Source: Hymenobacter volaticus
GTDB lineage: Bacteria; Bacteroidota; Bacteroidia; Cytophagales; Hymenobacteraceae
DNA length: 64,000 nucleotides
Direction of reading: 5' to 3'
Assembly (NCBI RefSeq): GCF_022921055.1
Contig: NZ_CP095061.1
Location: 2,891,501 to 2,955,500, forward strand
Part shown: positions 1 to 64,000 of the stretch, one piece after another
Position numbering within the stretch: position 1 is the stretch's first letter
Layout: the number at the start of each line of letters is the position of its first letter
Notes under the pieces: generated by a model
Told to the model about the DNA's origin: nothing
Databases searched by the model: none
The model's input: only the letters and a program-made list of their open reading frames with translations
Made by a program: the position numbers and the translations under genes

Positions 1-317
1 ACACTGCGCCTTGCTAAACTTCCAAGTCGAATGTGCAGTTCGTAGAGTTCGGCCTCGGAAAGCTGACTGCGAAGCTGCTGGGCAGCGGGGTTAGTATACA
101 CTTGTTCGCCCGCCAGGTTGAGGCGCAGCAATGGATTCGGGTTTAGCTCAGGAATGCGGGCCAGCATGCGCAGCTGTACTATGTCAGGTTCGGCCGCTGT
201 TTGGGTAGAGGAGGCAACTGCGGCTTGCTCCAACTCTCGAATGCGCTGCTGCGCCTGGGCTAGCTCATGCTGCAGTTGTTCGAGAGATTCAGATTGGGAC
301 GGCGAGGGAGCATTCAT
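1..317 (-). CDS. PAS-domain protein, N-terminal part (likely sensor kinase)
   Basis: The first 105 residues of a gene that runs off the left edge of the window. It opens MNAPSPSQSESLEQLQHELA at the ATG complementary to 315-317 and stays open to base 1. Residues about 10-35 are a glutamine- and glutamate-rich coiled coil. The stretch after it (LARIPELNPNPLLRLNLAGE, then VYTNPAAQQLR) resembles the start of a PAS sensor domain as found in Bacteroidota hybrid histidine kinases. No kinase, receiver or output domain is visible because the rest lies outside the window, so calling it a kinase is inference. It is divergent from nothing nearby; the gap to the next gene holds that gene's terminator. Confidence 0.6.
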   Translation of the reverse strand, partial: MNAPSPSQSESLEQLQHELAQAQQRIRELEQAAVASSTQTAAEPDIVQLRMLARIPELNPNPLLRLNLAGEQVYTNPAAQQLRSQLSEAELYELHIRLGSLARRS

Positions 318-418
318 AGGGTACGAAATAACTTTCAACCTACTGCCTAACGCAACAAGACGAAAAGTGTAGGAATCGAGACGCTTGCTAGGTGAATTTG
401 GAAAGTAAAATATAACGC

Positions 419-471
419 AAAAGCTCGCCCCTTCACGACAATCCGAATGGAAACGTGACAGGGCGAGCTTT
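419..471 (-). terminator. Hairpin terminator after the L,D-transpeptidase gene
   Basis: AAAGCTCGCCC (from 419) pairs with GGGCGAGCTTT (to 471), and the stem continues inward with TCACG/CGTGA. It lies about 50 nt beyond the stop of the minus-strand transpeptidase gene and is followed, on that strand, by a T-rich stretch. Confidence 0.7.
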
Positions 472-519
472 CAATTGCTCATGCGGAGTCGAAAAGGACT
501 ACCATTCTTGAACGCTACT

Positions 520-2022
520 TTAGCGCAAAGCCAGTGCAGTAGGCGCAACGGCCTCCCCTTGCCAAGCTTGAGTCAGTGCTTGGTCGCGGCCGTAAATATC
601 GGGCAGCACCCGGAGCCGGTCGCCATCGGCTTCACAAGTAAGGTAGCGCACCATCAGCGGCACGGGCGCCTGCAAGCCGAATCCTTTGGTTTCGCTGCGG
701 TTGAGGCTAGTTTGCAGATCGTGGTTGAGGTCGTCGGCACGGGCAGGATTGTCGCGCTGCAACAGGAAGCGGGCCAGTTCCAACGGTTTCTCAACCCGGA
801 TACAGCCGTGGCTCAACGCACGGTTGGTGGCCCGAAAAGCTGCTTTGGTGGGCGTATCGTGCAAATAGATGGAGTATGGATTAGCAAACCGAAACACCAC
901 ATTGCCCAGCGCATTGTCGGCTGATGGCAACTGACGGATTTGGTAGGTGAACGTTTCGGGCTGTACCTGTTTCCAATTCACCCGGTACGGATTCACGCGC
1001 TTACCGGCCGCCGTGAACAGTTCAAACCCTCTTTCCGTCAAGCTGCTTGGGTCGCGCCGGAGCTTGGGTAGCATTTCGTTGGCGCTAATGCTTTGGGGCA
1101 CACGCCACTCTGGGGCCGCCTGGAAAAAAGTCAGGCGGCTGAAAAGTTCTGGCGTCGGCGTTTCCGTTTTGCCTACTACCACGCGGTGAGTGGCCACCAC
1201 CTTGGCCCCCCGCACCACTTGCAGGCTATAGGCTGGAATATTAACTACCAAGTAGAGCGAGTCGGCGCGTGGTTCCCAGCGCAGACGCTCCAGGTTTAGC
1301 GCCACAGGTAAAGCCACGCGCTTGGCGGCCGCGCTATCGGTTTGTAGCAAGCGCTGCCAGGCCCACATTAGGCGCACATAGCTGCGTGAAGTAGGCTGAG
1401 CAGTCAGCATGTACTCCGTGAAATGGCCGCTGCGCACGGCCTGTTGCAAATGGGCCACAGCGTCGAACACCAACTCGCCAACGGGCTGGGCCGGGCGGAG
1501 GCTAGAGTCAGTGATGCGGCCATCGTGGAGGTGGTACGCGAAGCGCAGCAGAGCGGCGGTAATCTGCTGCTCGGTCCGCACGCGCAACTGCATCGACTCC
1601 GTGCCACTGTGGCTCAACGAATCCAGCATGGCCTGCAACAGGGCTACATTGTACTCGGCAGGCTTGAGCCCATAGCGTTGCGCCTGGGTTAGCAGTTGCA
1701 GAGCCGCTTGGGCTTCTGGCGTCGGGCCGCCGGGCTGCGTCCAAACCGGAGCATACTCCAAGCGGGAATAGAATGCGCTAACTGAACCTGCACCGGCCTT
1801 AGCTGCCTGCGTACGCAGTTCAGTGGCTACGCTGGCATCCAGTGGCTCCGTGGTTCGGCCCATACCGAATGCGTCCACACTCACTGAAGCTAACACTAGA
1901 AATAGTACCCCAGCGTGCCGCAAACCTGCCCCAGCCGATTTGGCAACTGCTGGCAGCGCCTCAATTCGGCGCTGAAACCGAGGAAGCAGTATTTGAAGCA
2001 GAATGTGTAAAGAAGTTTTCAT
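520..2022 (-). CDS. L,D-transpeptidase, YcbB/LdtD-like
   Basis: Predicted 500-residue periplasmic enzyme that makes 3-3 crosslinks in peptidoglycan or attaches proteins to it. Residues about 38-52 form a hydrophobic export segment (GVLFLVLASVSVDAFG). The middle third resembles the scaffold and peptidoglycan-binding-like region of YcbB enzymes. The YkuD catalytic domain is clear: YLHDTP near residue 380 supplies the conserved His, and SHGCIRV (Cys407) is the catalytic HGC signature. A short tail after the domain is also normal for YcbB proteins. The length fits the family (roughly 500-600). The start at MKTSLHILLQ is the first Met; a start nearer the hydrophobic segment cannot be excluded. Transcribed alone, with its own terminator. 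Confidence 0.88.
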   Translation of the reverse strand: MKTSLHILLQILLPRFQRRIEALPAVAKSAGAGLRHAGVLFLVLASVSVDAFGMGRTTEPLDASVATELRTQAAKAGAGSVSAFYSRLEYAPVWTQPGGPTPEAQAALQLLTQAQRYGLKPAEYNVALLQAMLDSLSHSGTESMQLRVRTEQQITAALLRFAYHLHDGRITDSSLRPAQPVGELVFDAVAHLQQAVRSGHFTEYMLTAQPTSRSYVRLMWAWQRLLQTDSAAAKRVALPVALNLERLRWEPRADSLYLVVNIPAYSLQVVRGAKVVATHRVVVGKTETPTPELFSRLTFFQAAPEWRVPQSISANEMLPKLRRDPSSLTERGFELFTAAGKRVNPYRVNWKQVQPETFTYQIRQLPSADNALGNVVFRFANPYSIYLHDTPTKAAFRATNRALSHGCIRVEKPLELARFLLQRDNPARADDLNHDLQTSLNRSETKGFGLQAPVPLMVRYLTCEADGDRLRVLPDIYGRDQALTQAWQGEAVAPTALALR

Positions 2023-2335
2023 AGCAGGAAAGCGGAGCAGTAACTGGAGGTCTTTATAAAACCTTGATCAAAGCTACCTCGGCGACTTTCCCTATGTCTG
2101 GATACTAGTCCAACGTATTATAATACCATGCGAACAAGTGGAATTTGTAGTTAAACGTTTGGATATATTCCAGCATCTAGCTTCCTCCACTGTCTATCCG
2201 ACCACGACATTTGGCTCGGCAGTGTAACTCCGAGACATGGGCCGCTTCTACCTTTTAAAGCAACTCAGGTTATGATAGGGCTAGCCAACTCTATACAAGT
2301 GTGGATTCATGAAACTTTCAAAGGCCAGTAAGCTG

Positions 2336-2343
2336 TATCTTTG
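2336..2343 (+). promoter_or_regulatory. -7 promoter box (TATCTTTG) of mtaB
   Basis: Exact match to the Bacteroidota -7 box TAnnTTTG. It ends 10 nt before the ATG at 2354, so the transcript should have a leader of only a few bases. It also makes the upstream in-frame ATG at 2309 an unlikely start. Confidence 0.65.
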
Positions 2344-2353
2344 CAGCCTTATT

Positions 2354-3694
2354 ATGGAAACGAAGAAAGTTGCCTTTTATACGTTGGGCTGCAAGCTCAA
2401 CTTCTCGGAAACGTCAGCCATCGGTCGGCAATTCGAGGACCATGGCTTCGAGAAAGTAGCCTTCGAAGACGCGGCCGACATTTACGTCATCAACACCTGC
2501 TCCGTCACAGACCACGCCGACCGTAAGTGTCGGAAAGTGGTAAAAGAAGCCTTGAAGCACAACCCCGACGCGTTTGTAACGGTGGTAGGCTGCTATGCGC
2601 AGCTTAAGCCGCAGGAAATTGCCGAGATTCCTGGGGTACATGCCGTTTTAGGCGCGGCCGAAAAATTTCAGTTGGTTGAAACGCTGGCCGGCTTTCGCAA
2701 GCCCACACCAGGCGAGCCAGGCCGAGTATACGCTTCTCCTATTTCGGCGGCTACCGAGTTTCATGCGGCGCAGTCCTACGGCGAGCGGACCCGCACCTTC
2801 TTGAAAGTGCAAGACGGCTGCGACTATTCCTGTTCGTTCTGCACCATCCCGCTGGCCCGCGGCCACAGCCGCTCCAACTCTGTGCAGAGCGTAGTGGACC
2901 GGGTGCAAGCCCTAGCCGGAACCGGCGTCAAGGAAATCGTGCTAACTGGCGTTAATCTGGGCGATTTTGGCTTGCAGGGCCCGGAGCGCGAGCGAAAAGA
3001 AAATTTCTATGATTTGGTACAGGCGTTAGACGAAGTGGAAGGCATCGAGCGGTTCCGCATTAGCAGTTGCGAGCCTAACTTGTTGTCCGACGAGATTATT
3101 CGGTTTGTAGCGCGCTCCAAGCGGTTCATGCCCCATTTTCATATCCCATTGCAGTCGGGCTCCAACAAGATTCTGGGATTGATGCGCCGCCGTTACCGCC
3201 GTGAGTTGTACGTGGAGCGGGTTCAGCTCATCAAGGAGGTGATGCCCCACGCCTGTATTGGGGTTGATGTGATTGTGGGCTTTCCGGGCGAAACCGAGGC
3301 CGATTTTCTGGATACCTATCAGTTTCTCAACGATTTGGACGTAAGCTACCTGCACGTCTTTCCGTACTCAGAGCGCGAAAACACATTGGCTCCTACCTTG
3401 CCCGGCCGCGTGCAGGACCGCCACCGCCACGACCGCACTACACAATTGCGTAGCCTCTCGGAAAAGAAAAAGCGTTGTTTCTACGAACAGCACGTAGGCG
3501 TTGAAACCGCCGTACTGTTCGAGGACGATGTAACCAACGGTCATATGGAAGGCTTCACGCCCAATTATATCCGGGTTACGGCCAAATACGACCCTTTGCT
3601 AGTTGGCGAACTAAAGCGCTTGCGCCTGACAGCCGTAAATCCGCAAAACCTGATGGAAGCTGAAGAGCTAGGCATAGAGGTTTTTCAGCACTAG
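2354..3694 (+). CDS. mtaB: tRNA N6-threonylcarbamoyladenosine(37)-C2 methylthiotransferase MtaB
   Basis: Radical-SAM enzyme that converts t6A to ms2t6A at position 37 of ANN-decoding tRNAs. The 446-residue protein has the N-terminal methylthiotransferase domain with iron-sulfur ligands Cys13, Cys49 and Cys80. The radical-SAM motif is GCDYSCSFC (Cys156, Cys160, Cys163), and a C-terminal TRAM-like segment follows. The opening VAFYTLGCKLNFSET is characteristic of MtaB rather than MiaB; MiaB is encoded separately at 21 kb. The ATG at 2354 is chosen over 2309 because a -7 box lies between them. The gene is convergent with the XRE-type gene and shares a long terminator hairpin with it. Confidence 0.93.
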   Translation: METKKVAFYTLGCKLNFSETSAIGRQFEDHGFEKVAFEDAADIYVINTCSVTDHADRKCRKVVKEALKHNPDAFVTVVGCYAQLKPQEIAEIPGVHAVLGAAEKFQLVETLAGFRKPTPGEPGRVYASPISAATEFHAAQSYGERTRTFLKVQDGCDYSCSFCTIPLARGHSRSNSVQSVVDRVQALAGTGVKEIVLTGVNLGDFGLQGPERERKENFYDLVQALDEVEGIERFRISSCEPNLLSDEIIRFVARSKRFMPHFHIPLQSGSNKILGLMRRRYRRELYVERVQLIKEVMPHACIGVDVIVGFPGETEADFLDTYQFLNDLDVSYLHVFPYSERENTLAPTLPGRVQDRHRHDRTTQLRSLSEKKKRCFYEQHVGVETAVLFEDDVTNGHMEGFTPNYIRVTAKYDPLLVGELKRLRLTAVNPQNLMEAEELGIEVFQH

Positions 3695-3701
3695 CAGCAG
3701 C

Positions 3702-3778
3702 TAATAGCATAATGGATAAAGAAAAGACCTGGCTCCTAATACTGAAGCCAGGCCTTTTCTTTATCCATTATGCTATTA
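3702..3778. terminator. Bidirectional terminator with 33-bp stem
   Basis: Arms 3702-3734 and 3746-3778 are reverse complements over 33 nt with one mismatch, around an 11-nt loop. It serves the convergent mtaB and XRE-type genes. The right arm includes the TAA stop of the minus-strand gene, so that gene ends inside the hairpin. Confidence 0.85.
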
Positions 3779-4447
3779 ACGTACCAGTTGCCGCTGCATC
3801 AGATCCATCATCTGCTGCATAAGGCGCTGCTGTTCTTGCAAGTGTTGATTACGCAATTCTGCCATAGCTAGCTGGTGAGCCATCTGCTGCGTGTAAAGCG
3901 CCGTTTGCCAACTTGTATCGCTAGTCGCAGCAACCGTTGTGGGTGCGGCCTCTGCTGTTGGACTGGCTACCGCAGCTTGTGACACCGGCTGGATGGGCAT
4001 TGGCGTTACTGGTTCACTTACTACTGGTGGCGCTTCGGCTGCTGGCTTTGCGGCAGGAGGTGCCGCTTGCACTTGATCCGGTTGAGGTGCTGCTTTTGGT
4101 TTTAGTTCTTGCGCTGCCTCAGTCGACGGAACTGGAGCTATGGTTACTGCTGTGGGCGGAGCAGCTTTGGCGGCTGAAGTTAATCTAGCCTCCTGAACCG
4201 AAGCACTGTTCTTACTCTCATCAGTCAGCATCGGACCTTCACCCTGCAACAGCCAATCTTTGGAAACATTTGGATAAACCTCAAACACCTTGCGCAAAAG
4301 ATCAAACCCCGGTTTATTTCTTTCATCTACCAGATGCTGAATAACCGTAGCTGTCTTGTCTAACGACGCAGCAAAAGCATTTTTGCTTATCCCCAAATGA
4401 GCAATAAGCTGAGTAAAGCGTTGACCTACAGTTTCTGACTCTGCCAT
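3776..4447 (-). CDS. XRE-family helix-turn-helix protein with Pro/Ala-rich linker and Gln-rich tail
   Basis: A 223-residue probable DNA-binding protein. Residues about 8-70 form a helix-turn-helix domain of the Cro/CI (XRE) type: GQRFTQLIAHLGISKNAFAA, then a recognition region ending in a sentence typical of Bacteroidota XRE proteins, SKDWLLQGEGPM. Residues about 85-175 are a low-complexity Pro/Ala/Val linker. The last 45 residues are Gln- and Met-rich and should form a coiled coil (QQMAHQLAMAELRNQHLQEQ), probably for oligomerisation. The target is unknown. The gene faces a 0.9 kb gap with no gene and an inverted repeat, which could be a site it binds; that is speculation. Confidence 0.75.
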   Translation of the reverse strand: MAESETVGQRFTQLIAHLGISKNAFAASLDKTATVIQHLVDERNKPGFDLLRKVFEVYPNVSKDWLLQGEGPMLTDESKNSASVQEARLTSAAKAAPPTAVTIAPVPSTEAAQELKPKAAPQPDQVQAAPPAAKPAAEAPPVVSEPVTPMPIQPVSQAAVASPTAEAAPTTVAATSDTSWQTALYTQQMAHQLAMAELRNQHLQEQQRLMQQMMDLMQRQLVR

Positions 4448-4875
4448 AGATTGATATATTTACAACAAATGTATAAAATATATCCATACGGTAGCAAAGG
4501 CCCTATTAACTGGCTGCTCTCGTTGTTTTAAACCTATAGATGTAGCTGCTACCAGCAGTTTTGATATTGAGGTGCAATCAAATACCAAGCTGTAACAGAT
4601 TTCTATGTGGCTTATTATTGAGTATTATATACGCCTTGATTATTGCGAGATAAGCCAGTCTTTCTACACTATCAACCTTTCTCTGCAGATTAGAGGATGC
4701 GGCTCTACATCATTCGGCATTCTGTTGCTATCTACTTGCGCAAAACATCATGACTCGCAGAAACGCTATTCAAAGTAGTCGTTCAGACGCGCGAGAAGTA
4801 CAATCTTATTTTAGGTTGTCCCTAGGCGTTTAACCATTGGCGGTAATAGCAGACAACTTTTGTAGTTGGTGCCTA

Positions 4876-4912
4876 GGTTCTATACAAGGAGTTACATGGT
4901 GTGTATAGAACC
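4876..4912. repeat. Perfect 11-bp inverted repeat
   Basis: GGTTCTATACA (4876-4886) and TGTATAGAACC (4902-4912) are exact reverse complements with a 15-nt spacer. There is no T-run after either arm, so it is not an ordinary terminator; an operator or a small RNA hairpin are both possible. Confidence 0.6.
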
Positions 4913-4960
4913 GCTCTTTATTCCATGGAAATGAAATTGGACTCTACTAGCCTATTCAAT

Positions 4961-4998
4961 CCTCGAGCAGACAGGCTGACCTCGAGCAGATAGGCTGA
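4961..4998. repeat. 19-nt tandem duplication
   Basis: The unit CCTCGAGCAGACAGGCTGA at 4961-4979 is repeated at 4980-4998 with one change (C to T). It looks like a recent slippage duplication. Confidence 0.7.
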
Positions 4999-5382
4999 TA
5001 CAGTAGCTACAATAACAACTTATGATACAGCACTGATAGTCTTATTGGCCTGTGGAAACCATAGTATCATTTAAAAACGAACGTCTTTATAATGCTTTAT
5101 AGTCATGGCTCCAGCCCGGTGGGACAAGTACAATTCTTCGCACAAAGCACATTATAAGAGCTGCGGCGGTAGCTACACTGAAAGCAACTGAGCAGTTAAG
5201 GTCAGGCCGTGGCCATCCGAAAACCAAAAGCAAAAATGAGGTAACTAGAGTATCTAGACCTCTGTGCGCACCTGCTATTGATGGTGCTTCCTACTATTTG
5301 ATGCTTTGCTTTGAAATGGCATGTCTCCCTCAGCATCAGATTGAAAGCTGGAGAAACTCAAACAAGTTGCTTTGCCCCTACT

Positions 5383-6621
5383 CTACTCGTAGCGCAGACT
5401 TTCAATAGGATCGAGGCCAGCGGCTTTGCTGGCGGGGTAATATCCCGAGGCTAATCCTACCGTGACGCAGATGACGAGCCCTAAAATCATCCAGAACCAA
5501 GGCACCAGGAAAGTGCCCTCGCCTACAAACAACGACACGGCATTACCCATTGAGACGCCCAGGATGATGCCGAGCATTCCCCCCATAAGGCAAATAACAA
5601 TGGCTTCAATCAGGAATTGCTGCCGGATCTGGAAGGCTGTTGCACCTAACGCTTTGCGGATACCAATTTCGCGGGTGCGCTCAGTTACCGACACCATCAT
5701 GATATTCATCAACGCAATGCTGGCACCAAGCAGGGTAATAAACCCAACCAAGAAACCACCCATTTTCAGTCCCCCCGACAGTTCGTCGAGCGTAGCGGCC
5801 ATAGAGTCGGACCGCTCTACATTGAAGCTGTCTTCCTGCCCTAAAGGATCGTGGCGCACGGCACGCATAATGCCGGTAGCTTGACCGGTCAGATAGTTGA
5901 GCTCCTCGGGCTTGGGAGTAGCCGTTTTCACGTCGAAAGTGAGGGCGCGCTGGCGCGGGAGTTGGTTGCCCGTTTCCAGCGGAATCAGCACGAGACGGTC
6001 GGCGCCGCCACCCTGGCCGGTGCTGCCACTTTTTTCAAGCATTCCAACTACCAGAAAACGGCGGCCCAGCAGATAAACGTACTTGCCGAGCGGACTCTCG
6101 GTGGGATAAAGTTTGTCTTTAACTTCCGAACCAATTATGGCCACGTTGGTGCCATTCTCTAGTTCTAGCGGCGAGAACACCCGCCCTATTCCTAGGTTAT
6201 AACTTTGAATCTGCAAGTAGTTCTCGTCGCCGGCAACCACTTGCACGTTTGGGTTGGTTTTCTGGCCGTTGGCTTTTACTTCGGTAGCGCCCGAGATAAA
6301 AGCAGAAACACCCACCTTCGCCTCGTCGCCGAGGGCTTGCTTATACTTTTTGGCTTGCAGCAGACTGATTGGCGGATAGATCCGGCCTTGTACCCCACCT
6401 CGCCGGAACCGGTTGGTGTAGCCTTTGGCCTTCATTTCAAAGGAGTTGGCTCCTAAACTGGCAAAGGTTTGATTCAGAGAATACTTCATGGCGTCGATAG
6501 CCGTTAGAATCCCGACCAAAGCCATGATGCCGATGCTCACAATGAGGGCCGTTAGTACGGTGCGCAACAGATTACTTTGAATGGAACGGAAAGCCTCCTT
6601 GATGTTTTCTAGCAGATGCAT
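5383..6621 (-). CDS. ABC transporter permease, MacB/FtsX type
   Basis: Integral inner-membrane permease of 412 residues, from the ABC-3 (MacB/FtsX) class that drives efflux or lipoprotein-linked transport across the periplasm. There is an N-terminal transmembrane helix (about 20-45, [20 protein letters not shown]), then a large periplasmic MacB-PCD domain (about 50-270). Three C-terminal helices follow, with the cytosolic loop [16 protein letters not shown], the family's coupling signature, between the first two. The start [17 protein letters not shown] at 6621 is preferred over an upstream Met at 6702 because it matches the usual N-terminus. No ATPase or adaptor gene is adjacent, so the partner must be encoded elsewhere. 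Confidence 0.88.
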
Positions 6622-6933
6622 AACGACCGAACAAAAAGGCGCGAGCGGCGCGAACTCCAGCTTAACAACCAAAATAGCCGTTCTAGGAGCTGGATGGGAC
6701 ACGCAATGTAGTGGGTTTCCGGCAGATTTAAGTTGCCCCTAATTGACGTTAGCAGATGCCAACGATATTTGATTATTTTAATTTTATAGTTTCTACAATA
6801 GGTCCAAGTTTCGAACATTATTCCTTAAATTAGGCTTCACTGAAGACGTGGATATACTTTCCACCTTGCTTTATTTTCAGCTTGCCGGACGCTTTTAGTA
6901 GCATTTTAGCGTTCGATACTCAACCTCTGCTTT
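6622..6933. other. Divergent intergenic region
   Basis: About 310 nt between the divergent permease and exported-protein genes. It is AT-rich in its middle (around 6765-6830). No exact TAnnTTTG box, repeat or RNA was recognised. Confidence 0.4.
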
Positions 6934-8208
6934 ATGCCTTTTCCTCGTCTTCTGTTGCTTCTACTGGTTATCACCGGCTTAGCTGCTCCCATGACGGCTC
7001 GCGCCAATCATGTGCTTATTCCGATGGATGACACGCAGAAAGAGCACCTTAAAGCCTATGGCATCGCTTACTGGCTGCTTACCAAGCAGGTAGAAGTAGA
7101 CTGGCTGCTCAATTATCGTGGTGGCTCTTTTGCCTGTGAGGTAGCGGCAGGCGTGGAAAATGAAATGGCGGTGCGCAACGTCACCTACCAAGTCATCAGC
7201 GAAGCACAATACACCAGCATTCTTTCGGAAATAGCCGATCCCAATGCCAATATGGATGTGATGAAGCTAGAGAAGGTACCTAAGATTGCGGTGTACACGC
7301 CCAAAGGCAAGCAGCCCTGGGACGACGCCGTGACGATGGTGTTAGGCTACGCTGAAATTCCCTACGACCAAATTTATGACGATGAGGTGTTAGACGGTAA
7401 ACTGCCTAAATACGACTGGCTGCACTTACACCACGAAGACTTCACCGGTCAAAACGGCAAGTTTTACGCTATGTACCGCAACCGGCCCTGGTACCAGCAG
7501 CAGATCCGGGATTCCGAAGCCGCTGCCAAGCGCCACGGCTTCAGCAAAACGTCGCAGATGAAGGCGGCCGTAGTAACCAAAATGCAGGAGTTTATTGCCG
7601 GGGGCGGCTTTCAGTTTGCCATGTGCTCGGCCACCGACACCTACGATATTGCCTTAGCGGGCTTGGGCTTAGATATGGTAGAAAGTATGTACGACGGCGA
7701 CCCCGCCGATCCTAGTGCGCAAAGCAAGCTCAATTTCAACCGCACGCTGGCTTTCAAGGACTTCCAAATTGTGCGCGACCCGTACCAGTACGAGTTTAGC
7801 AACATCGATATGGACATGCGTGAGCGGGGTGTGTACGAAGACAACGACTACTTCCAACTCTTCACCTTTTCGGCCAAGTACGACCCAGTGCCGACCATGC
7901 TCACCCAAGACCATGAGAAAACCATCAAGGGCTTTATGGGCCAGACCACAGCATTCCGCAAAAGTCTGATTAAGTCGGATGTGGTGGTGATGGGCGACAA
8001 CAAGGCCTCGGGTGAGGTACGCTACATGCACGGCACGCTCGGCAAAGGCACCTGGACTTTCTATGGCGGCCACGACCCCGAAGACTACCAGCACTTGGTG
8101 GAAGAAGAACCTACCGACTTAGCGCTGCATCCCAATTCGCCTGGTTATCGCCTGATTTTGAACAACGTACTGTTCCCGGCCGCCAAGAAAAAGAAGCAGA
8201 AAACCTGA
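6934..8208 (+). CDS. Exported conserved Bacteroidota protein, often labelled 'asparagine synthetase B'
   Basis: A 424-residue protein with a clear signal peptide (PRLLLLLLVITGLAAPMTARA, cut near residue 24), so it acts outside the cytoplasm. The body begins NHVLIPMDDTQKEHLKAYGI and contains KYDWLHLHHEDFTGQNGKFY. From memory this is a family found across Bacteroidota whose database name is asparagine synthetase B. The sequence does not support that name. There is no N-terminal catalytic Cys, no SGGxDS pyrophosphatase loop, and it is secreted. The middle (AVVTKMQEFIAGGGFQFAMC, about 210-230) recalls the glutamine-amidotransferase-like fold of exported DUF4159-like proteins, which is only a suggestion. 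Function unknown. It shares a terminator with the convergent DUF4261-like gene. Confidence 0.6.
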   Translation: MPFPRLLLLLLVITGLAAPMTARANHVLIPMDDTQKEHLKAYGIAYWLLTKQVEVDWLLNYRGGSFACEVAAGVENEMAVRNVTYQVISEAQYTSILSEIADPNANMDVMKLEKVPKIAVYTPKGKQPWDDAVTMVLGYAEIPYDQIYDDEVLDGKLPKYDWLHLHHEDFTGQNGKFYAMYRNRPWYQQQIRDSEAAAKRHGFSKTSQMKAAVVTKMQEFIAGGGFQFAMCSATDTYDIALAGLGLDMVESMYDGDPADPSAQSKLNFNRTLAFKDFQIVRDPYQYEFSNIDMDMRERGVYEDNDYFQLFTFSAKYDPVPTMLTQDHEKTIKGFMGQTTAFRKSLIKSDVVVMGDNKASGEVRYMHGTLGKGTWTFYGGHDPEDYQHLVEEEPTDLALHPNSPGYRLILNNVLFPAAKKKKQKT

Positions 8209-8227
8209 TTTGTAGCGTAGTAAAAAC

Positions 8228-8304
8228 GTATCCTTCCGCTGAAGAAAGAATCCGGTAAGCCTCTCGACGGCTCCACTTGGGTTCTTTCTGCAGCGGAAGG
8301 ATAT
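8228..8304. terminator. Bidirectional hairpin terminator
   Basis: Arms at about 8228-8253 and 8278-8304 (core ATCCTTCCGCTG / CAGCGGAAGGAT, extended by AGAAAGAA / TTCTTTCT) form a long imperfect stem. A T-run follows on the plus strand. It lies between two convergent genes. Confidence 0.75.
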
Positions 8305-8317
8305 CTTTTTATAGTCG

Positions 8318-9103
8318 CTATGGCGCTGTTTCAAGCTGGATTACTAGCCGCTCCGGTCCTATTAGAGAATCGGTGTAATGGCAAATCCATTTATCTGCCG
8401 GCGTGATACCTTGAATGGTGTTGCCGTCTTCGATGATGGGGCCTTTTTCGAAGACGTAATAGCTGTAGCTCATTAGTGCGCCCACTACTTGGTTTGGGTC
8501 AAGGTCGGCGAAGCGGATTTGAAAATCTGGCAACCCTAGCGCGTGCAGCCCCAGAGTATCGAGAAACATTTCTTGTGTGGCGCTGTCGGCGATGTTGAAG
8601 AACCGCACTTTCAGCAAGCCGTCCAGCACGGCTCGTCCTCGCTCTAGATAAGCAACTGGCTCCACCACTTTATCGCTGGTAGTAAAGTAAATGGCTTGCG
8701 GATTCAGAAGTTGAACAAAAGCGTCCAATGCCTTCTGAAACAGTTCCACTCGCACAGTGTACGCTAGAGTGCGAGTCATGAAGTCGGTGACTATAACTTC
8801 GTGGTCGCACATAGCAACTACGGTAGCAGCTTCGCTCCAGTGCCAACTTTGCTGCAAGGCGGCCGCTAAATAATCGGCCCCGGAAGGTCTTTCTGCGGCG
8901 GCTACCATTACCTGCGCGGGCAGTTCGCCTTCTTTGAACGTGACAGGATAGTCAGGAAAAAAGTACAACAGCGAATCTTCTGAATTATCAACTTGCTTGA
9001 ACTCCTGACGTAGCGCAGCGGCTAGGGAGGTAGCATCTAAAGAGGGCTTAACAGTGAAAAGCAGCCGAGCCGACAACAATTCCGGAATATTACTGTCTTC
9101 CAT
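8318..9103 (-). CDS. DUF4261-like protein
   Basis: A 261-residue soluble protein. The arrangement resembles DUF4261 proteins: an N-terminal half with AQVMVAAAERPSGADYLAAA and a helix SWHWSEA, then MCDHEVIVTDFM, and a C-terminal half ending in a DPNQVVGALMSYSYYVFEKG / ITPADKWICHYTDSLIGPER segment. Those proteins are often near polymorphic toxin immunity genes, but no toxin is seen here. No signal peptide or membrane segment is present. Function unknown; the family assignment is from pattern memory. Confidence 0.6.
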   Translation of the reverse strand: MEDSNIPELLSARLLFTVKPSLDATSLAAALRQEFKQVDNSEDSLLYFFPDYPVTFKEGELPAQVMVAAAERPSGADYLAAALQQSWHWSEAATVVAMCDHEVIVTDFMTRTLAYTVRVELFQKALDAFVQLLNPQAIYFTTSDKVVEPVAYLERGRAVLDGLLKVRFFNIADSATQEMFLDTLGLHALGLPDFQIRFADLDPNQVVGALMSYSYYVFEKGPIIEDGNTIQGITPADKWICHYTDSLIGPERLVIQLETAP

Positions 9104-9243
9104 GACACACAGTTTTGGAAAATCTAATTGGATTTACGAAGTGCTGATTCAATAAGAGGACAGCATAAAAGGCTTTTCTCACGTACTTTCCTAAGCCCGG
9201 CCATTATCCACCAGCTAGCTGCATTCGGCTTTCGCCTAGGAGG

Positions 9244-11139
9244 ATGGCACATATTCTTCTAAACCAACCCTTTATGAATTCCGAGCAAACCAACTACGGC
9301 TTATCTATTAGTCAGGAAGAGCTGAACGTCCCGGAACCATTTCTTAACCCCCTACCTCGCGCCGTACTGCGCTTCAACACCCACGTGCTACTCGATGGCG
9401 ACTGGCACTTTGCTTTAGATACCGAGGATACTGGCCTGCGTGATGGTTGGCACTTAGGCCATTATTACGAACACCGGGCCCAATGGCCGGGCTCGGTCGA
9501 GGAGCACATTGCCCAGGCGCACGGCCAGCAAGAGCCTGCTACTTGGCAGGATAGCGTGGTAGCGTGGTATGAGCGCGACTTTCCGATGCCCGAAATGAGT
9601 GAGTCGCTAAACCGCTCGATGTTGCAGCTCACGTTCGGCGCCTGTGGCTACGAAACCCGCGTCTGGCTTAACGGTCGCCTGCTGCGCACTATTGAAGGCG
9701 AAGAAATTCATTATGGGGAATACACGTCGTTTTCCTACGAGTTGCAAGCTGAATACCTCCGTCCTGTCAACCGCTTAACTGTGCGCGTGGCCGATACGCT
9801 GGACGCTGAAACACCACGTGGCAAGCAAGAATCGCACGTCTACAAGCGCGGGGGCATTTGGTACCAGACCTCTACTGGCGCCGTGCGCAGCATCTGGTTG
9901 GAAATGGTGGAGCGTAACCGCCTTCGCTCCCGGGTGGGCGTGGTAAGTGTGGTGGAAGACCAATTGGTTCGTTTCACCGTCACGCCCCGCATCCACGACC
10001 CAGGCGACTATACGCTACGTCTGCAAGTATTCGAGCGGAATGCCGCACCAGAGACAGCGCCGCTGGCTGCTTCCGATTTTCCGCTTCGCCTGGAAGCTGG
10101 GCAGCGGCAGCAACGCGTAGTAATGGAAGTTCCCGACGCCCGCCTTTGGTCGCCGGAATCGCCTAATCTTTACCGTCTTGTGGCCCAGCTCGTCGACCAG
10201 AATGGTTACGTGGCCCAGATTGAAACGTATTTCGGTTTGCGTAAAATTGAGGCCCGGGGCCGCTACGTGTACCTCAACAACCAACCCGTCTATCTAGATG
10301 GCATTCTATATCAACCTGGTACGGCCACTTATGCTGAAATCAGGCGGCATATGTATGCCATGAAAGAGCTAGGCTGCAACTTGGTGCGCGTACACATTGC
10401 CGGTGTCGACCCGCGCATCTACAACCTAGCCGATGAGCTAGGACTGCTGCTATGGGTGGAAGTACCGAGCCCACACAGTTCCACTGCTCGCAGCCGTGAA
10501 AACCACAAGGCCGAATTGCTGCGCATGCTTACCCTGATTGGTACGCACCCCGCTGTCGTCATCTGGAGCCTATACAACGAAGACTGGGGAGCCCAGGACA
10601 TTGCCACTAACCCGGAAACGCGGCGCTATATCGTGGAGATGTACCATTTCATGCAGATAGCGCATCCGCAATTCCTAGTGGTCGATAACGACGGTTGGCA
10701 CCATATTTCCTACGAAGGCCGCCTGAAATCCGACCTCCTCACGGCCCACCTTTACACGCCCGATTTGCGCCGCTGGCAAGAATTGCTTGACCGGCTCGTG
10801 CAAGGTGAACTGGAAGGTACTGCCGCCTTTCCCCTGGTTGTCGGCGACCCATTTTTCTACCGCAAGCAAGTGCCATTGCTGGTCAGTGAGTGGGGTGGTT
10901 TTGGCTTTTCGGACTATGGTGGCCCGAAAGATGCTGAGTCGCGCACCGAAGACATTCGGCTATTCAAGCAGGAACTACGCTCCCGCCCCATTGCCGGCGA
11001 TGTTTATACCCAGGCTACTAATATCGAAGACGAGCGCAATGGTCTTATTGATCCTCATACCGGTGCTTTGTCGGTGCCGCCGGGGCTACTGAACTCACGT
11101 AATTCACACCAAGCCGAAGCTCCAAAAGCGGCACAATAA
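9244..11139 (+). CDS. Glycoside hydrolase family 2 protein
   Basis: A 631-residue retaining glycosidase of the beta-galactosidase/beta-glucuronidase family. Domains in order are a jelly-roll sugar-binding domain (about 30-205), an Ig-like domain (about 210-335) and a TIM-barrel catalytic domain (about 340-610). The acid/base is Glu446 in SLYNEDWG and the likely nucleophile is Glu549 in VSEWGGFG. No signal peptide is evident, so it may be cytoplasmic. The substrate cannot be read from sequence. The ATG at 9244 directly abuts AGGAGG, leaving no spacer, so the second Met (9274, MNSEQTNYGL) is a credible alternative start. A strong terminator follows. Confidence 0.85.
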   Translation: MAHILLNQPFMNSEQTNYGLSISQEELNVPEPFLNPLPRAVLRFNTHVLLDGDWHFALDTEDTGLRDGWHLGHYYEHRAQWPGSVEEHIAQAHGQQEPATWQDSVVAWYERDFPMPEMSESLNRSMLQLTFGACGYETRVWLNGRLLRTIEGEEIHYGEYTSFSYELQAEYLRPVNRLTVRVADTLDAETPRGKQESHVYKRGGIWYQTSTGAVRSIWLEMVERNRLRSRVGVVSVVEDQLVRFTVTPRIHDPGDYTLRLQVFERNAAPETAPLAASDFPLRLEAGQRQQRVVMEVPDARLWSPESPNLYRLVAQLVDQNGYVAQIETYFGLRKIEARGRYVYLNNQPVYLDGILYQPGTATYAEIRRHMYAMKELGCNLVRVHIAGVDPRIYNLADELGLLLWVEVPSPHSSTARSRENHKAELLRMLTLIGTHPAVVIWSLYNEDWGAQDIATNPETRRYIVEMYHFMQIAHPQFLVVDNDGWHHISYEGRLKSDLLTAHLYTPDLRRWQELLDRLVQGELEGTAAFPLVVGDPFFYRKQVPLLVSEWGGFGFSDYGGPKDAESRTEDIRLFKQELRSRPIAGDVYTQATNIEDERNGLIDPHTGALSVPPGLLNSRNSHQAEAPKAAQ

Positions 11140-11161
11140 CTCACGCTTCCGCTGAATGCCA

Positions 11162-11209
11162 CAACTAAAATCCCGCCTCATAACTCTTTATGAGGCGGGC
11201 TTTTAGTTG
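11162..11209 (+). terminator. Hairpin terminator after the GH2 gene
   Basis: CCCGCCTCATAA and TTATGAGGCGGG form a 12-bp GC-rich stem with a 4-nt loop. It is extended outward by CAACTAAAA / TTTTAGTTG, giving the typical A-stem-T arrangement. Confidence 0.85.
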
Positions 11210-11332
11210 CTCCACAATAAACTTTAGATTGAGCTTACTCTCGAGAAATGAGCTTACCAACGATAGCGCTGTTCTTTTAAGTTGAATGCGGATTGTTGCT
11301 AACATTAACAACCTTCTTGCTCGAATAATGTC

Positions 11333-11941
11333 TTAGTGCATTCGGTCGTCGCGGACGGGCAGGTTTGTTACGATTTCGCCTTCTACTTTGAGCAGTTCCT
11401 GAAGGCGCGTTTCCACTTCTTTCGGGTCGCAATATTCTTTAGCGAGGTCGACATAGCTCACAAAATGTCCCGCTTCGGATACCATAAGCTCGTAGTAAAA
11501 CTTGCTGAGTTCGGGGTCGGGAATGTGCTTCCAGAGCAGCTTAAACCGCTCACAACTGCGGGCCTCGATGAGGGCCGACACTAGCAATTGGTCCATGAGC
11601 TGCCGCTCGCGTGGGCCACCTTTGCGCACGTGAGCTAGCAGTTGCACTACGTACTCGTCGCGGCGGGGGCGGCCGAGTTGGTAGCCACGCTTCCGCAATT
11701 CCAGCAACACTCGTTCGAAATGGCTCCACTCCTCGGCCACTAAATCAGTCAATTCATCCACTAACCGAGTTTTCTCGGGGTAGTGAATAATCATACTGAT
11801 GCCAGTACTTGCCGCTTTCTGCTCGCACCAAGCATGGTCAACGAGAATATCCTCGATGTTTTTGCTGGCAATATCCACCCACCGGGGGTCAGTATTGAGT
11901 TTAAGCTTGAGGATAGTCTTTTCTTTTTCCTGAGGTTCCAT
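11333..11941 (-). CDS. miaE: tRNA-(ms2io6A)-hydroxylase MiaE
   Basis: A 202-residue diiron, ferritin-like monooxygenase that hydroxylates the isopentenyl side chain of ms2i6A at tRNA position 37. The diiron ligands sit in the expected helices: DHAWCEQKAASTG (about 35-47), EEWSHFERV (about 69-77), EARSCERF (about 127-134) and SEAGHFVSY (about 155-163). It acts after MiaB, encoded at 21 kb in this window. Start MEPQEKEKTIL; the protein length is normal for the family. Single-gene unit between convergent GH2 and the porin gene. Confidence 0.92.
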   Translation of the reverse strand: MEPQEKEKTILKLKLNTDPRWVDIASKNIEDILVDHAWCEQKAASTGISMIIHYPEKTRLVDELTDLVAEEWSHFERVLLELRKRGYQLGRPRRDEYVVQLLAHVRKGGPRERQLMDQLLVSALIEARSCERFKLLWKHIPDPELSKFYYELMVSEAGHFVSYVDLAKEYCDPKEVETRLQELLKVEGEIVTNLPVRDDRMH

Positions 11942-12086
11942 ATAAGCTATGCGTAAATGCTCCTGAACCGGCTAATACTCTACTGCTTTGCTAACCAATA
12001 TGGTTCCCTATGCTCCCGAGTTGGCTTGTTACAGCAGGCCGTTCACTTGGTCGTCTCCTACTTTTAAGATAGCCGCAGCACCCTTA

Positions 12087-14089
12087 TTAATCGAAGAACT
12101 GCCAGCGGATGCCAAGCTCGAACCGGCGGGGCAAGCTAGTATAGTAAGGCGTCACAAAATACCCGTCGCGCAACAGCCCTTGGTTTATATAAGCCATTTT
12201 CAAGAAGACGGCTACCGTGCGGATGTCACCGGTTACGAACACATCGGCCACAGCGAAATTAGCGGCGGTGAAATGGTTTTGCAGAAAAAACTGCTGCGTA
12301 CTAGGACTGTAGTCGTAAGGCTGCCAGCTTGATTGGTAGTACACCTCCGCCCCTATTTGCCCGAATATCGCTTTCTTGAATAGGTAGCCTTGGTAATACA
12401 CCTTGCTGTTGGTAATCAAGTCGGGAATACGAATCTCATTTTCCTGACCACCTCTCGTTACGTGGACTTGGTTGTCGAAAAACATGTTGCCAACATTGAA
12501 CCGGTGGCGCAACGAACCCGTGAGCAACAGGCGGGAACCGCCTGACTGTGCAGGCTCGGCAAACTCATCATAATACACAAGGTCAGTGACATTTATAAGA
12601 GACGCTGACCCCTCAACCCGATGCCGACCCAGCGTTTGGTCGAGGCGCGCTGTAACCTGCTGAACCTTCGTATTCTTCAGCCCAAGGTCATTCTTGTAAT
12701 CAAATTGACTTGCATCAAAGTCTTTACCCCAACGATAATGATTGCCACTGAACTGCTGCTGCGTAAGAGTTGGAGAATAGCTGGTACTAAGTACCTCCCC
12801 GTCAGCGGCCCGAGGCGTGCCAACCCGCTTACCCAGTATTCGCCAAGTGGAACTTCCTTGTTTGGTAGAGCATATTCTCCGGCGGTTTCAATAGCAAATA
12901 TTTTGTAGCGGAACTTGGCTGTACCCCCTAGAAATACATTGTTTTTACCTTCTGTTCCAGCAGAAGACGAGATACCAGGATCACCCACGCGCCGACGGGT
13001 GATGTAAGAAGCACCCCGATGACGACTATAAAGGCGGTAGTTAACTGTTTCACTCCTTCCTAATACGCCTACTGTATTTTCTATCTGATGCAATTCTGCG
13101 CGGTCGTCAGTGGCCGTTCGACTCAAGAATGTCACTGGAAAGAAATTTAGGTCGTTGGTATTAGACGTAGAGTTCCTAGTGAAATCATCCTGAAAACGGT
13201 TCATCTGCCGATGCCAATCCACAATGTGGTACGCTGTTAAGCCACGGCCGAGCAGCCGATATGTGTGCATAAATCGCAGACCGTCGCGATGTTCAATATT
13301 AGAAGCAAAGAACAAACGAGGGACTTCCTCTCCATAACCAAACAAGTCCCCCGGTACGCTATCTGGTTCACTGTTGATAGTACCATCTTCGCGTTTTACC
13401 GCATCTTGTGGTTGAATACCACCTTGCTCCACGGACCGGTGACGCACGTTGCTATAATTGAACAGTGCGTGGTATCGTTCGTCGGTGCTTTGAAAGCGAG
13501 CAAAAAGCAGGAAGTTGGTATGCTCTACTAGTCCTGACCGTGGATCTGTGGAGTATAGCTTATTGGCCGCGAAACGTTCGTAAGCCAAGCCCACACTGGC
13601 ATTCTTGTTGATGCTGCGCGTGTATGATAGTTCAAACACCTGCTCGCCATAGCTGCCTTGGATGAAGCGAAAAAACGTGTATGGCGACTTGGTATCATAG
13701 TACGGAATAGTGGCTGGATCACGGGCGTAGCGGTCGAAAACGTTGCGGCCTAGGCGGGTGCCCAGTTGCGTATTCGTGCGCCAAAGCAGCGGCCGACCCG
13801 CCGTACCTACGTGCCCCAGATCCTGATAAAAGGTACTGTCGTGGTACCAGTTACGGGCGGAAGGAAAGTTGGTGAGTGTGGTATCGATGATGCGCCCCTC
13901 GGTTTGGTCGCGCAGCACATCGTCCTCCCGAATGATGCGGGTGGTACGAGCGCCATAGAGGTTCCTGGTAGAATCGTCGAGTATTTGGGCCTGTACTGAG
14001 GCTGTGTTGCTAGCCAGCAAGAGCAGTATAGGCAGCACAAGCAGCAGGCAGCGCCGAAACCGGTTTGCAAGAACCGTGAGGTGGCGCAA
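12087..14089 (-). pseudogene. Putative outer-membrane porin (Porin_10-like), one frameshift
   Basis: Two reading frames of one gene. The first runs through GEYWVSGLARLGPLTG; the second continues from EVLSTSYSPTLTQQQFSGNH to a beta-barrel-like end with terminal Phe-Asp. They join if the C4 run at 12797-12800 is read as C5, restoring LTG-EVLS and a protein of about 667 residues. The content is alternating, aromatic-rich beta strands (YTFFRFIQGSYGEQVFELSY), as in the Bacteroidota putative porin family. There is no ATG near a sensible N-terminus. A TTG at 14089 gives MRHLTVLANRFRRC followed by a hydrophobic core and ASVQAQ, a good signal peptide. ATGs at 14188 and 14275 would overlap lpxK. Probably intact in the organism. 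Confidence 0.75.
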
Positions 14090-14123
14090 GGGCCAGCAAG
14101 TTGAAAACGCGGAGAACAAGGGG

Positions 14124-15194
14124 TCAGACAACAGCTTGGGGCTGAATAGCGGCCGGAAGCAACTGGCGCAGGCGATTTGCCCCATCGGCCAGAAACTCCA
14201 CAGCAATTGGAATGTAGAAAACGGATAGACTTGCCATTTCCGTATGCAGTGCGGGGTCGAGCAAACGAGTGGCATCTTTCTGAGTTGTAAAAATACGGCG
14301 CCCTGGCCCGTTATACGCTTTTAGTGCCGCAATTTCCTGCGCAGTGAAGACGTGATGGTCGCTGAACTGGGCGTGGTGCACGATGTGATAGCCAGCTGCT
14401 TGTAAATACGCTCGCAGTGGTCCCGGCTGCGCAATGCCTGTCAACAGCACAATTTCCAACGAATAGGCTGTACCAGCGCGTTGCTCCGTACTAGCTAACG
14501 GTACCGGCTCCCCATACGCATACGTGCTGAACAACACGGGTACGCCCGGCCGAATGTAGCGGCGGATGCGTTGCTCTATGGCAAGCTGCTGAGCTACCGC
14601 CAGGGTCGGTTCGCACTTGGTGACTATGACCACATCGGCCCGAGCCGCACCAGCGCGGCTTTCACGCAGGCGTCCGGCAGGCAATACTTCATCATTATAA
14701 AAGGGCCGTTGGTGCTCGGTAAGCAACACGCTTAAGTCGGGGCGCACCCGGCGGTGCTGGTAGGCATCATCGAGAACGACGGTGCTAACGGCGGGGTGTT
14801 GTTGAAGCAGTTCGCGTAAGCCTGCCTGCCGGTCTTCGCACACCGCTACGGGTACCTGCCCCCTAAAGTGCTCGAATTGCTGCAACGGCTCGTCGCCGAG
14901 TGTGGCGGCCGTTTCACTGGCGTTGGCGAGCCGGAAACCTCGGGTGCGGCGGCCGTAGCCACGGCTCAGAATAGCGGGCTGCTGGCCCTGACGAAGCAAC
15001 TCCTGCACCAACCACGCAGCGTGCGGTGTTTTGCCGGTGCCCCCCACTCGTAAATTGCCCACGCTAACAACGGGCACTTCACCAAACCGCGCCGAAGCTT
15101 TCCAGCCTTTGTCATACAGCCAGTTGCGCACAGCCATAATACCGGCGTACAGCCAGGCAAAAGGGAACAGCAACCAGGATAGTAGGCTAGGCAT
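14124..15194 (-). CDS. lpxK: Tetraacyldisaccharide 4'-kinase LpxK
   Basis: Inner-membrane kinase of 356 residues that phosphorylates the lipid A disaccharide at the 4' position, making lipid IVA. An N-terminal membrane helix (about 3-24) is followed by the Walker A sequence GGTGKTP (51-57) and the family signature ILSRGYGRRTRGF. LDDAYQHRRV supplies the Walker B/DDAFQH-like motif. Its length is standard. A -7 box TAACTTTG lies 5 nt upstream of the ATG, pointing to a leaderless transcript. The porin gene follows closely on the same strand and may be cotranscribed. LptE at 24 kb belongs to the same LPS route. Confidence 0.93.
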   Translation of the reverse strand: MPSLLSWLLFPFAWLYAGIMAVRNWLYDKGWKASARFGEVPVVSVGNLRVGGTGKTPHAAWLVQELLRQGQQPAILSRGYGRRTRGFRLANASETAATLGDEPLQQFEHFRGQVPVAVCEDRQAGLRELLQQHPAVSTVVLDDAYQHRRVRPDLSVLLTEHQRPFYNDEVLPAGRLRESRAGAARADVVIVTKCEPTLAVAQQLAIEQRIRRYIRPGVPVLFSTYAYGEPVPLASTEQRAGTAYSLEIVLLTGIAQPGPLRAYLQAAGYHIVHHAQFSDHHVFTAQEIAALKAYNGPGRRIFTTQKDATRLLDPALHTEMASLSVFYIPIAVEFLADGANRLRQLLPAAIQPQAVV

Positions 15195-15199
15195 GCAAG

Positions 15200-15207
15200 C
15201 AAAGTTA
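15200..15207 (-). promoter_or_regulatory. -7 promoter box (TAACTTTG) of lpxK
   Basis: Exact TAnnTTTG on the minus strand, ending 5 nt before the lpxK ATG. With transcription normally starting a few bases after this box, the mRNA would begin at or next to the start codon. Confidence 0.6.
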
Positions 15208-15264
15208 GCGGACCAAACTCATCGAGTCCTCGTACCAAGCAGGTCGCCCGTTAAATTTCACCTT

Positions 15265-15948
15265 ATGCTCTCCTTCGCCGACCGGCTGCTGCACTTCCTT
15301 TCCACTTTCCCATCTCCACCCAACCTCCCCGACGAGGTGGAGGCGTACAATCCCTACCAGGATGCCGCTGTAGCTGACCTGATGACGCAGTTTGGTCAGA
15401 AATACTATGCCGATCAACGCCCCCGGGTAGCCCTGCTTGGTATCAATCCGGGCCGTTTTGGGGCTGGCCGCACCGGCGTTGCTTTTACCGACCCGGCTAC
15501 GCTTGCGGGTGTATGTGGCATTCCTAACAATCTGCCGCAGCATCCTGAGCTGAGCAGCCAGTTTGTATACAAAGTAGTAGAAGCGCTGGGTGGACCAACG
15601 GTGTTTTATCAACATTTCTACGTGGGCTCCCTTTACCCCTTGGTGCTATTGCAACACGGCAAAAACTACAACTACTATGATTCAAAGGCCCTGACTACCG
15701 CGCTGGAGTCTGACATCCGCGCTTCCCTACGGCGGCAGGTAGACGAGCTAGAACTAGTGCGCACGGCCGCCATCTGCTTGGGCCGCCGCAATGGCTTGCT
15801 GTTTGAAAAGCTTAACAAGGAGCTAGACTTGTTCAATGAAATTCACGTACTCGACCACCCGCGCTACCTTATGCAATACAAGCGCCGCGACTTGCCAACA
15901 CACGTGGCGCGCTATGTGGAAGTACTAGGATCTGTTATCAATAGCTGA
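15265..15948 (+). CDS. SMUG2-like uracil-DNA glycosylase family protein
   Basis: A 227-residue protein of the uracil-DNA glycosylase superfamily, resembling the SMUG2 (DUF4918) group. The active-site region is ALLGINPGRFGAGRTGVAFT (about 52-71), matching the GINPG motif that positions the catalytic water. HPRYLMQYKRR near the C-terminus supplies the conserved His-Pro motif of the DNA-intercalating loop. It is predicted to remove uracil or related damaged bases. The ATG at 15265 is used because an imperfect -7 box (TAAATTTC, 15252-15259) lies just ahead, and the earlier ATG at 15031 would lie inside lpxK on the other strand. Confidence 0.8.
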   Translation: MLSFADRLLHFLSTFPSPPNLPDEVEAYNPYQDAAVADLMTQFGQKYYADQRPRVALLGINPGRFGAGRTGVAFTDPATLAGVCGIPNNLPQHPELSSQFVYKVVEALGGPTVFYQHFYVGSLYPLVLLQHGKNYNYYDSKALTTALESDIRASLRRQVDELELVRTAAICLGRRNGLLFEKLNKELDLFNEIHVLDHPRYLMQYKRRDLPTHVARYVEVLGSVINS

Positions 15949-15995
15949 TACTTGTGCCATTCCACCCGACCCTTCCGATCGAAAATTTAGAATCT

Positions 15996-17096
15996 ATGCC
16001 CACTGTCCAAGACCTAACCCGCGTGCTTGAAGCCGCTGCGCCCCTCGCCTACCAGGAATCATACGACAACGCCGGCTTACAGTGCGGCGACCCACAAATG
16101 GAGGTACGAGGCGTACTTATTGCTCTTGATTGCACCCCGGCCGTTGTAGACGAGGCCATCCGGCGAGGCTGCAATGTGGTAGTAGCGCACCACCCACTCA
16201 TTTTTCGCCCCCTCAAGCGCCTCACTGGCGCCAACGAAGTCGAGCAGACGCTGCTGAAAGCCATCAAAAACGATGTGGCGCTTTACGCTGCGCACACCAA
16301 CCTCGATAACGTGCGCCATGGGGTGAACCGCAAGCTGGCCGAGAAGCTAGGGCTTGTAAATCTGCGCATCCTTGACCCCAAACCCGGCCTGCTCGCCAAA
16401 CTTATCACGTATGTGCCAGCTACGCACACCGAAAACGTGTTGGCGGCCCTGTACGCAGCCGGGGCCGGGCAGGTCGGCGACTATTCGGCTTGTAGCTTTC
16501 GGATGCAGGGCATTGGCACCTTTACGCCTGGTGCGGGCACCAACCCTTTCCAAGGAACGGTTGGTGAGTTAGAAACCACGCCGGAAGAACGCGTGGAAGT
16601 GCTACTGCCCTTGCATTTACAAAACACCGCACTTCACGCTTTGCGGCAGGCACATCCGTACGAAGAAGTGGCGTATGAAATCATCAAGCTGGAAAACAGC
16701 AACCAAGAAGTGGGTTCCGGCATGGTAGGCGAGTTGCCGACGGCGCTGAGCCCGCAGGAATTTCGGGCCCAATTGAAAAAGGCACTATTGGTGCCAGGGG
16801 TCAAGCACACGTCGTTCGATAAACCCATCAAAAAGGTGGCCTTATGTGGCGGCGCTGGTAGCTTCCTTATTGGCAAGGCCCGCGCGGCTGGCGCCGACGC
16901 CTACGTGACCGGCGACTTGAAGTACCACGAGTACTTCCAGGCCGAGAAACAATTGATGCTCTGCGACGTAGGCCATTTCGAGAGCGAACAATTTACCGGC
17001 GAAGTATTCAAGGATTTGCTTGCGTCAACCTTTGGTGGTACTTTTGCGCTCTTCATTGCCGAGACCCATACCAACCCCGTCCATTATGACTTCTAA
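15996..17096 (+). CDS. Nif3-like dinuclear metal-binding protein
   Basis: A 366-residue member of the NIF3/YbgI family, hexameric proteins with a two-metal site per subunit. Conserved ligands appear in VVVAHHPLIF (about 60-69) and AAHTNLDNVRHGVNRKLA (about 98-115), plus GDLKYHEYFQAE and DVGHFESEQ near the C-terminus. The extra central domain of about 110 residues (around 130-240) is the PII-like insert seen in longer Nif3 proteins. Proposed roles include GTP cyclohydrolase-type chemistry, but the physiological function is unsettled. The start MPTVQDLTRVLE (15996) is preferred over 15954. It overlaps the next gene by 11 bp, so the two are translationally coupled. Confidence 0.9.
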   Translation: MPTVQDLTRVLEAAAPLAYQESYDNAGLQCGDPQMEVRGVLIALDCTPAVVDEAIRRGCNVVVAHHPLIFRPLKRLTGANEVEQTLLKAIKNDVALYAAHTNLDNVRHGVNRKLAEKLGLVNLRILDPKPGLLAKLITYVPATHTENVLAALYAAGAGQVGDYSACSFRMQGIGTFTPGAGTNPFQGTVGELETTPEERVEVLLPLHLQNTALHALRQAHPYEEVAYEIIKLENSNQEVGSGMVGELPTALSPQEFRAQLKKALLVPGVKHTSFDKPIKKVALCGGAGSFLIGKARAAGADAYVTGDLKYHEYFQAEKQLMLCDVGHFESEQFTGEVFKDLLASTFGGTFALFIAETHTNPVHYDF

Positions 17097-17847
17097 TACC
17101 GTCGCTACTGCCCCGGCCGATGTACCCGTTGCCAGCAAGCTAGAAGCCCTGCTCAACCTGCAACGCATTGACTCGCAGCTCGACGAAATCCGGCGCGTGC
17201 GCGGCGACTTGCCCGAAGAAGTGCGTGACTTGGAAGACGAAATTGCTGGCTACGAGGTGCGCGTAAGCAAGTTCGATGAGGAAATTGCTTCCCTCAACGA
17301 CCAAATCAAGCAGCGCAAGCAAAACGCGAAAGACGCCGAAGGCCTCATCAAGCGCTACGAAGACCAGCAGCAGAACGTCCGCAACAACCGCGAATACGAG
17401 GCGATTGCCAAGGAAATCGAGTTGCAGAAGCTGGAAATCCAGATTTCCGACAAGAAAATCAAGGAAGCTCAGTACCAAATCGAACTAAAGAACTCCGACA
17501 TCGCTGGCACCAAGCAGCGGTTGGATGAGCGCAAAAAAGACCTTACTAACAAAAAAACTGAGTTGGATGTCATCGTAGGCGAAAGCGAAGCTGATGAGAA
17601 AAAACTCATGGAAGAGCGTGCTACAGCTACGCAACCCGTGGAAGAGCGTCTGCTGACCGCCTATACCCGCATCCGCGGCAACGTACGCAACGGCCTAGCC
17701 GTGGTGACGGTAAAACGCGACGCTTGCGGTGGCTGCTTCAACACGGTTCCCCCACAGCGGCAGGCCGACATTATCTCGCACAAAAAAATCATCGTGTGCG
17801 AGCACTGCGGCCGGGTTTTGGCTGATGTGGAAGCCCGCATTTCTTAA
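17086..17847 (+). CDS. Coiled-coil protein with C4 zinc ribbon (CdsZ family)
   Basis: A 253-residue cytosolic protein. Residues about 20-195 are a long antiparallel coiled coil (repeated KLEIQISDKKIKEAQYQIEL-like heptads). The C-terminus carries a zinc ribbon with two CxxC pairs, CGGCFN and CEHCGR. This is the C4-type zinc-ribbon family almost always encoded beside nif3 in Bacteroidota and other phyla, as here. It is thought to bind nucleic acid or ribosomes, which is family knowledge only. The ATG at 17086 lies inside the end of nif3, giving an 11-bp overlap. Confidence 0.88.
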   Translation: MTSNTVATAPADVPVASKLEALLNLQRIDSQLDEIRRVRGDLPEEVRDLEDEIAGYEVRVSKFDEEIASLNDQIKQRKQNAKDAEGLIKRYEDQQQNVRNNREYEAIAKEIELQKLEIQISDKKIKEAQYQIELKNSDIAGTKQRLDERKKDLTNKKTELDVIVGESEADEKKLMEERATATQPVEERLLTAYTRIRGNVRNGLAVVTVKRDACGGCFNTVPPQRQADIISHKKIIVCEHCGRVLADVEARIS

Positions 17848-17864
17848 GCTTTCCTTTTTCGACT

Positions 17865-17899
17865 TTAAAAAAGAACGGCCTCAGTGCCGTTCTTTTTTT
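17865..17899 (+). terminator. Hairpin terminator of the nif3 unit
   Basis: AAAAAAGAACGGC and GCCGTTCTTTTTTT form a stem with a short loop and T-tail. It directly precedes the next start codon at 17904. Confidence 0.85.
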
Positions 17900-17903
17900 G
17901 CTT

Positions 17904-19442
17904 ATGAAATTTCCCGCAGAGGTGCGCCAAAAATTTCGCAGCAGGATACCAAGGATAGCTGTCCTGCTGGCACTTTTCTTGGCGCACTGCAGCGAAACTC
18001 TGGGCGCACCTCTGCCAGAAGCCCTTCAGCCTGAGGGGGTTGCATTAAACGCCCTCACTCCTCGGCAGGCTCGCGCTTACGCTGAGGTGTTGAAAATGCG
18101 TCCTGATGCAGCTCGTGCCTTATTGCAAGAAACGGCTACCAACTCAGCCGGCACGCTCTTGGTCCAAGACTGTCTTAGCATCACGGAACTGATGGTTAGT
18201 CAAGACGCTAGCCGCTACAACGCCACTATCGAGGCGCAGGACCAGCGACTGGAAACGCTGGAAAAGGCCAGAGAGACCGGGGCGCTGCCGCAATATGCCC
18301 AGGCTGAAATCCGGCTGCACCAAGCGGCGGCGCAAGTAGCGTTTGGACACGAGGTACAAGGCGCTTGGAACTTACGGCAAGCCTACCAGCAGATGCAGGC
18401 CACTGTAAAGCGCTATCCATCTTACCTGCCAGCTCGCAAGACGCTGGGCATGATGCAGTTCTTTATCGGCTCACTACCAGAAGGGTACCGTTGGTTTTTG
18501 AAGCTACTTGGTTTGCCTGGCAGCATCGCAGGTGGTCTCAGCAACCTACGCGCCGCCGCCCATCAGCCCAACGACTTTCAAACGGAAGCCCAGATTATTT
18601 TGGCTCTGGTGGAAGAAACGTATTACAAAAAGCCCATCGAAGCGCTGCAACTCGTTACACGCCTAAGCGAGCAACAACCCGATAATCTTCTGTTTAACTA
18701 CCTGCTCATCAGCCTCAACAAAAAGCAGCACCGAACCGATGCAGCGCTTGCTGCCTACCGCGCCCGCCCTGGGGGAACCGGCTACGTGCCGCTCCCTTAT
18801 CTGCGTCACATGGCCGCCGACCTGCTACTCTATCAAGGTCAGTACGCTACCTCCCGCCGCGAAAACGAGCTTTTTTTAAAGGAGTTTCGGGGATCTCATT
18901 ACCGAAAAGACGCCTACTTCAAGCTTTACCTCGCCGCTTGGCTCTCGAACGATGGCCGCGCCGCCGACCAGTACCGCCGGCAAATTGATGCCGGGGGCCG
19001 CACTATAGTAGAGGAAGACAACTATGCTCAGCGCTTCTACGATGACCAACAACCCCTAAACCGTCTGCTCACGCGCGCCCGGCTGCAAATCGATGGGGGC
19101 TACTATCGGGAGGCCCTCGTCACGCTGGCTGGTTTTCATACTACCAATACCACTTCCTTGCGCGACCAACTAGAGGCGCCTTACCGGCGTGCCCGCGCCT
19201 GGCAGGGTCTTAGCCGCCTGGATTCTGCTCGCTTGTTTTTCGCCCGCACTATTGCATTGGCGGGCACTGCTCCTTATTACTTCGCGCCGCAATCAGCCTT
19301 GCAGCTTGGCTATTTGTATCAGGCAGAAGGACAAACCAGTGTGGCCAAAACTTACTTTCAAAAAGCGCTGAGTTATCCCAAACACGAATACAAAAACAGC
19401 ACCGACACCAAAGCCAAGCTAGCACTAGCGGAGTTGAAGTAG
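17904..19442 (+). CDS. Exported tetratricopeptide-repeat protein
   Basis: A 512-residue helical-repeat protein. An N-terminal hydrophobic segment (about 18-35, IAVLLALFLAHCSETLGAP) is a probable signal peptide; the Cys in LAHC could be a lipid attachment site. The rest consists of TPR-like helix pairs, for example YPSYLPARKTLGMMQFFIGS, QQPDNLLFNYLLISL and the C-terminal SALQLGYLYQAEGQTSVAKT. A similar Bacteroidota family is annotated only as TPR or DUF3808-like protein. Likely a periplasmic or outer-membrane-associated scaffold; function unknown. The ATG at 17904 is used; a TTG two codons earlier sits in the terminator. Confidence 0.75.
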   Translation: MKFPAEVRQKFRSRIPRIAVLLALFLAHCSETLGAPLPEALQPEGVALNALTPRQARAYAEVLKMRPDAARALLQETATNSAGTLLVQDCLSITELMVSQDASRYNATIEAQDQRLETLEKARETGALPQYAQAEIRLHQAAAQVAFGHEVQGAWNLRQAYQQMQATVKRYPSYLPARKTLGMMQFFIGSLPEGYRWFLKLLGLPGSIAGGLSNLRAAAHQPNDFQTEAQIILALVEETYYKKPIEALQLVTRLSEQQPDNLLFNYLLISLNKKQHRTDAALAAYRARPGGTGYVPLPYLRHMAADLLLYQGQYATSRRENELFLKEFRGSHYRKDAYFKLYLAAWLSNDGRAADQYRRQIDAGGRTIVEEDNYAQRFYDDQQPLNRLLTRARLQIDGGYYREALVTLAGFHTTNTTSLRDQLEAPYRRARAWQGLSRLDSARLFFARTIALAGTAPYYFAPQSALQLGYLYQAEGQTSVAKTYFQKALSYPKHEYKNSTDTKAKLALAELK

Positions 19443-19559
19443 CTGTTGTCGGTGCTAGCTTAGCTACTAGCTGTAATCCATGGCACAAAGCACCAATGAC
19501 TGTAGGTCAGCCTTCAAATCGGCTTCTAAAATGCTTCTGCCTAATGATCATTTGGCAAC

Positions 19560-20873
19560 ATGCCAACCACACCCGCTACCTGCTCCTTGTATCTTCGCCC
19601 TGTGTTATCTATTCCGCTTACTGATCTGCCTTCCGACTTTCGAGCCCGTGCCTTGCATTGGGGTAGTGCATTCCCATACTGCGCCTACTTCGAGCCCAAT
19701 GGTTTAGATTATCCAGCCGGCGCCTTCAACCGCATTCTGGCGGTAGCCGCGGAAGCTTCTATTACGCCTAGCACCCTGACGGAACTACGAGACTGGCTGC
19801 GCTTCGCCCCCGCTACTACGCCGGTTTGTGGGTTTGTAACCTACGATGTCAAAAATGAAGTTGAAGCTTTGACCAGTAATAACTTCGCGGAGTTGGACTG
19901 GCCGCATCTGCATTTCTTTCTGCCTCAAACCTGGCTGCAGTGGCGCGCGGATTGCGTAGAGATTCATGGGAATACTACAGGAGTGCTAGGGGCTATTTTA
20001 GCCGCTTCAGTACCATCTCCAACGTCTGCCAGAGTTCCCGCTTTGCACCCACGGATGCCGAAACAAGAATATCTCAAAGCCGTGGCAGCCATTCGCGAGG
20101 ATATTCTGAATGGCGAGGTGTATGAGTTGAATCTGTGCCAAGAGTTTTACGCCGAGCAGGCACAATTGCATCCCGTTTCTGTTTTTCTACAGCTCAACGA
20201 AGCGTCGCCCACTCCTTTTGCTGGTTTCTACCGTTGGCACGACCATTATCTGCTCTGCGCTTCACCTGAACGTTTTCTGGCGCATCATCCCCCGGTCCTC
20301 ATTTCTCAACCCATTAAAGGCACCATCCGGCGCGGTGCTACGCCTGCTGAAGACGACCAGCAACGTCTAACCCTGTTGCACGACGAAAAGGAACGCGCCG
20401 AGAACCTAATGATAGTGGACCTGGTACGCAACGACCTCGCTCGCGTAGCAAAAACTGGCACGGTCCGCGTGCCCGAGTTGTTCGGACTTTATCCCTTCCG
20501 GCACGTCTGGCAAATGATATCGACGGTAGAGGCAGAATTACAACCGGAAGCAGACCTGGTCGATGTACTGCGCGCTACTTTCCCCATGGGCTCCATGACC
20601 GGGGCGCCGAAAATTCGGGCCATGCAACTTATCGAGCACTACGAATACAGTCGACGCGGCCTCTACAGCGGTAGCATCGGCTACGTGTGGCCCACCGGCG
20701 AGTTCGAGTTCAACGTGGTTATTCGCAGTCTGCAATACCGCGCTGATACTGGCTATTTGAGCTTCCAGGTCGGTTCCGCCATTACTTATGATTCCGTGCC
20801 GGAGCGCGAATACGAAGAGTGTCTTCTTAAAGCCCAGGCCATGCTAGAAGTGTTAGGCATTACGGGAGTGTGA
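19560..20873 (+). CDS. pabB: Aminodeoxychorismate synthase component I (PabB)
   Basis: Chorismate-binding enzyme of 437 residues for folate synthesis (4-amino-4-deoxychorismate from chorismate and ammonia). The motif PIKGTIRRGA (around residue 258) carries the Lys that distinguishes aminodeoxychorismate synthase from anthranilate synthase (PIAGT). ERAENLMIVDLVRNDL, FPMGSMTGAPK and FQVGSAITYDSVPEREYEE are standard catalytic motifs. No trp gene and no glutaminase subunit are adjacent. Start uncertain: an imperfect -7 box (TATCTTCG, 19590-19597) lies downstream of this ATG and 4 nt before an in-frame GTG at 19602, which would give MLSIPLTDLPSDF. Confidence 0.88.
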   Translation: MPTTPATCSLYLRPVLSIPLTDLPSDFRARALHWGSAFPYCAYFEPNGLDYPAGAFNRILAVAAEASITPSTLTELRDWLRFAPATTPVCGFVTYDVKNEVEALTSNNFAELDWPHLHFFLPQTWLQWRADCVEIHGNTTGVLGAILAASVPSPTSARVPALHPRMPKQEYLKAVAAIREDILNGEVYELNLCQEFYAEQAQLHPVSVFLQLNEASPTPFAGFYRWHDHYLLCASPERFLAHHPPVLISQPIKGTIRRGATPAEDDQQRLTLLHDEKERAENLMIVDLVRNDLARVAKTGTVRVPELFGLYPFRHVWQMISTVEAELQPEADLVDVLRATFPMGSMTGAPKIRAMQLIEHYEYSRRGLYSGSIGYVWPTGEFEFNVVIRSLQYRADTGYLSFQVGSAITYDSVPEREYEECLLKAQAMLEVLGITGV

Positions 20874-20996
20874 GGCAAAAGCTGTTAGTGTTGATGTTCT
20901 AAGCACACAATCAGAGGCTTAGACTTTCCGCCCTCCTAGTCCACAATTTCATCAGCTCCTCCGTCTGCCATTCTGTCATTTTCACCCCAAAACAGC

Positions 20997-21004
20997 TACC
21001 TTTG
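20997..21004 (+). promoter_or_regulatory. -7 promoter box (TACCTTTG) of miaB
   Basis: Exact TAnnTTTG 40 nt upstream of the miaB ATG. No clear upstream TTTG element was found at the usual distance. Confidence 0.55.
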
Positions 21005-21044
21005 CCGTTCTCCCGAACGTGAAGTCGACGCCGCAACGAATATC

Positions 21045-22499
21045 ATGTCTCAACCGCTGATTACTTTAGATTTTCTCGATACCCTGCCCACTCCCACCCC
21101 GGACGCCACTACGCACGAGGATAGCCCATCGGGTGCCGTGCGCGTGAGTCCGGCCACCGAAACAGGCCGCAAACGCAAGCTCTACATTGAGAGCTACGGT
21201 TGCCAAATGAATTTTTCCGACTCCGAAATCGTGTCTAGCATCCTGTTTGAGGAAGGCTTTGACACGACCGAACAACTAGAAGGCGCTGATTTAGTGCTGC
21301 TTAATACCTGCTCGATCCGTGAGAAGGCCGAGCAGACGGTGCGTATGCGCCTCTCGCAGATCAACGGCCACAAGAAGCGCAATCCAGGCTTGCTCGTGGG
21401 TGTGCTTGGCTGCATGGCCGAGCGCCTGAAAAGCAAATTCCTGGAAGAAGAAAAGCTGGTGGACCTGGTAGTTGGTCCCGACGCATACCGCGACTTGCCG
21501 CAACTTATTCAGCAGGTAGACGGTGGGCAAAAGGCCGTGAACGTGCTGCTAAGCCGCGAAGAAACCTACGCCGATATTACGCCCGTTCGTCTTAACTCCA
21601 ACGGCATCACGGCCTTCATTAGCATAATGCGCGGCTGCGACAATATGTGCTCGTTCTGCGTGGTACCCTTCACGCGGGGCCGCGAGCGGAGCCGCGACGC
21701 ACACAGCATTATCCGCGAGGCCCAAGACTTAGTAGCCGCTGGCTATAAAGAAGTTACGTTACTGGGCCAGAACGTTGATTCCTACAAATGGGCTTCGGAA
21801 GATGGTACCGAGCACGTCAATTTCGCGCAGCTTTTGGAGCGTGTGGCACTGGTTAGCCCGAACCTGCGGGTGCGCTTCTCTACTTCGCACCCCAAAGACA
21901 TAACCGACGAGGTGCTGCACACCATGGCGCGCCACGACAACATCTGCAAGTACATTCACCTCCCGGCTCAAAGCGGCAACTCCCGTGTTTTGGCCCTGAT
22001 GAACCGCACCTACGACCGGCCTTGGTACGAGGAAAGGGTGCAGGCCATCCGTCGCATATTGGGCGAAGACTGCGCCATCTCCACCGACATGATTTCGGGC
22101 TTCTGCTCGGAAACTGAGGAAGAGCACCAAGACACGCTGAGCCTCATGGAGTTCGTGCATTATGACATGGCTTACATGTTCTTCTACTCCGAGCGCCCCG
22201 GCACGTTGGCCGCCCGTAAGCTGGAAGATGACGTGCCGCTGCCAGTTAAAAAGCGCCGCCTCCAGGAGGTTATCGACCTACAGCAGCAGCACAGTCGTCT
22301 GCGCAACCAATTGGCCGTTGGTAAGGTGCACCGGGTATTAGTTGAAAACTTCTCGAAACGATCTGCCGACCATTTAAGTGGCCGTAATAGCCAAAATCAG
22401 GTAGTTATCTTTCCTAAGAAGCACTACCAGAAGGGCGACTATGTAGACGTATTAGTTCATAGCGGCAGTGCTAGTACACTACTAGGGGAAGCTGTGTAA
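21045..22499 (+). CDS. miaB: tRNA-2-methylthio-N6-dimethylallyladenosine synthase MiaB
   Basis: Radical-SAM methylthiotransferase of 484 residues that converts i6A37 to ms2i6A37 in UNN-decoding tRNAs. The N-terminal cluster ligands are Cys53 ([14 protein letters not shown]), Cys89 ([11 protein letters not shown]) and Cys123 (LGCMAER). The radical-SAM motif is GCDNMCSFC (198, 202, 205). A TRAM domain ends the protein. The first 45 residues (Pro/Thr-rich) are an extension ahead of the conserved start, common in this phylum. Its product is the substrate of MiaE at 11 kb. Confidence 0.95.
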
Positions 22500-22553
22500 C
22501 TACAGCTTCAATTAGCTGTTATTTACGCTTTCAACCTCTATTAGCAAATAAGT

Positions 22554-22901
22554 ATGAGCGGTTCGGGATTACTGATTTGGCAGCTATTTATTTTGCTGTT
22601 CTTTGGAGGTATTATGTTTCTGGTGATACGCTTACTGATCATCAAGAATTTCCCTCGGAAAAAACAGCAGATTGATGCAACCTGGATCGGCATCCCTCCT
22701 TACCCTATAGGAATATTCTGGCGTGCCGAAAACGCTCGGTTTGTAGCCGAAGTACCTGATCTTCCTGGCTGCGTTGCTGAGGGGGCAACGCAAGCAGAAG
22801 CGCTGGCTAATGCCGCCTTAGTTGTGGCGGAATGGCTCAGCACTGCGCGGAAACTTAACCGCGCAATACCTGAACCCCGGCCTCGTTTGCGCTACGTTTA
22901 A
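22554..22901 (+). CDS. Small membrane-anchored HicB-like protein
   Basis: A 115-residue protein with two parts. Residues about 6-30 (LLIWQLFILLFFGGIMFLVIRLL) are a single transmembrane helix followed by a basic patch (KNFPRKK). Residues about 45-105 read like a HicB-type antitoxin fold (FVAEVPDLPGCVAEGATQAEALANAALVVAEWL), including the PDLPGC-GxTxxEA signature. No HicA toxin lies beside it. Normal HicB antitoxins are soluble and carry a DNA-binding tail, so membrane anchoring is unusual. Possible roles are a ligand-binding or partner-binding module at the membrane; this is inference. Confidence 0.65.
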   Translation: MSGSGLLIWQLFILLFFGGIMFLVIRLLIIKNFPRKKQQIDATWIGIPPYPIGIFWRAENARFVAEVPDLPGCVAEGATQAEALANAALVVAEWLSTARKLNRAIPEPRPRLRYV

Positions 22902-22951
22902 AATAAAACACCCTCGTTTTTCGTCTTCATCACGAAAACCAACTTCCGACT

Positions 22952-24271
22952 TTGACTCCTTCAGAAATACAAAGTATAAAACAGCGTTTCGGCATAATTG
23001 GCAATGCCCCTACGCTGAACTACGCCATACAAGTGGCGGTTCAGGTGGCGCCTACCGATATGACGGTGCTGATTACCGGTGAGAGCGGCTCCGGCAAGGA
23101 GTCGTTTTCCAAGATCATTCATGCCTTGTCGCCGCGCAAGCACGGGCAGTTCATTGCTATCAACTGCGGTGCCATTCCTGAGGGCACTATCGACTCCGAA
23201 TTATTTGGCCACGAGAAAGGCTCGTTTACGGGGGCGCAAGAGGCCCGCAAAGGCTACTTCGAGGTAACGAATGGCGGCACTATCTTTCTAGATGAAATTG
23301 GGGAGATGCCGCTTGGCACGCAGGCCCGTTTGCTGCGGGTACTTGAAAACGGCGAGTTCATCCGCGTCGGCTCTAGCAAAGTGCAGAAAACCGATGTGCG
23401 CGTAGTGGCGGCTACCAACGTGAATTTGTTGGACGCCGTGCGCGAAGGACGCTTCCGCGAAGACCTGTATTATCGTCTGAATACAGTACCTATCATCGTT
23501 CCACCACTGCGTGAACGAGGCGATGATATCTATTTATTATTCAGAAAGTTCGCAACCGACTTCGCTGACCGTTACCGGGTAAAACCGGTGTCATTGACGC
23601 CGGACGCTGTGCAGGATTTACAGCGGTTTCGGTTTCCCGGTAACATCCGCCAACTCAAGAATGTGGCCGAGCAAATGTCGGTGCTAGAAACCGACCGGGA
23701 AGTGGATGCACGCCGCCTGCGCCAATACCTGCCCGCCGACCAAAGCAGCCGTTTGCCCATGCTGCTCCACGCAGCTGGCGCGGCCACTGACGGAGCGGGC
23801 AATACTTACTCGGAGCGGGACTTACTTTACAAGGTGCTCTTTGACATGCGGCGCGACATGACTGACCTCAAGAAGTTGGTCCTTGATATGGCCGCCGGCC
23901 AGCGTCCGCAGGAAGCCCAAGAAATGCTGCGCCAGAATAGCCACCTGTTCACTAATCTAGGCCCTGCCCCTTACGATGCCGGCCCGCGGCCCCTACGGTC
24001 ACCATCACCCGACGGCGGTCCGACAGAATATATTCTTGCTCCCAACAACGTAGACGACGCCACCGATTACGAGGAAGAAGCTCATCGGGTGGAGGATATT
24101 CCGCACGAGACCGAAGAAGAAACTCTTTCGCTGGAAGCCAAGGAGAAAGAAATGATAATGAAGGCGCTGAAAAAGCACCACAACAAACGCAAATACGCCG
24201 CCCACGACCTCGGCATTTCCGAACGCACACTTTATCGCAAACTCAAGCAATATGACCTGGAACAAGCGTAA
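22952..24271 (+). CDS. Sigma-54-interaction-domain regulator with Fis-type HTH
   Basis: A 439-residue AAA+ transcription activator without a receiver domain. Walker A is GESGSGKE (43-50), the sigma-contact loop is GSFTGA (90-95, a variant of GAFTGA) and Walker B is IFLDEIGEMP (111-120). An arginine-finger region and a Fis-type helix-turn-helix follow at about 395-435 (KKHHNKRKYAAHDLGISERT). The N-terminus IQSIKQRFGIIGNAP matches the phylum's usual start of this protein, so the TTG at 22952 is taken as start codon; there is no suitable ATG. It overlaps lptE by 20 bp. This gene is conserved ahead of lptE and secG in many Bacteroidota; its signal and targets are unknown. Confidence 0.88.
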   Translation: MTPSEIQSIKQRFGIIGNAPTLNYAIQVAVQVAPTDMTVLITGESGSGKESFSKIIHALSPRKHGQFIAINCGAIPEGTIDSELFGHEKGSFTGAQEARKGYFEVTNGGTIFLDEIGEMPLGTQARLLRVLENGEFIRVGSSKVQKTDVRVVAATNVNLLDAVREGRFREDLYYRLNTVPIIVPPLRERGDDIYLLFRKFATDFADRYRVKPVSLTPDAVQDLQRFRFPGNIRQLKNVAEQMSVLETDREVDARRLRQYLPADQSSRLPMLLHAAGAATDGAGNTYSERDLLYKVLFDMRRDMTDLKKLVLDMAAGQRPQEAQEMLRQNSHLFTNLGPAPYDAGPRPLRSPSPDGGPTEYILAPNNVDDATDYEEEAHRVEDIPHETEEETLSLEAKEKEMIMKALKKHHNKRKYAAHDLGISERTLYRKLKQYDLEQA

Positions 24272-24803
24272 TTGGCTGGCATCCCCACTGACTTGGATGC
24301 TAAGTTGCTCGCTGATTCTCACTCTAGCGCTGACCGGTTGTTCCGTTTACTCGTTTAGTGGCACCAACATCGATCCGGCCGTAAAGACGATTTCGATTGC
24401 CACTTTTCAGAACACGTCCAACAACGGCCCTTCCTATCTGCCACAACGGTTCACCGAGGATTTCAAAGATTATTTTCAACGCAACACGACCATCAAACAA
24501 GTGCCTCGCGACGGAGACTTGCAGTTTGAGGGCGAGATAATTGCCTTTGATTATGCGCCAGCGGCAATCCAACAGCAGAACGGCCAAGACCAAGCCGGGG
24601 TGAACCGCCTCACGATGCAGGTACGCATCAAGTTCACGAACACCAAAGACCCCAAACAGGACTTCGAGCAAACCTTCCAAAGCAACCGCGACTTTCCGGC
24701 CACGCAAGATATTGCACGCATCAACAATGACCCAACTGCGGTACGCACCATCACGCAAAACATAATCACTGACGCTTTCAACAAGTCGGTAGCCAACTGG
24801 TGA
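24252..24803 (+). CDS. lptE: LPS assembly lipoprotein LptE
   Basis: A 183-residue outer-membrane lipoprotein that plugs and helps fold LptD, the LPS translocon. The signal sequence ends in a lipobox LALTGC with Cys30 as the lipid site. The mature part GCSVYSFSGTNIDPAVKTIS and TFQNTSNNGP is the Bacteroidota LptE pattern, and ITDAFNKSVANW closes it. It starts inside the preceding regulator gene (20-bp overlap), so the pair is translationally coupled. Confidence 0.88.
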   Translation: MTWNKRNWLASPLTWMLSCSLILTLALTGCSVYSFSGTNIDPAVKTISIATFQNTSNNGPSYLPQRFTEDFKDYFQRNTTIKQVPRDGDLQFEGEIIAFDYAPAAIQQQNGQDQAGVNRLTMQVRIKFTNTKDPKQDFEQTFQSNRDFPATQDIARINNDPTAVRTITQNIITDAFNKSVANW

Positions 24804-24940
24804 GACAGCGGCTGAGTGATTTAAATGACGTATTCTTGCCGATTGAAACCTGTGCGCTTTTCGCGTAATGCATTCCCGAATTATTGATTAGATCTTACTA
24901 ATCAGCAATTTATCTATTAACTCATTCAGCCCTCTATTCT

Positions 24941-26401
24941 ATGACCCGCGCGTCGCTGTTGCACATTCTCAACCACGTGGGTAGTATTTCAGAAGCTGAA
25001 ATCAGGGAACTGGAGCAACTAGCGGCGGCCTTCCCCTACTGCCAAACTGCTCATGTGCTGTTAGCCAAAGCAGCCCACGATCAAGGTAGCATGTTAGCCA
25101 GCCAACGCCTGCGCCGAGCGGCCACCTACGCCGCCGACCGGCAGCTACTGCGGCAGTTGCTGGAACAGCCCACCCCTGAAACCACTACTATCGAGCTTTC
25201 AGCACCAAAGGAACTACCGGCACCGCCTGAAGCTAATTTGCCAGCCGCTGCTGTTAGTGCGAGCAGTTCCACAGCCTTCATTCAGTCCTTAGTCACTGAG
25301 GATGTCCAGTTGCTGGAAACCCAGGAAGAAGAGGCTACTACAGTAGTAGAAGAAACTGCGACTGAAGTCCAAGAAACTTCAGTACCTGAACCTGTCGCTG
25401 TATTCGATCCTATTGTTGCGGAACAAGAAACAGACGTTCAAGAGGCAGTAGATTCAACTCAAGCTCACACCGAACAAGTGGAAAGTGAGTTAGAAGAACC
25501 TGGCAGCCTAGACACTATAGAACCGTTGGCTTCAGTTGAAACGCCAGAGGAAGTTGCCAAAGCGCCTGAGGAAAGCATTGAGACTCTGCCTGTTTCGTCA
25601 GCAGACTCTGAAACTGAGGCAACTGTTCCTGAACCTGTTGAGCCTTTTCTTTCAACCTCGGAAGTAGACTCAGATAGCGCTTCTATTGCCACAGACGATA
25701 CCCAAGCTGTGGACGTAGTAAATGCTCCTGATGCGGAATTAGAGGTATTGCCAGCAGTGGCGCCCCCTATCCGGCCGCCAGCTGAAGTAGGCACTTCCCG
25801 CTTTGAGTTCGGCCTGAGTGAGCCCAACAAGCTCCCGGTTCCTATTTTGTATCAACTGCCCGGCCTTGATGAGGAAGAGACGGTTGAAGAAGCAGATGAA
25901 GAATACAATCTGTTTCCGCCAGCATCAACTACAGTTCTTGCTCCTCCTTTCCGGGTTGACACCGACGTAGCCTATAGCTTGCTTGAGGGCGGTAGCCGCT
26001 TCGGCTATGCACTACAGATGCGCGATGACGAACTGACGCAGCCCCTGCCAGCTACCGAGTTTTTTCCGCCTGATGCCCTGCTACACGCGCATGCTTCCAG
26101 CGCAAACCAGCCCCGCTCTATACCAACACCGTCGTCCTTCGATCTGATCAACCGGTTCCTGAAAGTGCAGCCCCGCCTTAAGGCACCAGGCGTACTGCCT
26201 ACCGTGAATGAGCAGACAGATTTAGCAGCACGCAGTACGCATGCGCCGCCAGCTTTAGCCTCCGAAAGCCTCGCTAAAATCTTGATTAAACAAGGCAAAA
26301 CAGAGCGGGCTATCGAAATATATGAACAACTGATGGTGCGCCAGCCGGAAAAAAGCGCGTACTTTGCCGACCAAATTCAACAACTGAAATCTTCCGAGTA
26401 G
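24941..26401 (+). CDS. Conserved Bacteroidota protein with acidic linker and C-terminal TPR-like repeat
   Basis: A 486-residue protein with three parts. Residues 1-85 are helical (LLHILNHVGSISEAEIRELE, then FPYCQTAHVLLAKAAHDQGS), a conserved N-terminal module. Residues about 90-300 are a disordered, strongly acidic Glu/Val/Pro/Thr region. The last 50 residues contain a TPR-like helix pair (SLAKILIKQGKTERAIEIYE, then QPEKSAYFADQIQQL). No signal peptide or membrane helix was seen. It sits between lptE and secG in a conserved gene order; secG begins on the base after its stop codon, so they are cotranscribed. Function not recognised. Confidence 0.75.
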   Translation: MTRASLLHILNHVGSISEAEIRELEQLAAAFPYCQTAHVLLAKAAHDQGSMLASQRLRRAATYAADRQLLRQLLEQPTPETTTIELSAPKELPAPPEANLPAAAVSASSSTAFIQSLVTEDVQLLETQEEEATTVVEETATEVQETSVPEPVAVFDPIVAEQETDVQEAVDSTQAHTEQVESELEEPGSLDTIEPLASVETPEEVAKAPEESIETLPVSSADSETEATVPEPVEPFLSTSEVDSDSASIATDDTQAVDVVNAPDAELEVLPAVAPPIRPPAEVGTSRFEFGLSEPNKLPVPILYQLPGLDEEETVEEADEEYNLFPPASTTVLAPPFRVDTDVAYSLLEGGSRFGYALQMRDDELTQPLPATEFFPPDALLHAHASSANQPRSIPTPSSFDLINRFLKVQPRLKAPGVLPTVNEQTDLAARSTHAPPALASESLAKILIKQGKTERAIEIYEQLMVRQPEKSAYFADQIQQLKSSE

Positions 26402-26815
26402 ATGTACGCTGCACTCATAGTTATTATTCTTATCGTCTGCTTCTTTCTGGCCATTGTAGTGCTGGCTCAGAATCCCAAAGGCGGTGGATTGTCAAGCCAA
26501 TTTGGCTCGGGTGGCGCTGCCAACCTAATGGGCGTAAAGCGCACCGGCGACCTGCTGGAGCGTTTGACGTGGGGTTTCGCTATCGGTCTTATGGTCCTGA
26601 CGCTAGGCACGCACGTAATCAGCGGCACCTCGGCTGGTGTGGGCCCAGTACGCAGCGTTAACCAGCGTAAGGCGCTTGAAACTCGTTTGCCCGCAACTCC
26701 GGCACCCGCAGTTCCGGGTGCAGCAGCACCTGGTGGCGCGGCAGTTCCAAGTGGTACCACTACGCCTGCCACAACGCAGCCTTCCTCGGCCCCTGCTACT
26801 ACTCCAGCACGGTAG
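26402..26815 (+). CDS. secG: Preprotein translocase subunit SecG
   Basis: A 137-residue inner-membrane subunit of the SecYEG channel. There are two helices (about 2-22 and 53-72) flanking the conserved cytoplasmic loop QNPKGGGLSSQFGSGGAANLMGVKR. The C-terminal 40 residues are a Pro/Ala/Thr-rich extension, common in this phylum. The start codon follows directly after the previous stop (TAG ATG), so it is the last gene of the lptE unit and is followed by a terminator. Confidence 0.92.
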   Translation: MYAALIVIILIVCFFLAIVVLAQNPKGGGLSSQFGSGGAANLMGVKRTGDLLERLTWGFAIGLMVLTLGTHVISGTSAGVGPVRSVNQRKALETRLPATPAPAVPGAAAPGGAAVPSGTTTPATTQPSSAPATTPAR

Positions 26816-26836
26816 TAATCGACTAGTTACTTATTT

Positions 26837-26872
26837 AAAAGGGAGCTTTCCTTGCGGAAGGCTCCTTTTTTT
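26837..26872 (+). terminator. Hairpin terminator after secG
   Basis: AGGGAGC-TTTCC and GGAA-GGCTCC form the stem around TTGC, followed by seven T residues. Confidence 0.85.
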
Positions 26873-26939
26873 GCGCCCTTCCCAGAAAGTGACGACTCAC
26901 CCACGTCAGTCCTGTTAAGTTAATTTTGACGGAGCTGCG

Positions 26940-27009
26940 CTGTCAGGTGTGACAGGCTTTGTACAGAATCCTGACGCAATGCGCCTTTTTAGTGTTCATT
27001 CTGTCAGGT
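26940..27009. promoter_or_regulatory. CTGTCAGG repeats upstream of groES, candidate regulatory sites
   Basis: CTGTCA-GGTG-TGACAG (26940-26955) is a perfect 6-bp inverted repeat. The sequence CTGTCAGGT recurs as a direct repeat at 27001-27009, 61 bp further on. No CIRCE element (TTAGCACTC-N9-GAGTGCTAA) was found here. The position, 80-150 nt before groES, makes these candidates for heat-shock control; no factor is known from the sequence. Confidence 0.4.
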
Positions 27010-27088
27010 TTCGGCGGGCTGGCATAAGAAGTGAGGGGAGGCGGACACCACCTTGTTTCAAGTAAACCTTTCAACCAAAACGTACAAT

Positions 27089-27379
27089 ATGTCGCTTAGC
27101 ATGAAACCGCTGGCTGACCGCGTTATTATCGCGCCTGCCGCCGCCGAGGAGAAAACCAAGTCGGGCATCATCATTCCCGATACGGCCAAGGAGAAGCCAC
27201 AGCGCGGCGAAGTAGTAGCCGTAGGCGAAGGCAAAGTGGCCGATAGCGGCACCACTATCCAGCCTCAAGTAAAAGTGGGCGACCAAGTGCTCTACGGCAA
27301 GTATGCCGGCACCGAAATCACCATCGATGGCCAAGACTACCTCATCATGCGGGAGTCGGATATCTTCGCCGTAATCTAA
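27089..27379 (+). CDS. groES: Co-chaperonin GroES
   Basis: A 96-residue lid of the GroEL chaperonin. [22 protein letters not shown] and the mobile-loop sequence [20 protein letters not shown] are unmistakable, and [13 protein letters not shown] is the standard end. The start is MSLSMKPL at 27089; MKPLAD at 27101 is the other possibility. GroEL follows 42 nt later as part of the same operon. Confidence 0.97.
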
Positions 27380-27400
27380 GTCCTATTCCTTTCTCCCTGA

Positions 27401-29062
<1,662 letters not shown>

Positions 29063-29097
29063 TCTCCTTTAGCGACTGGCTTTTAGCCGTTAGCTTG

Positions 29098-29130
29098 AAA
29101 AGCCCTGTTGGCAATGCCAGCGGGGCTTTT
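29098..29130 (+). terminator. Terminator of the groESL operon
   Basis: AAAAGCCC...GGGGCTTTT with an inner GGC/GCC pairing, 35 nt after the groEL stop. Confidence 0.85.
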
Positions 29131-29390
29131 CTGTGCTTCAAAATTCAGAAGTTGAGGCATCAGCGTAAAGTCAGGTACAATAGCGCAGGAGAGAAACAAT
29201 ACGCCGGGTAGCAAAGAATGCGTTAGGTAAGATAACCAACGCTTATGAAACCACAGGTCAGCCCGTCAGCGTCAACAATACATTGGGCATGGTGAAGAAA
29301 AAGAAATAGCCAAGACGTGCAGACACAGTCTCTGGAAGTAGGAATGATGCCTCAGGTAGAATAGGCGATGAAGTGAGTAGCTTCTAAAAA
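29131..29390. other. Intergenic stretch between two terminators
   Basis: About 260 nt between the groESL terminator and that of the opposing transporter gene. No gene, repeat or RNA fold was recognised. Confidence 0.4.
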
Positions 29391-29429
29391 AGAGAAAAGC
29401 CCCGACTCAGTGGTCGGGGGCTTTTCTCT
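29391..29429 (-). terminator. Terminator after the peptide transporter gene
   Basis: AGAGAAAAGCCCCGAC pairs with GTCGGGGGCTTTTCTCT (one bulged G) around a 6-nt loop; on the minus strand a T-rich tail follows. Confidence 0.8.
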
Positions 29430-29509
29430 AACTGTGCTCAGATATTTGACCACGTCGTTCAACCAGCAAGGCCAGCCAGACAAACTTGCAGCCGCTGTTG
29501 CGCGGTGGT

Positions 29510-31084
29510 CTATGCTTGCGCTGTCGGTGCGGGATAGTTACGGGCATCCATCATTTTGGCCAGCTTACCGCTGATAAAGAACAGAATAGCCGCAGCCACG
29601 GCTGCCGATACCACGAAGACCATGAAAAAGTCGTAGAGGTTGGTGATTTGAAAGCCCAGAATTTGGGGCATTGGGCTGGTGGATTTAGGGTCGGGATAAA
29701 GGCTACTCATATAGCCGGCGAGGTAGTTAGCTGCCGCGTTGGCAAGAAACCACACGGCCATCAGCAACGAAGCAAACTTCACCGGGGCCAGCTTATTCAC
29801 CAGCGACAGACCGATGGGCGACAAGCACAGCTCACCCGCAGAGTGCAAGAAGTAGAGGGCCACCAAAAAGAACATGCTCACTTTCACGCCCGGCTGCAAG
29901 TCGTGTACGCCGAAGCACATTACCAAGTAGCCGGCAGCCAATAGGGCTAAGCCGATAGCCATTTTGAGCGGGGACGGCGGCTCGGCCCCGCGACGGCCCA
30001 GAGCCGTCCACACAGCCGCCATGAGAGGAGCGCCCACCACCACGAAGATGGCGTTCAGGTTCTGAAAAATACTAGCTGGCAAGGTGTAACCGAAAATAGT
30101 GCGGTTCATCTGTTCGTCGGCGAAGAAGGTAAGCGAAGCCGGCGCCTGCTCGAACGCAGCCCAGAAAAAGACCACGAAAAACGACACGATAAAGATGACC
30201 ATAATACCCTTGACGTCGGCCCCGCTCAAGGACTTGTCACTGAATATCATATAGATAATACCCAACACGGCTACGCCCAACAGCGGCGCAATGGTCGGAA
30301 ACTTAGCCGAATCCAGCCACAGAATGCCCAAAATTAGCGCCAGTAGCACGGGGAGCAAGGCATACACACCCATGATGCCACCTGACTGCACGGGCGTAAG
30401 GCCCACTTGCTCGCCGGTGGGCGTATGCAGGTGCTTGTCTTTACCCCATCTAAACACGACCACGCTCAGTAACATGGCAATGCCACAGGCCAAAAAAGCC
30501 CAGCGAAACGCTTCAGGGTGACCTTCTCTATCTCCAATCAGGCTGGTGATGGTGTTGCCCAGAAACGAGCCCAGGTTGATACCCATGTAGAAGATGGTGT
30601 ACGCCGCGTCCTTGCGCTTATCGGTGGCCGAATACAGTGAGCCCACCATGGAGGAAATGTTGGGCTTGAAAAAGCCATTGCCCACAATCATTACGCCCAG
30701 ACCCAAGTACAGGAGCCAGTGGCTGAGGGCGTGGGTTTCGGCGGGTCCGTAGTTGGAAGCCGAGAAGAAGAGTGTGAACTGGCCCAGTGCCATCAGCAGC
30801 CCGCCTGTGATGATGGAGCGCCGGTTGCCCCAGTAACGGTCTGATATATAGCCACCAATGAGAGGCGTCAGATAAACAAGACTAGTGTAGCCGCCATAGA
30901 ATTTGGAGGCAAAAGACTTGTCCATCATCATGGCTTTGGTTAGGAACAATACCAGTACCGCACGCATGCCGTAGTAGCTGAATCGTTCCCACATCTCGGT
31001 AGCGAAGAGAAGGTACAAACCCTTGGGATGGCTGGTTTGAGCGGCAGCAGGAGCCTGCTCACGCACAGCAGAGGTCGTTTGCAT
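29510..31084 (-). CDS. Peptide MFS transporter, POT/PTR family
   Basis: Proton-coupled di/tripeptide symporter of 524 residues in the inner membrane. The POT signature E-x-x-E-R-F-x-Y-Y-G is present as TEMWERFSYYGMRAV in helix 1, and GGYISDRYWGNR is the first PTR2 signature. Twelve to fourteen hydrophobic helices are visible, including the long pair near GIMVIFIVSFFVVFFWAAFE typical of bacterial DtpT/DtpA proteins. The start MQTTSAVREQAPAAAQ at 31084 is preferred over the Met at 31132 because the N-terminus should be short and cytosolic. Transcribed alone, divergent from pckA. Confidence 0.92.
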   Translation of the reverse strand: MQTTSAVREQAPAAAQTSHPKGLYLLFATEMWERFSYYGMRAVLVLFLTKAMMMDKSFASKFYGGYTSLVYLTPLIGGYISDRYWGNRRSIITGGLLMALGQFTLFFSASNYGPAETHALSHWLLYLGLGVMIVGNGFFKPNISSMVGSLYSATDKRKDAAYTIFYMGINLGSFLGNTITSLIGDREGHPEAFRWAFLACGIAMLLSVVVFRWGKDKHLHTPTGEQVGLTPVQSGGIMGVYALLPVLLALILGILWLDSAKFPTIAPLLGVAVLGIIYMIFSDKSLSGADVKGIMVIFIVSFFVVFFWAAFEQAPASLTFFADEQMNRTIFGYTLPASIFQNLNAIFVVVGAPLMAAVWTALGRRGAEPPSPLKMAIGLALLAAGYLVMCFGVHDLQPGVKVSMFFLVALYFLHSAGELCLSPIGLSLVNKLAPVKFASLLMAVWFLANAAANYLAGYMSSLYPDPKSTSPMPQILGFQITNLYDFFMVFVVSAAVAAAILFFISGKLAKMMDARNYPAPTAQA

Positions 31085-31233
31085 GAAGGTGATGTGAGAG
31101 AAGTGAAGAGGTAAAATACCCACTGGCTGCAACCAGACAGTAATTGGTAAAGCTACAAAACTTTGTTTACTGACAGTTGTTAGTTTTTTGCAACTTTTTC
31201 AGCGAATTTTCGCTAAATAGATCTCCGGAAACG

Positions 31234-31263
31234 TTTGCGGATCACATATTTCCTATATTTTTG
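31234..31263 (+). promoter_or_regulatory. Complete Bacteroidota promoter of pckA
   Basis: TTTG (31234-31237) and TATTTTTG (31256-31263) match the -33 and -7 elements with an 18-nt spacer. The ATG at 31315 is about 50 nt downstream. Confidence 0.65.
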
Positions 31264-31314
31264 CTCTCAGATTCCCCACCCATCCCCATAACCCCCACCC
31301 TATTCTCGGACTTT

Positions 31315-32937
31315 ATGACAAAATCCGCCGCCACTGTTTTAGCTTGTTTAAAGCCGCTAGGTTTCACCGCAGCAAGTCAGGTTCATCTAAATCTACCTCC
31401 CGAGGCGCTTGTGCAAGAAGCGCTTCGCCGCAATGAAGGAGTCTTGACTGATACCGGTGCGCTAATGGCCGACACAGGCACCTTCACCGGCCGTTCCCCC
31501 AAAGACCGGTTTATCGTACGAGATGCCGGCACGGCCGACAGCGTGTGGTGGGGCGACATCAATATCCCGTTTGATGCCGCCAAGTTCGATCAACTGCACC
31601 AGAAGATGGTGGCTTACCTAACTGACAAGGAAATCTACGTGCGCGACGCGTACGCGGGTGCCAATCCCGATTACACGCTCAAGCTACGCGTAGTAAACGA
31701 GTTAGCCTGGCATAACTTATTCTGCTACAATATGTTCTTGCGCCCAGAGCCGGGCACTGACACCAGCTGGACGCCGGATTTCTCAATTATTTGTGCGCCC
31801 GGCTTTGAGGCCGATCCAGCTATCGATGGCACTCGCCAGAAGAACTTCGCTATCATCAACTTCTCGAAGAAGATGATTTTGCTGGGTGGCACTGGCTACG
31901 CCGGCGAAATGAAAAAAGGCATCTTCGGCGTGCTCAACTACCTGCTTCCGCACCAGATGCACACGCTGCCGATGCACTGCTCGGCCAACGTGGGCAAAGA
32001 CGGCGACACCGCCATTTTCTTCGGCCTCTCCGGCACCGGCAAAACCACCCTATCCGCTGATCCTAACCGCGGCTTGATCGGCGACGACGAGCACGGCTGG
32101 ACGCCTGATGCCGGCATCTTCAACTTCGAAGGCGGTTGCTACGCTAAGGTTATCGACCTAAGCGCGGAGAAAGAACCAGAAATCTGGAATGCTATTCGCA
32201 CTGGAGCCATTGTAGAAAACACTCGCTTTATTCCCGGCACCACTACGGTGGACTATGCCAACAAATCGGTGACGGAGAACACCCGCACGGCCTACCCTAT
32301 CCATTTTATTCCGAATGCTATTGAGCCGTCGGTAGCTGATGCGCCCAAGAATATTTTCTTCTTGACGGCCGATGCATTTGGGGTGCTTCCTCCTATCAGC
32401 AAGCTAGACAAGAGCCACGCTATGTACCATTTTATGTCGGGCTACACGGCTAAGGTGGCGGGTACCGAAATGGGCATTACCGAGCCACAAACCACATTCT
32501 CGGCTTGTTTTGGTGCGGTTTTCCTACCCCTGCACCCTACTAAATACGCCGAGATGCTCGGCAAAAAGATGGACGAAAACCCAGACGTGAACGTGTGGCT
32601 GGTAAATACTGGCTGGACGGGCGGCTCCTACGGCGTTGGCTCTCGCATGAAACTGAGCTACACCCGCGCCATGATTACGGCGGCGCTCAATGGAGAACTA
32701 GACGACGTAGAATTCAGCAAGCATCCAATTTTCGGCGTGGAAGTACCCGCTTACGTACCTAACGTTCCCGACCACATCCTCGACCCGCGTGATACCTGGG
32801 CCAACAAGGAAGCTTACGACAGAACAGCAGCTGATCTGGCTACCAAGTTTGTCAACAACTTCAAGAAGTACGCGGATTTTGCCAATGCCGAAATCTTGGC
32901 CGGTGCTCCTAAGGCAGAAGTAGCCGCCAGCGTATAA
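31315..32937 (+). CDS. pckA: Phosphoenolpyruvate carboxykinase (ATP)
   Basis: A 540-residue cytosolic gluconeogenic enzyme: oxaloacetate + ATP to PEP + CO2 + ADP. Motifs include GRSPKDRFIV (substrate Arg), the P-loop FGLSGTGKTTLSADPNRGLIG with the following DDEHGW, and FSACFGAVFLPLHPTKYAEM. The length matches the ATP-type family. The in-frame Met at 31177 lies upstream of the promoter, so the start is MTKSAATVLACLKPLGF. A terminator follows closely. Confidence 0.96.
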   Translation: MTKSAATVLACLKPLGFTAASQVHLNLPPEALVQEALRRNEGVLTDTGALMADTGTFTGRSPKDRFIVRDAGTADSVWWGDINIPFDAAKFDQLHQKMVAYLTDKEIYVRDAYAGANPDYTLKLRVVNELAWHNLFCYNMFLRPEPGTDTSWTPDFSIICAPGFEADPAIDGTRQKNFAIINFSKKMILLGGTGYAGEMKKGIFGVLNYLLPHQMHTLPMHCSANVGKDGDTAIFFGLSGTGKTTLSADPNRGLIGDDEHGWTPDAGIFNFEGGCYAKVIDLSAEKEPEIWNAIRTGAIVENTRFIPGTTTVDYANKSVTENTRTAYPIHFIPNAIEPSVADAPKNIFFLTADAFGVLPPISKLDKSHAMYHFMSGYTAKVAGTEMGITEPQTTFSACFGAVFLPLHPTKYAEMLGKKMDENPDVNVWLVNTGWTGGSYGVGSRMKLSYTRAMITAALNGELDDVEFSKHPIFGVEVPAYVPNVPDHILDPRDTWANKEAYDRTAADLATKFVNNFKKYADFANAEILAGAPKAEVAASV

Positions 32938-32957
32938 AGTCACTGATAATCTCGACG

Positions 32958-32992
32958 AAAGCCCTGCTGGTATTTAGCCAGCGGGGCTTTTT
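32958..32992 (+). terminator. Terminator after pckA
   Basis: AAAGCCC-T-GCTGG and CCAGC-GGGGCTTTTT form a stem with a 6-nt loop and T-tail. Confidence 0.85.
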
Positions 32993-33122
32993 AGTGTTGG
33001 ATAAGTATGCATTTCATGACGCAGCCTGTCATTCCTTGCCTATCCGTGCTTACGCTCGTGCTAAATCCTCTCTACTTATAATACATAACTTCTTGTTCAC
33101 GCTGCGTTCCACCTAAACCCGC

Positions 33123-33130
33123 TAATTTTG
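33123..33130 (+). promoter_or_regulatory. -7 promoter box (TAATTTTG) of the nuclease gene
   Basis: Exact TAnnTTTG, 33 nt before the ATG at 33164. Confidence 0.55.
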
Positions 33131-33163
33131 CTGTTTAAACGTACTCTTTACTTCTTCTTTTTC

Positions 33164-33949
33164 ATGCGCAAGCGCTTCCTGCCAGTCCTATTGCTGCTCC
33201 TTACACCTCTCCGCCTGTGGGCCTGGGGAGTAGACGGGCACCGCGCCATTGGTAAAATTGCTGAAAATCATCTCTCTCGTCACGCCAAGAAAGAAATCCA
33301 GAAGCTGCTAGGCACCGAAACACTACCGCTGGTTAGTACCTGGCCCGACGAAATTCGTTTCTATCCGGAGTTTAAAGACACTGCCCCTTGGCACTATGTG
33401 AACACTGCGTCTGGCTTGAACCATGACCAGTACGTGCAACAGCTCAAAGCGCAAACTACGCCAAACGCTTACAACGTGCTGATCAAGCAATTAGAAACTT
33501 TAAAGGACACCCATAAAACGCAGGCTGAACGCCTGGCCGCCCTAAAATTTGTAGTCCATATCGTGGGCGACGTGCACCAGCCTTTACATGCCGGCCACGC
33601 CGAGGACAAGGGGGGCAACGACATCAAGCTGAAGTACCGCGGCAAGGACACCAACCTGCATAGTCTTTGGGATAGTGGCCTTCTTGACTATCAGGGGCTT
33701 ACGTACAGCGAAATAGCCGGACAGTACGAGCCTCAATTGCGCGGCCGTCAAGTAAAAACGTGGCAGAAAGCAACTCCGGAGCAGTGGCTTTGGGAGTCGT
33801 ATCAGGCTAGTGAGCAGATATACGGGGATGTACCCGCCAATGGCGACGTCGACTACAAGTACTACCCGGCTCATTCCGAGCTAATGAAACAACGCATCGA
33901 GCAGGCGGGCGTGCGACTAGCAGCAATTCTGAACGAGACGCTTAAATAA
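33164..33949 (+). CDS. S1/P1-type nuclease, exported
   Basis: A 261-residue zinc-dependent nuclease for single-stranded DNA/RNA and 3'-nucleotides. The signal peptide MRKRFLPVLLLLLTPLRLWA is followed by WGVDGHRAIGKIAENHL. In this family the mature protein begins with Trp, whose backbone amine binds zinc, and the predicted cleavage leaves exactly that. Further ligands: PDEIRF (Asp), WHYVNT (His), HIVGDVHQPLHAGHAEDKGG and HSLWDSGLL. Secreted or periplasmic, probably scavenging nucleotides or phosphate. The start at 33164 follows the promoter box. Confidence 0.92.
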   Translation: MRKRFLPVLLLLLTPLRLWAWGVDGHRAIGKIAENHLSRHAKKEIQKLLGTETLPLVSTWPDEIRFYPEFKDTAPWHYVNTASGLNHDQYVQQLKAQTTPNAYNVLIKQLETLKDTHKTQAERLAALKFVVHIVGDVHQPLHAGHAEDKGGNDIKLKYRGKDTNLHSLWDSGLLDYQGLTYSEIAGQYEPQLRGRQVKTWQKATPEQWLWESYQASEQIYGDVPANGDVDYKYYPAHSELMKQRIEQAGVRLAAILNETLK

Positions 33950-33996
33950 CCGGCAACTACGCAGCCAGCTGACAATAAAGCAGCTCTCTTTCACAC

Positions 33997-34030
33997 AAAC
34001 CCTGCTGGCCCTAGTGGTTGGCAGGGTTTT
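33997..34030 (+). terminator. Hairpin terminator between nuclease gene and rsmE
   Basis: AAACCCTGC (33997-34005) pairs with GCAGGGTTTT (34021-34030). It ends only 23 nt before the rsmE promoter box, keeping the two units apart. Confidence 0.75.
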
Positions 34031-34052
34031 CTGTTTCGGCGCCGTATCCCTC

Positions 34053-34060
34053 TATCTTTG
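34053..34060 (+). promoter_or_regulatory. -7 promoter box (TATCTTTG) of rsmE
   Basis: Exact TAnnTTTG ending 4 nt before the ATG, predicting a leaderless mRNA. Confidence 0.65.
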
Positions 34061-34064
34061 CTTT

Positions 34065-34766
34065 ATGCCGCACACCTTCTACGCCCCGGACCTAGCAGGC
34101 CCCACCTACACCCTGCCCGAAGATGAAAGCAAGCACGCAGTGCGTGTGCTGCGCCTAACTGCTGGCGAAACTGTGGAGTTGGTCAACGGCCGTGGCAGCG
34201 TATTTCAGGCGGAAGTAGAGGCCGCCGATGCGAAGCGCTGTCGGCTGCGCGTGGTGCAGGAGCAGCAAGTATCACGTCGTCCCTACTTCGTGCACGTAGC
34301 CGTGGCTCCCACCAAAAACCTCGACCGCATGGAGTGGCTGGTGGAAAAAGCCACCGAAATAGGAGTCGACCGGTTGTCGTTTCTGCGTTGTGCCCGCTCC
34401 GAGCGGCGTGAGTTAAAGCTAGACCGACTACACAAAATAGCGGTTAGCGCCCTCAAGCAGTCGGGGCAGGCATGGCTGCCGGAAATGGACGAACTGGTGG
34501 ACTTTGCGGCTTTTCTACCCACCGTGGCCGGCGACACTACGTTTATTGCCCATCTGGAAGAAGGAGAGCGGACGTCTTTAGCCCGCGTGGCGGCGCACGG
34601 CACTGGTTGTTGCGTCCTTATCGGCCCAGAAGGTGACTTCACCCCGCAGGAAATTGAGGCAGCATTTGCCCGGGGTATCCGCCCCGTTACGCTCGGGGCC
34701 TCCCGGTTGCGCACCGAAACCGCCGCACTAGCCGCCATGCATACCGTGCATGTCGTGCGGGAATAG
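34065..34766 (+). CDS. rsmE: 16S rRNA (uracil1498-N3)-methyltransferase RsmE
   Basis: SPOUT-class methyltransferase of 233 residues that makes m3U1498 in the decoding region of the small subunit. There is an N-terminal PUA-like RNA-binding domain (about 1-70) and a knotted SAM-binding domain. Conserved motifs are KNLDRMEWLVEKATEIGVDR, FLRCARSERRELKLDRLHKI, LIGPEGDFTPQEIE and VTLGASRLRTETAAL. The ATG at 34065 is fixed by the promoter box directly ahead; an in-frame Met at 34014 lies upstream of it. Confidence 0.95.
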   Translation: MPHTFYAPDLAGPTYTLPEDESKHAVRVLRLTAGETVELVNGRGSVFQAEVEAADAKRCRLRVVQEQQVSRRPYFVHVAVAPTKNLDRMEWLVEKATEIGVDRLSFLRCARSERRELKLDRLHKIAVSALKQSGQAWLPEMDELVDFAAFLPTVAGDTTFIAHLEEGERTSLARVAAHGTGCCVLIGPEGDFTPQEIEAAFARGIRPVTLGASRLRTETAALAAMHTVHVVRE

Positions 34767-34782
34767 GTTGTTGCACCCGACG

Positions 34783-36216
34783 TCATTCTGCCTGCAGCGC
34801 CGAACCGTCGGCTTGAGAATCGGCCGCAGCTAACCGCGCGGCTTCCTTGGCCAGCTTCTTTTTGCGCCAGGGTGCATCTTGTTCCCAGTCGCCGGCCATG
34901 ATGCAGCCGTAAGGTTGGATTTCGTCGATGGTGGTAGCTAAGTTGAAATCCATAATCTGCTGCTTGACGTCGTGGGCATCCTTGTAGGCACTGGGCAACT
35001 CGGAAATATCAATTTGGTTGAAGTAAAACCGGGCGTCGATACCGCGGGTTTCCTCGGCAAATAAGTCTTCTTTGGTTTGGTTGAGCTTGCTGTATTTGTG
35101 GCGAGTACGGCTTAGGTTCCGGCCGGCCCCGTGGGGCGCGAAGCCTAGGTTGGTTTCGGTGGTAGTACCTTCCACAATCAGGATTGGCTGAGCCATATTC
35201 AGCGGAATGATGCGCGGACCGGTGATGTCAGGCATAAACTTCTGGTCTAGCGGCGTGGCTCCCTTGGCGTGGTAATACAAGTCACCGTCGCGAAACACGA
35301 AGTTGTGTTCATTCCAAAACTGCTGTTGCACGGTTGCCCCAAGTTGCTTACTGATAGCCTCGTGTAAGCACAAATGGTTTTGCTTGGTCCACTTTCGAAT
35401 GGTTTGCAGCGCGGCCCAGTACTGCTCGCCTTCCACGGACTGGCTAGGAATCCAGGCGTTGTGCGGGTTAGTTTCGGGCGAAATAACTTGGCGGAAACGT
35501 TCGGCCACCTTCATGCCTTGGGTATAGAGCGCGGCGCCCACTCCCCGGGAGCCATGGTGGGTCACCAACACCGTATCGCCGGTATTGCGCGAGATTCCGA
35601 CGTAAAGAAAGTGGTTGCCATCGCCCTGAGTGCCTAGATGCTCGCGGGCGAAATTGAGGCTGCGTAAGGAATTGAGGAATGGGTTGGCTTGGAACTCGGC
35701 TTCAATTTCGGCAGGCAACACAAACTGCCGCTCTGGCGAGCGGCCGCCGGGACCGAAATGCGTGATCTGCTGCGCAGTATCGAGTACCCTTTTGGGGTTC
35801 ACTTTGCCCAGATTGGTCAGCATCACGGAGCAGCAGATATCGGCGCTGTGCATGCCGGGGTGAATGGCGTTGCGGACAACGACAATGCCCCCAACCGGAA
35901 TGGTACCTAGCGGTCCAGCCGGACAGGCGTCGGGCATAATGGCGCCAGCTACCACCGTGGGGGTACGCATCAACTGCTGCATCGACTGCCTTACGAAGTC
36001 GATATTGGCTTGCTCCACCGGCGTGTCGGCGCGGATGTTCTCGTAAAAAGGCACTGGCTCTTCCAACAGCGGAATTTCCGGCGCAGGTTTCACGGTATCG
36101 AGGTAGGTCAATAATGCTTCGCCTTCTAGACTGTGGGCGTTGATGTGCTCAAGGGTCTCCTTGAACCGCTTACTGGGCTTTAACCCCAAGGCTATCAGAT
36201 CCTTTCCGGTTACCAT
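34783..36216 (-). CDS. rtcB: RtcB-family RNA ligase
   Basis: A 477-residue GTP- and Mn-dependent ligase that joins 2',3'-cyclic phosphate (or 3'-phosphate) RNA ends to 5'-OH ends. Conserved segments are GGIVVVRNAIHPGMHSADIC (Asp and the Mn-binding Cys region; CCSV instead of the usual CGM), LGTQGDGNHFLYV, VLVTHHGSRGVGAALY and FAPHGAGRNLSRTRHK, which holds the His that receives GMP. The last 30 residues are a charged extension. This is a divergent subfamily compared with E. coli RtcB, longer by about 70 residues. No archease or RtcR is adjacent. Pnkp and Hen1 further along form a second RNA repair route. Confidence 0.85.
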   Translation of the reverse strand: MVTGKDLIALGLKPSKRFKETLEHINAHSLEGEALLTYLDTVKPAPEIPLLEEPVPFYENIRADTPVEQANIDFVRQSMQQLMRTPTVVAGAIMPDACPAGPLGTIPVGGIVVVRNAIHPGMHSADICCSVMLTNLGKVNPKRVLDTAQQITHFGPGGRSPERQFVLPAEIEAEFQANPFLNSLRSLNFAREHLGTQGDGNHFLYVGISRNTGDTVLVTHHGSRGVGAALYTQGMKVAERFRQVISPETNPHNAWIPSQSVEGEQYWAALQTIRKWTKQNHLCLHEAISKQLGATVQQQFWNEHNFVFRDGDLYYHAKGATPLDQKFMPDITGPRIIPLNMAQPILIVEGTTTETNLGFAPHGAGRNLSRTRHKYSKLNQTKEDLFAEETRGIDARFYFNQIDISELPSAYKDAHDVKQQIMDFNLATTIDEIQPYGCIMAGDWEQDAPWRKKKLAKEAARLAAADSQADGSALQAE

Positions 36217-36436
36217 AGATGAATACGTAAGTTATAGTGATTATGTAAGTACCTTATTAGGCAGCAAGACGTGAAGTAAACCGTGCTAATCCGGCGGGTG
36301 CTAAGTTGACGCGCTTCTACGGTACAACTCAGCTAGACAATAATAGACAAACAACTTAACCCGATACTACAAGCCTGAACTTTCTCGGTTATCTGTTACT
36401 TTGTTTGATAATGCACCTGTTTGCGTTGAATACTCC

Positions 36437-37099
36437 ATGCTGAAAAACCTGCTGACTGTTCTGCTTCTGTTTGCTCTCACGGCCGCCGCTCCGCTGGCTC
36501 CTAGCTTCCGCATAGCCAAGCTGCACTACGGTGGCGGCGGCGACTGGTATGCCAACAAAACCTCGTTGCCCAATCTGATTCGTTACTGCAACCAGACGTT
36601 ACGCACCAATATCGCGCCCGACGAGGCTACCGTAGAGCTGGATTCGCCGGAGTTGCTGACGTACCCGTTTGTCCACATGACCGGCCACGGCAACGTTGCT
36701 TTCACGGAAGGCGAAGCCAAAAACCTGCGGCGTTATCTAACGGGTGGCGGCTTCCTGCACATCGACGATAACTACGGTCTCGACAAGTTCATTCGGCCCG
36801 AGATGAAAAAGGTATTTCCCGAGTTGGACTTTGTGGAGTTGCCTTTCTCCCACCCTATCTACCACCAGAAATTTCAGTTTCCGAAAGGCTTGCCCAAAGT
36901 GCACGAGCACGACGGCAAGCGGCCGCAAGGCTTCGGGCTACTCTACAAAGGCCGGTTGGTATGCTTCTACAGCTACGAGTGCGACTTAGGTAACGGCTGG
37001 GAAGACCTTGGCACCTATCCCGAAGACACAGCCGCCACGCATGATGCGGCCCTACGTATGGGCGCAAACCTTGTAACCTACGCACTGACGCAGGATTAA
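36437..37099 (+). CDS. DUF4159-domain exported protein
   Basis: A 220-residue protein with signal peptide MLKNLLTVLLLFALTAAAPL. The mature part begins FRIAKLHYGGGGDWYANKTS and includes HMTGHGNVAFTEGEAKNLRR, GGFLHIDDNYGLDKFIRPEM and FSHPIYHQKF, all features of DUF4159, a glutamine-amidotransferase-like fold found in exported Bacteroidota proteins. It is often linked to gliding or MoxR/vWA operons elsewhere, but no such neighbours are here. Enzymatic role unknown. The Met at 36437 is chosen because the signal peptide begins there. Confidence 0.82.
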   Translation: MLKNLLTVLLLFALTAAAPLAPSFRIAKLHYGGGGDWYANKTSLPNLIRYCNQTLRTNIAPDEATVELDSPELLTYPFVHMTGHGNVAFTEGEAKNLRRYLTGGGFLHIDDNYGLDKFIRPEMKKVFPELDFVELPFSHPIYHQKFQFPKGLPKVHEHDGKRPQGFGLLYKGRLVCFYSYECDLGNGWEDLGTYPEDTAATHDAALRMGANLVTYALTQD

Positions 37100-37121
37100 C
37101 AAGGAGGAAAAGCTTCCGTAG

Positions 37122-37709
37122 CTAGAATTTTCGCTTCAGAATTTCGCTTAGCACAAACGCAGCTCGCAAATCGGCTGGATTTCGTAGGCGATCAGCTATG
37201 CTGCTTTGGGCTTGCAGACGGGTTTCTTCGCGGCGGCGCACCTGGTTCTGGCTCCAGTAATCTTCCTGACCGTGCTGCGTGGTAGCGCGGGGCAATGCGG
37301 CGGCACGGCGCGCTTCATGTTTTGGAGCCTCCAGCGAACGAGCTTCGCGAGACCTTTCCAAAGATTTTGGCGCCACAGTGGTTTGCTCTAAGCTACGCGG
37401 GGCGGGGGCAGTTTCTCGCGGCAGTGCCCGGCCGGCCGGCGTGGTTTGCGTGGCAGGCTTAGAGACCGGAGGCGCAGGTACAGTAGCCGGATTACCGGTA
37501 CGGTTCTGCTCCTGCATCTGCCTTAGCATTTCTTCAAAAGAGGTAGCAGGCAATGCAGTTACTGGCCGAGGCTTTCCCGTACTATCGGGCCGGGAGAACT
37601 TACGCTCCCGCCGCTCACGCTCCGTAATGGCGCGGGCTTTCTGCACCATGCGCCAGATGAAGATGCCGAGGCCAAGCACAATCCAAAGTAGTGTTTGCAG
37701 CTTTTCCAT
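37122..37709 (-). CDS. Membrane-anchored basic, disordered protein
   Basis: A 195-residue protein with one N-terminal transmembrane helix (LQTLLWIVLGLGIFIWRMVQ). The long tail is rich in Arg, Pro, Ala, Thr and Glu and looks disordered (repeats of the RSLE type around 105-135), with a short helical end (RLRNPADLRAAFVLSEILKR). That C-terminal segment is the only part likely to fold and resembles ends of other uncharacterised Bacteroidota proteins. Function not recognised. Convergent with the DUF4159 gene, 22 nt apart. Confidence 0.65.
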   Translation of the reverse strand: MEKLQTLLWIVLGLGIFIWRMVQKARAITERERRERKFSRPDSTGKPRPVTALPATSFEEMLRQMQEQNRTGNPATVPAPPVSKPATQTTPAGRALPRETAPAPRSLEQTTVAPKSLERSREARSLEAPKHEARRAAALPRATTQHGQEDYWSQNQVRRREETRLQAQSSIADRLRNPADLRAAFVLSEILKRKF

Positions 37710-37798
37710 CTTGAGTACGCCGGGCTAAATTGATGAATGTGTTACCGGATGACGGATTGTCGAAACTTCAACCGTTCAACGCTTTATTTTCTGGTCTC

Positions 37799-38368
37799 TT
37801 ACCGAACGCCTTTTTCTGGGAAACGGCCTGATTTGGTGCGGTAGAAGGCTTTTATTTTCTCGAGGTCGGCTTCGTAGTCACCGGTGGGGTAAATGGCTGG
37901 GCCGACGCCAGCTTCTTTTTTCTTGTAGTCGAGGAAGCCGAGCAGGATAGGAACTTCTGCCCCTACCGCCGCAAAGTAAAACCCTTTGCGCCAGCGAGGT
38001 TGGTAAGCGCGGGTACCTTCGGGGGTAATCAGAATCACAAGTTCGTCGCGCTCATTGAAGAGTTGCACCATGCCATCGACGAGACTATTGTTTTTGCTGC
38101 GGTCAACTGCCAACCCTCCCAACGACCTCACCAACCCGCCGAGCACGGGAATAGTAGTCCATTCCTTCTTGATAGTTAGCTTAACGTCCACATCCATGAG
38201 GAAGAAAGCAGCGCGGGCCATGATAAAGTCCCAGTTGCTGGTGTGCGGCGCGGCAATCATCATGCTCTTTTTGATGTTGGGCGGCACTACGCCGTTGAGT
38301 TTCCACCCGGCTACCCGGAAAATTGCTTTCGAAATGTAGTACCAGAAGGTAGAGGTTTTGCGGGCCAT
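37799..38368 (-). CDS. Lysophospholipid acyltransferase family protein
   Basis: A 189-residue enzyme of the PlsC/LPLAT family. The catalytic HxxxxD motif is HTSNWD (about residue 42), FIMARAAFFLMDVDV follows, and the substrate-binding PEGTR occurs as ITPEGTRAYQPRWRKGFYF. It is shorter than typical 1-acylglycerol-3-phosphate acyltransferases (about 240), lacking most of the N-terminal membrane segment, so the acceptor lipid is uncertain. Inner-membrane associated. Confidence 0.85.
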   Translation of the reverse strand: MARKTSTFWYYISKAIFRVAGWKLNGVVPPNIKKSMMIAAPHTSNWDFIMARAAFFLMDVDVKLTIKKEWTTIPVLGGLVRSLGGLAVDRSKNNSLVDGMVQLFNERDELVILITPEGTRAYQPRWRKGFYFAAVGAEVPILLGFLDYKKKEAGVGPAIYPTGDYEADLEKIKAFYRTKSGRFPEKGVR

Positions 38369-38560
38369 GCAGAGAATACGGACTCGTGTGGGTGAGAGCC
38401 GTGGGTAAAGCTAGAAGTAAAAGAATGAAATACGAAAGTAGGCCAACTTGCAACCGCGCAAAGCGCCAGACTCGCCTTCACTTAAGTATCAGCACTCAGG
38501 TAGCGCAACGCTGTTATTTAACGTAAACGGCTGGACTCAGCGCAGAACAAAGGCTTTTTA

Positions 38561-39375
38561 TCAGGCGCTAGCCGCTCCGTGTAGGAGTGCCGTCAGCGCC
38601 GCCGCTTGGCCCATCGTATGCTGATAGCCGATATCGAACAGTTCCTGGGCGAGGCGGTAGTCCAGCGTGCGGTATAGGCGCAGCTCGGGTGGCTCGATCA
38701 GCAAGTCACATTTCTGCTTGTTGAGCGTGGTATTGGCGTTGATGGCCAAGTTGAGCGTCCGTTCTACCAGCGTCCGGAACGTTGTGACGCGCGCCGCGCG
38801 GTTGATGGGGTTGCAATTGACACCCACTATCCGCAGACCTTTATCTAGAAGCGGTTCTACGGGCAAGTTGTTGAGTAGCCCGCCATCTACGAGTTGCCGC
38901 CCTTCAAACTCTACGGGCCGGTACAGAATGGGCACGGCCGATGAAGCCAAAAGAGGCGGAATCAGCAACCCTTCCGAGAAATAGATGGATATACCTTCTG
39001 TTAAATCGGTGGCAACCAGCGTGAGCGGCCGCTGCAAATCAGCAAACGTGCACTCGGCTCCGAGGTGCTGGGCCAATAGAACCTGCACGGCATCGAGGCG
39101 CAACAAGCCATAACGGCTAAGCGAGATACGCGTCAAGCGGGTGAAATTGACGCTCGTGAAGAGCCGCAGAATCTCGCGGGGTGCAAAGCCGGCGGCGTAA
39201 AACGTGGCCGCAATAGCTCCCGACGACACTCCGGCTAGTCGGGCCAGCGGCAGCGCTAGCTCATCGAGGGCGGCCAGCACTCCTAAATGAGCAATACCTC
39301 GCGCCCCTCCCCCGACAAAGCCAGTCCAAGGGAGTTGCTGCTTGCTGATGGCTCGTTTCTGATGGCGTCGGTCAA
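38561..39375 (-). pseudogene. Patatin-like phospholipase, one frameshift near the start
   Basis: Most of the gene reads cleanly from GGGARGIAHLGVLAAL to the end. The catalytic Ser is in GVSSGAIAA and the Asp in VDGGLLNNLPV. The frame that carries GGGARG has no ATG, GTG or TTG before an upstream stop. Reading the C5 run at 39309-39313 as C6 instead joins it to a frame starting at a TTG (39375). That gives MTDAIRNEPSASSNSLGLAL followed by SGGGARGI, the expected patatin N-terminus, and a protein of about 271 residues. The break is therefore probably a sequence error. It is predicted to hydrolyse phospholipids. It lies just downstream of the metallo-hydrolase gene on the same strand. Confidence 0.78.
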
Positions 39376-39440
39376 AATAAGCAGGAGTATTTAGGCCGTA
39401 AGAAAGCCGGAATGAAAGCTAGTTCCAAGCAACTATACGC

Positions 39441-40289
39441 CTACAATTCGTCTAGGCGGAAGGTCTCGGCCAAGCGAATTCCTTTGTCGGTGTGCTGCAC
39501 GGTGCAGCATTCCACGCTGGGGTCGTGCTCGAGTACTAACACCCAGTTTTCATCGGCGGCGCGGCGCAGCACTTGCTCTTTTTCGGTCATGGTCACGAGC
39601 GGGCGCATGTCATAGGCCATTACGTAAGGCAACGGCACATGCCCAGTGCTAGGCAGCAAATCAGCCATGAACACCACCGTGCGGTCTTTATAAGTGAACT
39701 TGGGCAGCATCATTTTCTCGGTGTGCCCATCAGCGAAGATGATTTCCTGGAAGCTAGGCAAGGCATCGGGCACGCCAGCACCGGTTCCGACGAACTGCAA
39801 ATGGCCGCTTTCCTGAATCGGCAAGATGTTTTCCTTCAGGAAACTAGCCTTTTCGCGCGGGTTAGGCGTTACGGCCCAATCCCAATGCGCTTGGTTGCTC
39901 CAATACGTAGCATTTGGAAAAGCCAGTTGCAGCTTGTCGTCGGGGGTACGCACTACCGAGCCGCCGCAGTGGTCGAAGTGCAAGTGGGTCAGGAACACAT
40001 CCGTAATATCGGCGGCGGTGAAGCCCCGTGCCCGTAACGATTTTTCCAGCGTGTCGTCGCCGTGCAAGTAGAAATGACCACGAAACTTCTGATCTTGCTT
40101 GTCGCCAATGCCGTTGTCAATGAGCACTAGGCGGTTGCCATCTTCCACCAGCAGGCAGCGCATGGCCCAAGTACACATGTTGTTGTCGTCGGCTGGGTTC
40201 AGCTTTTGCCACATGCTTTTGGGCACTACCCCAAACATGGCACCGCCATCCAACTTAAACAGACCTGTATCGAGCGTATAAATTTGCAT
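39441..40289 (-). CDS. MBL-fold metallo-hydrolase
   Basis: A 282-residue protein of the metallo-beta-lactamase superfamily. The zinc motif HxHxDH is LTHLHFDHCGG (about 103-113); further ligands occur in FMADLLPSTGHVPLPYV and LVLEHDPSVE near the end. The N-terminus (IYTLDTGLFKLDGGAMFGVV) resembles lactonase/quorum-quenching-like members, but the substrate cannot be assigned. Cytosolic, no signal peptide. It is followed on the same strand by the patatin gene. Confidence 0.82.
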   Translation of the reverse strand: MQIYTLDTGLFKLDGGAMFGVVPKSMWQKLNPADDNNMCTWAMRCLLVEDGNRLVLIDNGIGDKQDQKFRGHFYLHGDDTLEKSLRARGFTAADITDVFLTHLHFDHCGGSVVRTPDDKLQLAFPNATYWSNQAHWDWAVTPNPREKASFLKENILPIQESGHLQFVGTGAGVPDALPSFQEIIFADGHTEKMMLPKFTYKDRTVVFMADLLPSTGHVPLPYVMAYDMRPLVTMTEKEQVLRRAADENWVLVLEHDPSVECCTVQHTDKGIRLAETFRLDEL

Positions 40290-40321
40290 TATTGAATTGT
40301 TTGATGGTTAGTGCACCTGCA

Positions 40322-40349
40322 ATTGTTGAACAAGCAACCATTCAACAAT
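40322..40349 (-). terminator. Hairpin after accA
   Basis: ATTGTTGAA and TTCAACAAT (9 bp, perfect) around a 10-nt loop, just beyond the accA stop. It is AT-rich and without a long T-tail, so termination may be weak. Confidence 0.45.
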
Positions 40350-40362
40350 CCAACGATTCAAC

Positions 40363-41310
40363 CTACTCCATCACCACCCCCATAGCCGAGAACTTATCGA
40401 TGCGCTGGCTGATGCGTTCCTCGTGGGGAAGGGCTTCCAGTTCGTCGAGGGTTTTGATGATGGTTTTCTTGAGTGCCTGAATGATCTTTGGCACGTCGGT
40501 ATGCGCACCGCCGAGAGGCTCCTTCACAATTCCATCGACTAGCTTGGCCGCCAGCATATCGGTAGCGGTGAGTTTAAGCGCCTCGGCTGCTTGCTCTTTG
40601 TAATCCCAGGAGCGCCACAAAATACTAGAGCACGACTCGGGCGAAATAACCGAGTACCACGTGTTTTCCAGCATCAGCACCCGGTCGCCGATAGCAATGC
40701 CAAGAGCGCCACCCGAAGCTCCTTCGCCAATAATGATGCAGATAACCGGCACCTTCAGCAGGAACATTTCTTTAAGGTTGCGGGCAATGGCTTCGCCCTG
40801 GCCCCGCTCCTCGGCTTCCAAGCCGGGAAAAGCTCCAGGCGTGTCAATCAAGGTGATAATTGGCTTGCCAAACTTTTCGGCGAGCTTCATTAGGCGCAGT
40901 GCTTTGCGGTAGCCCTCAGGATTGGGCATACCGAAGTTGCGAAACTGCCGCTGCTTGGTGTTACGACCCTTCTGCTGCCCAATAAACATAACAGAGCGGC
41001 CATTCAGCTCGGCAAACCCTCCAATCATGGCTTTGTCGTCGGCCACGGTCCGGTCGCCGTGCAGCTCCACAAACTTCTCGCTCATGCCCTCGATGTAATC
41101 GAGCGTATAGGGTCGTTCGGGATGGCGCGACAGCTGCACCCGTTGCCAGCGGGTCAGATTGGCGTAGGTTTCCTTTTTAAGGGTTTTGATTTTGGCCTCA
41201 AGAGCAGCTACAGCATCCGAAACATCTACTTGGCTGTCGAGAGCCAACTGTTGCATTTCGCGGAGCTTGCCTTCGAGGGCAGCAATGGGTTGTTCGAAAT
41301 CAAGGAGCAT
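40363..41310 (-). CDS. accA: Acetyl-CoA carboxylase carboxyltransferase subunit alpha
   Basis: A 315-residue cytosolic subunit that, with AccD, transfers CO2 from carboxybiotin to acetyl-CoA in the first step of fatty acid synthesis. The N-terminal coiled coil ([20 protein letters not shown]) is followed by [54 protein letters not shown] and [20 protein letters not shown], all AccA signatures. Normal length. A -7 box on this strand lies about 48 nt upstream. Confidence 0.96.
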
Positions 41311-41357
41311 TGGCCGGGAAGGAATGCGTCGGGTTGGTGGTGAGAAGAGGAAGGTGG

Positions 41358-41365
41358 CAAAGGTA
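41358..41365 (-). promoter_or_regulatory. -7 promoter box (TACCTTTG) of accA
   Basis: Exact TAnnTTTG on the minus strand, 47 nt before the accA ATG. Confidence 0.55.
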
Positions 41366-41485
41366 AGCGAACCGCTTCACTCGTCACACGCTTGATTATG
41401 GTAGGAGCGGAAGAAAGTTTTCTAGCTGAGAAACAGCTAGAAAACAGTGAAGTGCCCTTGAATACCGGATTTTATCGGGGCTAGG

Positions 41486-41516
41486 TTGGGAATTGTCGCA
41501 GCGCGCGCTACCTTTG
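41486..41516 (+). promoter_or_regulatory. Promoter of tRNA-Asp
   Basis: TTG (41486-41488), 20-nt spacer, then TACCTTTG (41509-41516), about 45 nt before the tRNA. Confidence 0.55.
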
Positions 41517-41560
41517 CAGCACCTTATCGAAAAGCAGGTAGCTTTTTGGTAATATGAACT

Positions 41561-41634
41561 GGTTCGGTAGTTCAGTCGGTTAGAATGCCGCCCTGTCACG
41601 GCGGAGGTCGCGGGTTCGAGTCCCGTCCGGACCG
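41561..41634 (+). tRNA. tRNA-Asp (GTC)
   Basis: A 74-nt cloverleaf. The acceptor stem GGTTCGG/CCGGACC has one T-G pair. The D arm is TAGTTCAGTCGGTTAGAAT. The anticodon stem CCGCC/GGCGG holds anticodon GTC at 41595-41597, and the T arm is CGCGGGTTCGAGTCCCG with GTTCGAG. The discriminator base is G, as expected for Asp. The CCA end is not encoded. A terminator follows within 5 nt. Confidence 0.97.
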
Positions 41635-41637
41635 CAG

Positions 41638-41686
41638 TAAAGAAGAAGCCCCGATGAGTAGACTACTCACCGGGGCTTCTTCTTTA
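41638..41686 (+). terminator. Terminator after tRNA-Asp
   Basis: AAAGAAGAAGCCCCG pairs with CGGGGCTTCTTCTTT, with an inner TGAGTAG/CTACTCA stem. It also faces the opposing ADP-ribosylglycohydrolase gene and may serve both. Confidence 0.85.
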
Positions 41687-41763
41687 TTTTAGGCTTGCTA
41701 CTGACGGTTACCTAGTCTTGGATCGGGTTCAGACAACCAATAATCTAACTTCTGCTTAATCTG

Positions 41764-42713
41764 TCAGTTAGCTAATCGAGTAGCTGCCCGCGCCGCAAGA
41801 TCTTCGATGTCGGAGCGGCGGGCCAGCACGGCTAGCCACTCGGCTGGAATAGCAGCTTCGCCGTAGTAGATTCCGGCCAGGCCCCTACTACGGCGCCAGT
41901 TGTATCGGTATCGTCGCCGAGGTTGACGGCGGCCAACACTGTTTCGGCAAAGGTATCGTGGCGGAGCAGGCACCAGAACGCGGCTTCCAAAGTGTGCATC
42001 ACGTATCCACCGCTGTTGATAGCCGTGACAGCCATATTGGGCAGACGGCCGCTTAGAATACGTTCAAACTGGTCGGCTTCGCGAGCTGCAATCTTGAGCT
42101 GGTATAACTGAGCTGGTGCTTCTGAGCATAGTTGTGCATAAGCGGCAGTTGGTGCGAGCCCCGCGAGCAGGTGACGCGCCATTTCCAGATATAGAAAACA
42201 GGCAATAGCCGAGCGCACATGCCCATGCGTAACCGCCGACACATCAGAAATTAGGGCGAAGCGCTCAGTTAAGGGCGCTTCTGGCTGGTAAAAGGCTAGC
42301 GGCAAGATGCGCATAAGTGAGCCATTGCCATTGCTGTACTCGTCGGTGCTGCCAGCCAATAGTAGGTCGCTGTCTGCTCTCAGGCGGTTAATGGCCTCAC
42401 GCGTGGTAATGCCAATGTCGAATACCACGCCGTGGGGCGTCCAGAAATTTTGGTAGTACCACCGGCAGCAATTCTCGGCTACCTTACCCACTGTCAAGCC
42501 ATCGGCTATTGCTTCGGCCAAGCAGAACGTGAGCGAGGCATCATCGGACCACGTACCTGCGGGTTGGTTATGGGTACCATAAGCGCGCATGTGCACCACC
42601 GGATCTTGGCGGCGGGCCGTACGGCTTTGAAACTCCACGGGTACGCCAAGCGCATCGCCAACGGCAAGCCCGAGTAAGGCAGCACGAAGTTGTGATTCTA
42701 AAATAGTAGGCAT
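41764..42713 (-). pseudogene. ADP-ribosylglycohydrolase family protein, one frameshift
   Basis: Predicted to remove ADP-ribose from proteins or nucleic acids using two Mg ions. Metal-binding motifs are intact: GLAVGDALGVPVEF, GTWSDDASLTFCLAEAI and NLGDDTDTTGAVVG. Right after this last motif the frame breaks. The next frame supplies GLAGIYYGEAAIPAEWLAVL and the C-terminus. Reading the C4 run at 41882-41885 as C5 restores TTGAVVGGLAGIYYG and about 316 residues, the usual family length. All catalytic residues lie before the break. Probably a sequencing error. It lies in a stretch of RNA repair and nucleotidyl-transfer genes. Confidence 0.8.
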
Positions 42714-42809
42714 ATCACTGTTGATGAGGCTATAGAAGATGAATTCACGATAAAACCTTGATTTTAAGCAAATACCTATCAGGCATGTAAAATCAGTAAA
42801 GACGGCCCG

Positions 42810-43475
42810 TTATTGAAGTAGTGGTAAGAGCTCAGGTAGAGAATTGATGCGGTAGGTGGGCTGAAGGGGCAGATTATCGTTTTCTTGCCCGAAGCCATAG
42901 CTGGCCCAGCAAGAGGCAATGCCGCAGTTGCGGGCAAAACGCAAGTCGGGCGCTGTGTCGCCTATCATGAGTGTGGCACCGGGGCTAATGGCCGAGAATC
43001 GGGGCTGAATCACTTGGGTGAACATGGCCGGGTCGGGTTTGAGGGGCAGTTGCCGGTCGGGCGTATCGCCGAGCACAAGGCTGAAATAGTGCCGCAAGCC
43101 AAACCGACTGAGCGAATTTTCTAGCAACGGCAACCCTTTGTTGCTAATAACCACCGACTCCTTGCCATTGGCCGCAGCAGCAACCAGCACCTGCTCCACG
43201 CCCGGAAATAGGGTAACCAGCTCTTCGGATTCGGTGTTGTAGATGGCGCGGTAAGTATTCACCCAAACAGCAGGCAGCGGCGGCGTACCGGGCGGATGCA
43301 GCCAGAGCAGCATTTCGGGCAGCAACAGCCCCCGCCCTACTGCTTCATCCATCAACGTTTCATCGGGCGGCGGATAGCCTAGTATCTCAAACGTGCGACG
43401 CATGGAATGCTTGATGGCCCGATGTGTATCGCAAAGGGTACCGTCGTAGTCGAAGAGCAGTAAGGAATAGGGCAT
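42810..43475 (-). CDS. HAD-family hydrolase, phosphoglycolate phosphatase-like
   Basis: A 221-residue haloacid-dehalogenase phosphatase. Motif I is FDYDGTLCDT (about 7-16), motif II SVVISNKG, the motif III Lys in LKPDPAMF and motif IV MIGDTAPDLRFARNCG. There is a helical cap domain between I and II (class C1). This arrangement is shared by Gph, PpaX and similar enzymes, so the substrate is open. The ATG at 43475 lies 6 nt after a -7 box; longer in-frame extensions to 43592 would lie upstream of the promoter. Confidence 0.88.
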   Translation of the reverse strand: MPYSLLLFDYDGTLCDTHRAIKHSMRRTFEILGYPPPDETLMDEAVGRGLLLPEMLLWLHPPGTPPLPAVWVNTYRAIYNTESEELVTLFPGVEQVLVAAAANGKESVVISNKGLPLLENSLSRFGLRHYFSLVLGDTPDRQLPLKPDPAMFTQVIQPRFSAISPGATLMIGDTAPDLRFARNCGIASCWASYGFGQENDNLPLQPTYRINSLPELLPLLQ

Positions 43476-43481
43476 AAGGCA

Positions 43482-43489
43482 CAAAAGTA
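43482..43489 (-). promoter_or_regulatory. -7 promoter box (TACTTTTG) of the HAD phosphatase gene
   Basis: Exact TAnnTTTG on the minus strand, ending 6 nt before the ATG; a leaderless transcript is predicted. Confidence 0.6.
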
Positions 43490-43768
43490 CGACGATGTGC
43501 CATGTAACACGAAAGACTATCGTTTTGCATTTGTTAATACTTAGCTCATGGCAAATCACGAAATCATATAGAATTAACTTTAGCCCCTGCAATACTTTTC
43601 ATGTAAATCGACAAGAATATTTTCAGGAATAAAGCCACTGCATCTATCTGAAAATCAACATTATGAAATAAAATAAATTAGAACTATTAAAATCCTTATA
43701 AGAGCAGCACAATTTCTGGCCCCACTCTTGAGTTTATAGCAGCATAACACACCTGACCTCTACTCTCT

Positions 43769-44011
43769 ATGATCCGGACTCTGCTGCTGTTTTTTGCTTT
43801 GTTACTCGTGAGTGGCGTTGAATCAACTCCCGCCGAGGCGGGCCGCCCCACTGCCTACGCCCGCGCCAAGATGAAAGCTAAGCGGTACACCCACCGCCCG
43901 AGCTACAAAATTTACAAAGGTCACCGCAAACGCGGTCATCGTAGCTTGTTCAACTTCAAGGGCAGCCGGGCTAAAGTGAAGCGCACCCAAACCCGTTCTA
44001 GCCGCATATGA
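43769..44011 (+). CDS. Small exported, strongly basic protein
   Basis: An 80-residue protein. Residues 1-24 are a signal peptide (MIRTLLLFFALLLVSGVEST, cut near PAEAG). The mature 55 residues hold many Lys, Arg, His and Tyr and almost no acidic residues (KMKAKRYTHRPSYKIYKGHR, KRGHRSLFNFKG). No Cys. Function unknown; similar small basic secreted proteins in this phylum could bind nucleic acid, LPS or cell-wall polymers. A strong terminator after it supports expression as a single gene. Confidence 0.65.
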   Translation: MIRTLLLFFALLLVSGVESTPAEAGRPTAYARAKMKAKRYTHRPSYKIYKGHRKRGHRSLFNFKGSRAKVKRTQTRSSRI

Positions 44012-44044
44012 GCAACCCTTAGTATTTAAGTGGCTTCAGCTACT

Positions 44045-44078
44045 CAAAGGCCCTTCTCCACTAGGAGAAGGGCCTTTG
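44045..44078. terminator. Bidirectional terminator
   Basis: CAAAGGCCCTTCTCC and GGAGAAGGGCCTTTG form a perfect 15-bp stem with a 4-nt loop, between the convergent small basic protein gene and the nucleotidyltransferase gene. Confidence 0.88.
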
Positions 44079-45155
44079 TTATTTAACGGATGCGTACCAC
44101 GCCCGCCGCGCTTGAATTAGCAGTAGCTCAGCGGCGGCTTTGTTGGGCGCTTCGGGCAGGCAGGATGCGGCGAAGGCGGCCTCCACTCGCGCTACCAGGG
44201 TTTCTGCTTGCTGCACTAGCTCCTCATATTCGAACTCGCCCCGGCGGATGGCTAGTAGGAACTCCCGGTCGGGGCGGCGGACTTGGAGCTGGCTGGTGAG
44301 GGCAATTTCCTCGGCCATGCGCAAGAGCCGAAACACGTGCAGCATGTTTTTGGCGTCGTAGTTTTTGCCGTGTTGCACGGTGTTCTGGTACCGCTCGGCG
44401 TTGCGCTTGGCTACCCACTCGTGGTACTCCCGAAACACCCGACAGTAGGTGCTGTAGCCGTTGCGATTGAAACTCAGATACGCTACCGGCATCTCCCCTT
44501 TCGGCACCGCCGATAGCAACACGTCCTGCGAAGTTTCCGGGTCGCGCACAAGGCCCCGGTAGCCGTGGCGGCCGTCGGGGTTGTCGTCGATGAACAAGGC
44601 GTAGAGGTCGGTGAGGTGCGGCACGTTGGCTAGGCCGCACTGCGCGGCGCTGATACCCTGCCGAGTTAGCCACTGCTGCACCGGCTGCGCGCCTGCGCCT
44701 ACCGTCACATAGCAGAAATCCAGCACCGATTTACGGCTGGGCGGTTCGGGATGGTTGATTTTCTTGTTCAGACCTTTGGCTTTCCTAATCTGCGCTACGG
44801 CGTACTCGGCAAAGCTCTGCCGGCAAAGCTTGGAGAGAAAAACTTCGGCCCGAAATGCCTCGAATAGAGGGTGGCGGTACACCACACAGTCCTCGGGCGT
44901 GCCGAGCAATTCCAGCACGGTGGGGTTGTTTTTGAGCAGTAATTCAACGAAGCGGCGCAATTCGTAGAACACCTCGTCGTTGGTGGCGTTGGCCACTTGC
45001 GGCACGTATTCCAAGCCGTAGAATTCTTCTTCCGGCAAAATGAATATGCCCTTCAAATCGGTATCCGAGTGAGGTAAATTGGTACCGTAAGCACGGCTGC
45101 CGCTAATGGCTTCAAAGAGAATAAGGCCGCGCTGGCGCAGGTCGGAAATGGTCAT
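44079..45155 (-). CDS. Predicted nucleotidyltransferase, COG3541 type (first of two)
   Basis: A 358-residue protein of the DNA polymerase beta-like nucleotidyltransferase superfamily. The active site is ISGSRAYGTNLPHSDTDLKG (about 17-36): GS followed by two Asp in SDTDLKGIF. The remaining helical region (LKNNPTVLELLGTPEDCVVY, NYDAKNMLHVFRLLRMAEEI) is characteristic of the COG3541 group, which in other genomes is often near RNA ligase and kinase genes. The substrate is unknown; transfer of nucleotides to RNA ends is a plausible guess. A related gene lies 72 nt upstream on the same strand. Confidence 0.8.
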   Translation of the reverse strand: MTISDLRQRGLILFEAISGSRAYGTNLPHSDTDLKGIFILPEEEFYGLEYVPQVANATNDEVFYELRRFVELLLKNNPTVLELLGTPEDCVVYRHPLFEAFRAEVFLSKLCRQSFAEYAVAQIRKAKGLNKKINHPEPPSRKSVLDFCYVTVGAGAQPVQQWLTRQGISAAQCGLANVPHLTDLYALFIDDNPDGRHGYRGLVRDPETSQDVLLSAVPKGEMPVAYLSFNRNGYSTYCRVFREYHEWVAKRNAERYQNTVQHGKNYDAKNMLHVFRLLRMAEEIALTSQLQVRRPDREFLLAIRRGEFEYEELVQQAETLVARVEAAFAASCLPEAPNKAAAELLLIQARRAWYASVK

Positions 45156-45227
45156 GGGCTGTTGCTTTCGGCGCGGATACTGATTCGCGCAACGGATGCA
45201 AGGGGTTCGTAGAAGTCCGCAGAAGAT

Positions 45228-45995
45228 TTAGAAAGGAGCTACAAGCAAGGTTCGGAACAAGGCGTCTAGCGCGGGCGTAGGGTCGGCCACTCTGGTAATG
45301 GGCAACGTGGCGCGTGCTGCCAGCACGGCCTCGTATTCCGCTCGCAGAAAATCGACCAGCAGCGCTGGACGAGGCACAGTGGTTTTCTCGTCGGCCGTGG
45401 CCTTTCGAGACAGCAACTCGTTTACGGTATCGTCCAGCTCGGGCGGCAGCACCTGGCACAACAACTGAAACTCCATGGGCGGCACCTCGGTGGGTTGCAG
45501 CTGAATCCAGCGGGCCGCCAACGAGGAGCGCAGGGCGTAAAAAAGCCGCTTCAACCGCACGTCTGCCGCAACCAAATCGTCTTCTACCCCGCGCCGCATC
45601 AGTCCGGTGTAGTGATTCAGCCCCGCCCGCGCGTTCCAGCAGCTTGTCAGGTGCGGGATCAGTTCCGCTTGAAAGCTAGCCGTTTCCGCATACACCACCG
45701 GCGACTGTAGCCACTCGAAAAGCGCCGCATTGGAGCCGCGTAGCAGCTTTAGCGCTTTGCGCAGTTCCCAACCGGCCAGGTCTAGTTCGTCATCTACCGG
45801 AAAATTGAGCGTGTCAGCGCCCTCATCAAGAGTTAGGTACCAGTCGGTGGGGTGGGCGTAGATGAACCGCACGTCGTAGTCGGAATCTGGGGAGGGGAAG
45901 CCCCAGGCTCGGCTACCCGATTCGCACGCATAAAGGATGCGGATGTTGTGGCGAGCTTCGAGCTGGCTAAGGGCGTTTTGGATGCGGGCGTGCAC
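45228..45995 (-). CDS. Predicted nucleotidyltransferase, COG3541 type (second of two)
   Basis: A 255-residue member of the same superfamily as its neighbour. The active-site region is ACESGSRAWGFPSPDSDYDV (about 23-42) with RFIYAH after it. ELDLAGWELRKALKLLRGSN and LFEWLQSPVVY are typical of this COG3541/YcgL-like group. It begins with GTG (MHARIQNAL). About 100 residues shorter than the downstream copy and clearly diverged from it, so an old duplication or two distinct specificities. The two genes are presumably cotranscribed. Confidence 0.8.
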   Translation of the reverse strand: MHARIQNALSQLEARHNIRILYACESGSRAWGFPSPDSDYDVRFIYAHPTDWYLTLDEGADTLNFPVDDELDLAGWELRKALKLLRGSNAALFEWLQSPVVYAETASFQAELIPHLTSCWNARAGLNHYTGLMRRGVEDDLVAADVRLKRLFYALRSSLAARWIQLQPTEVPPMEFQLLCQVLPPELDDTVNELLSRKATADEKTTVPRPALLVDFLRAEYEAVLAARATLPITRVADPTPALDALFRTLLVAPF

Positions 45996-46331
45996 GAAAT
46001 AATAGAGTAAGCCGGAAAACTGTAAGTTGAGGTGCTAATTGCGCAATATGCGCGGCATACGCAATCAGCGCGTCAACTACTGTGTTTACTTCACCCCGTG
46101 TTAAATAATGATTTGAAGCTTTCAGCAATGTGGGCCTGGCTAGCAATCATCCAGTATGATGCTGGAAATTAGGATAACACACGGAGCAGTTGTTATGGCG
46201 CTTCGGCCGTTACTGTCGGTCTCTCTGGGCTATGTACTCTGTCGTCTACGCCTAGGTATTTACATCACCACGGAAGCCCGCCAGTGCATTATCTAAGTAC
46301 TATACAGCAATGAAATCTGATTAGCAATATC
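45996..46331. other. Intergenic stretch
   Basis: About 335 nt between divergent genes. Only a small hairpin (CCAGTATGATGCTGG, near 46150) was noticed; no exact -7 box, gene or RNA. Confidence 0.4.
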
Positions 46332-48083
46332 ATGCGCACGATTATACAGTTACTCTGCTGGTTGGGTGTGGTGCTACTCAGCGCTTGTGATGCCCGTAAA
46401 GCTTCCCTAAATGCCTCGCCTGTCGGCCCGCCGCCACCTCGCTCCTACGCTCCTATATTGCTGCGCACCGGACTGGTGAAGCCGCAGCACCGCCGGTGGC
46501 TGAACTTCTGCGATACGACCCGGCTCGAACACTTTCAACTAGGTCATACCCCTTCCCAGGTACGCGGCTGGCTCACTGACTATGAAGAGCGGCAGGAAAA
46601 GCATTGGCTGCTGGACCCGGATTCGCTACTTGTTGCTACCAAGGAGGCCATTGGTGCGCCGCCCTCACTGCCGCTTATGGGGCTGTCAATTCGGCTACCC
46701 ACTACCCCAGCAGAAATACAATCAGCTCGCGCCCAAGCGCTACTGCTCATCAAACAACTGTTGCAGGCGGGCTTACTTACCCCAGCTGATTATCAAATTC
46801 TGTTTCCTCTGGCCCAAGCAGGTGGCTTTTTCAGTCGTCGCCAACTGCTTTACAATTCCTACGACATCCTGGGTGTAGCCCACCGCCTGCGTCAGAACAC
46901 CAGCTTGGTTCCGGCCCTGCAACAACTGAACCTACTCCCACCCAACCGAGCGCGGCAGCTCGACCAAGACTTGCGGGCCGGTCGGTTTCATGACCCGGTA
47001 GAACTGCTCAACTGCCTGCCCCACGCCCGCGTGTTCCACCGCTCCAGCTACCCCGCCGCGCTGCCTGCCTACCTGGAGCAACTGCACCGGGAAGTAGCGC
47101 AGCTTCTACCCAATATGAACTTCACCGACTTCCGAGTTGAAGTAGTGACCCCAGGCGAACTATCGTATTGCATCAATTGCTCAGGCGACCAGGATGTGGT
47201 GGTACGGTTGCGGGTTGATGGGCACGAGTACACTCACCGTAGTGCACTGGAGGATATCTATGCCAACAGAAGCGTGTACTCGGAACAGTTTTATTGGGTT
47301 TTCAACCAGGTACTAGCTGACCGTGCCACTCCTTACCGCTTGGTATTCGTAGAGTCGGAACAGGACAGGTACTTGCATGGCAATACGAACCGCTTCGGCC
47401 TCTGGCGACTCAATCCTAGTCAAGCCGAGGCTCTGGATACGCTGGGATATTCGGTGTTGCATACTACAGCCGCAGATGGATTTACGCTGCTGCCAACCGA
47501 TACCGTTGCGGCGGCTCTCCAGGCCTTTGAAGCACTCGGCTTTTTGCGGCACCTTTCGCCAGCCAAGCGTGCCGCAGCCAAAGCCCGTCTGTGGCAAGCA
47601 CGCCTACATGAGCGGCAAGAAGTGCTACACTACGTTCCGGGCAGCGTGGGCCAATACCGGGGCGATCCTTATTATACCAGCTGGTCGTATGCGCGGCTGC
47701 TGGAAGTGCTCCGCCGATTGTCGGGAAATCTGTTCCGGCCCATGCAGGTGCAAGACTACGCCCAGCGCCGCGACGGTTACTTACGCTTCTCGCTGCACGG
47801 CCGCGTGTACCAAACACCGCTGGACCAAGCAAACGAGTCGCCGGATGCGCGCCTGTTTCAGCTGGTGCAGCGGGCCATGCATGAACAACGGATTCCTGGC
47901 AAGTTCTATGAGGTAGGCTCCGGACTGGCGCAAGCCCGCGGCATGGTTGTGAGCTACGTGTTTCTGCTGCCAGAGCAGGAGCGCACCATCCGCCGTAAAC
48001 ACCTACTCACCCTCACCGATCCTACCCTGACTAAGGAAGAACAATACGCGCAGGAGGAAGCCGAGGCCGCTTTAAGTCAGTAA
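46332..48083 (+). CDS. Uncharacterised lipoprotein
   Basis: A 583-residue protein with a lipoprotein signal (IQLLCWLGVVLLSAC, lipid-bearing Cys19), so attached to a membrane outside the cytoplasm. The mature sequence is mixed helix and strand with no recognised domain. Visible points are paired Cys in YCINCSGDQ (about 280), a tyrosine-rich stretch YVPGSVGQYRGDPYYTSWSY (about 435), and an acidic C-terminus. From size and the lack of repeats it is likely two or three globular domains. Single gene, no functional context. Family not recognised. Confidence 0.6.
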   Translation: MRTIIQLLCWLGVVLLSACDARKASLNASPVGPPPPRSYAPILLRTGLVKPQHRRWLNFCDTTRLEHFQLGHTPSQVRGWLTDYEERQEKHWLLDPDSLLVATKEAIGAPPSLPLMGLSIRLPTTPAEIQSARAQALLLIKQLLQAGLLTPADYQILFPLAQAGGFFSRRQLLYNSYDILGVAHRLRQNTSLVPALQQLNLLPPNRARQLDQDLRAGRFHDPVELLNCLPHARVFHRSSYPAALPAYLEQLHREVAQLLPNMNFTDFRVEVVTPGELSYCINCSGDQDVVVRLRVDGHEYTHRSALEDIYANRSVYSEQFYWVFNQVLADRATPYRLVFVESEQDRYLHGNTNRFGLWRLNPSQAEALDTLGYSVLHTTAADGFTLLPTDTVAAALQAFEALGFLRHLSPAKRAAAKARLWQARLHERQEVLHYVPGSVGQYRGDPYYTSWSYARLLEVLRRLSGNLFRPMQVQDYAQRRDGYLRFSLHGRVYQTPLDQANESPDARLFQLVQRAMHEQRIPGKFYEVGSGLAQARGMVVSYVFLLPEQERTIRRKHLLTLTDPTLTKEEQYAQEEAEAALSQ

Positions 48084-48233
48084 CAGCACTCGAAGCAGGC
48101 GGGATTCAAACACTGTAGGGTTAGCCGAGAATATCCCTTACTATTGGAGAATCAAGCTCAAATACTGCTTCCGCGCCTTTGCAGCTTATGAAGCTCTACT
48201 TCCTTCACGCTTCTTCGCAATTCTAAGTAACCT

Positions 48234-49961
48234 ATGTCTTTCTCAACTCGTCGTTTCTTTTCTTGGCGCCGGACGGCACCGGTGTGTTTACTTGGCCTAT
48301 CATTAGCCGGCTGCCAGTCCCAAACATCTACTGCCACCACAGAGACTACTACAGAAGCCAAGACAGAGTCCGACCCAGCTGCTACCCCAACCGGCGCCAT
48401 TTCAACGGCTAGCATCCGCAAGTATCTGCAAGCTGTTTCTTCCGACGATATGCAGGGTCGCAAGCCGTTCACGGTGGGCGAAGAACGCAGTACCAAGTAC
48501 TTAGCCGACCAGTTCAAACAGCTCGGCCTCAAGCCTGGCCCCGATGGCAGCTACTTCCAGGCCGTGCCCATGGTGGAAATTACGGGTACGCCCGCTGCCA
48601 CCATGCAAATCAAAGGCAACGGCCAGAACCTGAGCTTTACGTACAAAACTGACTTTGTGGCCTTCACCCAACGCGAGCAGCCACAGGTGCCCGTCAGCAA
48701 CTCGCCGTTGGTATTTGCCGGCTACGGCGTGGTGGCACCCGAGTATAAATGGGACGATTACGCGGGCCTCGATGTGAAGGGCAAAACGGTAGTGGTTCTC
48801 GTCAATGACCCCGGCAACGCGGGCAACGATACCACTTTCTTCAACGGCAAGGCCATGACCTATTACGGCCGCTGGACCTACAAATACGAGGAAGCCGCCC
48901 GCCACGGCGCGGCCGGTGTGCTGATTGTGCACGACACCAAGCCGGCCGCCTACCCTTGGTCGGTGGTGCTGAGCGGGGCCACCAGCCCGAAGCTGCGCGC
49001 CCAAACGCCCAACAAAGGCGCCGATAAGTGCGCTCTGGAAGGCTGGCTGACCATGGACGCTGCCAAGAAGCTGTTCCAGGCCGCCGGCCAGAACTACGAC
49101 CAACTCTATGCCGCAGCCAACAAGCCCGGCTTCCGCCCCCGTCCCCTCGGCGACCTTACGCTTACGGCCAGCATAGCCAACAAGCTCCGCCGCCAGACCA
49201 GCCGCAACGTGCTGGCCGTGCTGCCCGGCACTACCCGCGCCAACGAATACATCGTCTACTCCGCGCATTGGGACCATTTCGGGGTGGGCAAAGCCATTGC
49301 TGGCGACTCCATCTACAACGGCGCCGTCGACGATGGTACCGGCCTGGCCGCCTTGCTGAGCATCGCCGAAGCGTTCCAGAAAGCCCCGCAGAAGCCTGCC
49401 CGCAGCATTGTGTTCCTGGCCGTGACCGGCGAAGAGCAGGGCCTGCTCGGCTCGGCCTACTACGCCCAGCACCCGCCCTATCCGCTCAACAAAACCGTGG
49501 CCGACCTGAACATGGACATGCTCTGGCCCTACGGCGAGATGAAAGACCTGACCGTCATTGGCTACGGCCAATCGGAGCTAGAGGACTACGCCCGTGCGGC
49601 AGCCAAAGAGCAGGACCGCTACGTGCTGCCCGACCAAACGCCTGAAACCGGCATGTTCTACCGCTCCGACCACTTCAACTTCGCCCACGTGGGCGTGCCT
49701 TCGCTTTACGCCAGCGGCGGCTTCGAGAGCCGCACCCGCGGCAAAGAGTACATTGCCGAGCAGCGCCAGAACTACACCACCAACATGTACCACAAGCCCG
49801 CCGACCAGTTCGACCCGAGTTGGGACCTATCTGGCATCGCCCAGGATGCCCAACTCTACTTCCGCGTCGGTCAGCGCTTGGCTGGCGAAACCACGTTCCC
49901 GCAGTGGCGCGCCGGCTCGGAGTTCAAAGGTGCCCGGGACAAGAGTATGAATGGGCGGTAA
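48234..49961 (+). CDS. M28-family aminopeptidase-like lipoprotein with PA domain
   Basis: A 575-residue exported zinc peptidase. The signal ends in LLGLSLAGC, a lipobox. A PA (protease-associated) domain occupies about 150-300 (AGLDVKGKTVVVLVNDPGNA). The M28 dizinc site is complete: His and Asp in YSAHWDHFG, bridging Asp in NGAVDDGTG, general base and ligand Glu in TGEEQGLLGS, Asp in DLNMDMLWPYG, and His in YRSDHFNFAHVG. It probably releases N-terminal residues from peptides in the periplasm or at the cell surface, feeding uptake systems such as the POT transporter. Confidence 0.9.
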   Translation: MSFSTRRFFSWRRTAPVCLLGLSLAGCQSQTSTATTETTTEAKTESDPAATPTGAISTASIRKYLQAVSSDDMQGRKPFTVGEERSTKYLADQFKQLGLKPGPDGSYFQAVPMVEITGTPAATMQIKGNGQNLSFTYKTDFVAFTQREQPQVPVSNSPLVFAGYGVVAPEYKWDDYAGLDVKGKTVVVLVNDPGNAGNDTTFFNGKAMTYYGRWTYKYEEAARHGAAGVLIVHDTKPAAYPWSVVLSGATSPKLRAQTPNKGADKCALEGWLTMDAAKKLFQAAGQNYDQLYAAANKPGFRPRPLGDLTLTASIANKLRRQTSRNVLAVLPGTTRANEYIVYSAHWDHFGVGKAIAGDSIYNGAVDDGTGLAALLSIAEAFQKAPQKPARSIVFLAVTGEEQGLLGSAYYAQHPPYPLNKTVADLNMDMLWPYGEMKDLTVIGYGQSELEDYARAAAKEQDRYVLPDQTPETGMFYRSDHFNFAHVGVPSLYASGGFESRTRGKEYIAEQRQNYTTNMYHKPADQFDPSWDLSGIAQDAQLYFRVGQRLAGETTFPQWRAGSEFKGARDKSMNGR

Positions 49962-50020
49962 AGCAGGTTGCTTGTTGAGGATTTCGTTTATTAGCTATCA
50001 TATAAGTATATCTGCACAAA

Positions 50021-50947
50021 ATGGGGGAAACTTCTAAAAAACGAGGTGAATTTGGAGAAGACATAGTAGAAAGGCTTCTCACTCTGATAGGCTGGGATAA
50101 TTTACTTACAGGACGAGACTTAGAATGTTTTAATCCGATAGAGCATTCTATATCAACTAGAGATAGAGCAAATCATGGTGTTGACTTTATTTATCAATAT
50201 GATTGCCCTTTATTTAGTGACACACAAATGTTTATATTGACATCATCAAAATTCAATGATAAATATCCGTCAAATCCTACTAGCAAGTTCAAAGCTCACC
50301 TACGAGATATTGCTTATGCTTTAGACTGTTTTAAGAAATCATCGATAAGGAGCAAACTAAAAAATACGGACATAAGATATACTTGTAAACAAACAGGTGT
50401 TATTTTCTGGCTTGACAATTCAAGTTCATACGACAATGTACTTGAGCGTTTAACTGATTTTAAAATAGACGATTCATTACAATTTGACACAGTTTATCTT
50501 GTTGACAATCATCGTGCACGTTTCATACATGATACTATCACGTTTGCCAAAAGACAATTTTCTGGCAAAACGGTAGAATTCTTTCATCCGACAACAGGAT
50601 TCAATAACACTGTCAAAAACAGAATAAGTAGCAGCGATACGCTACCCGTTCAATATATAAATAGCAGCATTCTCCCTCTAAAAGTAATTGACGATGAAAG
50701 TGAATATCTCATAATCAATTGTATTGACAAGTTTGAAGAAGATACTTTAAGAAAGTTATTGAGCCTTTCTCAAAAACTAACAGAAAACTGGGGACAAAAG
50801 GTATATATTCTATTCCCCGATTTCAATCATGATATGTACTCATCTACAGTAGAAGATATAAAGCTAGAATTAAAAGACAAGCGTTTTGCAAAAAAAGTTA
50901 TAGTAAGTTCTTTTAACATAACGTTTCGAACAGTTGAACAATTCTAA
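50021..50947 (+). CDS. Nuclease-like protein, candidate GAPS4a-type defence component
   Basis: A 308-residue soluble protein. The opening KKRGEFGEDIVERLLTLIGW and the later NHGVDFIYQYDCPLFSDT and FILTSSKFNDKYPSN follow the order of a restriction-endonuclease-like (PD-(D/E)xK) core: helix with Glu, strand with Asp, then a strand ending in Lys. The usual E-x-K is replaced by S-S-K. The rest is alpha/beta (LIINCIDKFEEDTLRKLLSL, VYILFPDFNH). From memory this resembles GapS4a, half of the two-gene GAPS4 antiphage system; not verified. AT-rich codon use unlike neighbours points to horizontal transfer. The next gene overlaps by 14 bp. Confidence 0.6.
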   Translation: MGETSKKRGEFGEDIVERLLTLIGWDNLLTGRDLECFNPIEHSISTRDRANHGVDFIYQYDCPLFSDTQMFILTSSKFNDKYPSNPTSKFKAHLRDIAYALDCFKKSSIRSKLKNTDIRYTCKQTGVIFWLDNSSSYDNVLERLTDFKIDDSLQFDTVYLVDNHRARFIHDTITFAKRQFSGKTVEFFHPTTGFNNTVKNRISSSDTLPVQYINSSILPLKVIDDESEYLIINCIDKFEEDTLRKLLSLSQKLTENWGQKVYILFPDFNHDMYSSTVEDIKLELKDKRFAKKVIVSSFNITFRTVEQF

Positions 50948-52130
50948 CAACTTAAACTCTGAGCTTAGTTCTCTACTTCCATACGGAGATGGGATTAAGC
51001 CATTACTTGTAGCTAGCAGTTTAAGTGAGCATGATTTGAGATTTATGCTACAGAAACGCGGAGTGTTCGTCAAAGCACCACAGCGCAATAATACTGTTCC
51101 ATTATTGGCTAGTATGATATTAAGCCCTAATGAATTTGAAACTTTAAGAAATAGGCAACATCAAAAAGAAAGTAATATAAAACCCTTTACTGCTCAAAGC
51201 GAATGGATAGGCCAAAATACAAGCGTTGCAGATGTGCTGTCAGACAAGTTAGATACGATAATTAAAAGCTTAACAAAAGAAGAATCTCCATACTCTATTA
51301 AAAATTACAATATATCATATTTATCTAATGACAAAATACTTATTGAAGGTGAAATAGAAAGGCGTGACTGGACTAAAGATGTTTTCTCTATTACTTCTCT
51401 ACACCCTTGGAGATTCACAATAGAAAGATCGGCTGCAGGCAACATAGTGCAGTATATAGCTGAGACTACAGTACCAGAGACTAAGCATTTAACAAACCAA
51501 TTTCAAGCACGCATCCACCAGCAGTTTCAACTTTCAAAAGTAGTTGACAATACCAAAACCATACAACGCGTTGTTGCAACACATTTTAAAGGCAATCATT
51601 TTATTTTTGAGTATCTATTCATTTTTACAAAGATAAGTTTCTCTTCACTTAAGTTTCAGAGAATAATAGACATTGAAACTGGAATAGACAACCGTTTAAA
51701 TTTTCCTGATAATTTCAAATGGCTTAAAGGAAATATTGGTGAATTAAAATTAACCGCACTACACGGTAAAAAACTCGAATAAACTGATATCATCGAAATT
51801 GGCAAACTAGGAATTCTTATTTTTGGTGAAATAGATGCAGAATTCAATTTTCACTATCAAGATATAAGAGGAAAGTGTATTATACAGTATGGATTTCCTA
51901 AGTTCTACGATAAACGAGGGCACGTTGAATTTGAGACTAAAATTCAAAGGATAGACCTTAGCCATGAATGCTCACATGTTTCAAAAGAAGCAGTAAAACG
52001 GTATCTACTTGCAGAATTTCAAAGGGACAAGCATATAATATTTGAAGATTTTAGAACTAAAGGCAAAGTTGATCCTGACCCCAAGGACGAGGACAACCAA
52101 TACGGTATACTATTCCCTTGGGCAGGTTAA
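50934..52130 (+). pseudogene. Candidate GAPS4b-type partner, interrupted by an in-frame stop
   Basis: Starts at a TTG inside the end of the previous gene (14-bp overlap), giving MNNSNNLNSELSSLLPYGDG. The N-terminal region (LLVASSLSEHDLRFMLQKRG, then ASMILSPNEFETLRNRQHQK) recalls GapS4b proteins, from memory. A TAA at 51780-51782 ends a 282-residue product. The same frame then stays open for about 115 more codons (IIEIGKLGILIFGEIDAEFN to GILFPWAG) to a TAA at 52128-52130. That downstream part has coding character and no start codon of its own at its head, so the gene was probably about 398 codons long. Either a real nonsense mutation, which could disable the system, or a sequence error. Confidence 0.6.
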
Positions 52131-52199
52131 ATTGTTACTTACTCCACCATAATCTGAGTCTCCAACCAACCCTCCTCCCGTAATCAGCATCTTCTCTGC

Positions 52200-53243
52200 A
52201 TGAAGAAACCAGGCTTACTCGTGCTACTGTTCGTTGCTAGTCGCTCGGCTTGGTGCCAAACTACCCCCGCTCCACTTCCCGATTCTGTTAAGACCTTTCT
52301 GGATAAGAGTCTGACGCTGCTGGAGACGTACTCGCTGGAGCGTGGCACTGTAAATTGGCCCCAGCTGCGCCAGACGGTGTACCAGAAGGTTCAGGGGGCG
52401 CGGTCGGTGCGGGAGTTGCTGCCGATTTACCCGTTTGTGTTCGAGCAGTTGAAGGATGACCACGGCTGGTTGACTTACCAAGGCAAAACCTACAAGTGGC
52501 ACAACACCGCCCGCCCCGCCTACACCAACACCGCCGTGAAAGAGGCCATTGCCAAGAAGCCGGGCGTAGTAGTTAAAATGCTGCCCGGCAATGTGGGCTA
52601 CGTGCAGTTGCCGGGCATCAACGCCGGCGGCAGCCTACAAGCCATGCGCGACGCGGCCAAAGTGGTGCAGGATTCCCTTTGCCGCCTTAACCCCGATAAA
52701 GCCAAAGCCTGGATTATTGATTTGCGCCTGAACACCGGTGGCGCTATGGCGCCCATGCTCGCCGGCATCGCCCCCCTCATCGGCGACGGCTACCTGGGCG
52801 GCTTCGTGGATAAAGACGGCAAGCCTGATGAGCAGTGGTACCTTAAGTAAGGCAACTTCTACATGGATACCCTGCAGGTGACCAACTTGCAAAACCGCTG
52901 CCCCGTTCGGAAAACCGATAAGCCCGTGGCCGTACTCCTGAGCGGCATAACTGCCAGCTCCGGCGAAATTGTGGCTATCAGCCTGAAAGGCCGCCCCGCC
53001 ACCCGCTTTTTCGGGGAGCCTACCTATGGTGCCACCACCGCCAACGAAAGCTACCGCATCAGCGGCAATTCCTACCTCACCATCGCCGTCATGCAGGAAA
53101 CCGACCGCAACAAAGCTGTATACCGCTCCAACGTCACACCCGATGAGCTTGTCACCGGCGGCGACAACTTTGTAGACCTGACCAAAGACACGAAAGTAGC
53201 GGCGGCCCTCAAGTGGCTGAAAACGGCAAGCAAGGTTAGATAA
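52200..53243 (+). pseudogene. S41-family peptidase (C-terminal processing type), in-frame stop
   Basis: An exported serine protease of about 347 codons. There is a signal peptide (PGLLVLLFVASRSAWC). An N-terminal region follows, then the TSP-like domain: KMLPGNVGYVQLPGINAGGS, WIIDLRLNTGGAMAPMLAGI and, after the break, VLLSGITASSGEIVAISLKG, where SSGE carries the catalytic Ser. A TAA at 52848-52850 separates QWYLK from GNFYMDTLQV in the same frame. The catalytic Ser lies after it, so the product as read would be inactive. One substitution would restore the frame. It lies next to the AT-rich island but has normal GC content itself. Confidence 0.78.
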
Positions 53244-53254
53244 GGCGCTTTTCG

Positions 53255-54310
53255 CTACGGGATGATTTTCTCGGCTTTCAACTGCTCGAACTGGTTGCGG
53301 AAAGACGTGAAGCTGTCGAGGTGCATGTCGTGGAAACCGGCGCGGCGCAGCTTGTTGACGTCGAAAAAGGCATCGGCTTCCACGTTGAAGATGAAGTCGC
53401 CGAAGGGCCACTGTGCTAGCTCGTCGAGGGTGTGAGGTTTGAGATTGTATTTCTGCACCATCTGCTGCCACAGGTCGGCTTTATCGGCCATGTACTCTTG
53501 CAGCGGAAACGTGATGGGCTCGGCGTACTCCACGCCGAAATACTCGGCAAACTTAGGCCACAACTGGCTCCACCGGAATATGTCGCCGTTGGTGACGTTG
53601 TAGATTTCCTCGTTGCATTCGTCGTGCGTTGCCACCCACTCCATGCCCTTGGCCAGCAGTGTGGCGTCGGTCACGTTTACTAGCACCTGATAAGCTTGTA
53701 GGCTACCCGGAAAGCGGAACGGCACCTTCAGCTCCTTGCACAAGCTGGCATACACAGCAATCAGGTTGGCTAGATTCATGGGGTTGCCCACGGCGAAACC
53801 CACCACAATATCGGGGCGCACGGCCGTCCAGCTCCACGGCTTTCCCGCCGATTGCTCGCGCAGAAAGTCTTCTTGGCTGTAGTAGAAGTTCGGCGGGAAG
53901 TGGCGTGGGTCGGTTTCAAGGGCCGGTGTTTTGTAGCGGCCGAGGTGGGCACCGTACGCTTTGCCACCTTGAATGAAGGTGATGTGCCGGAAGTCGGGGG
54001 CAATCTGCTCTAAGCCCGTCACGAGGTTGCGCAGCAGCGCCAAATTCACCTGAGTTTGAGCAGCCAGCGTTTTGCCTTCGATATAGGCCGCATAAAGTAC
54101 GTGTGTAACCTCGCGCAACTGTTCGGCTTGCTTCGCTACGGCCTCGGGGTCCAGCAAATCCAGCTGCACATAGCGCGCTGAGGTTTCATAATCCAGCGCC
54201 GAGGCCGACGTGACCAGCGTATTCCAGTTGCCGGTGGAGAGCAGATAGTTCACGGCATTACGGCCAATAATGCCGTTGCCGCCGACTACCAGAATGGTGT
54301 TACTAGGCAT
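53255..54310 (-). CDS. NAD(P)-dependent reductase, PRISE-like SDR family
   Basis: A 351-residue short-chain dehydrogenase with an extended fold. The nucleotide-binding motif is GGNGIIG (10-16), with Asp-rich LDLLD after strand 3. QGGKAYG and FYYSQEDFL supply the Lys and Tyr of the PRISE (progesterone 5-beta-reductase/iridoid synthase-like) group, which lacks the classic YxxxK spacing. VRPDIVVGFAVGNPMNLA and IYNVTNGDIFRWSQLWPKFA fit the same group. It is predicted to reduce enones; physiological substrate unknown. Single gene. An inverted-repeat element lies just upstream of its start. Confidence 0.82.
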   Translation of the reverse strand: MPSNTILVVGGNGIIGRNAVNYLLSTGNWNTLVTSASALDYETSARYVQLDLLDPEAVAKQAEQLREVTHVLYAAYIEGKTLAAQTQVNLALLRNLVTGLEQIAPDFRHITFIQGGKAYGAHLGRYKTPALETDPRHFPPNFYYSQEDFLREQSAGKPWSWTAVRPDIVVGFAVGNPMNLANLIAVYASLCKELKVPFRFPGSLQAYQVLVNVTDATLLAKGMEWVATHDECNEEIYNVTNGDIFRWSQLWPKFAEYFGVEYAEPITFPLQEYMADKADLWQQMVQKYNLKPHTLDELAQWPFGDFIFNVEADAFFDVNKLRRAGFHDMHLDSFTSFRNQFEQLKAEKIIP

Positions 54311-54351
54311 AAGTTGTTGATTTATATACTTATCAGTCCTTCAAACCAATA

Positions 54352-54530
54352 AAGAACGTCCTGCTGAGCGCAGTCGAAGCATCTCGCGTGCTGAGGTTGC
54401 AGTACTAACTCAACGAGTCGAGCGAGATGCTTCGACTGCGCTCAGCAGGACAATACCATTACAACCTCAGCACGCGAGATGCTTTAGCCTCGTTGCACTG
54501 CGCGGACGAAAGAGCAAGCAGGACGTTCTT
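54352..54530. repeat. Composite palindromic element (REP/MITE-like)
   Basis: Three nested complementarities are present. (1) AAGAACGTCCTGCT (54352-54365) with AGCAGGACGTTCTT (54517-54530). (2) 54358-54387 with 54422-54451, 30 nt perfect. (3) 54377-54399 with 54462-54484, 23 nt perfect. Pairings 2 and 3 share 54377-54387 and cannot form together. The core GCTGAGCGCAGTCGAAGCAT resembles intergenic repeats I recall from related genomes. No coding sequence inside. It lies between the divergent-in-position reductase and esterase genes, both minus strand, upstream of the former. Confidence 0.8.
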
Positions 54531-54547
54531 CTTGGTCGAACTGGCCT

Positions 54548-55633
54548 TTAGAAGTTTGGTAGTACGGCATTCAGCGCGGGGGCGGTTGCTAAATCCGCAG
54601 TTGATTCTGCAAATGCATTAGGTTGAGCTGAACCGTGTAGGGCCTGCTTTAAACAGGTAAGCATCAGGTTCCAAGCGCGTTGTGCGGGCTCTTTGGGGCC
54701 GAAATGAGTGAAAGCATGATCTACGCCTTTAAATTCCTCGTGGGTGACGGCTACGCCTTGCTCCCGCAATTTCTGCGCGTATTCGTTGCCATCGTCGCGC
54801 AGCAGGTCGTACTCGGCCGTGATAATGAGGGCGGGTGCCAAGCCGGTCAGGTCTTCGGCTAGCAAGGGCGAAGCCAGCGGATTGAGACAGTCGGCGGGGC
54901 GAGGCACGTACATGTGCTTGAAAAACGACGCCAGCTCGACCGGAAGCACTTGTTTCTTGCGGCGCAGTACGTGCTTGTGGTCGGTGCGCTCGGCTAGGTT
55001 GAGCGAAGGGTAGTCTAGAATCTGCAAGGCCAGCGCAAACTCCTGGCGCTCTTTCACCAACAGCGCTACCGCCGCCGCAAAGTTGCCGCCCGCGCTGTGG
55101 CCGCCAATGGCTAGGCGGCTGGCATCATAGCCCAAGGCAGAGGCCTGCTCGTGCACCCACTTCACCACCTCGTAGCACTGATAGACGGCCGCCGGAAACG
55201 GGTGCTCGGGCGCCAACGTGTAATCGACGTTCACCACCACACATTGCGCATGATGCGCCAGGTATCGGCACAGCAGATCGTCCTGACCAGGGAAGCCGAG
55301 CACAAAACCGCCGCCATGAAAATTGACATACACCGGCAGCGGCTCCGTAGTGGTTTCAGGCCAGTAAAACGTGACGGGAGCCGCACCGTACGCCGTGGCT
55401 ACTTCCCGCTGCTCGATGGTGCGCATCGTTTCCTTCGGGACGCCAAGCTTGCGGCGCGAAGGTCCGCCGCGCTTAATAAGCTGGCGCAGCAGAGCCAACC
55501 GGATGCGGCCCGCCGAGGTAATAGTCGCGCAGTTGTCTGCCTGAATAGTGTAGGGCTTGCTCCGCCACACCCACGTAAGGAACCCGGCCGCCAAGACGGG
55601 TGCCAGTAAAAAAGCCGCTTTCTTCTGTTGCAT
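54548..55633 (-). CDS. Alpha/beta hydrolase, HSL-type esterase
   Basis: A 361-residue esterase/lipase of the hormone-sensitive-lipase group. The oxyanion motif is NFHGGGFVLGFPGQ; the nucleophile is in IGGHSAGGNFAAAVA; the catalytic Asp and His lie in ITAEYDLLRDDGNEYA and KGVDHAFTHFG. An N-terminal hydrophobic helix (KAAFLLAPVLAAGFLTWVW) anchors or exports it. The Met at 55633 (MQQKKAAFLL) is preferred over 55690 because the helix follows it directly. The last 25 residues are a tail beyond the domain. Confidence 0.85.
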   Translation of the reverse strand: MQQKKAAFLLAPVLAAGFLTWVWRSKPYTIQADNCATITSAGRIRLALLRQLIKRGGPSRRKLGVPKETMRTIEQREVATAYGAAPVTFYWPETTTEPLPVYVNFHGGGFVLGFPGQDDLLCRYLAHHAQCVVVNVDYTLAPEHPFPAAVYQCYEVVKWVHEQASALGYDASRLAIGGHSAGGNFAAAVALLVKERQEFALALQILDYPSLNLAERTDHKHVLRRKKQVLPVELASFFKHMYVPRPADCLNPLASPLLAEDLTGLAPALIITAEYDLLRDDGNEYAQKLREQGVAVTHEEFKGVDHAFTHFGPKEPAQRAWNLMLTCLKQALHGSAQPNAFAESTADLATAPALNAVLPNF

Positions 55634-55855
55634 GAATTGGTTGCTGTAGGACGCGTCTTGGGCAAGTCTCGATGAGGGAAAGAAGGGCATACACCTCTGC
55701 CTCTTCTATCCCATCCACTACCCAAGTTGCGTTCATACGGAATGCAGCAGAAAACAGAAGTCGACTATAAGCACACTTTAGTTGGAATGCAGTACAGAAG
55801 ATCGTAGTGACAAGGCTTGCATAGAGGTCCGAAGGGCCGCGTCTACAGCATTCTG

Positions 55856-58480
55856 CTACAACCGCGGGTCCACGGCCTCGCTTTCCAAGGCCAGCACACC
55901 AAACACGCACTGATGCACCTCGCGCAAAGGGGCACCGGCTACGAACCGTTCCAGACTTTCCACGCCGAGGGCAAACTCCCGCAGGGCCAAGTTGCGCTTG
56001 GCTTTGACGGCCCGCTCCTTAAGGCGCTCTAGGTTGCCGGGCAGCAGATAATCAGGGCCGTAGATAATGCGAAGGTATTCGCGACCCCGGCACTTGAGAG
56101 CGGGCTGCACGAGGGTTTTAGAGCCTTTTGGGATAAAGTCGTAGGGCTTGACCACCATGCCTTCGCCGCCGGCAGCCGTTAGGTCGGTCCACCACTGGAT
56201 GGCGGCTTCCACTTCCGCGGGCTGTTGGGTGGCAACGACGCGGTAAGGCGTGGCGCGGAGCAGGCCAGGGTCCTGGACGCTGAGCGCACGCAGGGTTTCC
56301 ATGTGCCAAGCGTGGTCTTTGTCGAAGTAGGTGTGGCCCTCGGTGGCGAGCAGGTGGAAAGGTGCCAACCGCAAATCGGCGAGGCTCTCCACGGGCCAGC
56401 AGTAACGGCGGTAGGCTTCGGCGTAGTGGTCGGCGGCGGTACGGCGGGCAGTGGTGCGAGCCAGCAGGGCCTCAAGGCCATCGAGGTTGCGGGCGGCGGC
56501 TTGCTCTAGCGCGGCTTCGGCTAAGGGCAGCGCGGCGCTGGCTGCGGCGGCCACGGCGGCGTACTGGTTCTTGATTAGGTCTTGCGCCTTAGCCGACCAC
56601 GGTAGCAACTCGGCGTCGAGGCAGAGCCAATCAGTTTGGTGCTTCTCCCAAAAGCCGGCGCCGGTTAGGGCCTCTTGCAGCTTGGTGAGGAAGGCGCTTT
56701 CCAGGTTGGGGTCGGTGAAGAAGTTGCGGCCGGTGCGAGTATAGCACTTGCCAGGCCCCTCGCCTACCACCCCGAAGCGGCGGCGCGCCGCGTCCTCGTC
56801 GCGCGCCAGCACCACCACAACGCGGCTGCCCATGTGCTTTTCCTCGCACACTACGCGCTCCACGCCCATCTTGCGGTAGTAGTCGAAGGCTTCGGTGGGG
56901 TGTTCCAGCAGGTCCGGCAGCGGACTGGTTTCCGTCGGCGACATGGTGGGCGGCAGGTAGAGCAGCCACTTGGGGTTGAGGGCGAAGCGGCTCATCACCT
57001 CCAGAGCAGCAATGGCGTTTTCCTCCCGAATCGTAACCGAAGGCAGCAGGCGCGGCCGAATGATTTGCTTGCCAATCACGTCGCGGATGTCGAGCAGATC
57101 ATCGTGCTGCTGTTGCGCGGTGAGGTCGGAGGTAGTTTGTGCGTTGGCGGTTGCTTGTTCGTGCTGAAGGCGCAGGTAATTGAGCGGGCGCGCCGGCGCG
57201 CAGTAAACGCGGGCGGCGGGCACGGCCACCAACTCCCGCTCGGGGTAGCGCAGGGCCGTGAGTTGGCCCCCAAACACGCAACCAGTATCAATATCAATAG
57301 TGTTGTTGAGCCATTCCGACTCGGGCACGGGCGTGTGGCCGTACACCACCATGGCCCGGCCGCGGTACTCCAAGGCCCAATTGTAGCGCACCGGCAAGCC
57401 AAATTCGTCTATCTCGCCGGTGGTTTCGCCGAACAGCGCGAAGGACCGCACCGCCCCCGAGCCCCGCCCCTGCATGTCTTCGCGCAAACCGGCGTGGGCC
57501 ACTACCAACTTGCCCCCATCGAGCACATAGTGGCTTACGAGGTCATCCAGAAACTGCCGCACCTGGCTCTTGAACGTGTCCGACTCGGTGGCCAGTTGCG
57601 CCAGCGTCTCGGCGAAACCATGTTGTTCGTTTACCTTTTTGCCGTTGAGGTGGCGCAGCAGTTTGATGTCGTGGTTGCCGGGAACGCACAGCGCCACCCC
57701 GTCCTGCACCATGCGCATCACTAGCCGCAGCACCGCTGGCGAGGCCGGACCTCGGTCGACTAAGTCGCCAAGGAAAATAACCCGTCGGCCGGCCGGTGCC
57801 GTTACGCGCACGCCCAAGTCACGGGCATCCTGCACTGGCTCGGCCTCGACGGAGTAGCCAAGATTGGCGAGTAGCTGCACCAGCTCGTCGTAGCAACCGT
57901 GCACGTCGCCGATGATGTCGAAGGGGCCGGTTTCCTGCTTGCGGTTGTTGTAGAGCGGGTCACGCACTACGGTTTGCACAGCGTCGATTTCCTCAGGGCC
58001 ATTCAGGTGGTAGACCTGGCGGAAGCCTTCGTGCTTGAGCGTTTTGAGGCTCCGGCGCAACTGTATACGCTGCTGTGGTACCACGTGCCGACCCATATGC
58101 TTGCGCTCGTCGCGGGCGCGGTTGCGGCTCTCAGCTATGTGGTCGGGCACGTCGAGGATGACAGCAGTGGGCAGCACGTGGTAGTCGCGGGCCAGCTGCA
58201 CTAGGGTCTTGCGGGCTTCGGGCTGCACGTTGGTAGCGTCCACCACCGTGAGCAAGCCGCGCTTCAGGCGTACACCCACTAGGTAATGCAACAACGCAAA
58301 CGCGTCGGGCGTGGCCGCTTGGTCGTTCTCATTGTCCGCCACCAGCGCCCGGCAATGGTCCGACGATACGATTTCGGTGGACTTGAACAGACGCCGGGCA
58401 AACGTGCTCTTACCCGCCCCCGACGTGCCAATGAGCAGGACCAGGGAAAGTTCGGGGAGCTTGAGGGTAGTTAGAGGCAT
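55856..58480 (-). CDS. pnkp: Polynucleotide kinase-phosphatase (bacterial Pnkp) with RNA ligase domain
   Basis: An 874-residue three-domain RNA end-healing and sealing enzyme. The N-terminal 5'-kinase has Walker A GTSGAGKST (18-26), with VDATNV and SRNRARDERKHMGRHVV after it. The central 2',3'-cyclic phosphatase/3'-phosphatase of the calcineurin-like class has GDVHG (191-195), GDLVDRG (238-244) and GNHD (268-271). The C-terminal adenylyltransferase/ligase has nucleophile Lys548 in CEEKHMGSR. Length and order match the Clostridium thermocellum-type Pnkp, which repairs RNAs cut by ribotoxins together with Hen1. Hen1 is encoded about 4.4 kb away on the same strand. The start is 24 nt from a divergent HAD gene. 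Confidence 0.95.
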   Translation of the reverse strand: MPLTTLKLPELSLVLLIGTSGAGKSTFARRLFKSTEIVSSDHCRALVADNENDQAATPDAFALLHYLVGVRLKRGLLTVVDATNVQPEARKTLVQLARDYHVLPTAVILDVPDHIAESRNRARDERKHMGRHVVPQQRIQLRRSLKTLKHEGFRQVYHLNGPEEIDAVQTVVRDPLYNNRKQETGPFDIIGDVHGCYDELVQLLANLGYSVEAEPVQDARDLGVRVTAPAGRRVIFLGDLVDRGPASPAVLRLVMRMVQDGVALCVPGNHDIKLLRHLNGKKVNEQHGFAETLAQLATESDTFKSQVRQFLDDLVSHYVLDGGKLVVAHAGLREDMQGRGSGAVRSFALFGETTGEIDEFGLPVRYNWALEYRGRAMVVYGHTPVPESEWLNNTIDIDTGCVFGGQLTALRYPERELVAVPAARVYCAPARPLNYLRLQHEQATANAQTTSDLTAQQQHDDLLDIRDVIGKQIIRPRLLPSVTIREENAIAALEVMSRFALNPKWLLYLPPTMSPTETSPLPDLLEHPTEAFDYYRKMGVERVVCEEKHMGSRVVVVLARDEDAARRRFGVVGEGPGKCYTRTGRNFFTDPNLESAFLTKLQEALTGAGFWEKHQTDWLCLDAELLPWSAKAQDLIKNQYAAVAAAASAALPLAEAALEQAAARNLDGLEALLARTTARRTAADHYAEAYRRYCWPVESLADLRLAPFHLLATEGHTYFDKDHAWHMETLRALSVQDPGLLRATPYRVVATQQPAEVEAAIQWWTDLTAAGGEGMVVKPYDFIPKGSKTLVQPALKCRGREYLRIIYGPDYLLPGNLERLKERAVKAKRNLALREFALGVESLERFVAGAPLREVHQCVFGVLALESEAVDPRL

Positions 58481-58504
58481 TATAACAAAAAGTAATTTGG
58501 CCGA

Positions 58505-58918
58505 ATGATAAAGCTTTACTTAGATATCGATGGTGTTTTATTGACAACGAAACATACACGGGCTGCGCCTGGAGTTGACGTATTTATTGATTTTATAACC
58601 TCGCATTTCGAGTGTTATTGGCTGACAACTCATTGCAAGGGCGACAGTGCTCCGGCACTCCGCTACCTCTCCCGCTTTTTGCACAGTGATACAATAAACA
58701 AACTCAAACATGGTGTTCTGCCAACTAATTGGGATACGCTAAAGACTGAAGCCATTGATACGCGTTCAGACTTTTACTGGCTCGATGATCAACCTTTTCA
58801 GGCAGAAAGGGCCTATTTACAAGCTAATGGCGTAGCTGATCGGCTGATTACAGTCAATCTGGACCACCCTAATGAATTGTTAACAATTCAAGCTAGCCTG
58901 CAGCAACTAATCAGATAA
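58505..58918 (+). CDS. Small HAD-like phosphatase
   Basis: A 137-residue protein with HAD motif I YLDIDGVLLTT (5-15) and motif IV FYWLDDQPFQAE (about 90-101); a motif II-like Thr/His segment CYWLTTHCKGDS lies between. There is no cap domain, so this is a minimal HAD (C0) enzyme that could act on macromolecular or nucleotide phosphates. It is divergent from pnkp with only 24 nt between the two start codons, which suggests linked expression. A role in RNA-end processing is speculation. Somewhat more AT-rich than its neighbours. Confidence 0.7.
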   Translation: MIKLYLDIDGVLLTTKHTRAAPGVDVFIDFITSHFECYWLTTHCKGDSAPALRYLSRFLHSDTINKLKHGVLPTNWDTLKTEAIDTRSDFYWLDDQPFQAERAYLQANGVADRLITVNLDHPNELLTIQASLQQLIR

Positions 58919-59044
58919 CTACACCGGCTATATTACTAACCTTCGCGGCGCCAACTGTTACCAATTCTTAATATAAACTTGAGGCTGCACACAAGTTAAT
59001 TATCCTTTATCCTCTTACTTATCTACTAAGCAGTAGTCTATTTT

Positions 59045-61028
59045 CTACCGCCCGCCCGTTACGCGGAACTCTACGCGGCGGTTGAGCTGGCGGGTGGATT
59101 CGCGGGCGTTGCTGGCGCGGGGCTGGGTGCCACCAAAGCCTACACTCGTGATGCGCTGCTCGGAAATACCAAGGCCAATGAGGTAGATTCGTACGGCGGC
59201 GGCTCGCTGCTCACTGAGTATCTGATTTTTCTCTGGAGGCCCGACGTTGTCGGTGTGACCCCGGATTTCGATCAAGAGGCTAGGGTCCTCCTTCATGACG
59301 GCTATCAGCTGATCAAGAGTGGCGTAGGAAGCGGCGAGCATCCGGGTCGTGCCCTGGTCGAACTGCACGTTTTTCAAGCGGAGCGTGGTGCCAACGGTGA
59401 GGGGTTGGAGCAGAATATCCTGCACGTAAGGGCCAGCCAAGGTGGTATAGATGCTGTCGGTGGGCAGGTAACTAACGAGCTGGGCGTGTGCCCTGTACGC
59501 CCGGTCGGGGGTGACGGGTACGGAAAACGACCCCTCAGCGGTGAGTTGCACCTTGTTTTCGGTTTTGCCATTGTTTAGACGTAGCTGAGCCTGGGACAAG
59601 GGCCGGAACGTGACGGCGTCCAGCACCCGTCCCTGCCATGTCGTGGTAGCCGTAGCGGCAGCAGACGATGCGCCGGCGGCCGCCGGCCGCGGGGAGGAAC
59701 GGCCCGAAATAAGTTGCAGCCCGCCAGATCGGTATAAACGCCGCGGCGGACCCGGTACGCCTCGCCAGTTTCCATATTCACCCGATACAGAGATTTTGGG
59801 CCCGCCAGATAGAGCCGACGGCGGCCGACTTTGTCTAGTTGAAGCAGCAAGTCGCTGTAGCCGCCCCGCTCGGGTAGCCCGCTGAGCGGTATCATTTCAG
59901 GAGCAGTTTGGCGAGTTTTCAAGTCCACCTTTAATAGGGAGCCATCAGTGCTATAGACTTCGTAGAGGGTGTTGGCGTCATCAAGGCAGAAATTACCATG
60001 GGAGCCCGCCCCTGCAAAACCAATAATCGGAAAATAAGCCGTTTGCCGCGCAGGGTCCTTGGTCCAGAGTATGGTCACGGAGTTATCGGCGGGGCTGACT
60101 TTCACGAGCTTGTTGGCGTCGGCCGTCATGAAATACAAGTCGCCGTGCTCATCGGTAGCAGCGGAAATCCAGACGGTTTCCGAGCCCTGGGCAGGCAGTC
60201 GCCACGTGGTGTACTCGCCCTGGCGCGTGGCCGGGTTGTAGCGGTACACCAGTTCCGGCCGGTTGGTAGGCGCTTTGGTCACCGAATACAAGCAGTTGTC
60301 GAAGCCCTTAGCTAAGGCATAAGACTGAAAAGGCAGCACCTGCCGATGAATCTTCGGGGCTCGGTGGGGTCCGTGACAGAAAATTCGTGAATGGTGCGGC
60401 AGTCGTCTTCCCACATGTCGTTGACGATGCGCAGGGCCGCAATGCCATACATCTTGTCGTCGCATTGTTGGATGGCGACGGGCGGAGTCGGTGCGCTGCC
60501 CGTAAAGCGGAAAGACTCCACCAATTGCTCGCCCTCGGTCCGGTAGCGGCTATCCTGGGTGGTGGCGGCCTGGTACTCCAGGTTGAATTCTACGCCGCCG
60601 CGCCATATCCGGCGGCCTATCACGCGGGTACGGGCCGCGGGGGCGGGCTGGGCAGCGAAGGTATACTCGTAGTGCAGTTCTTCGTAGCTGCTCGCCGTTC
60701 GCTGCCTGAGGTGTAGCACCTGGGCACGGGGCAGGCGCAGGATGCTGCGCCACAAGGTATCCTGTTGGCCTCTAGCAAGCAGGCTAGCTACCGTTTTTTG
60801 GTCGGGAGGGAGCGGGCGGGAAGTAAGGGTGACAACGGCTGGCCGCTCGGTGCCACCGGCAACGAAGCTTACTTGCGTCTTGTCTTCGTTCTGGTGCCGC
60901 TGCCAAGCGCTCGGATACGAGAGTTGATAACGCGCCTTGGTGTCGGTATGCAGGCTGGTAGGCACGGGCTCCTGCGCATACAGCTTCAGCCAGCATACCG
61001 TCAGTACCAGCATCAGCAAAACCTTCAT
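59045..61028 (-). pseudogene. OmpA-family hybrid protein with beta-propeller-like region, two frameshifts
   Basis: Three frames form one gene of about 661 codons. Frame one: signal peptide MKVLLMLVLTVCWLKLYA and a DcrB/PsbP-like domain (RYQLSYPSAWQRHQNEDKTQ) to DPTEP. Frame two: from KIHRQVLPFQSYAL, repeats like PELVYRYNPATRQGEYTTWR and GSLLKVDLKTRQTAPEMIPL, resembling a Vgb-type beta-propeller. Frame three: TTTWQGRVLDAVTFRPLSQ, then an OmpA peptidoglycan-binding domain (IEIRGHTDNVGPPEKNQILS, NRRVEFRVTGGR). Adding one base to G4 at 60356-60359 and one to G4 at 59691-59694 restores the frame, giving EPPKIHR and VPPPRPAAAGA. Probably intact and outer-membrane linked. Confidence 0.75.
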
Positions 61029-61283
61029 ACGCAACGCAAACAGGAAAAATAGAAAACCAAAGAAAAACCTAGCGGCGTAGTGCCCCATTTTTGGCAGAAT
61101 GCAACGGCTCCAGTGCCCCTTCCCGTTGCAGCTTGCTCGGACGGCTCCTGCAAATCAAGTAAGCGGATAGGGCTTGGGCCGAGGCAAGGTGAAAGCTGGT
61201 ATAAACTTGCACCTTTGAATCTGCCAGTTTGCCGTAATATTGGGACCAATACCACAGGCAACCTACAAAAACGCCGAAAAAAT

Positions 61284-62122
61284 ATGGTTTCGATCATCAA
61301 GCCAACGGAATTATTGCCTCTACTCGCTTCCAAATCAGTCGTTCTGGTTGATGCCCGCAGTGGCCCCGATGCGCGGCAGCGCTACCAGCAACTGCACTTG
61401 GCCGGTGCCCTGCATGTAGACCTAGAGCAGGACTTAGCGGCGAAAGTGGTGGATGCGGCCGATGGCGGCCGGCACCCGTTGCCCCCGATAGCGCAGTTTG
61501 CCAAGCTATTAGGTAATCTCGGTATTCAACCGGCCACGCACGTAGTAGTCTACGACGATAAAAATGCCGCCAATGCAGCGGCCCGCTTCTGGTGGATGCT
61601 GCGGGCGGCAGGCCATTCCGCAGTGCAGGTGCTCGACGGCGGCCTACCCGCCGCCTTGGCGACTGGATTGCCTACGGCTTCGGGCGCTGAAGCCAGAGGT
61701 AGCAGCGCCCCCTATCCCACTTCTGGTTGGCAGTGGCCCACCGCCACCGCCGCTGATGTGCAGCAGACCACCCAAGCCGGCCAGGGTTTGGTTATCGACG
61801 TTCGGGAAGCGCGCCGCTTCCGGGGCGAAATCGAACCCATCGATTTGGTAGCCGGGCATATTCCAGGGCCGTGAACGTACCGTTCTCTGATAATCTGGAT
61901 GCGGAAGGCAATTTTCTGTCACCGCAAGCTTTGAAGACCAAGTACTTGACTTTGTTTGATCAGCAAAACCCGAAGGAGGTGATTGTGCACTGCGGCTCCG
62001 GCGTTACGGCTTGCCACACGCTATTAGCCATCGATTATGCTGGGCTAGAGGTGCCAAAGCTGTATGTGGGCTCTTGGAGTGAATGGTCGCGCAACGAGCG
62101 CCCCATTGCAACGGGAGACTAA
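61284..62122 (+). pseudogene. Sulfurtransferase (thiosulfate/3-mercaptopyruvate type), one frameshift
   Basis: A two-domain rhodanese of about 279 residues. The inactive N-terminal domain starts MVSIIKPTELLPLLASKSVV. The C-terminal catalytic domain has the loop HCGSGVTACHT, whose CGSGVT matches 3-mercaptopyruvate sulfurtransferases (SseA) more than thiosulfate-specific ones. The frame breaks at DLVAGHIPG. Reading GGG at 61866-61868 as GGGG gives GHIPGAVNVPFSDNLDAEG, the universal rhodanese sequence. As given, the first frame stops after GHIPGP. The start at 61284 is chosen because the region upstream of it does not resemble protein. Confidence 0.82.
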
Positions 62123-62272
62123 GGAATTTACAGCCATACCTCTAGGCTTAGGCAAGGAAAATCACCAGCCTCCGACCGGCAGCTAGCATCCTTGGCTCTA
62201 CTGGCCTTCAGTTCACGTCTCGTCGTTGCTGACACCACTTATCCAGGGTACGGCATTTCGTATTCTAGTGCA

Positions 62273-62311
62273 ACTTGGCGTTGCGAACTAAAGGTCGGCG
62301 TCGCCAAGTTT
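62273..62311. terminator. Hairpin between sulfurtransferase and HxlR genes
   Basis: AACTTGGCG (62273-62281) and CGCCAAGTT (62303-62311) form a perfect 9-bp stem with a 21-nt loop, between convergent genes. No clear T-run, so termination is only likely. Confidence 0.45.
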
Positions 62312-62329
62312 CACGTCTCTACCATGTGC

Positions 62330-62743
62330 TTAGGCCGCAACTGGCTCTGAAACTTCCGTTTTGGCGGCTACGGCCTCCTGTGGGTGCATGATATTCATTC
62401 GGTGTTGGCTGCCCCAATGGTGCAGCGCATCAATCACGGGGAGCAGGGTATCACCATAAGGGGCTAGCGTGTACGTAACGGCCACGGGCGCCACATCCGC
62501 TTGTACGCTGCGCGATAAGAGCCCGTTCACTTCCAACTCCTTCAACTCTTTGCTGAGCATTTTGGCTGTGATGCCCGTCACGTCGCGCTGCAATTGCTTG
62601 AAACGTTTCGGCCCTTCCAACAGCGACACAATGATGGCCAGCTTCCACTTGCCTCCGAGCAGGTCGAGAGCGTCGCGGACGGAACGCATGGCGGAATTGC
62701 ATTCCTTGGTGTGTAAGTGCGGAGATGAACCGAGAAGTGGCAT
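62330..62743 (-). CDS. HxlR-family transcriptional regulator
   Basis: A 137-residue winged-helix DNA-binding protein, probably dimeric. The family signature is complete: CNSAMRSVRDALDLLGGKWK, LLEGPKRFKQLQRDVTGITA, MLSKELKELEVNGLLSRSVQ and VTYTLAPYGDTLLPVIDALH. The Cys before SAMRSV is the one used for redox sensing in some members (e.g. HypR-like), though the signal here is unknown. The start MPLLGSSPHLHTKE at 62743 is preferred over 62782. Confidence 0.88.
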   Translation of the reverse strand: MPLLGSSPHLHTKECNSAMRSVRDALDLLGGKWKLAIIVSLLEGPKRFKQLQRDVTGITAKMLSKELKELEVNGLLSRSVQADVAPVAVTYTLAPYGDTLLPVIDALHHWGSQHRMNIMHPQEAVAAKTEVSEPVAA

Positions 62744-62842
62744 AAACCAAATATCGTTAGAAATCAGGCGAGTATTCCACAAGACACCGGTATACTTCAG
62801 TAAACCAGTATCCGAAATAAACTTAAAACGAGTTGTGCGGGC

Positions 62843-64000
62843 CTAGCCAATCCTTTCAAATACAGCCAGTTGGGAGGGTGCTCCTACTTGCGCGTCGTGC
62901 GGGCCAAGTGGCTCAACCCGCACTTGGTAGCCATGGCGAGCAGCCACCTCCGCGGCCCAAGTGCTGAACTGCGCTTCCGTCCACTCGAAGCGGTGGTCGG
63001 AGTGGCGAAACTGGCCGGCTGAAAGTTTTTCGAACTTCTGGTTGTAGGTGGCATTGGGCGTGGTCAGGAACACGACGCCTGGGCGGGCACGCGCAAAAAG
63101 CACTTGTTCAAACGCCGCCAACCGGCCCTCGTCGAGGTGCTCGATGACTTCCACCACGGCCGCGGCATCAAACCCGGCTAGGCGCGGGTCGTGGTAGAGT
63201 AGAGAGCCCTGCACCAAGGACAGTCGTTCGCGCTGGCGCGGGGGCATTTCGGCAAGGTGCAGCCGCTCCTGCGCCCGCAACAATTCCTGATACGACACGT
63301 CCATGCCCAAGATGTGCTCGATCTGCGGTTGCTGAAGCAGACGGCGCACTAGCTTGCCTTCCCCGCACCCAAGATCCAGCACCCGCTTCGCTCCTACCCG
63401 TCGGATTTCCTCGGCTATCCGAGCCAGGCGTAGGTCGTGGAGCTTCTGTTTTTCGGCAGCCGGTTCCGCGTTGTTTCCACTTGCTGCGTGAGTTAATGCT
63501 GTTGTTTCGTCGGTTGCTATTTCCGCTACCTGGGGTTCAACTTCCAGCACATCATCCGTTGCTGCTTCGTCGGCAGATAGCAGCCGTTTCAGCGTCGGGT
63601 TCACGTATTCAGCAAACCGCAGGTAGCGGCGCGTAATAAACTCCCGGTCGGGGTGCTGAGGCAGCCACTCCGCGCCGCGGTGCAACAGCTTTTCGGCTTC
63701 GGCCGGGCCTATCCAGTAGTGCTTGTCGTTGTCGAGAACGGGAATCAAGACGTAGAGGTGCGTGAGCAGGTCGCGCAGGCGGCGGGCCGCGTGCCGCAAC
63801 CGCAACGTGTAGTAGCGACTGTCGCCCCACGCTGGCACAGTCGGGTCGAGTGGGTGCGCGTCGGTTTCCACCTCGTAGCCAAGGGGCGCGAAGAGGCGGT
63901 GCAGCTGCTCGGCGCTGGCGGCAGGCAAGGCGGCCACGGTAGCTTCGAGGGGCAGCAACGCTTCGGGCAAGTCGGGGCGGTCCTTGCAGGTGCCGTTCAT
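62843..64000 (-). CDS. hen1: 3'-terminal RNA ribose 2'-O-methyltransferase Hen1, 5' end outside the window
   Basis: The last 385 residues or so of bacterial Hen1, which adds a 2'-O-methyl at the 3' end of a repaired break so the RNA resists re-cleavage. The visible part begins in the N-terminal Pnkp-activating domain (TCKDRPDLPEALLPLEATVA, GDSRYYTLRLR, DNDKHYWIG). An acidic linker (about 140-170) follows. The SAM methyltransferase has VLDLGCGEGKLVRRLL, the metal-binding EVIEHLD and FRHSDHRFEWTEAQF. The Met at the window edge is internal; full-length homologues have roughly 100 or more further N-terminal residues, so the gene continues to the right. Partner of Pnkp on the same strand. Confidence 0.93.
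   Translation of the reverse strand: MNGTCKDRPDLPEALLPLEATVAALPAASAEQLHRLFAPLGYEVETDAHPLDPTVPAWGDSRYYTLRLRHAARRLRDLLTHLYVLIPVLDNDKHYWIGPAEAEKLLHRGAEWLPQHPDREFITRRYLRFAEYVNPTLKRLLSADEAATDDVLEVEPQVAEIATDETTALTHAASGNNAEPAAEKQKLHDLRLARIAEEIRRVGAKRVLDLGCGEGKLVRRLLQQPQIEHILGMDVSYQELLRAQERLHLAEMPPRQRERLSLVQGSLLYHDPRLAGFDAAAVVEVIEHLDEGRLAAFEQVLFARARPGVVFLTTPNATYNQKFEKLSAGQFRHSDHRFEWTEAQFSTWAAEVAARHGYQVRVEPLGPHDAQVGAPSQLAVFERIG

Follow-up and report, generated by a model that had tools for sequence, protein, structure and literature searches.

A GAPS4 gene pair in an AT-rich, probably horizontally acquired insert of Hymenobacter volaticus, with a stop codon interrupting GapS4b

Results

An AT-rich insert occupies a variable slot between two peptidase genes

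We analyzed a 64,000-nucleotide stretch of the Hymenobacter volaticus genome (the window; positions are counted from its first letter), in which a single strongly AT-rich block stands out at positions 49963 to 52158. The limits of this insert, to which no strand is assigned, were placed by GC content and by breakpoints in DNA similarity. The GC content of positions 49972 to 52141 is 33.6%, whereas stretches of equal length average 54.0% (standard deviation [SD], 4.0%) and, apart from the block, nowhere in the window fall below 46.6%. At third codon positions, the genes of the block have a GC content of 26 to 28%, compared to 74 to 77% for the peptidase genes beside them. Both the abrupt fall in GC and the foreign composition, which a sequence-only reading of this DNA had claimed, are borne out by these values. 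The block contains two genes on the same strand that share 14 bp (50934 to 50947), also as that reading had described.

To the left of the insert lies an M28 peptidase gene of native composition (48234 to 49961, plus strand; PF04389), whose best matches in 11 relatives of the same genus are 80 to 87% identical. To the right lies an S41 peptidase gene (52200 to 53243, plus strand), and here the earlier picture of two GC-rich peptidase neighbors gains a qualification: the S41 gene is also interrupted, the in-frame TAA lying at 52848 to 52850, and both of its halves match PF03572. Homologues of S41 in nine relatives (61 to 86% identical) have open frames of 361 to 487 amino acids. A codon-usage scan of the window for split genes, which is blind to AT-rich genes such as the second gene of the insert, flagged S41 and three same-frame open reading frame (ORF) pairs on the minus strand (44079 to 46034, 41832 to 43598, and 62330 to 64000); in these pairs the next start lies 20 to 32 codons past the stop, and they are probably ordinary neighbors.

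This M28-S41 slot was present in 6 of the 24 same-genus relatives searched, with the two genes 0.45 to 1.64 kb apart; in the others, S41 was not found, gave a distant match, or was located elsewhere. DNA similarity between the window and these six relatives ends at 49945 to 49962 on the left side and restarts on the right at 52159 to 52162 (G044, G068, and G142), 52187 (G163), or 52256 (G128 and G140). Slot contents vary. Three relatives (G140, G068, and G128) carry a 221-amino-acid protein, with HEAT repeats recognized by Pfam in G140 and the other two alike by eye; in G128, this protein is preceded by an extra small gene. G044 has two small genes, G142 has a 485-amino-acid protein without a Pfam match, and G163 has little room. 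The last also retains only a remnant of S41, in which 37 residues were found with one TAA; its DNA matches the window at both ends and nowhere midway. None of the six showed a GapS4 gene in the slot, and none was listed by the family-wide search described below. The locus comparison proposed with the sequence-only reading thus gave the pattern of an island, the pair being absent from the same slot in six relatives that hold other contents there.

No repeat pairing both insert boundaries was seen among the 16 direct and 13 inverted repeat families examined, which are mostly weak and lie within genes. There is no tRNA at the insert, the sole tRNA predicted in the window by ARAGORN being at 41561, and the ORF layout leaves no room in the insert for an integrase beside its two genes.

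The first gene encodes an uninterrupted GapS4a with a nuclease-type motif

The first gene (50021 to 50947, plus strand) encodes an uninterrupted protein of 308 amino acids that matches the NCBIfam GapS4a profile NF047933 with 338.5 bits, above the curated cutoff of 270; residues 1 to 298 cover positions 1 to 302 of the 302 in the profile. PF26115 is precomputed for this protein (P0017). Our local Pfam returned no match for it, although PF26115 or PF26110 is precomputed for most GapS4a and GapS4b homologues; PHROGs gave none, and with PADLOC 2023 the sole match, to PglZ, was weak (E value, 0.026). A search for homologous proteins returned 50, the window's own among them. Sequence searches of the PDB with GapS4a and with the product of the second gene yielded weak matches only (E values of 0.47 or worse).

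For comparison, we examined 29 entries carrying the pair and counted 27 loci, leaving out L083, whose GapS4 DNA is identical to that of L067, and L078, whose contig begins inside GapS4b. Sampling of the relatives is biased to Bacteroidota. All 27 loci have GapS4a followed by GapS4b in the same order. The motifs quoted in the sequence-only reading for both genes are present in their translations, and the order of a PD-(D/E)xK nuclease that it saw in the first gene is conserved among relatives. E13 (50057 to 50059, plus strand), a candidate acidic residue of the motif, is E in 22 of the 23 readable loci without an extra nuclease and Q in L056. D55 (50183 to 50185, plus strand), the candidate catalytic aspartate of an HGVDF stretch, is found in all 23, as is K77. 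With S75 and S76, K77 forms a candidate equivalent of (D/E)xK (50243 to 50251, plus strand). The canonical motif has D or E at the position where GapS4a has serine, and this serine, a departure from the canonical form, occurs in 26 of 26 readable loci. In an AlphaFold model of GapS4a, the N-terminal half aligns at moderate Z scores with several nucleases among other chains. GapS4a is designated here a putative PD-(D/E)xK-type nuclease subunit.

The second gene is a GapS4b interrupted by an in-frame stop codon

The second gene starts at a TTG (50934), 14 nucleotides inside GapS4a. The coordinates of the sequence-only reading take in its whole length to about 52131, including a tail beyond a stop codon that was overlooked: the ORF (50934 to 51782, plus strand) ends after 282 amino acids at an in-frame TAA (51780 to 51782) and matches positions 1 to 264 of the GapS4b profile NF047934 with 160.7 bits. 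The remainder (51783 to 52131, plus strand), 115 codons and the natural stop in the same frame, matches positions 279 to 354 with 48.7 bits. When read through the stop in a profile search of its own genome, GapS4b gives a single match of 215.6 bits with one TAA inside, short of the curated cutoff of 300. We scanned ten intact relatives: seven near ones (P0001, P0002, P0003, P0005, P0010, P0015, and the L063 protein) score 215.0 to 237.4 bits, likewise below 300, and those of L064, L066, and L072 score 329 to 375 bits. The low score is therefore a property of the clade. All other NCBIfam matches of this gene have E values of 0.017 or worse. The GAPS4 identity proposed earlier holds in this form: GapS4a exceeds its cutoff, and GapS4b is the only convincing match of the second gene, in two collinear pieces. 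The AT-rich block is probably a horizontally acquired GAPS4 copy. PADLOC 2023 did not match the GapS4b pieces, local Pfam gave nothing for GapS4b, and PHROGs gave nothing for the intact relative P0001.

A protein search with GapS4b returned 16 homologues, including P0001 to P0003 (392 to 398 amino acids; 74 to 84% identical). Identity to P0001, P0002, and P0004 is 88, 89, and 86% after the stop and 81, 84, and 88% before it (P0004 being comparable over residues 61 to 282 only), and identity to P0003 is 69% after the stop and 75% before. The tail has no second stop and aligns without gaps to P0001 to P0004. Thirteen intact relatives share 62 invariant positions, of which the tail, by alignment count, carries 17. 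More damage would be expected in a gene that died long ago, so the stop either arose recently or is an error. Lacking these 17 positions, the truncated GapS4b is unlikely to be fully functional, and the sequenced locus should not be described as an intact GAPS4 system.

If the TAA were an error of sequencing or assembly, the strain would have an intact, working GAPS4 operon. The otherwise undamaged tail, about as conserved as the rest, is what such an error would leave, and the second in-frame TAA, in S41, is just 1.07 kb from the first, a clustering of single-codon stops that local errors might produce. Long-read errors, however, are typically indels, whereas both stops leave the reading frame around them unshifted. 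The decay of S41 in the same slot of G163 further indicates that real decay occurs there. Finally, the GapS4b protein of this genome was missing from the protein database search, which did find its GapS4a; this fits annotation as a pseudogene but does not prove it. Taken together, we regard an error as unlikely, and the stop-bearing copy in the window is probably a decaying GAPS4 copy.

GapS4b is sparse, and both copies in the genus are broken

GapS4b was detected in 3 of 204 genomes of the family, namely, the window's own, G169 (same genus), and G063 (a different genus); in two further sets it was detected in 10 of 390 and 6 of 395 genomes. These counts include the window's own genome and partial matches. 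With this distribution and its absence from the slot of the six relatives, the pair is not a genus-wide feature with constant neighbors. A search with a single peptide pattern gave 19 stretches, of which 12 were confirmed; in viral contigs, 1 of 59 was confirmed. Two weak partial matches, L081 (29.1 bits) and L082 (18.9 bits), were excluded from the locus set. What remains at L081 (G275; 1477 to 1710, minus strand) is a stretch of about 57 GapS4b residues, and the 3.2 kb examined there revealed no GapS4a; L082 showed no GapS4 remnant. The GapS4 DNA of G784, which is of the same class as the window, is identical to that of Flavobacterium L067.

GapS4b has a whole frame in 24 of the 27 loci. It is internally broken in the window and in G169, whereas that of L068 departs from the profile and ends 84 nucleotides short of the contig end. 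G063 has GapS4a and GapS4b in one whole frame. Both copies of the window's genus are thus broken. In G169, where the pair sits, by eye, among other genes, GapS4b (L003, 2402 to 3500) has a frameshift near the profile position of the window's stop. Breaks so close together (at about positions 277 and 290 of our own 380-position GapS4b profile) are what an on/off switch would predict, and the 282-amino-acid protein might also function as a natural short form or through readthrough of the stop, readings that would suit an uninterrupted GapS4a and a tail that is still recognizable in both copies. The lesions differ in kind, though, being nonsense in the window and a frameshift in G169, and the reading frame of the window's copy continues unshifted past the stop, so slippage plays no part. 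The prevalence of whole frames and the invariant positions held by the tail also argue against a functional short GapS4b, which we consider quite improbable. Programmed frameshifting was considered for G169, where short runs of T and G could slip; a plain frameshift explains that copy equally well.

Relatives carry fusions, a second nuclease, and an NA37 neighbor

Seven of the 27 loci have GapS4a and GapS4b fused in a single frame, which suggests that their products act together as a unit. Single-ORF fusions of 673 to 714 amino acids are found at L004 (1501 to 3633), L091 (1371 to 3500), L092 (1571 to 3592, minus strand), and L093 (1301 to 3445, minus strand). At L089 (1395 to 4088, minus strand) and L090 (1594 to 4281, minus strand), an effector-type endonuclease, part of GapS4a, and GapS4b form proteins of 895 to 897 amino acids, with an overlapping NA37 gene downstream; L088 (1965 to 4690) has the same arrangement, except that a frame change separates the extra domain from the remainder. 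On the tree, fused forms occupy two positions, L056 with L088 to L090 and L091 to L093; support for the intervening nodes is weak (53 to 58), so there may have been one fusion event or two. A different rearrangement is seen in Bacteroidetes bacterium UKL13-3 (L071, 6001 to 6447), where a GapS4a without its N-terminal nuclease half lies beside a whole GapS4b; the missing half was not found among the ORFs of at least 40 amino acids at that locus, which therefore does not count among the 26 readable ones.

The extra N-terminal domain of L088 to L090 was not recognized by Pfam or NCBIfam. Its first 97 or so residues match the PADLOC "Effector" endonuclease model PDLC00735 (E values of 6.9e-15 for L089, 1.7e-18 for L090, and 1.2e-14 for L088), which we take to be linked to CBASS effectors. 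In these three loci, and in none of the 23 readable copies that have no second nuclease, GapS4a has lost both D55 (N, E, and N) and K77 (L, I, and L); at E13 the alignment has a gap. With a support of 100 in a tree of 662 columns, the three loci group as a single clade and therefore represent one evolutionary event, not three. That the GapS4a site is lost where a second nuclease is fused gives reason to think that DNA cutting is the output of the system and that detection falls to GapS4b together with the remainder of GapS4a.

An NA37 gene (PF04245; 37-kDa nucleoid-associated family) lies directly beside GapS4 in at least 10 of the 27 loci. This count is a lower bound, some loci having short flanks; three of the genes were checked against Pfam and the rest with our own profile. 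NA37 is upstream in L064 (4940 to 5989) and L065 and downstream in L066 (8049 to 9095), L067, L069 (4933 to 5979), L070 (3657 to 4703), L084, and L088 to L090. The ten loci are not independent, comprising two clades (L066, L067, L069, L070, and L084; L088 to L090) plus L064 and L065. As a background, 99 genomes of the phylum contain 17 NA37 genes, located in 16 of them, so adjacency in a third of the loci seems hardly due to chance. The window's genome has no NA37 match, and the fetched flanks of L060 to L063, the window's nearest loci on the tree, have none. Among the literature matches listed, no title presented NA37 (NdpA) as part of a defense system, in a search that did not cover most subscription journals or bioRxiv.

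Three of the relatives scanned have defense-type neighbors, namely, PARIS, TmtA-like, and methyltransferase genes. In Candidatus Marithrix (L063, 3971 to 5903), an AriA/AriB (PARIS) pair lies immediately upstream of GapS4. At L099 (1944 to 11403), a GapS4-NA37 cassette lies near genes that resemble, by eye, those of a conjugative element (ParA-like and TraG-like). The latter neighborhood would suit a stray nuclease pair that serves housekeeping or a mobile element rather than defense. Set against this are the identity with curated families, the sparse occurrence of GapS4b, the defense-type neighbors, and the foreign composition, and we find a non-defense role hardly credible.

Discussion

Our results make it likely that the insert is a horizontally acquired GAPS4 antiphage operon in which a recent nonsense mutation has struck GapS4b and left GapS4a uninterrupted, with the system most likely inactive or impaired. 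Annotation from GapS4a alone would miss the broken partner. In working relatives, GapS4a would act as a nuclease using E13, D55, and S75-x-K77. GapS4b may bind GapS4a, keep the nuclease quiet, and release or direct it upon a phage cue; GapS4b and the C-terminal half of GapS4a would together detect the phage and control the nuclease. GapS4a would then cut DNA, its presumed target, and stop the infection, probably at the cost of the cell in an abortive outcome. In the window, a GapS4b without its last 115 residues would be expected to have lost function. That the cell tolerates GapS4a with a short GapS4b suggests that GapS4a alone is nontoxic or poorly expressed.

The relatives raise a broader idea, quite possible but held tentatively: GAPS4 may be modular, with the C-terminal half of GapS4a and GapS4b as a sensing scaffold, an exchangeable nuclease whose native site was lost in one clade as an endonuclease was fused, and the NA37 gene as a third component in several lineages. 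The window would then hold a decayed copy of the plain two-gene form. The NA37 neighbor suggests a third part of the system, and it and the nuclease exchange are parts worth following.

Among known systems, Hachiman and McrC work with a helicase or the McrB motor, respectively; their nuclease subunits (HamA and McrC) gave no sequence match in the PDB search, and the window's block has no third gene. GAPS4 was reportedly first described by Mahata et al. in Nature Microbiology in 2024. The reference to that description and a sentence on Gamma-Mobile-Trio elements occur in two papers (PMC12715929 and PMC12259885). Among the titles listed for GAPS4, none concerned phage defense, and searches for GAPS4 as phage defense or in the context of DefenseFinder found no paper by those terms, within coverage that left out most subscription journals and bioRxiv. 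The window pair resembles GAPS4 (NF047933 and NF047934) in having both genes, their order, a short overlap, the nuclease motif, and a GapS4a above the cutoff. It differs in its GapS4b, which is divergent and below the cutoff, as in intact near relatives, and is interrupted, and in its host, a member of the Bacteroidota. The fused variants (L056 and L091 to L093; L088 to L090) share the same two domains with the window pair but have them in one frame, as a single polypeptide; L088 to L090 further differ in lacking the GapS4a motif, in having a second nuclease domain ahead (in a separate frame in L088), and in the NA37 gene that follows. The pair is a known kind of system, the two-gene GAPS4, to which the window adds a probably decayed copy.
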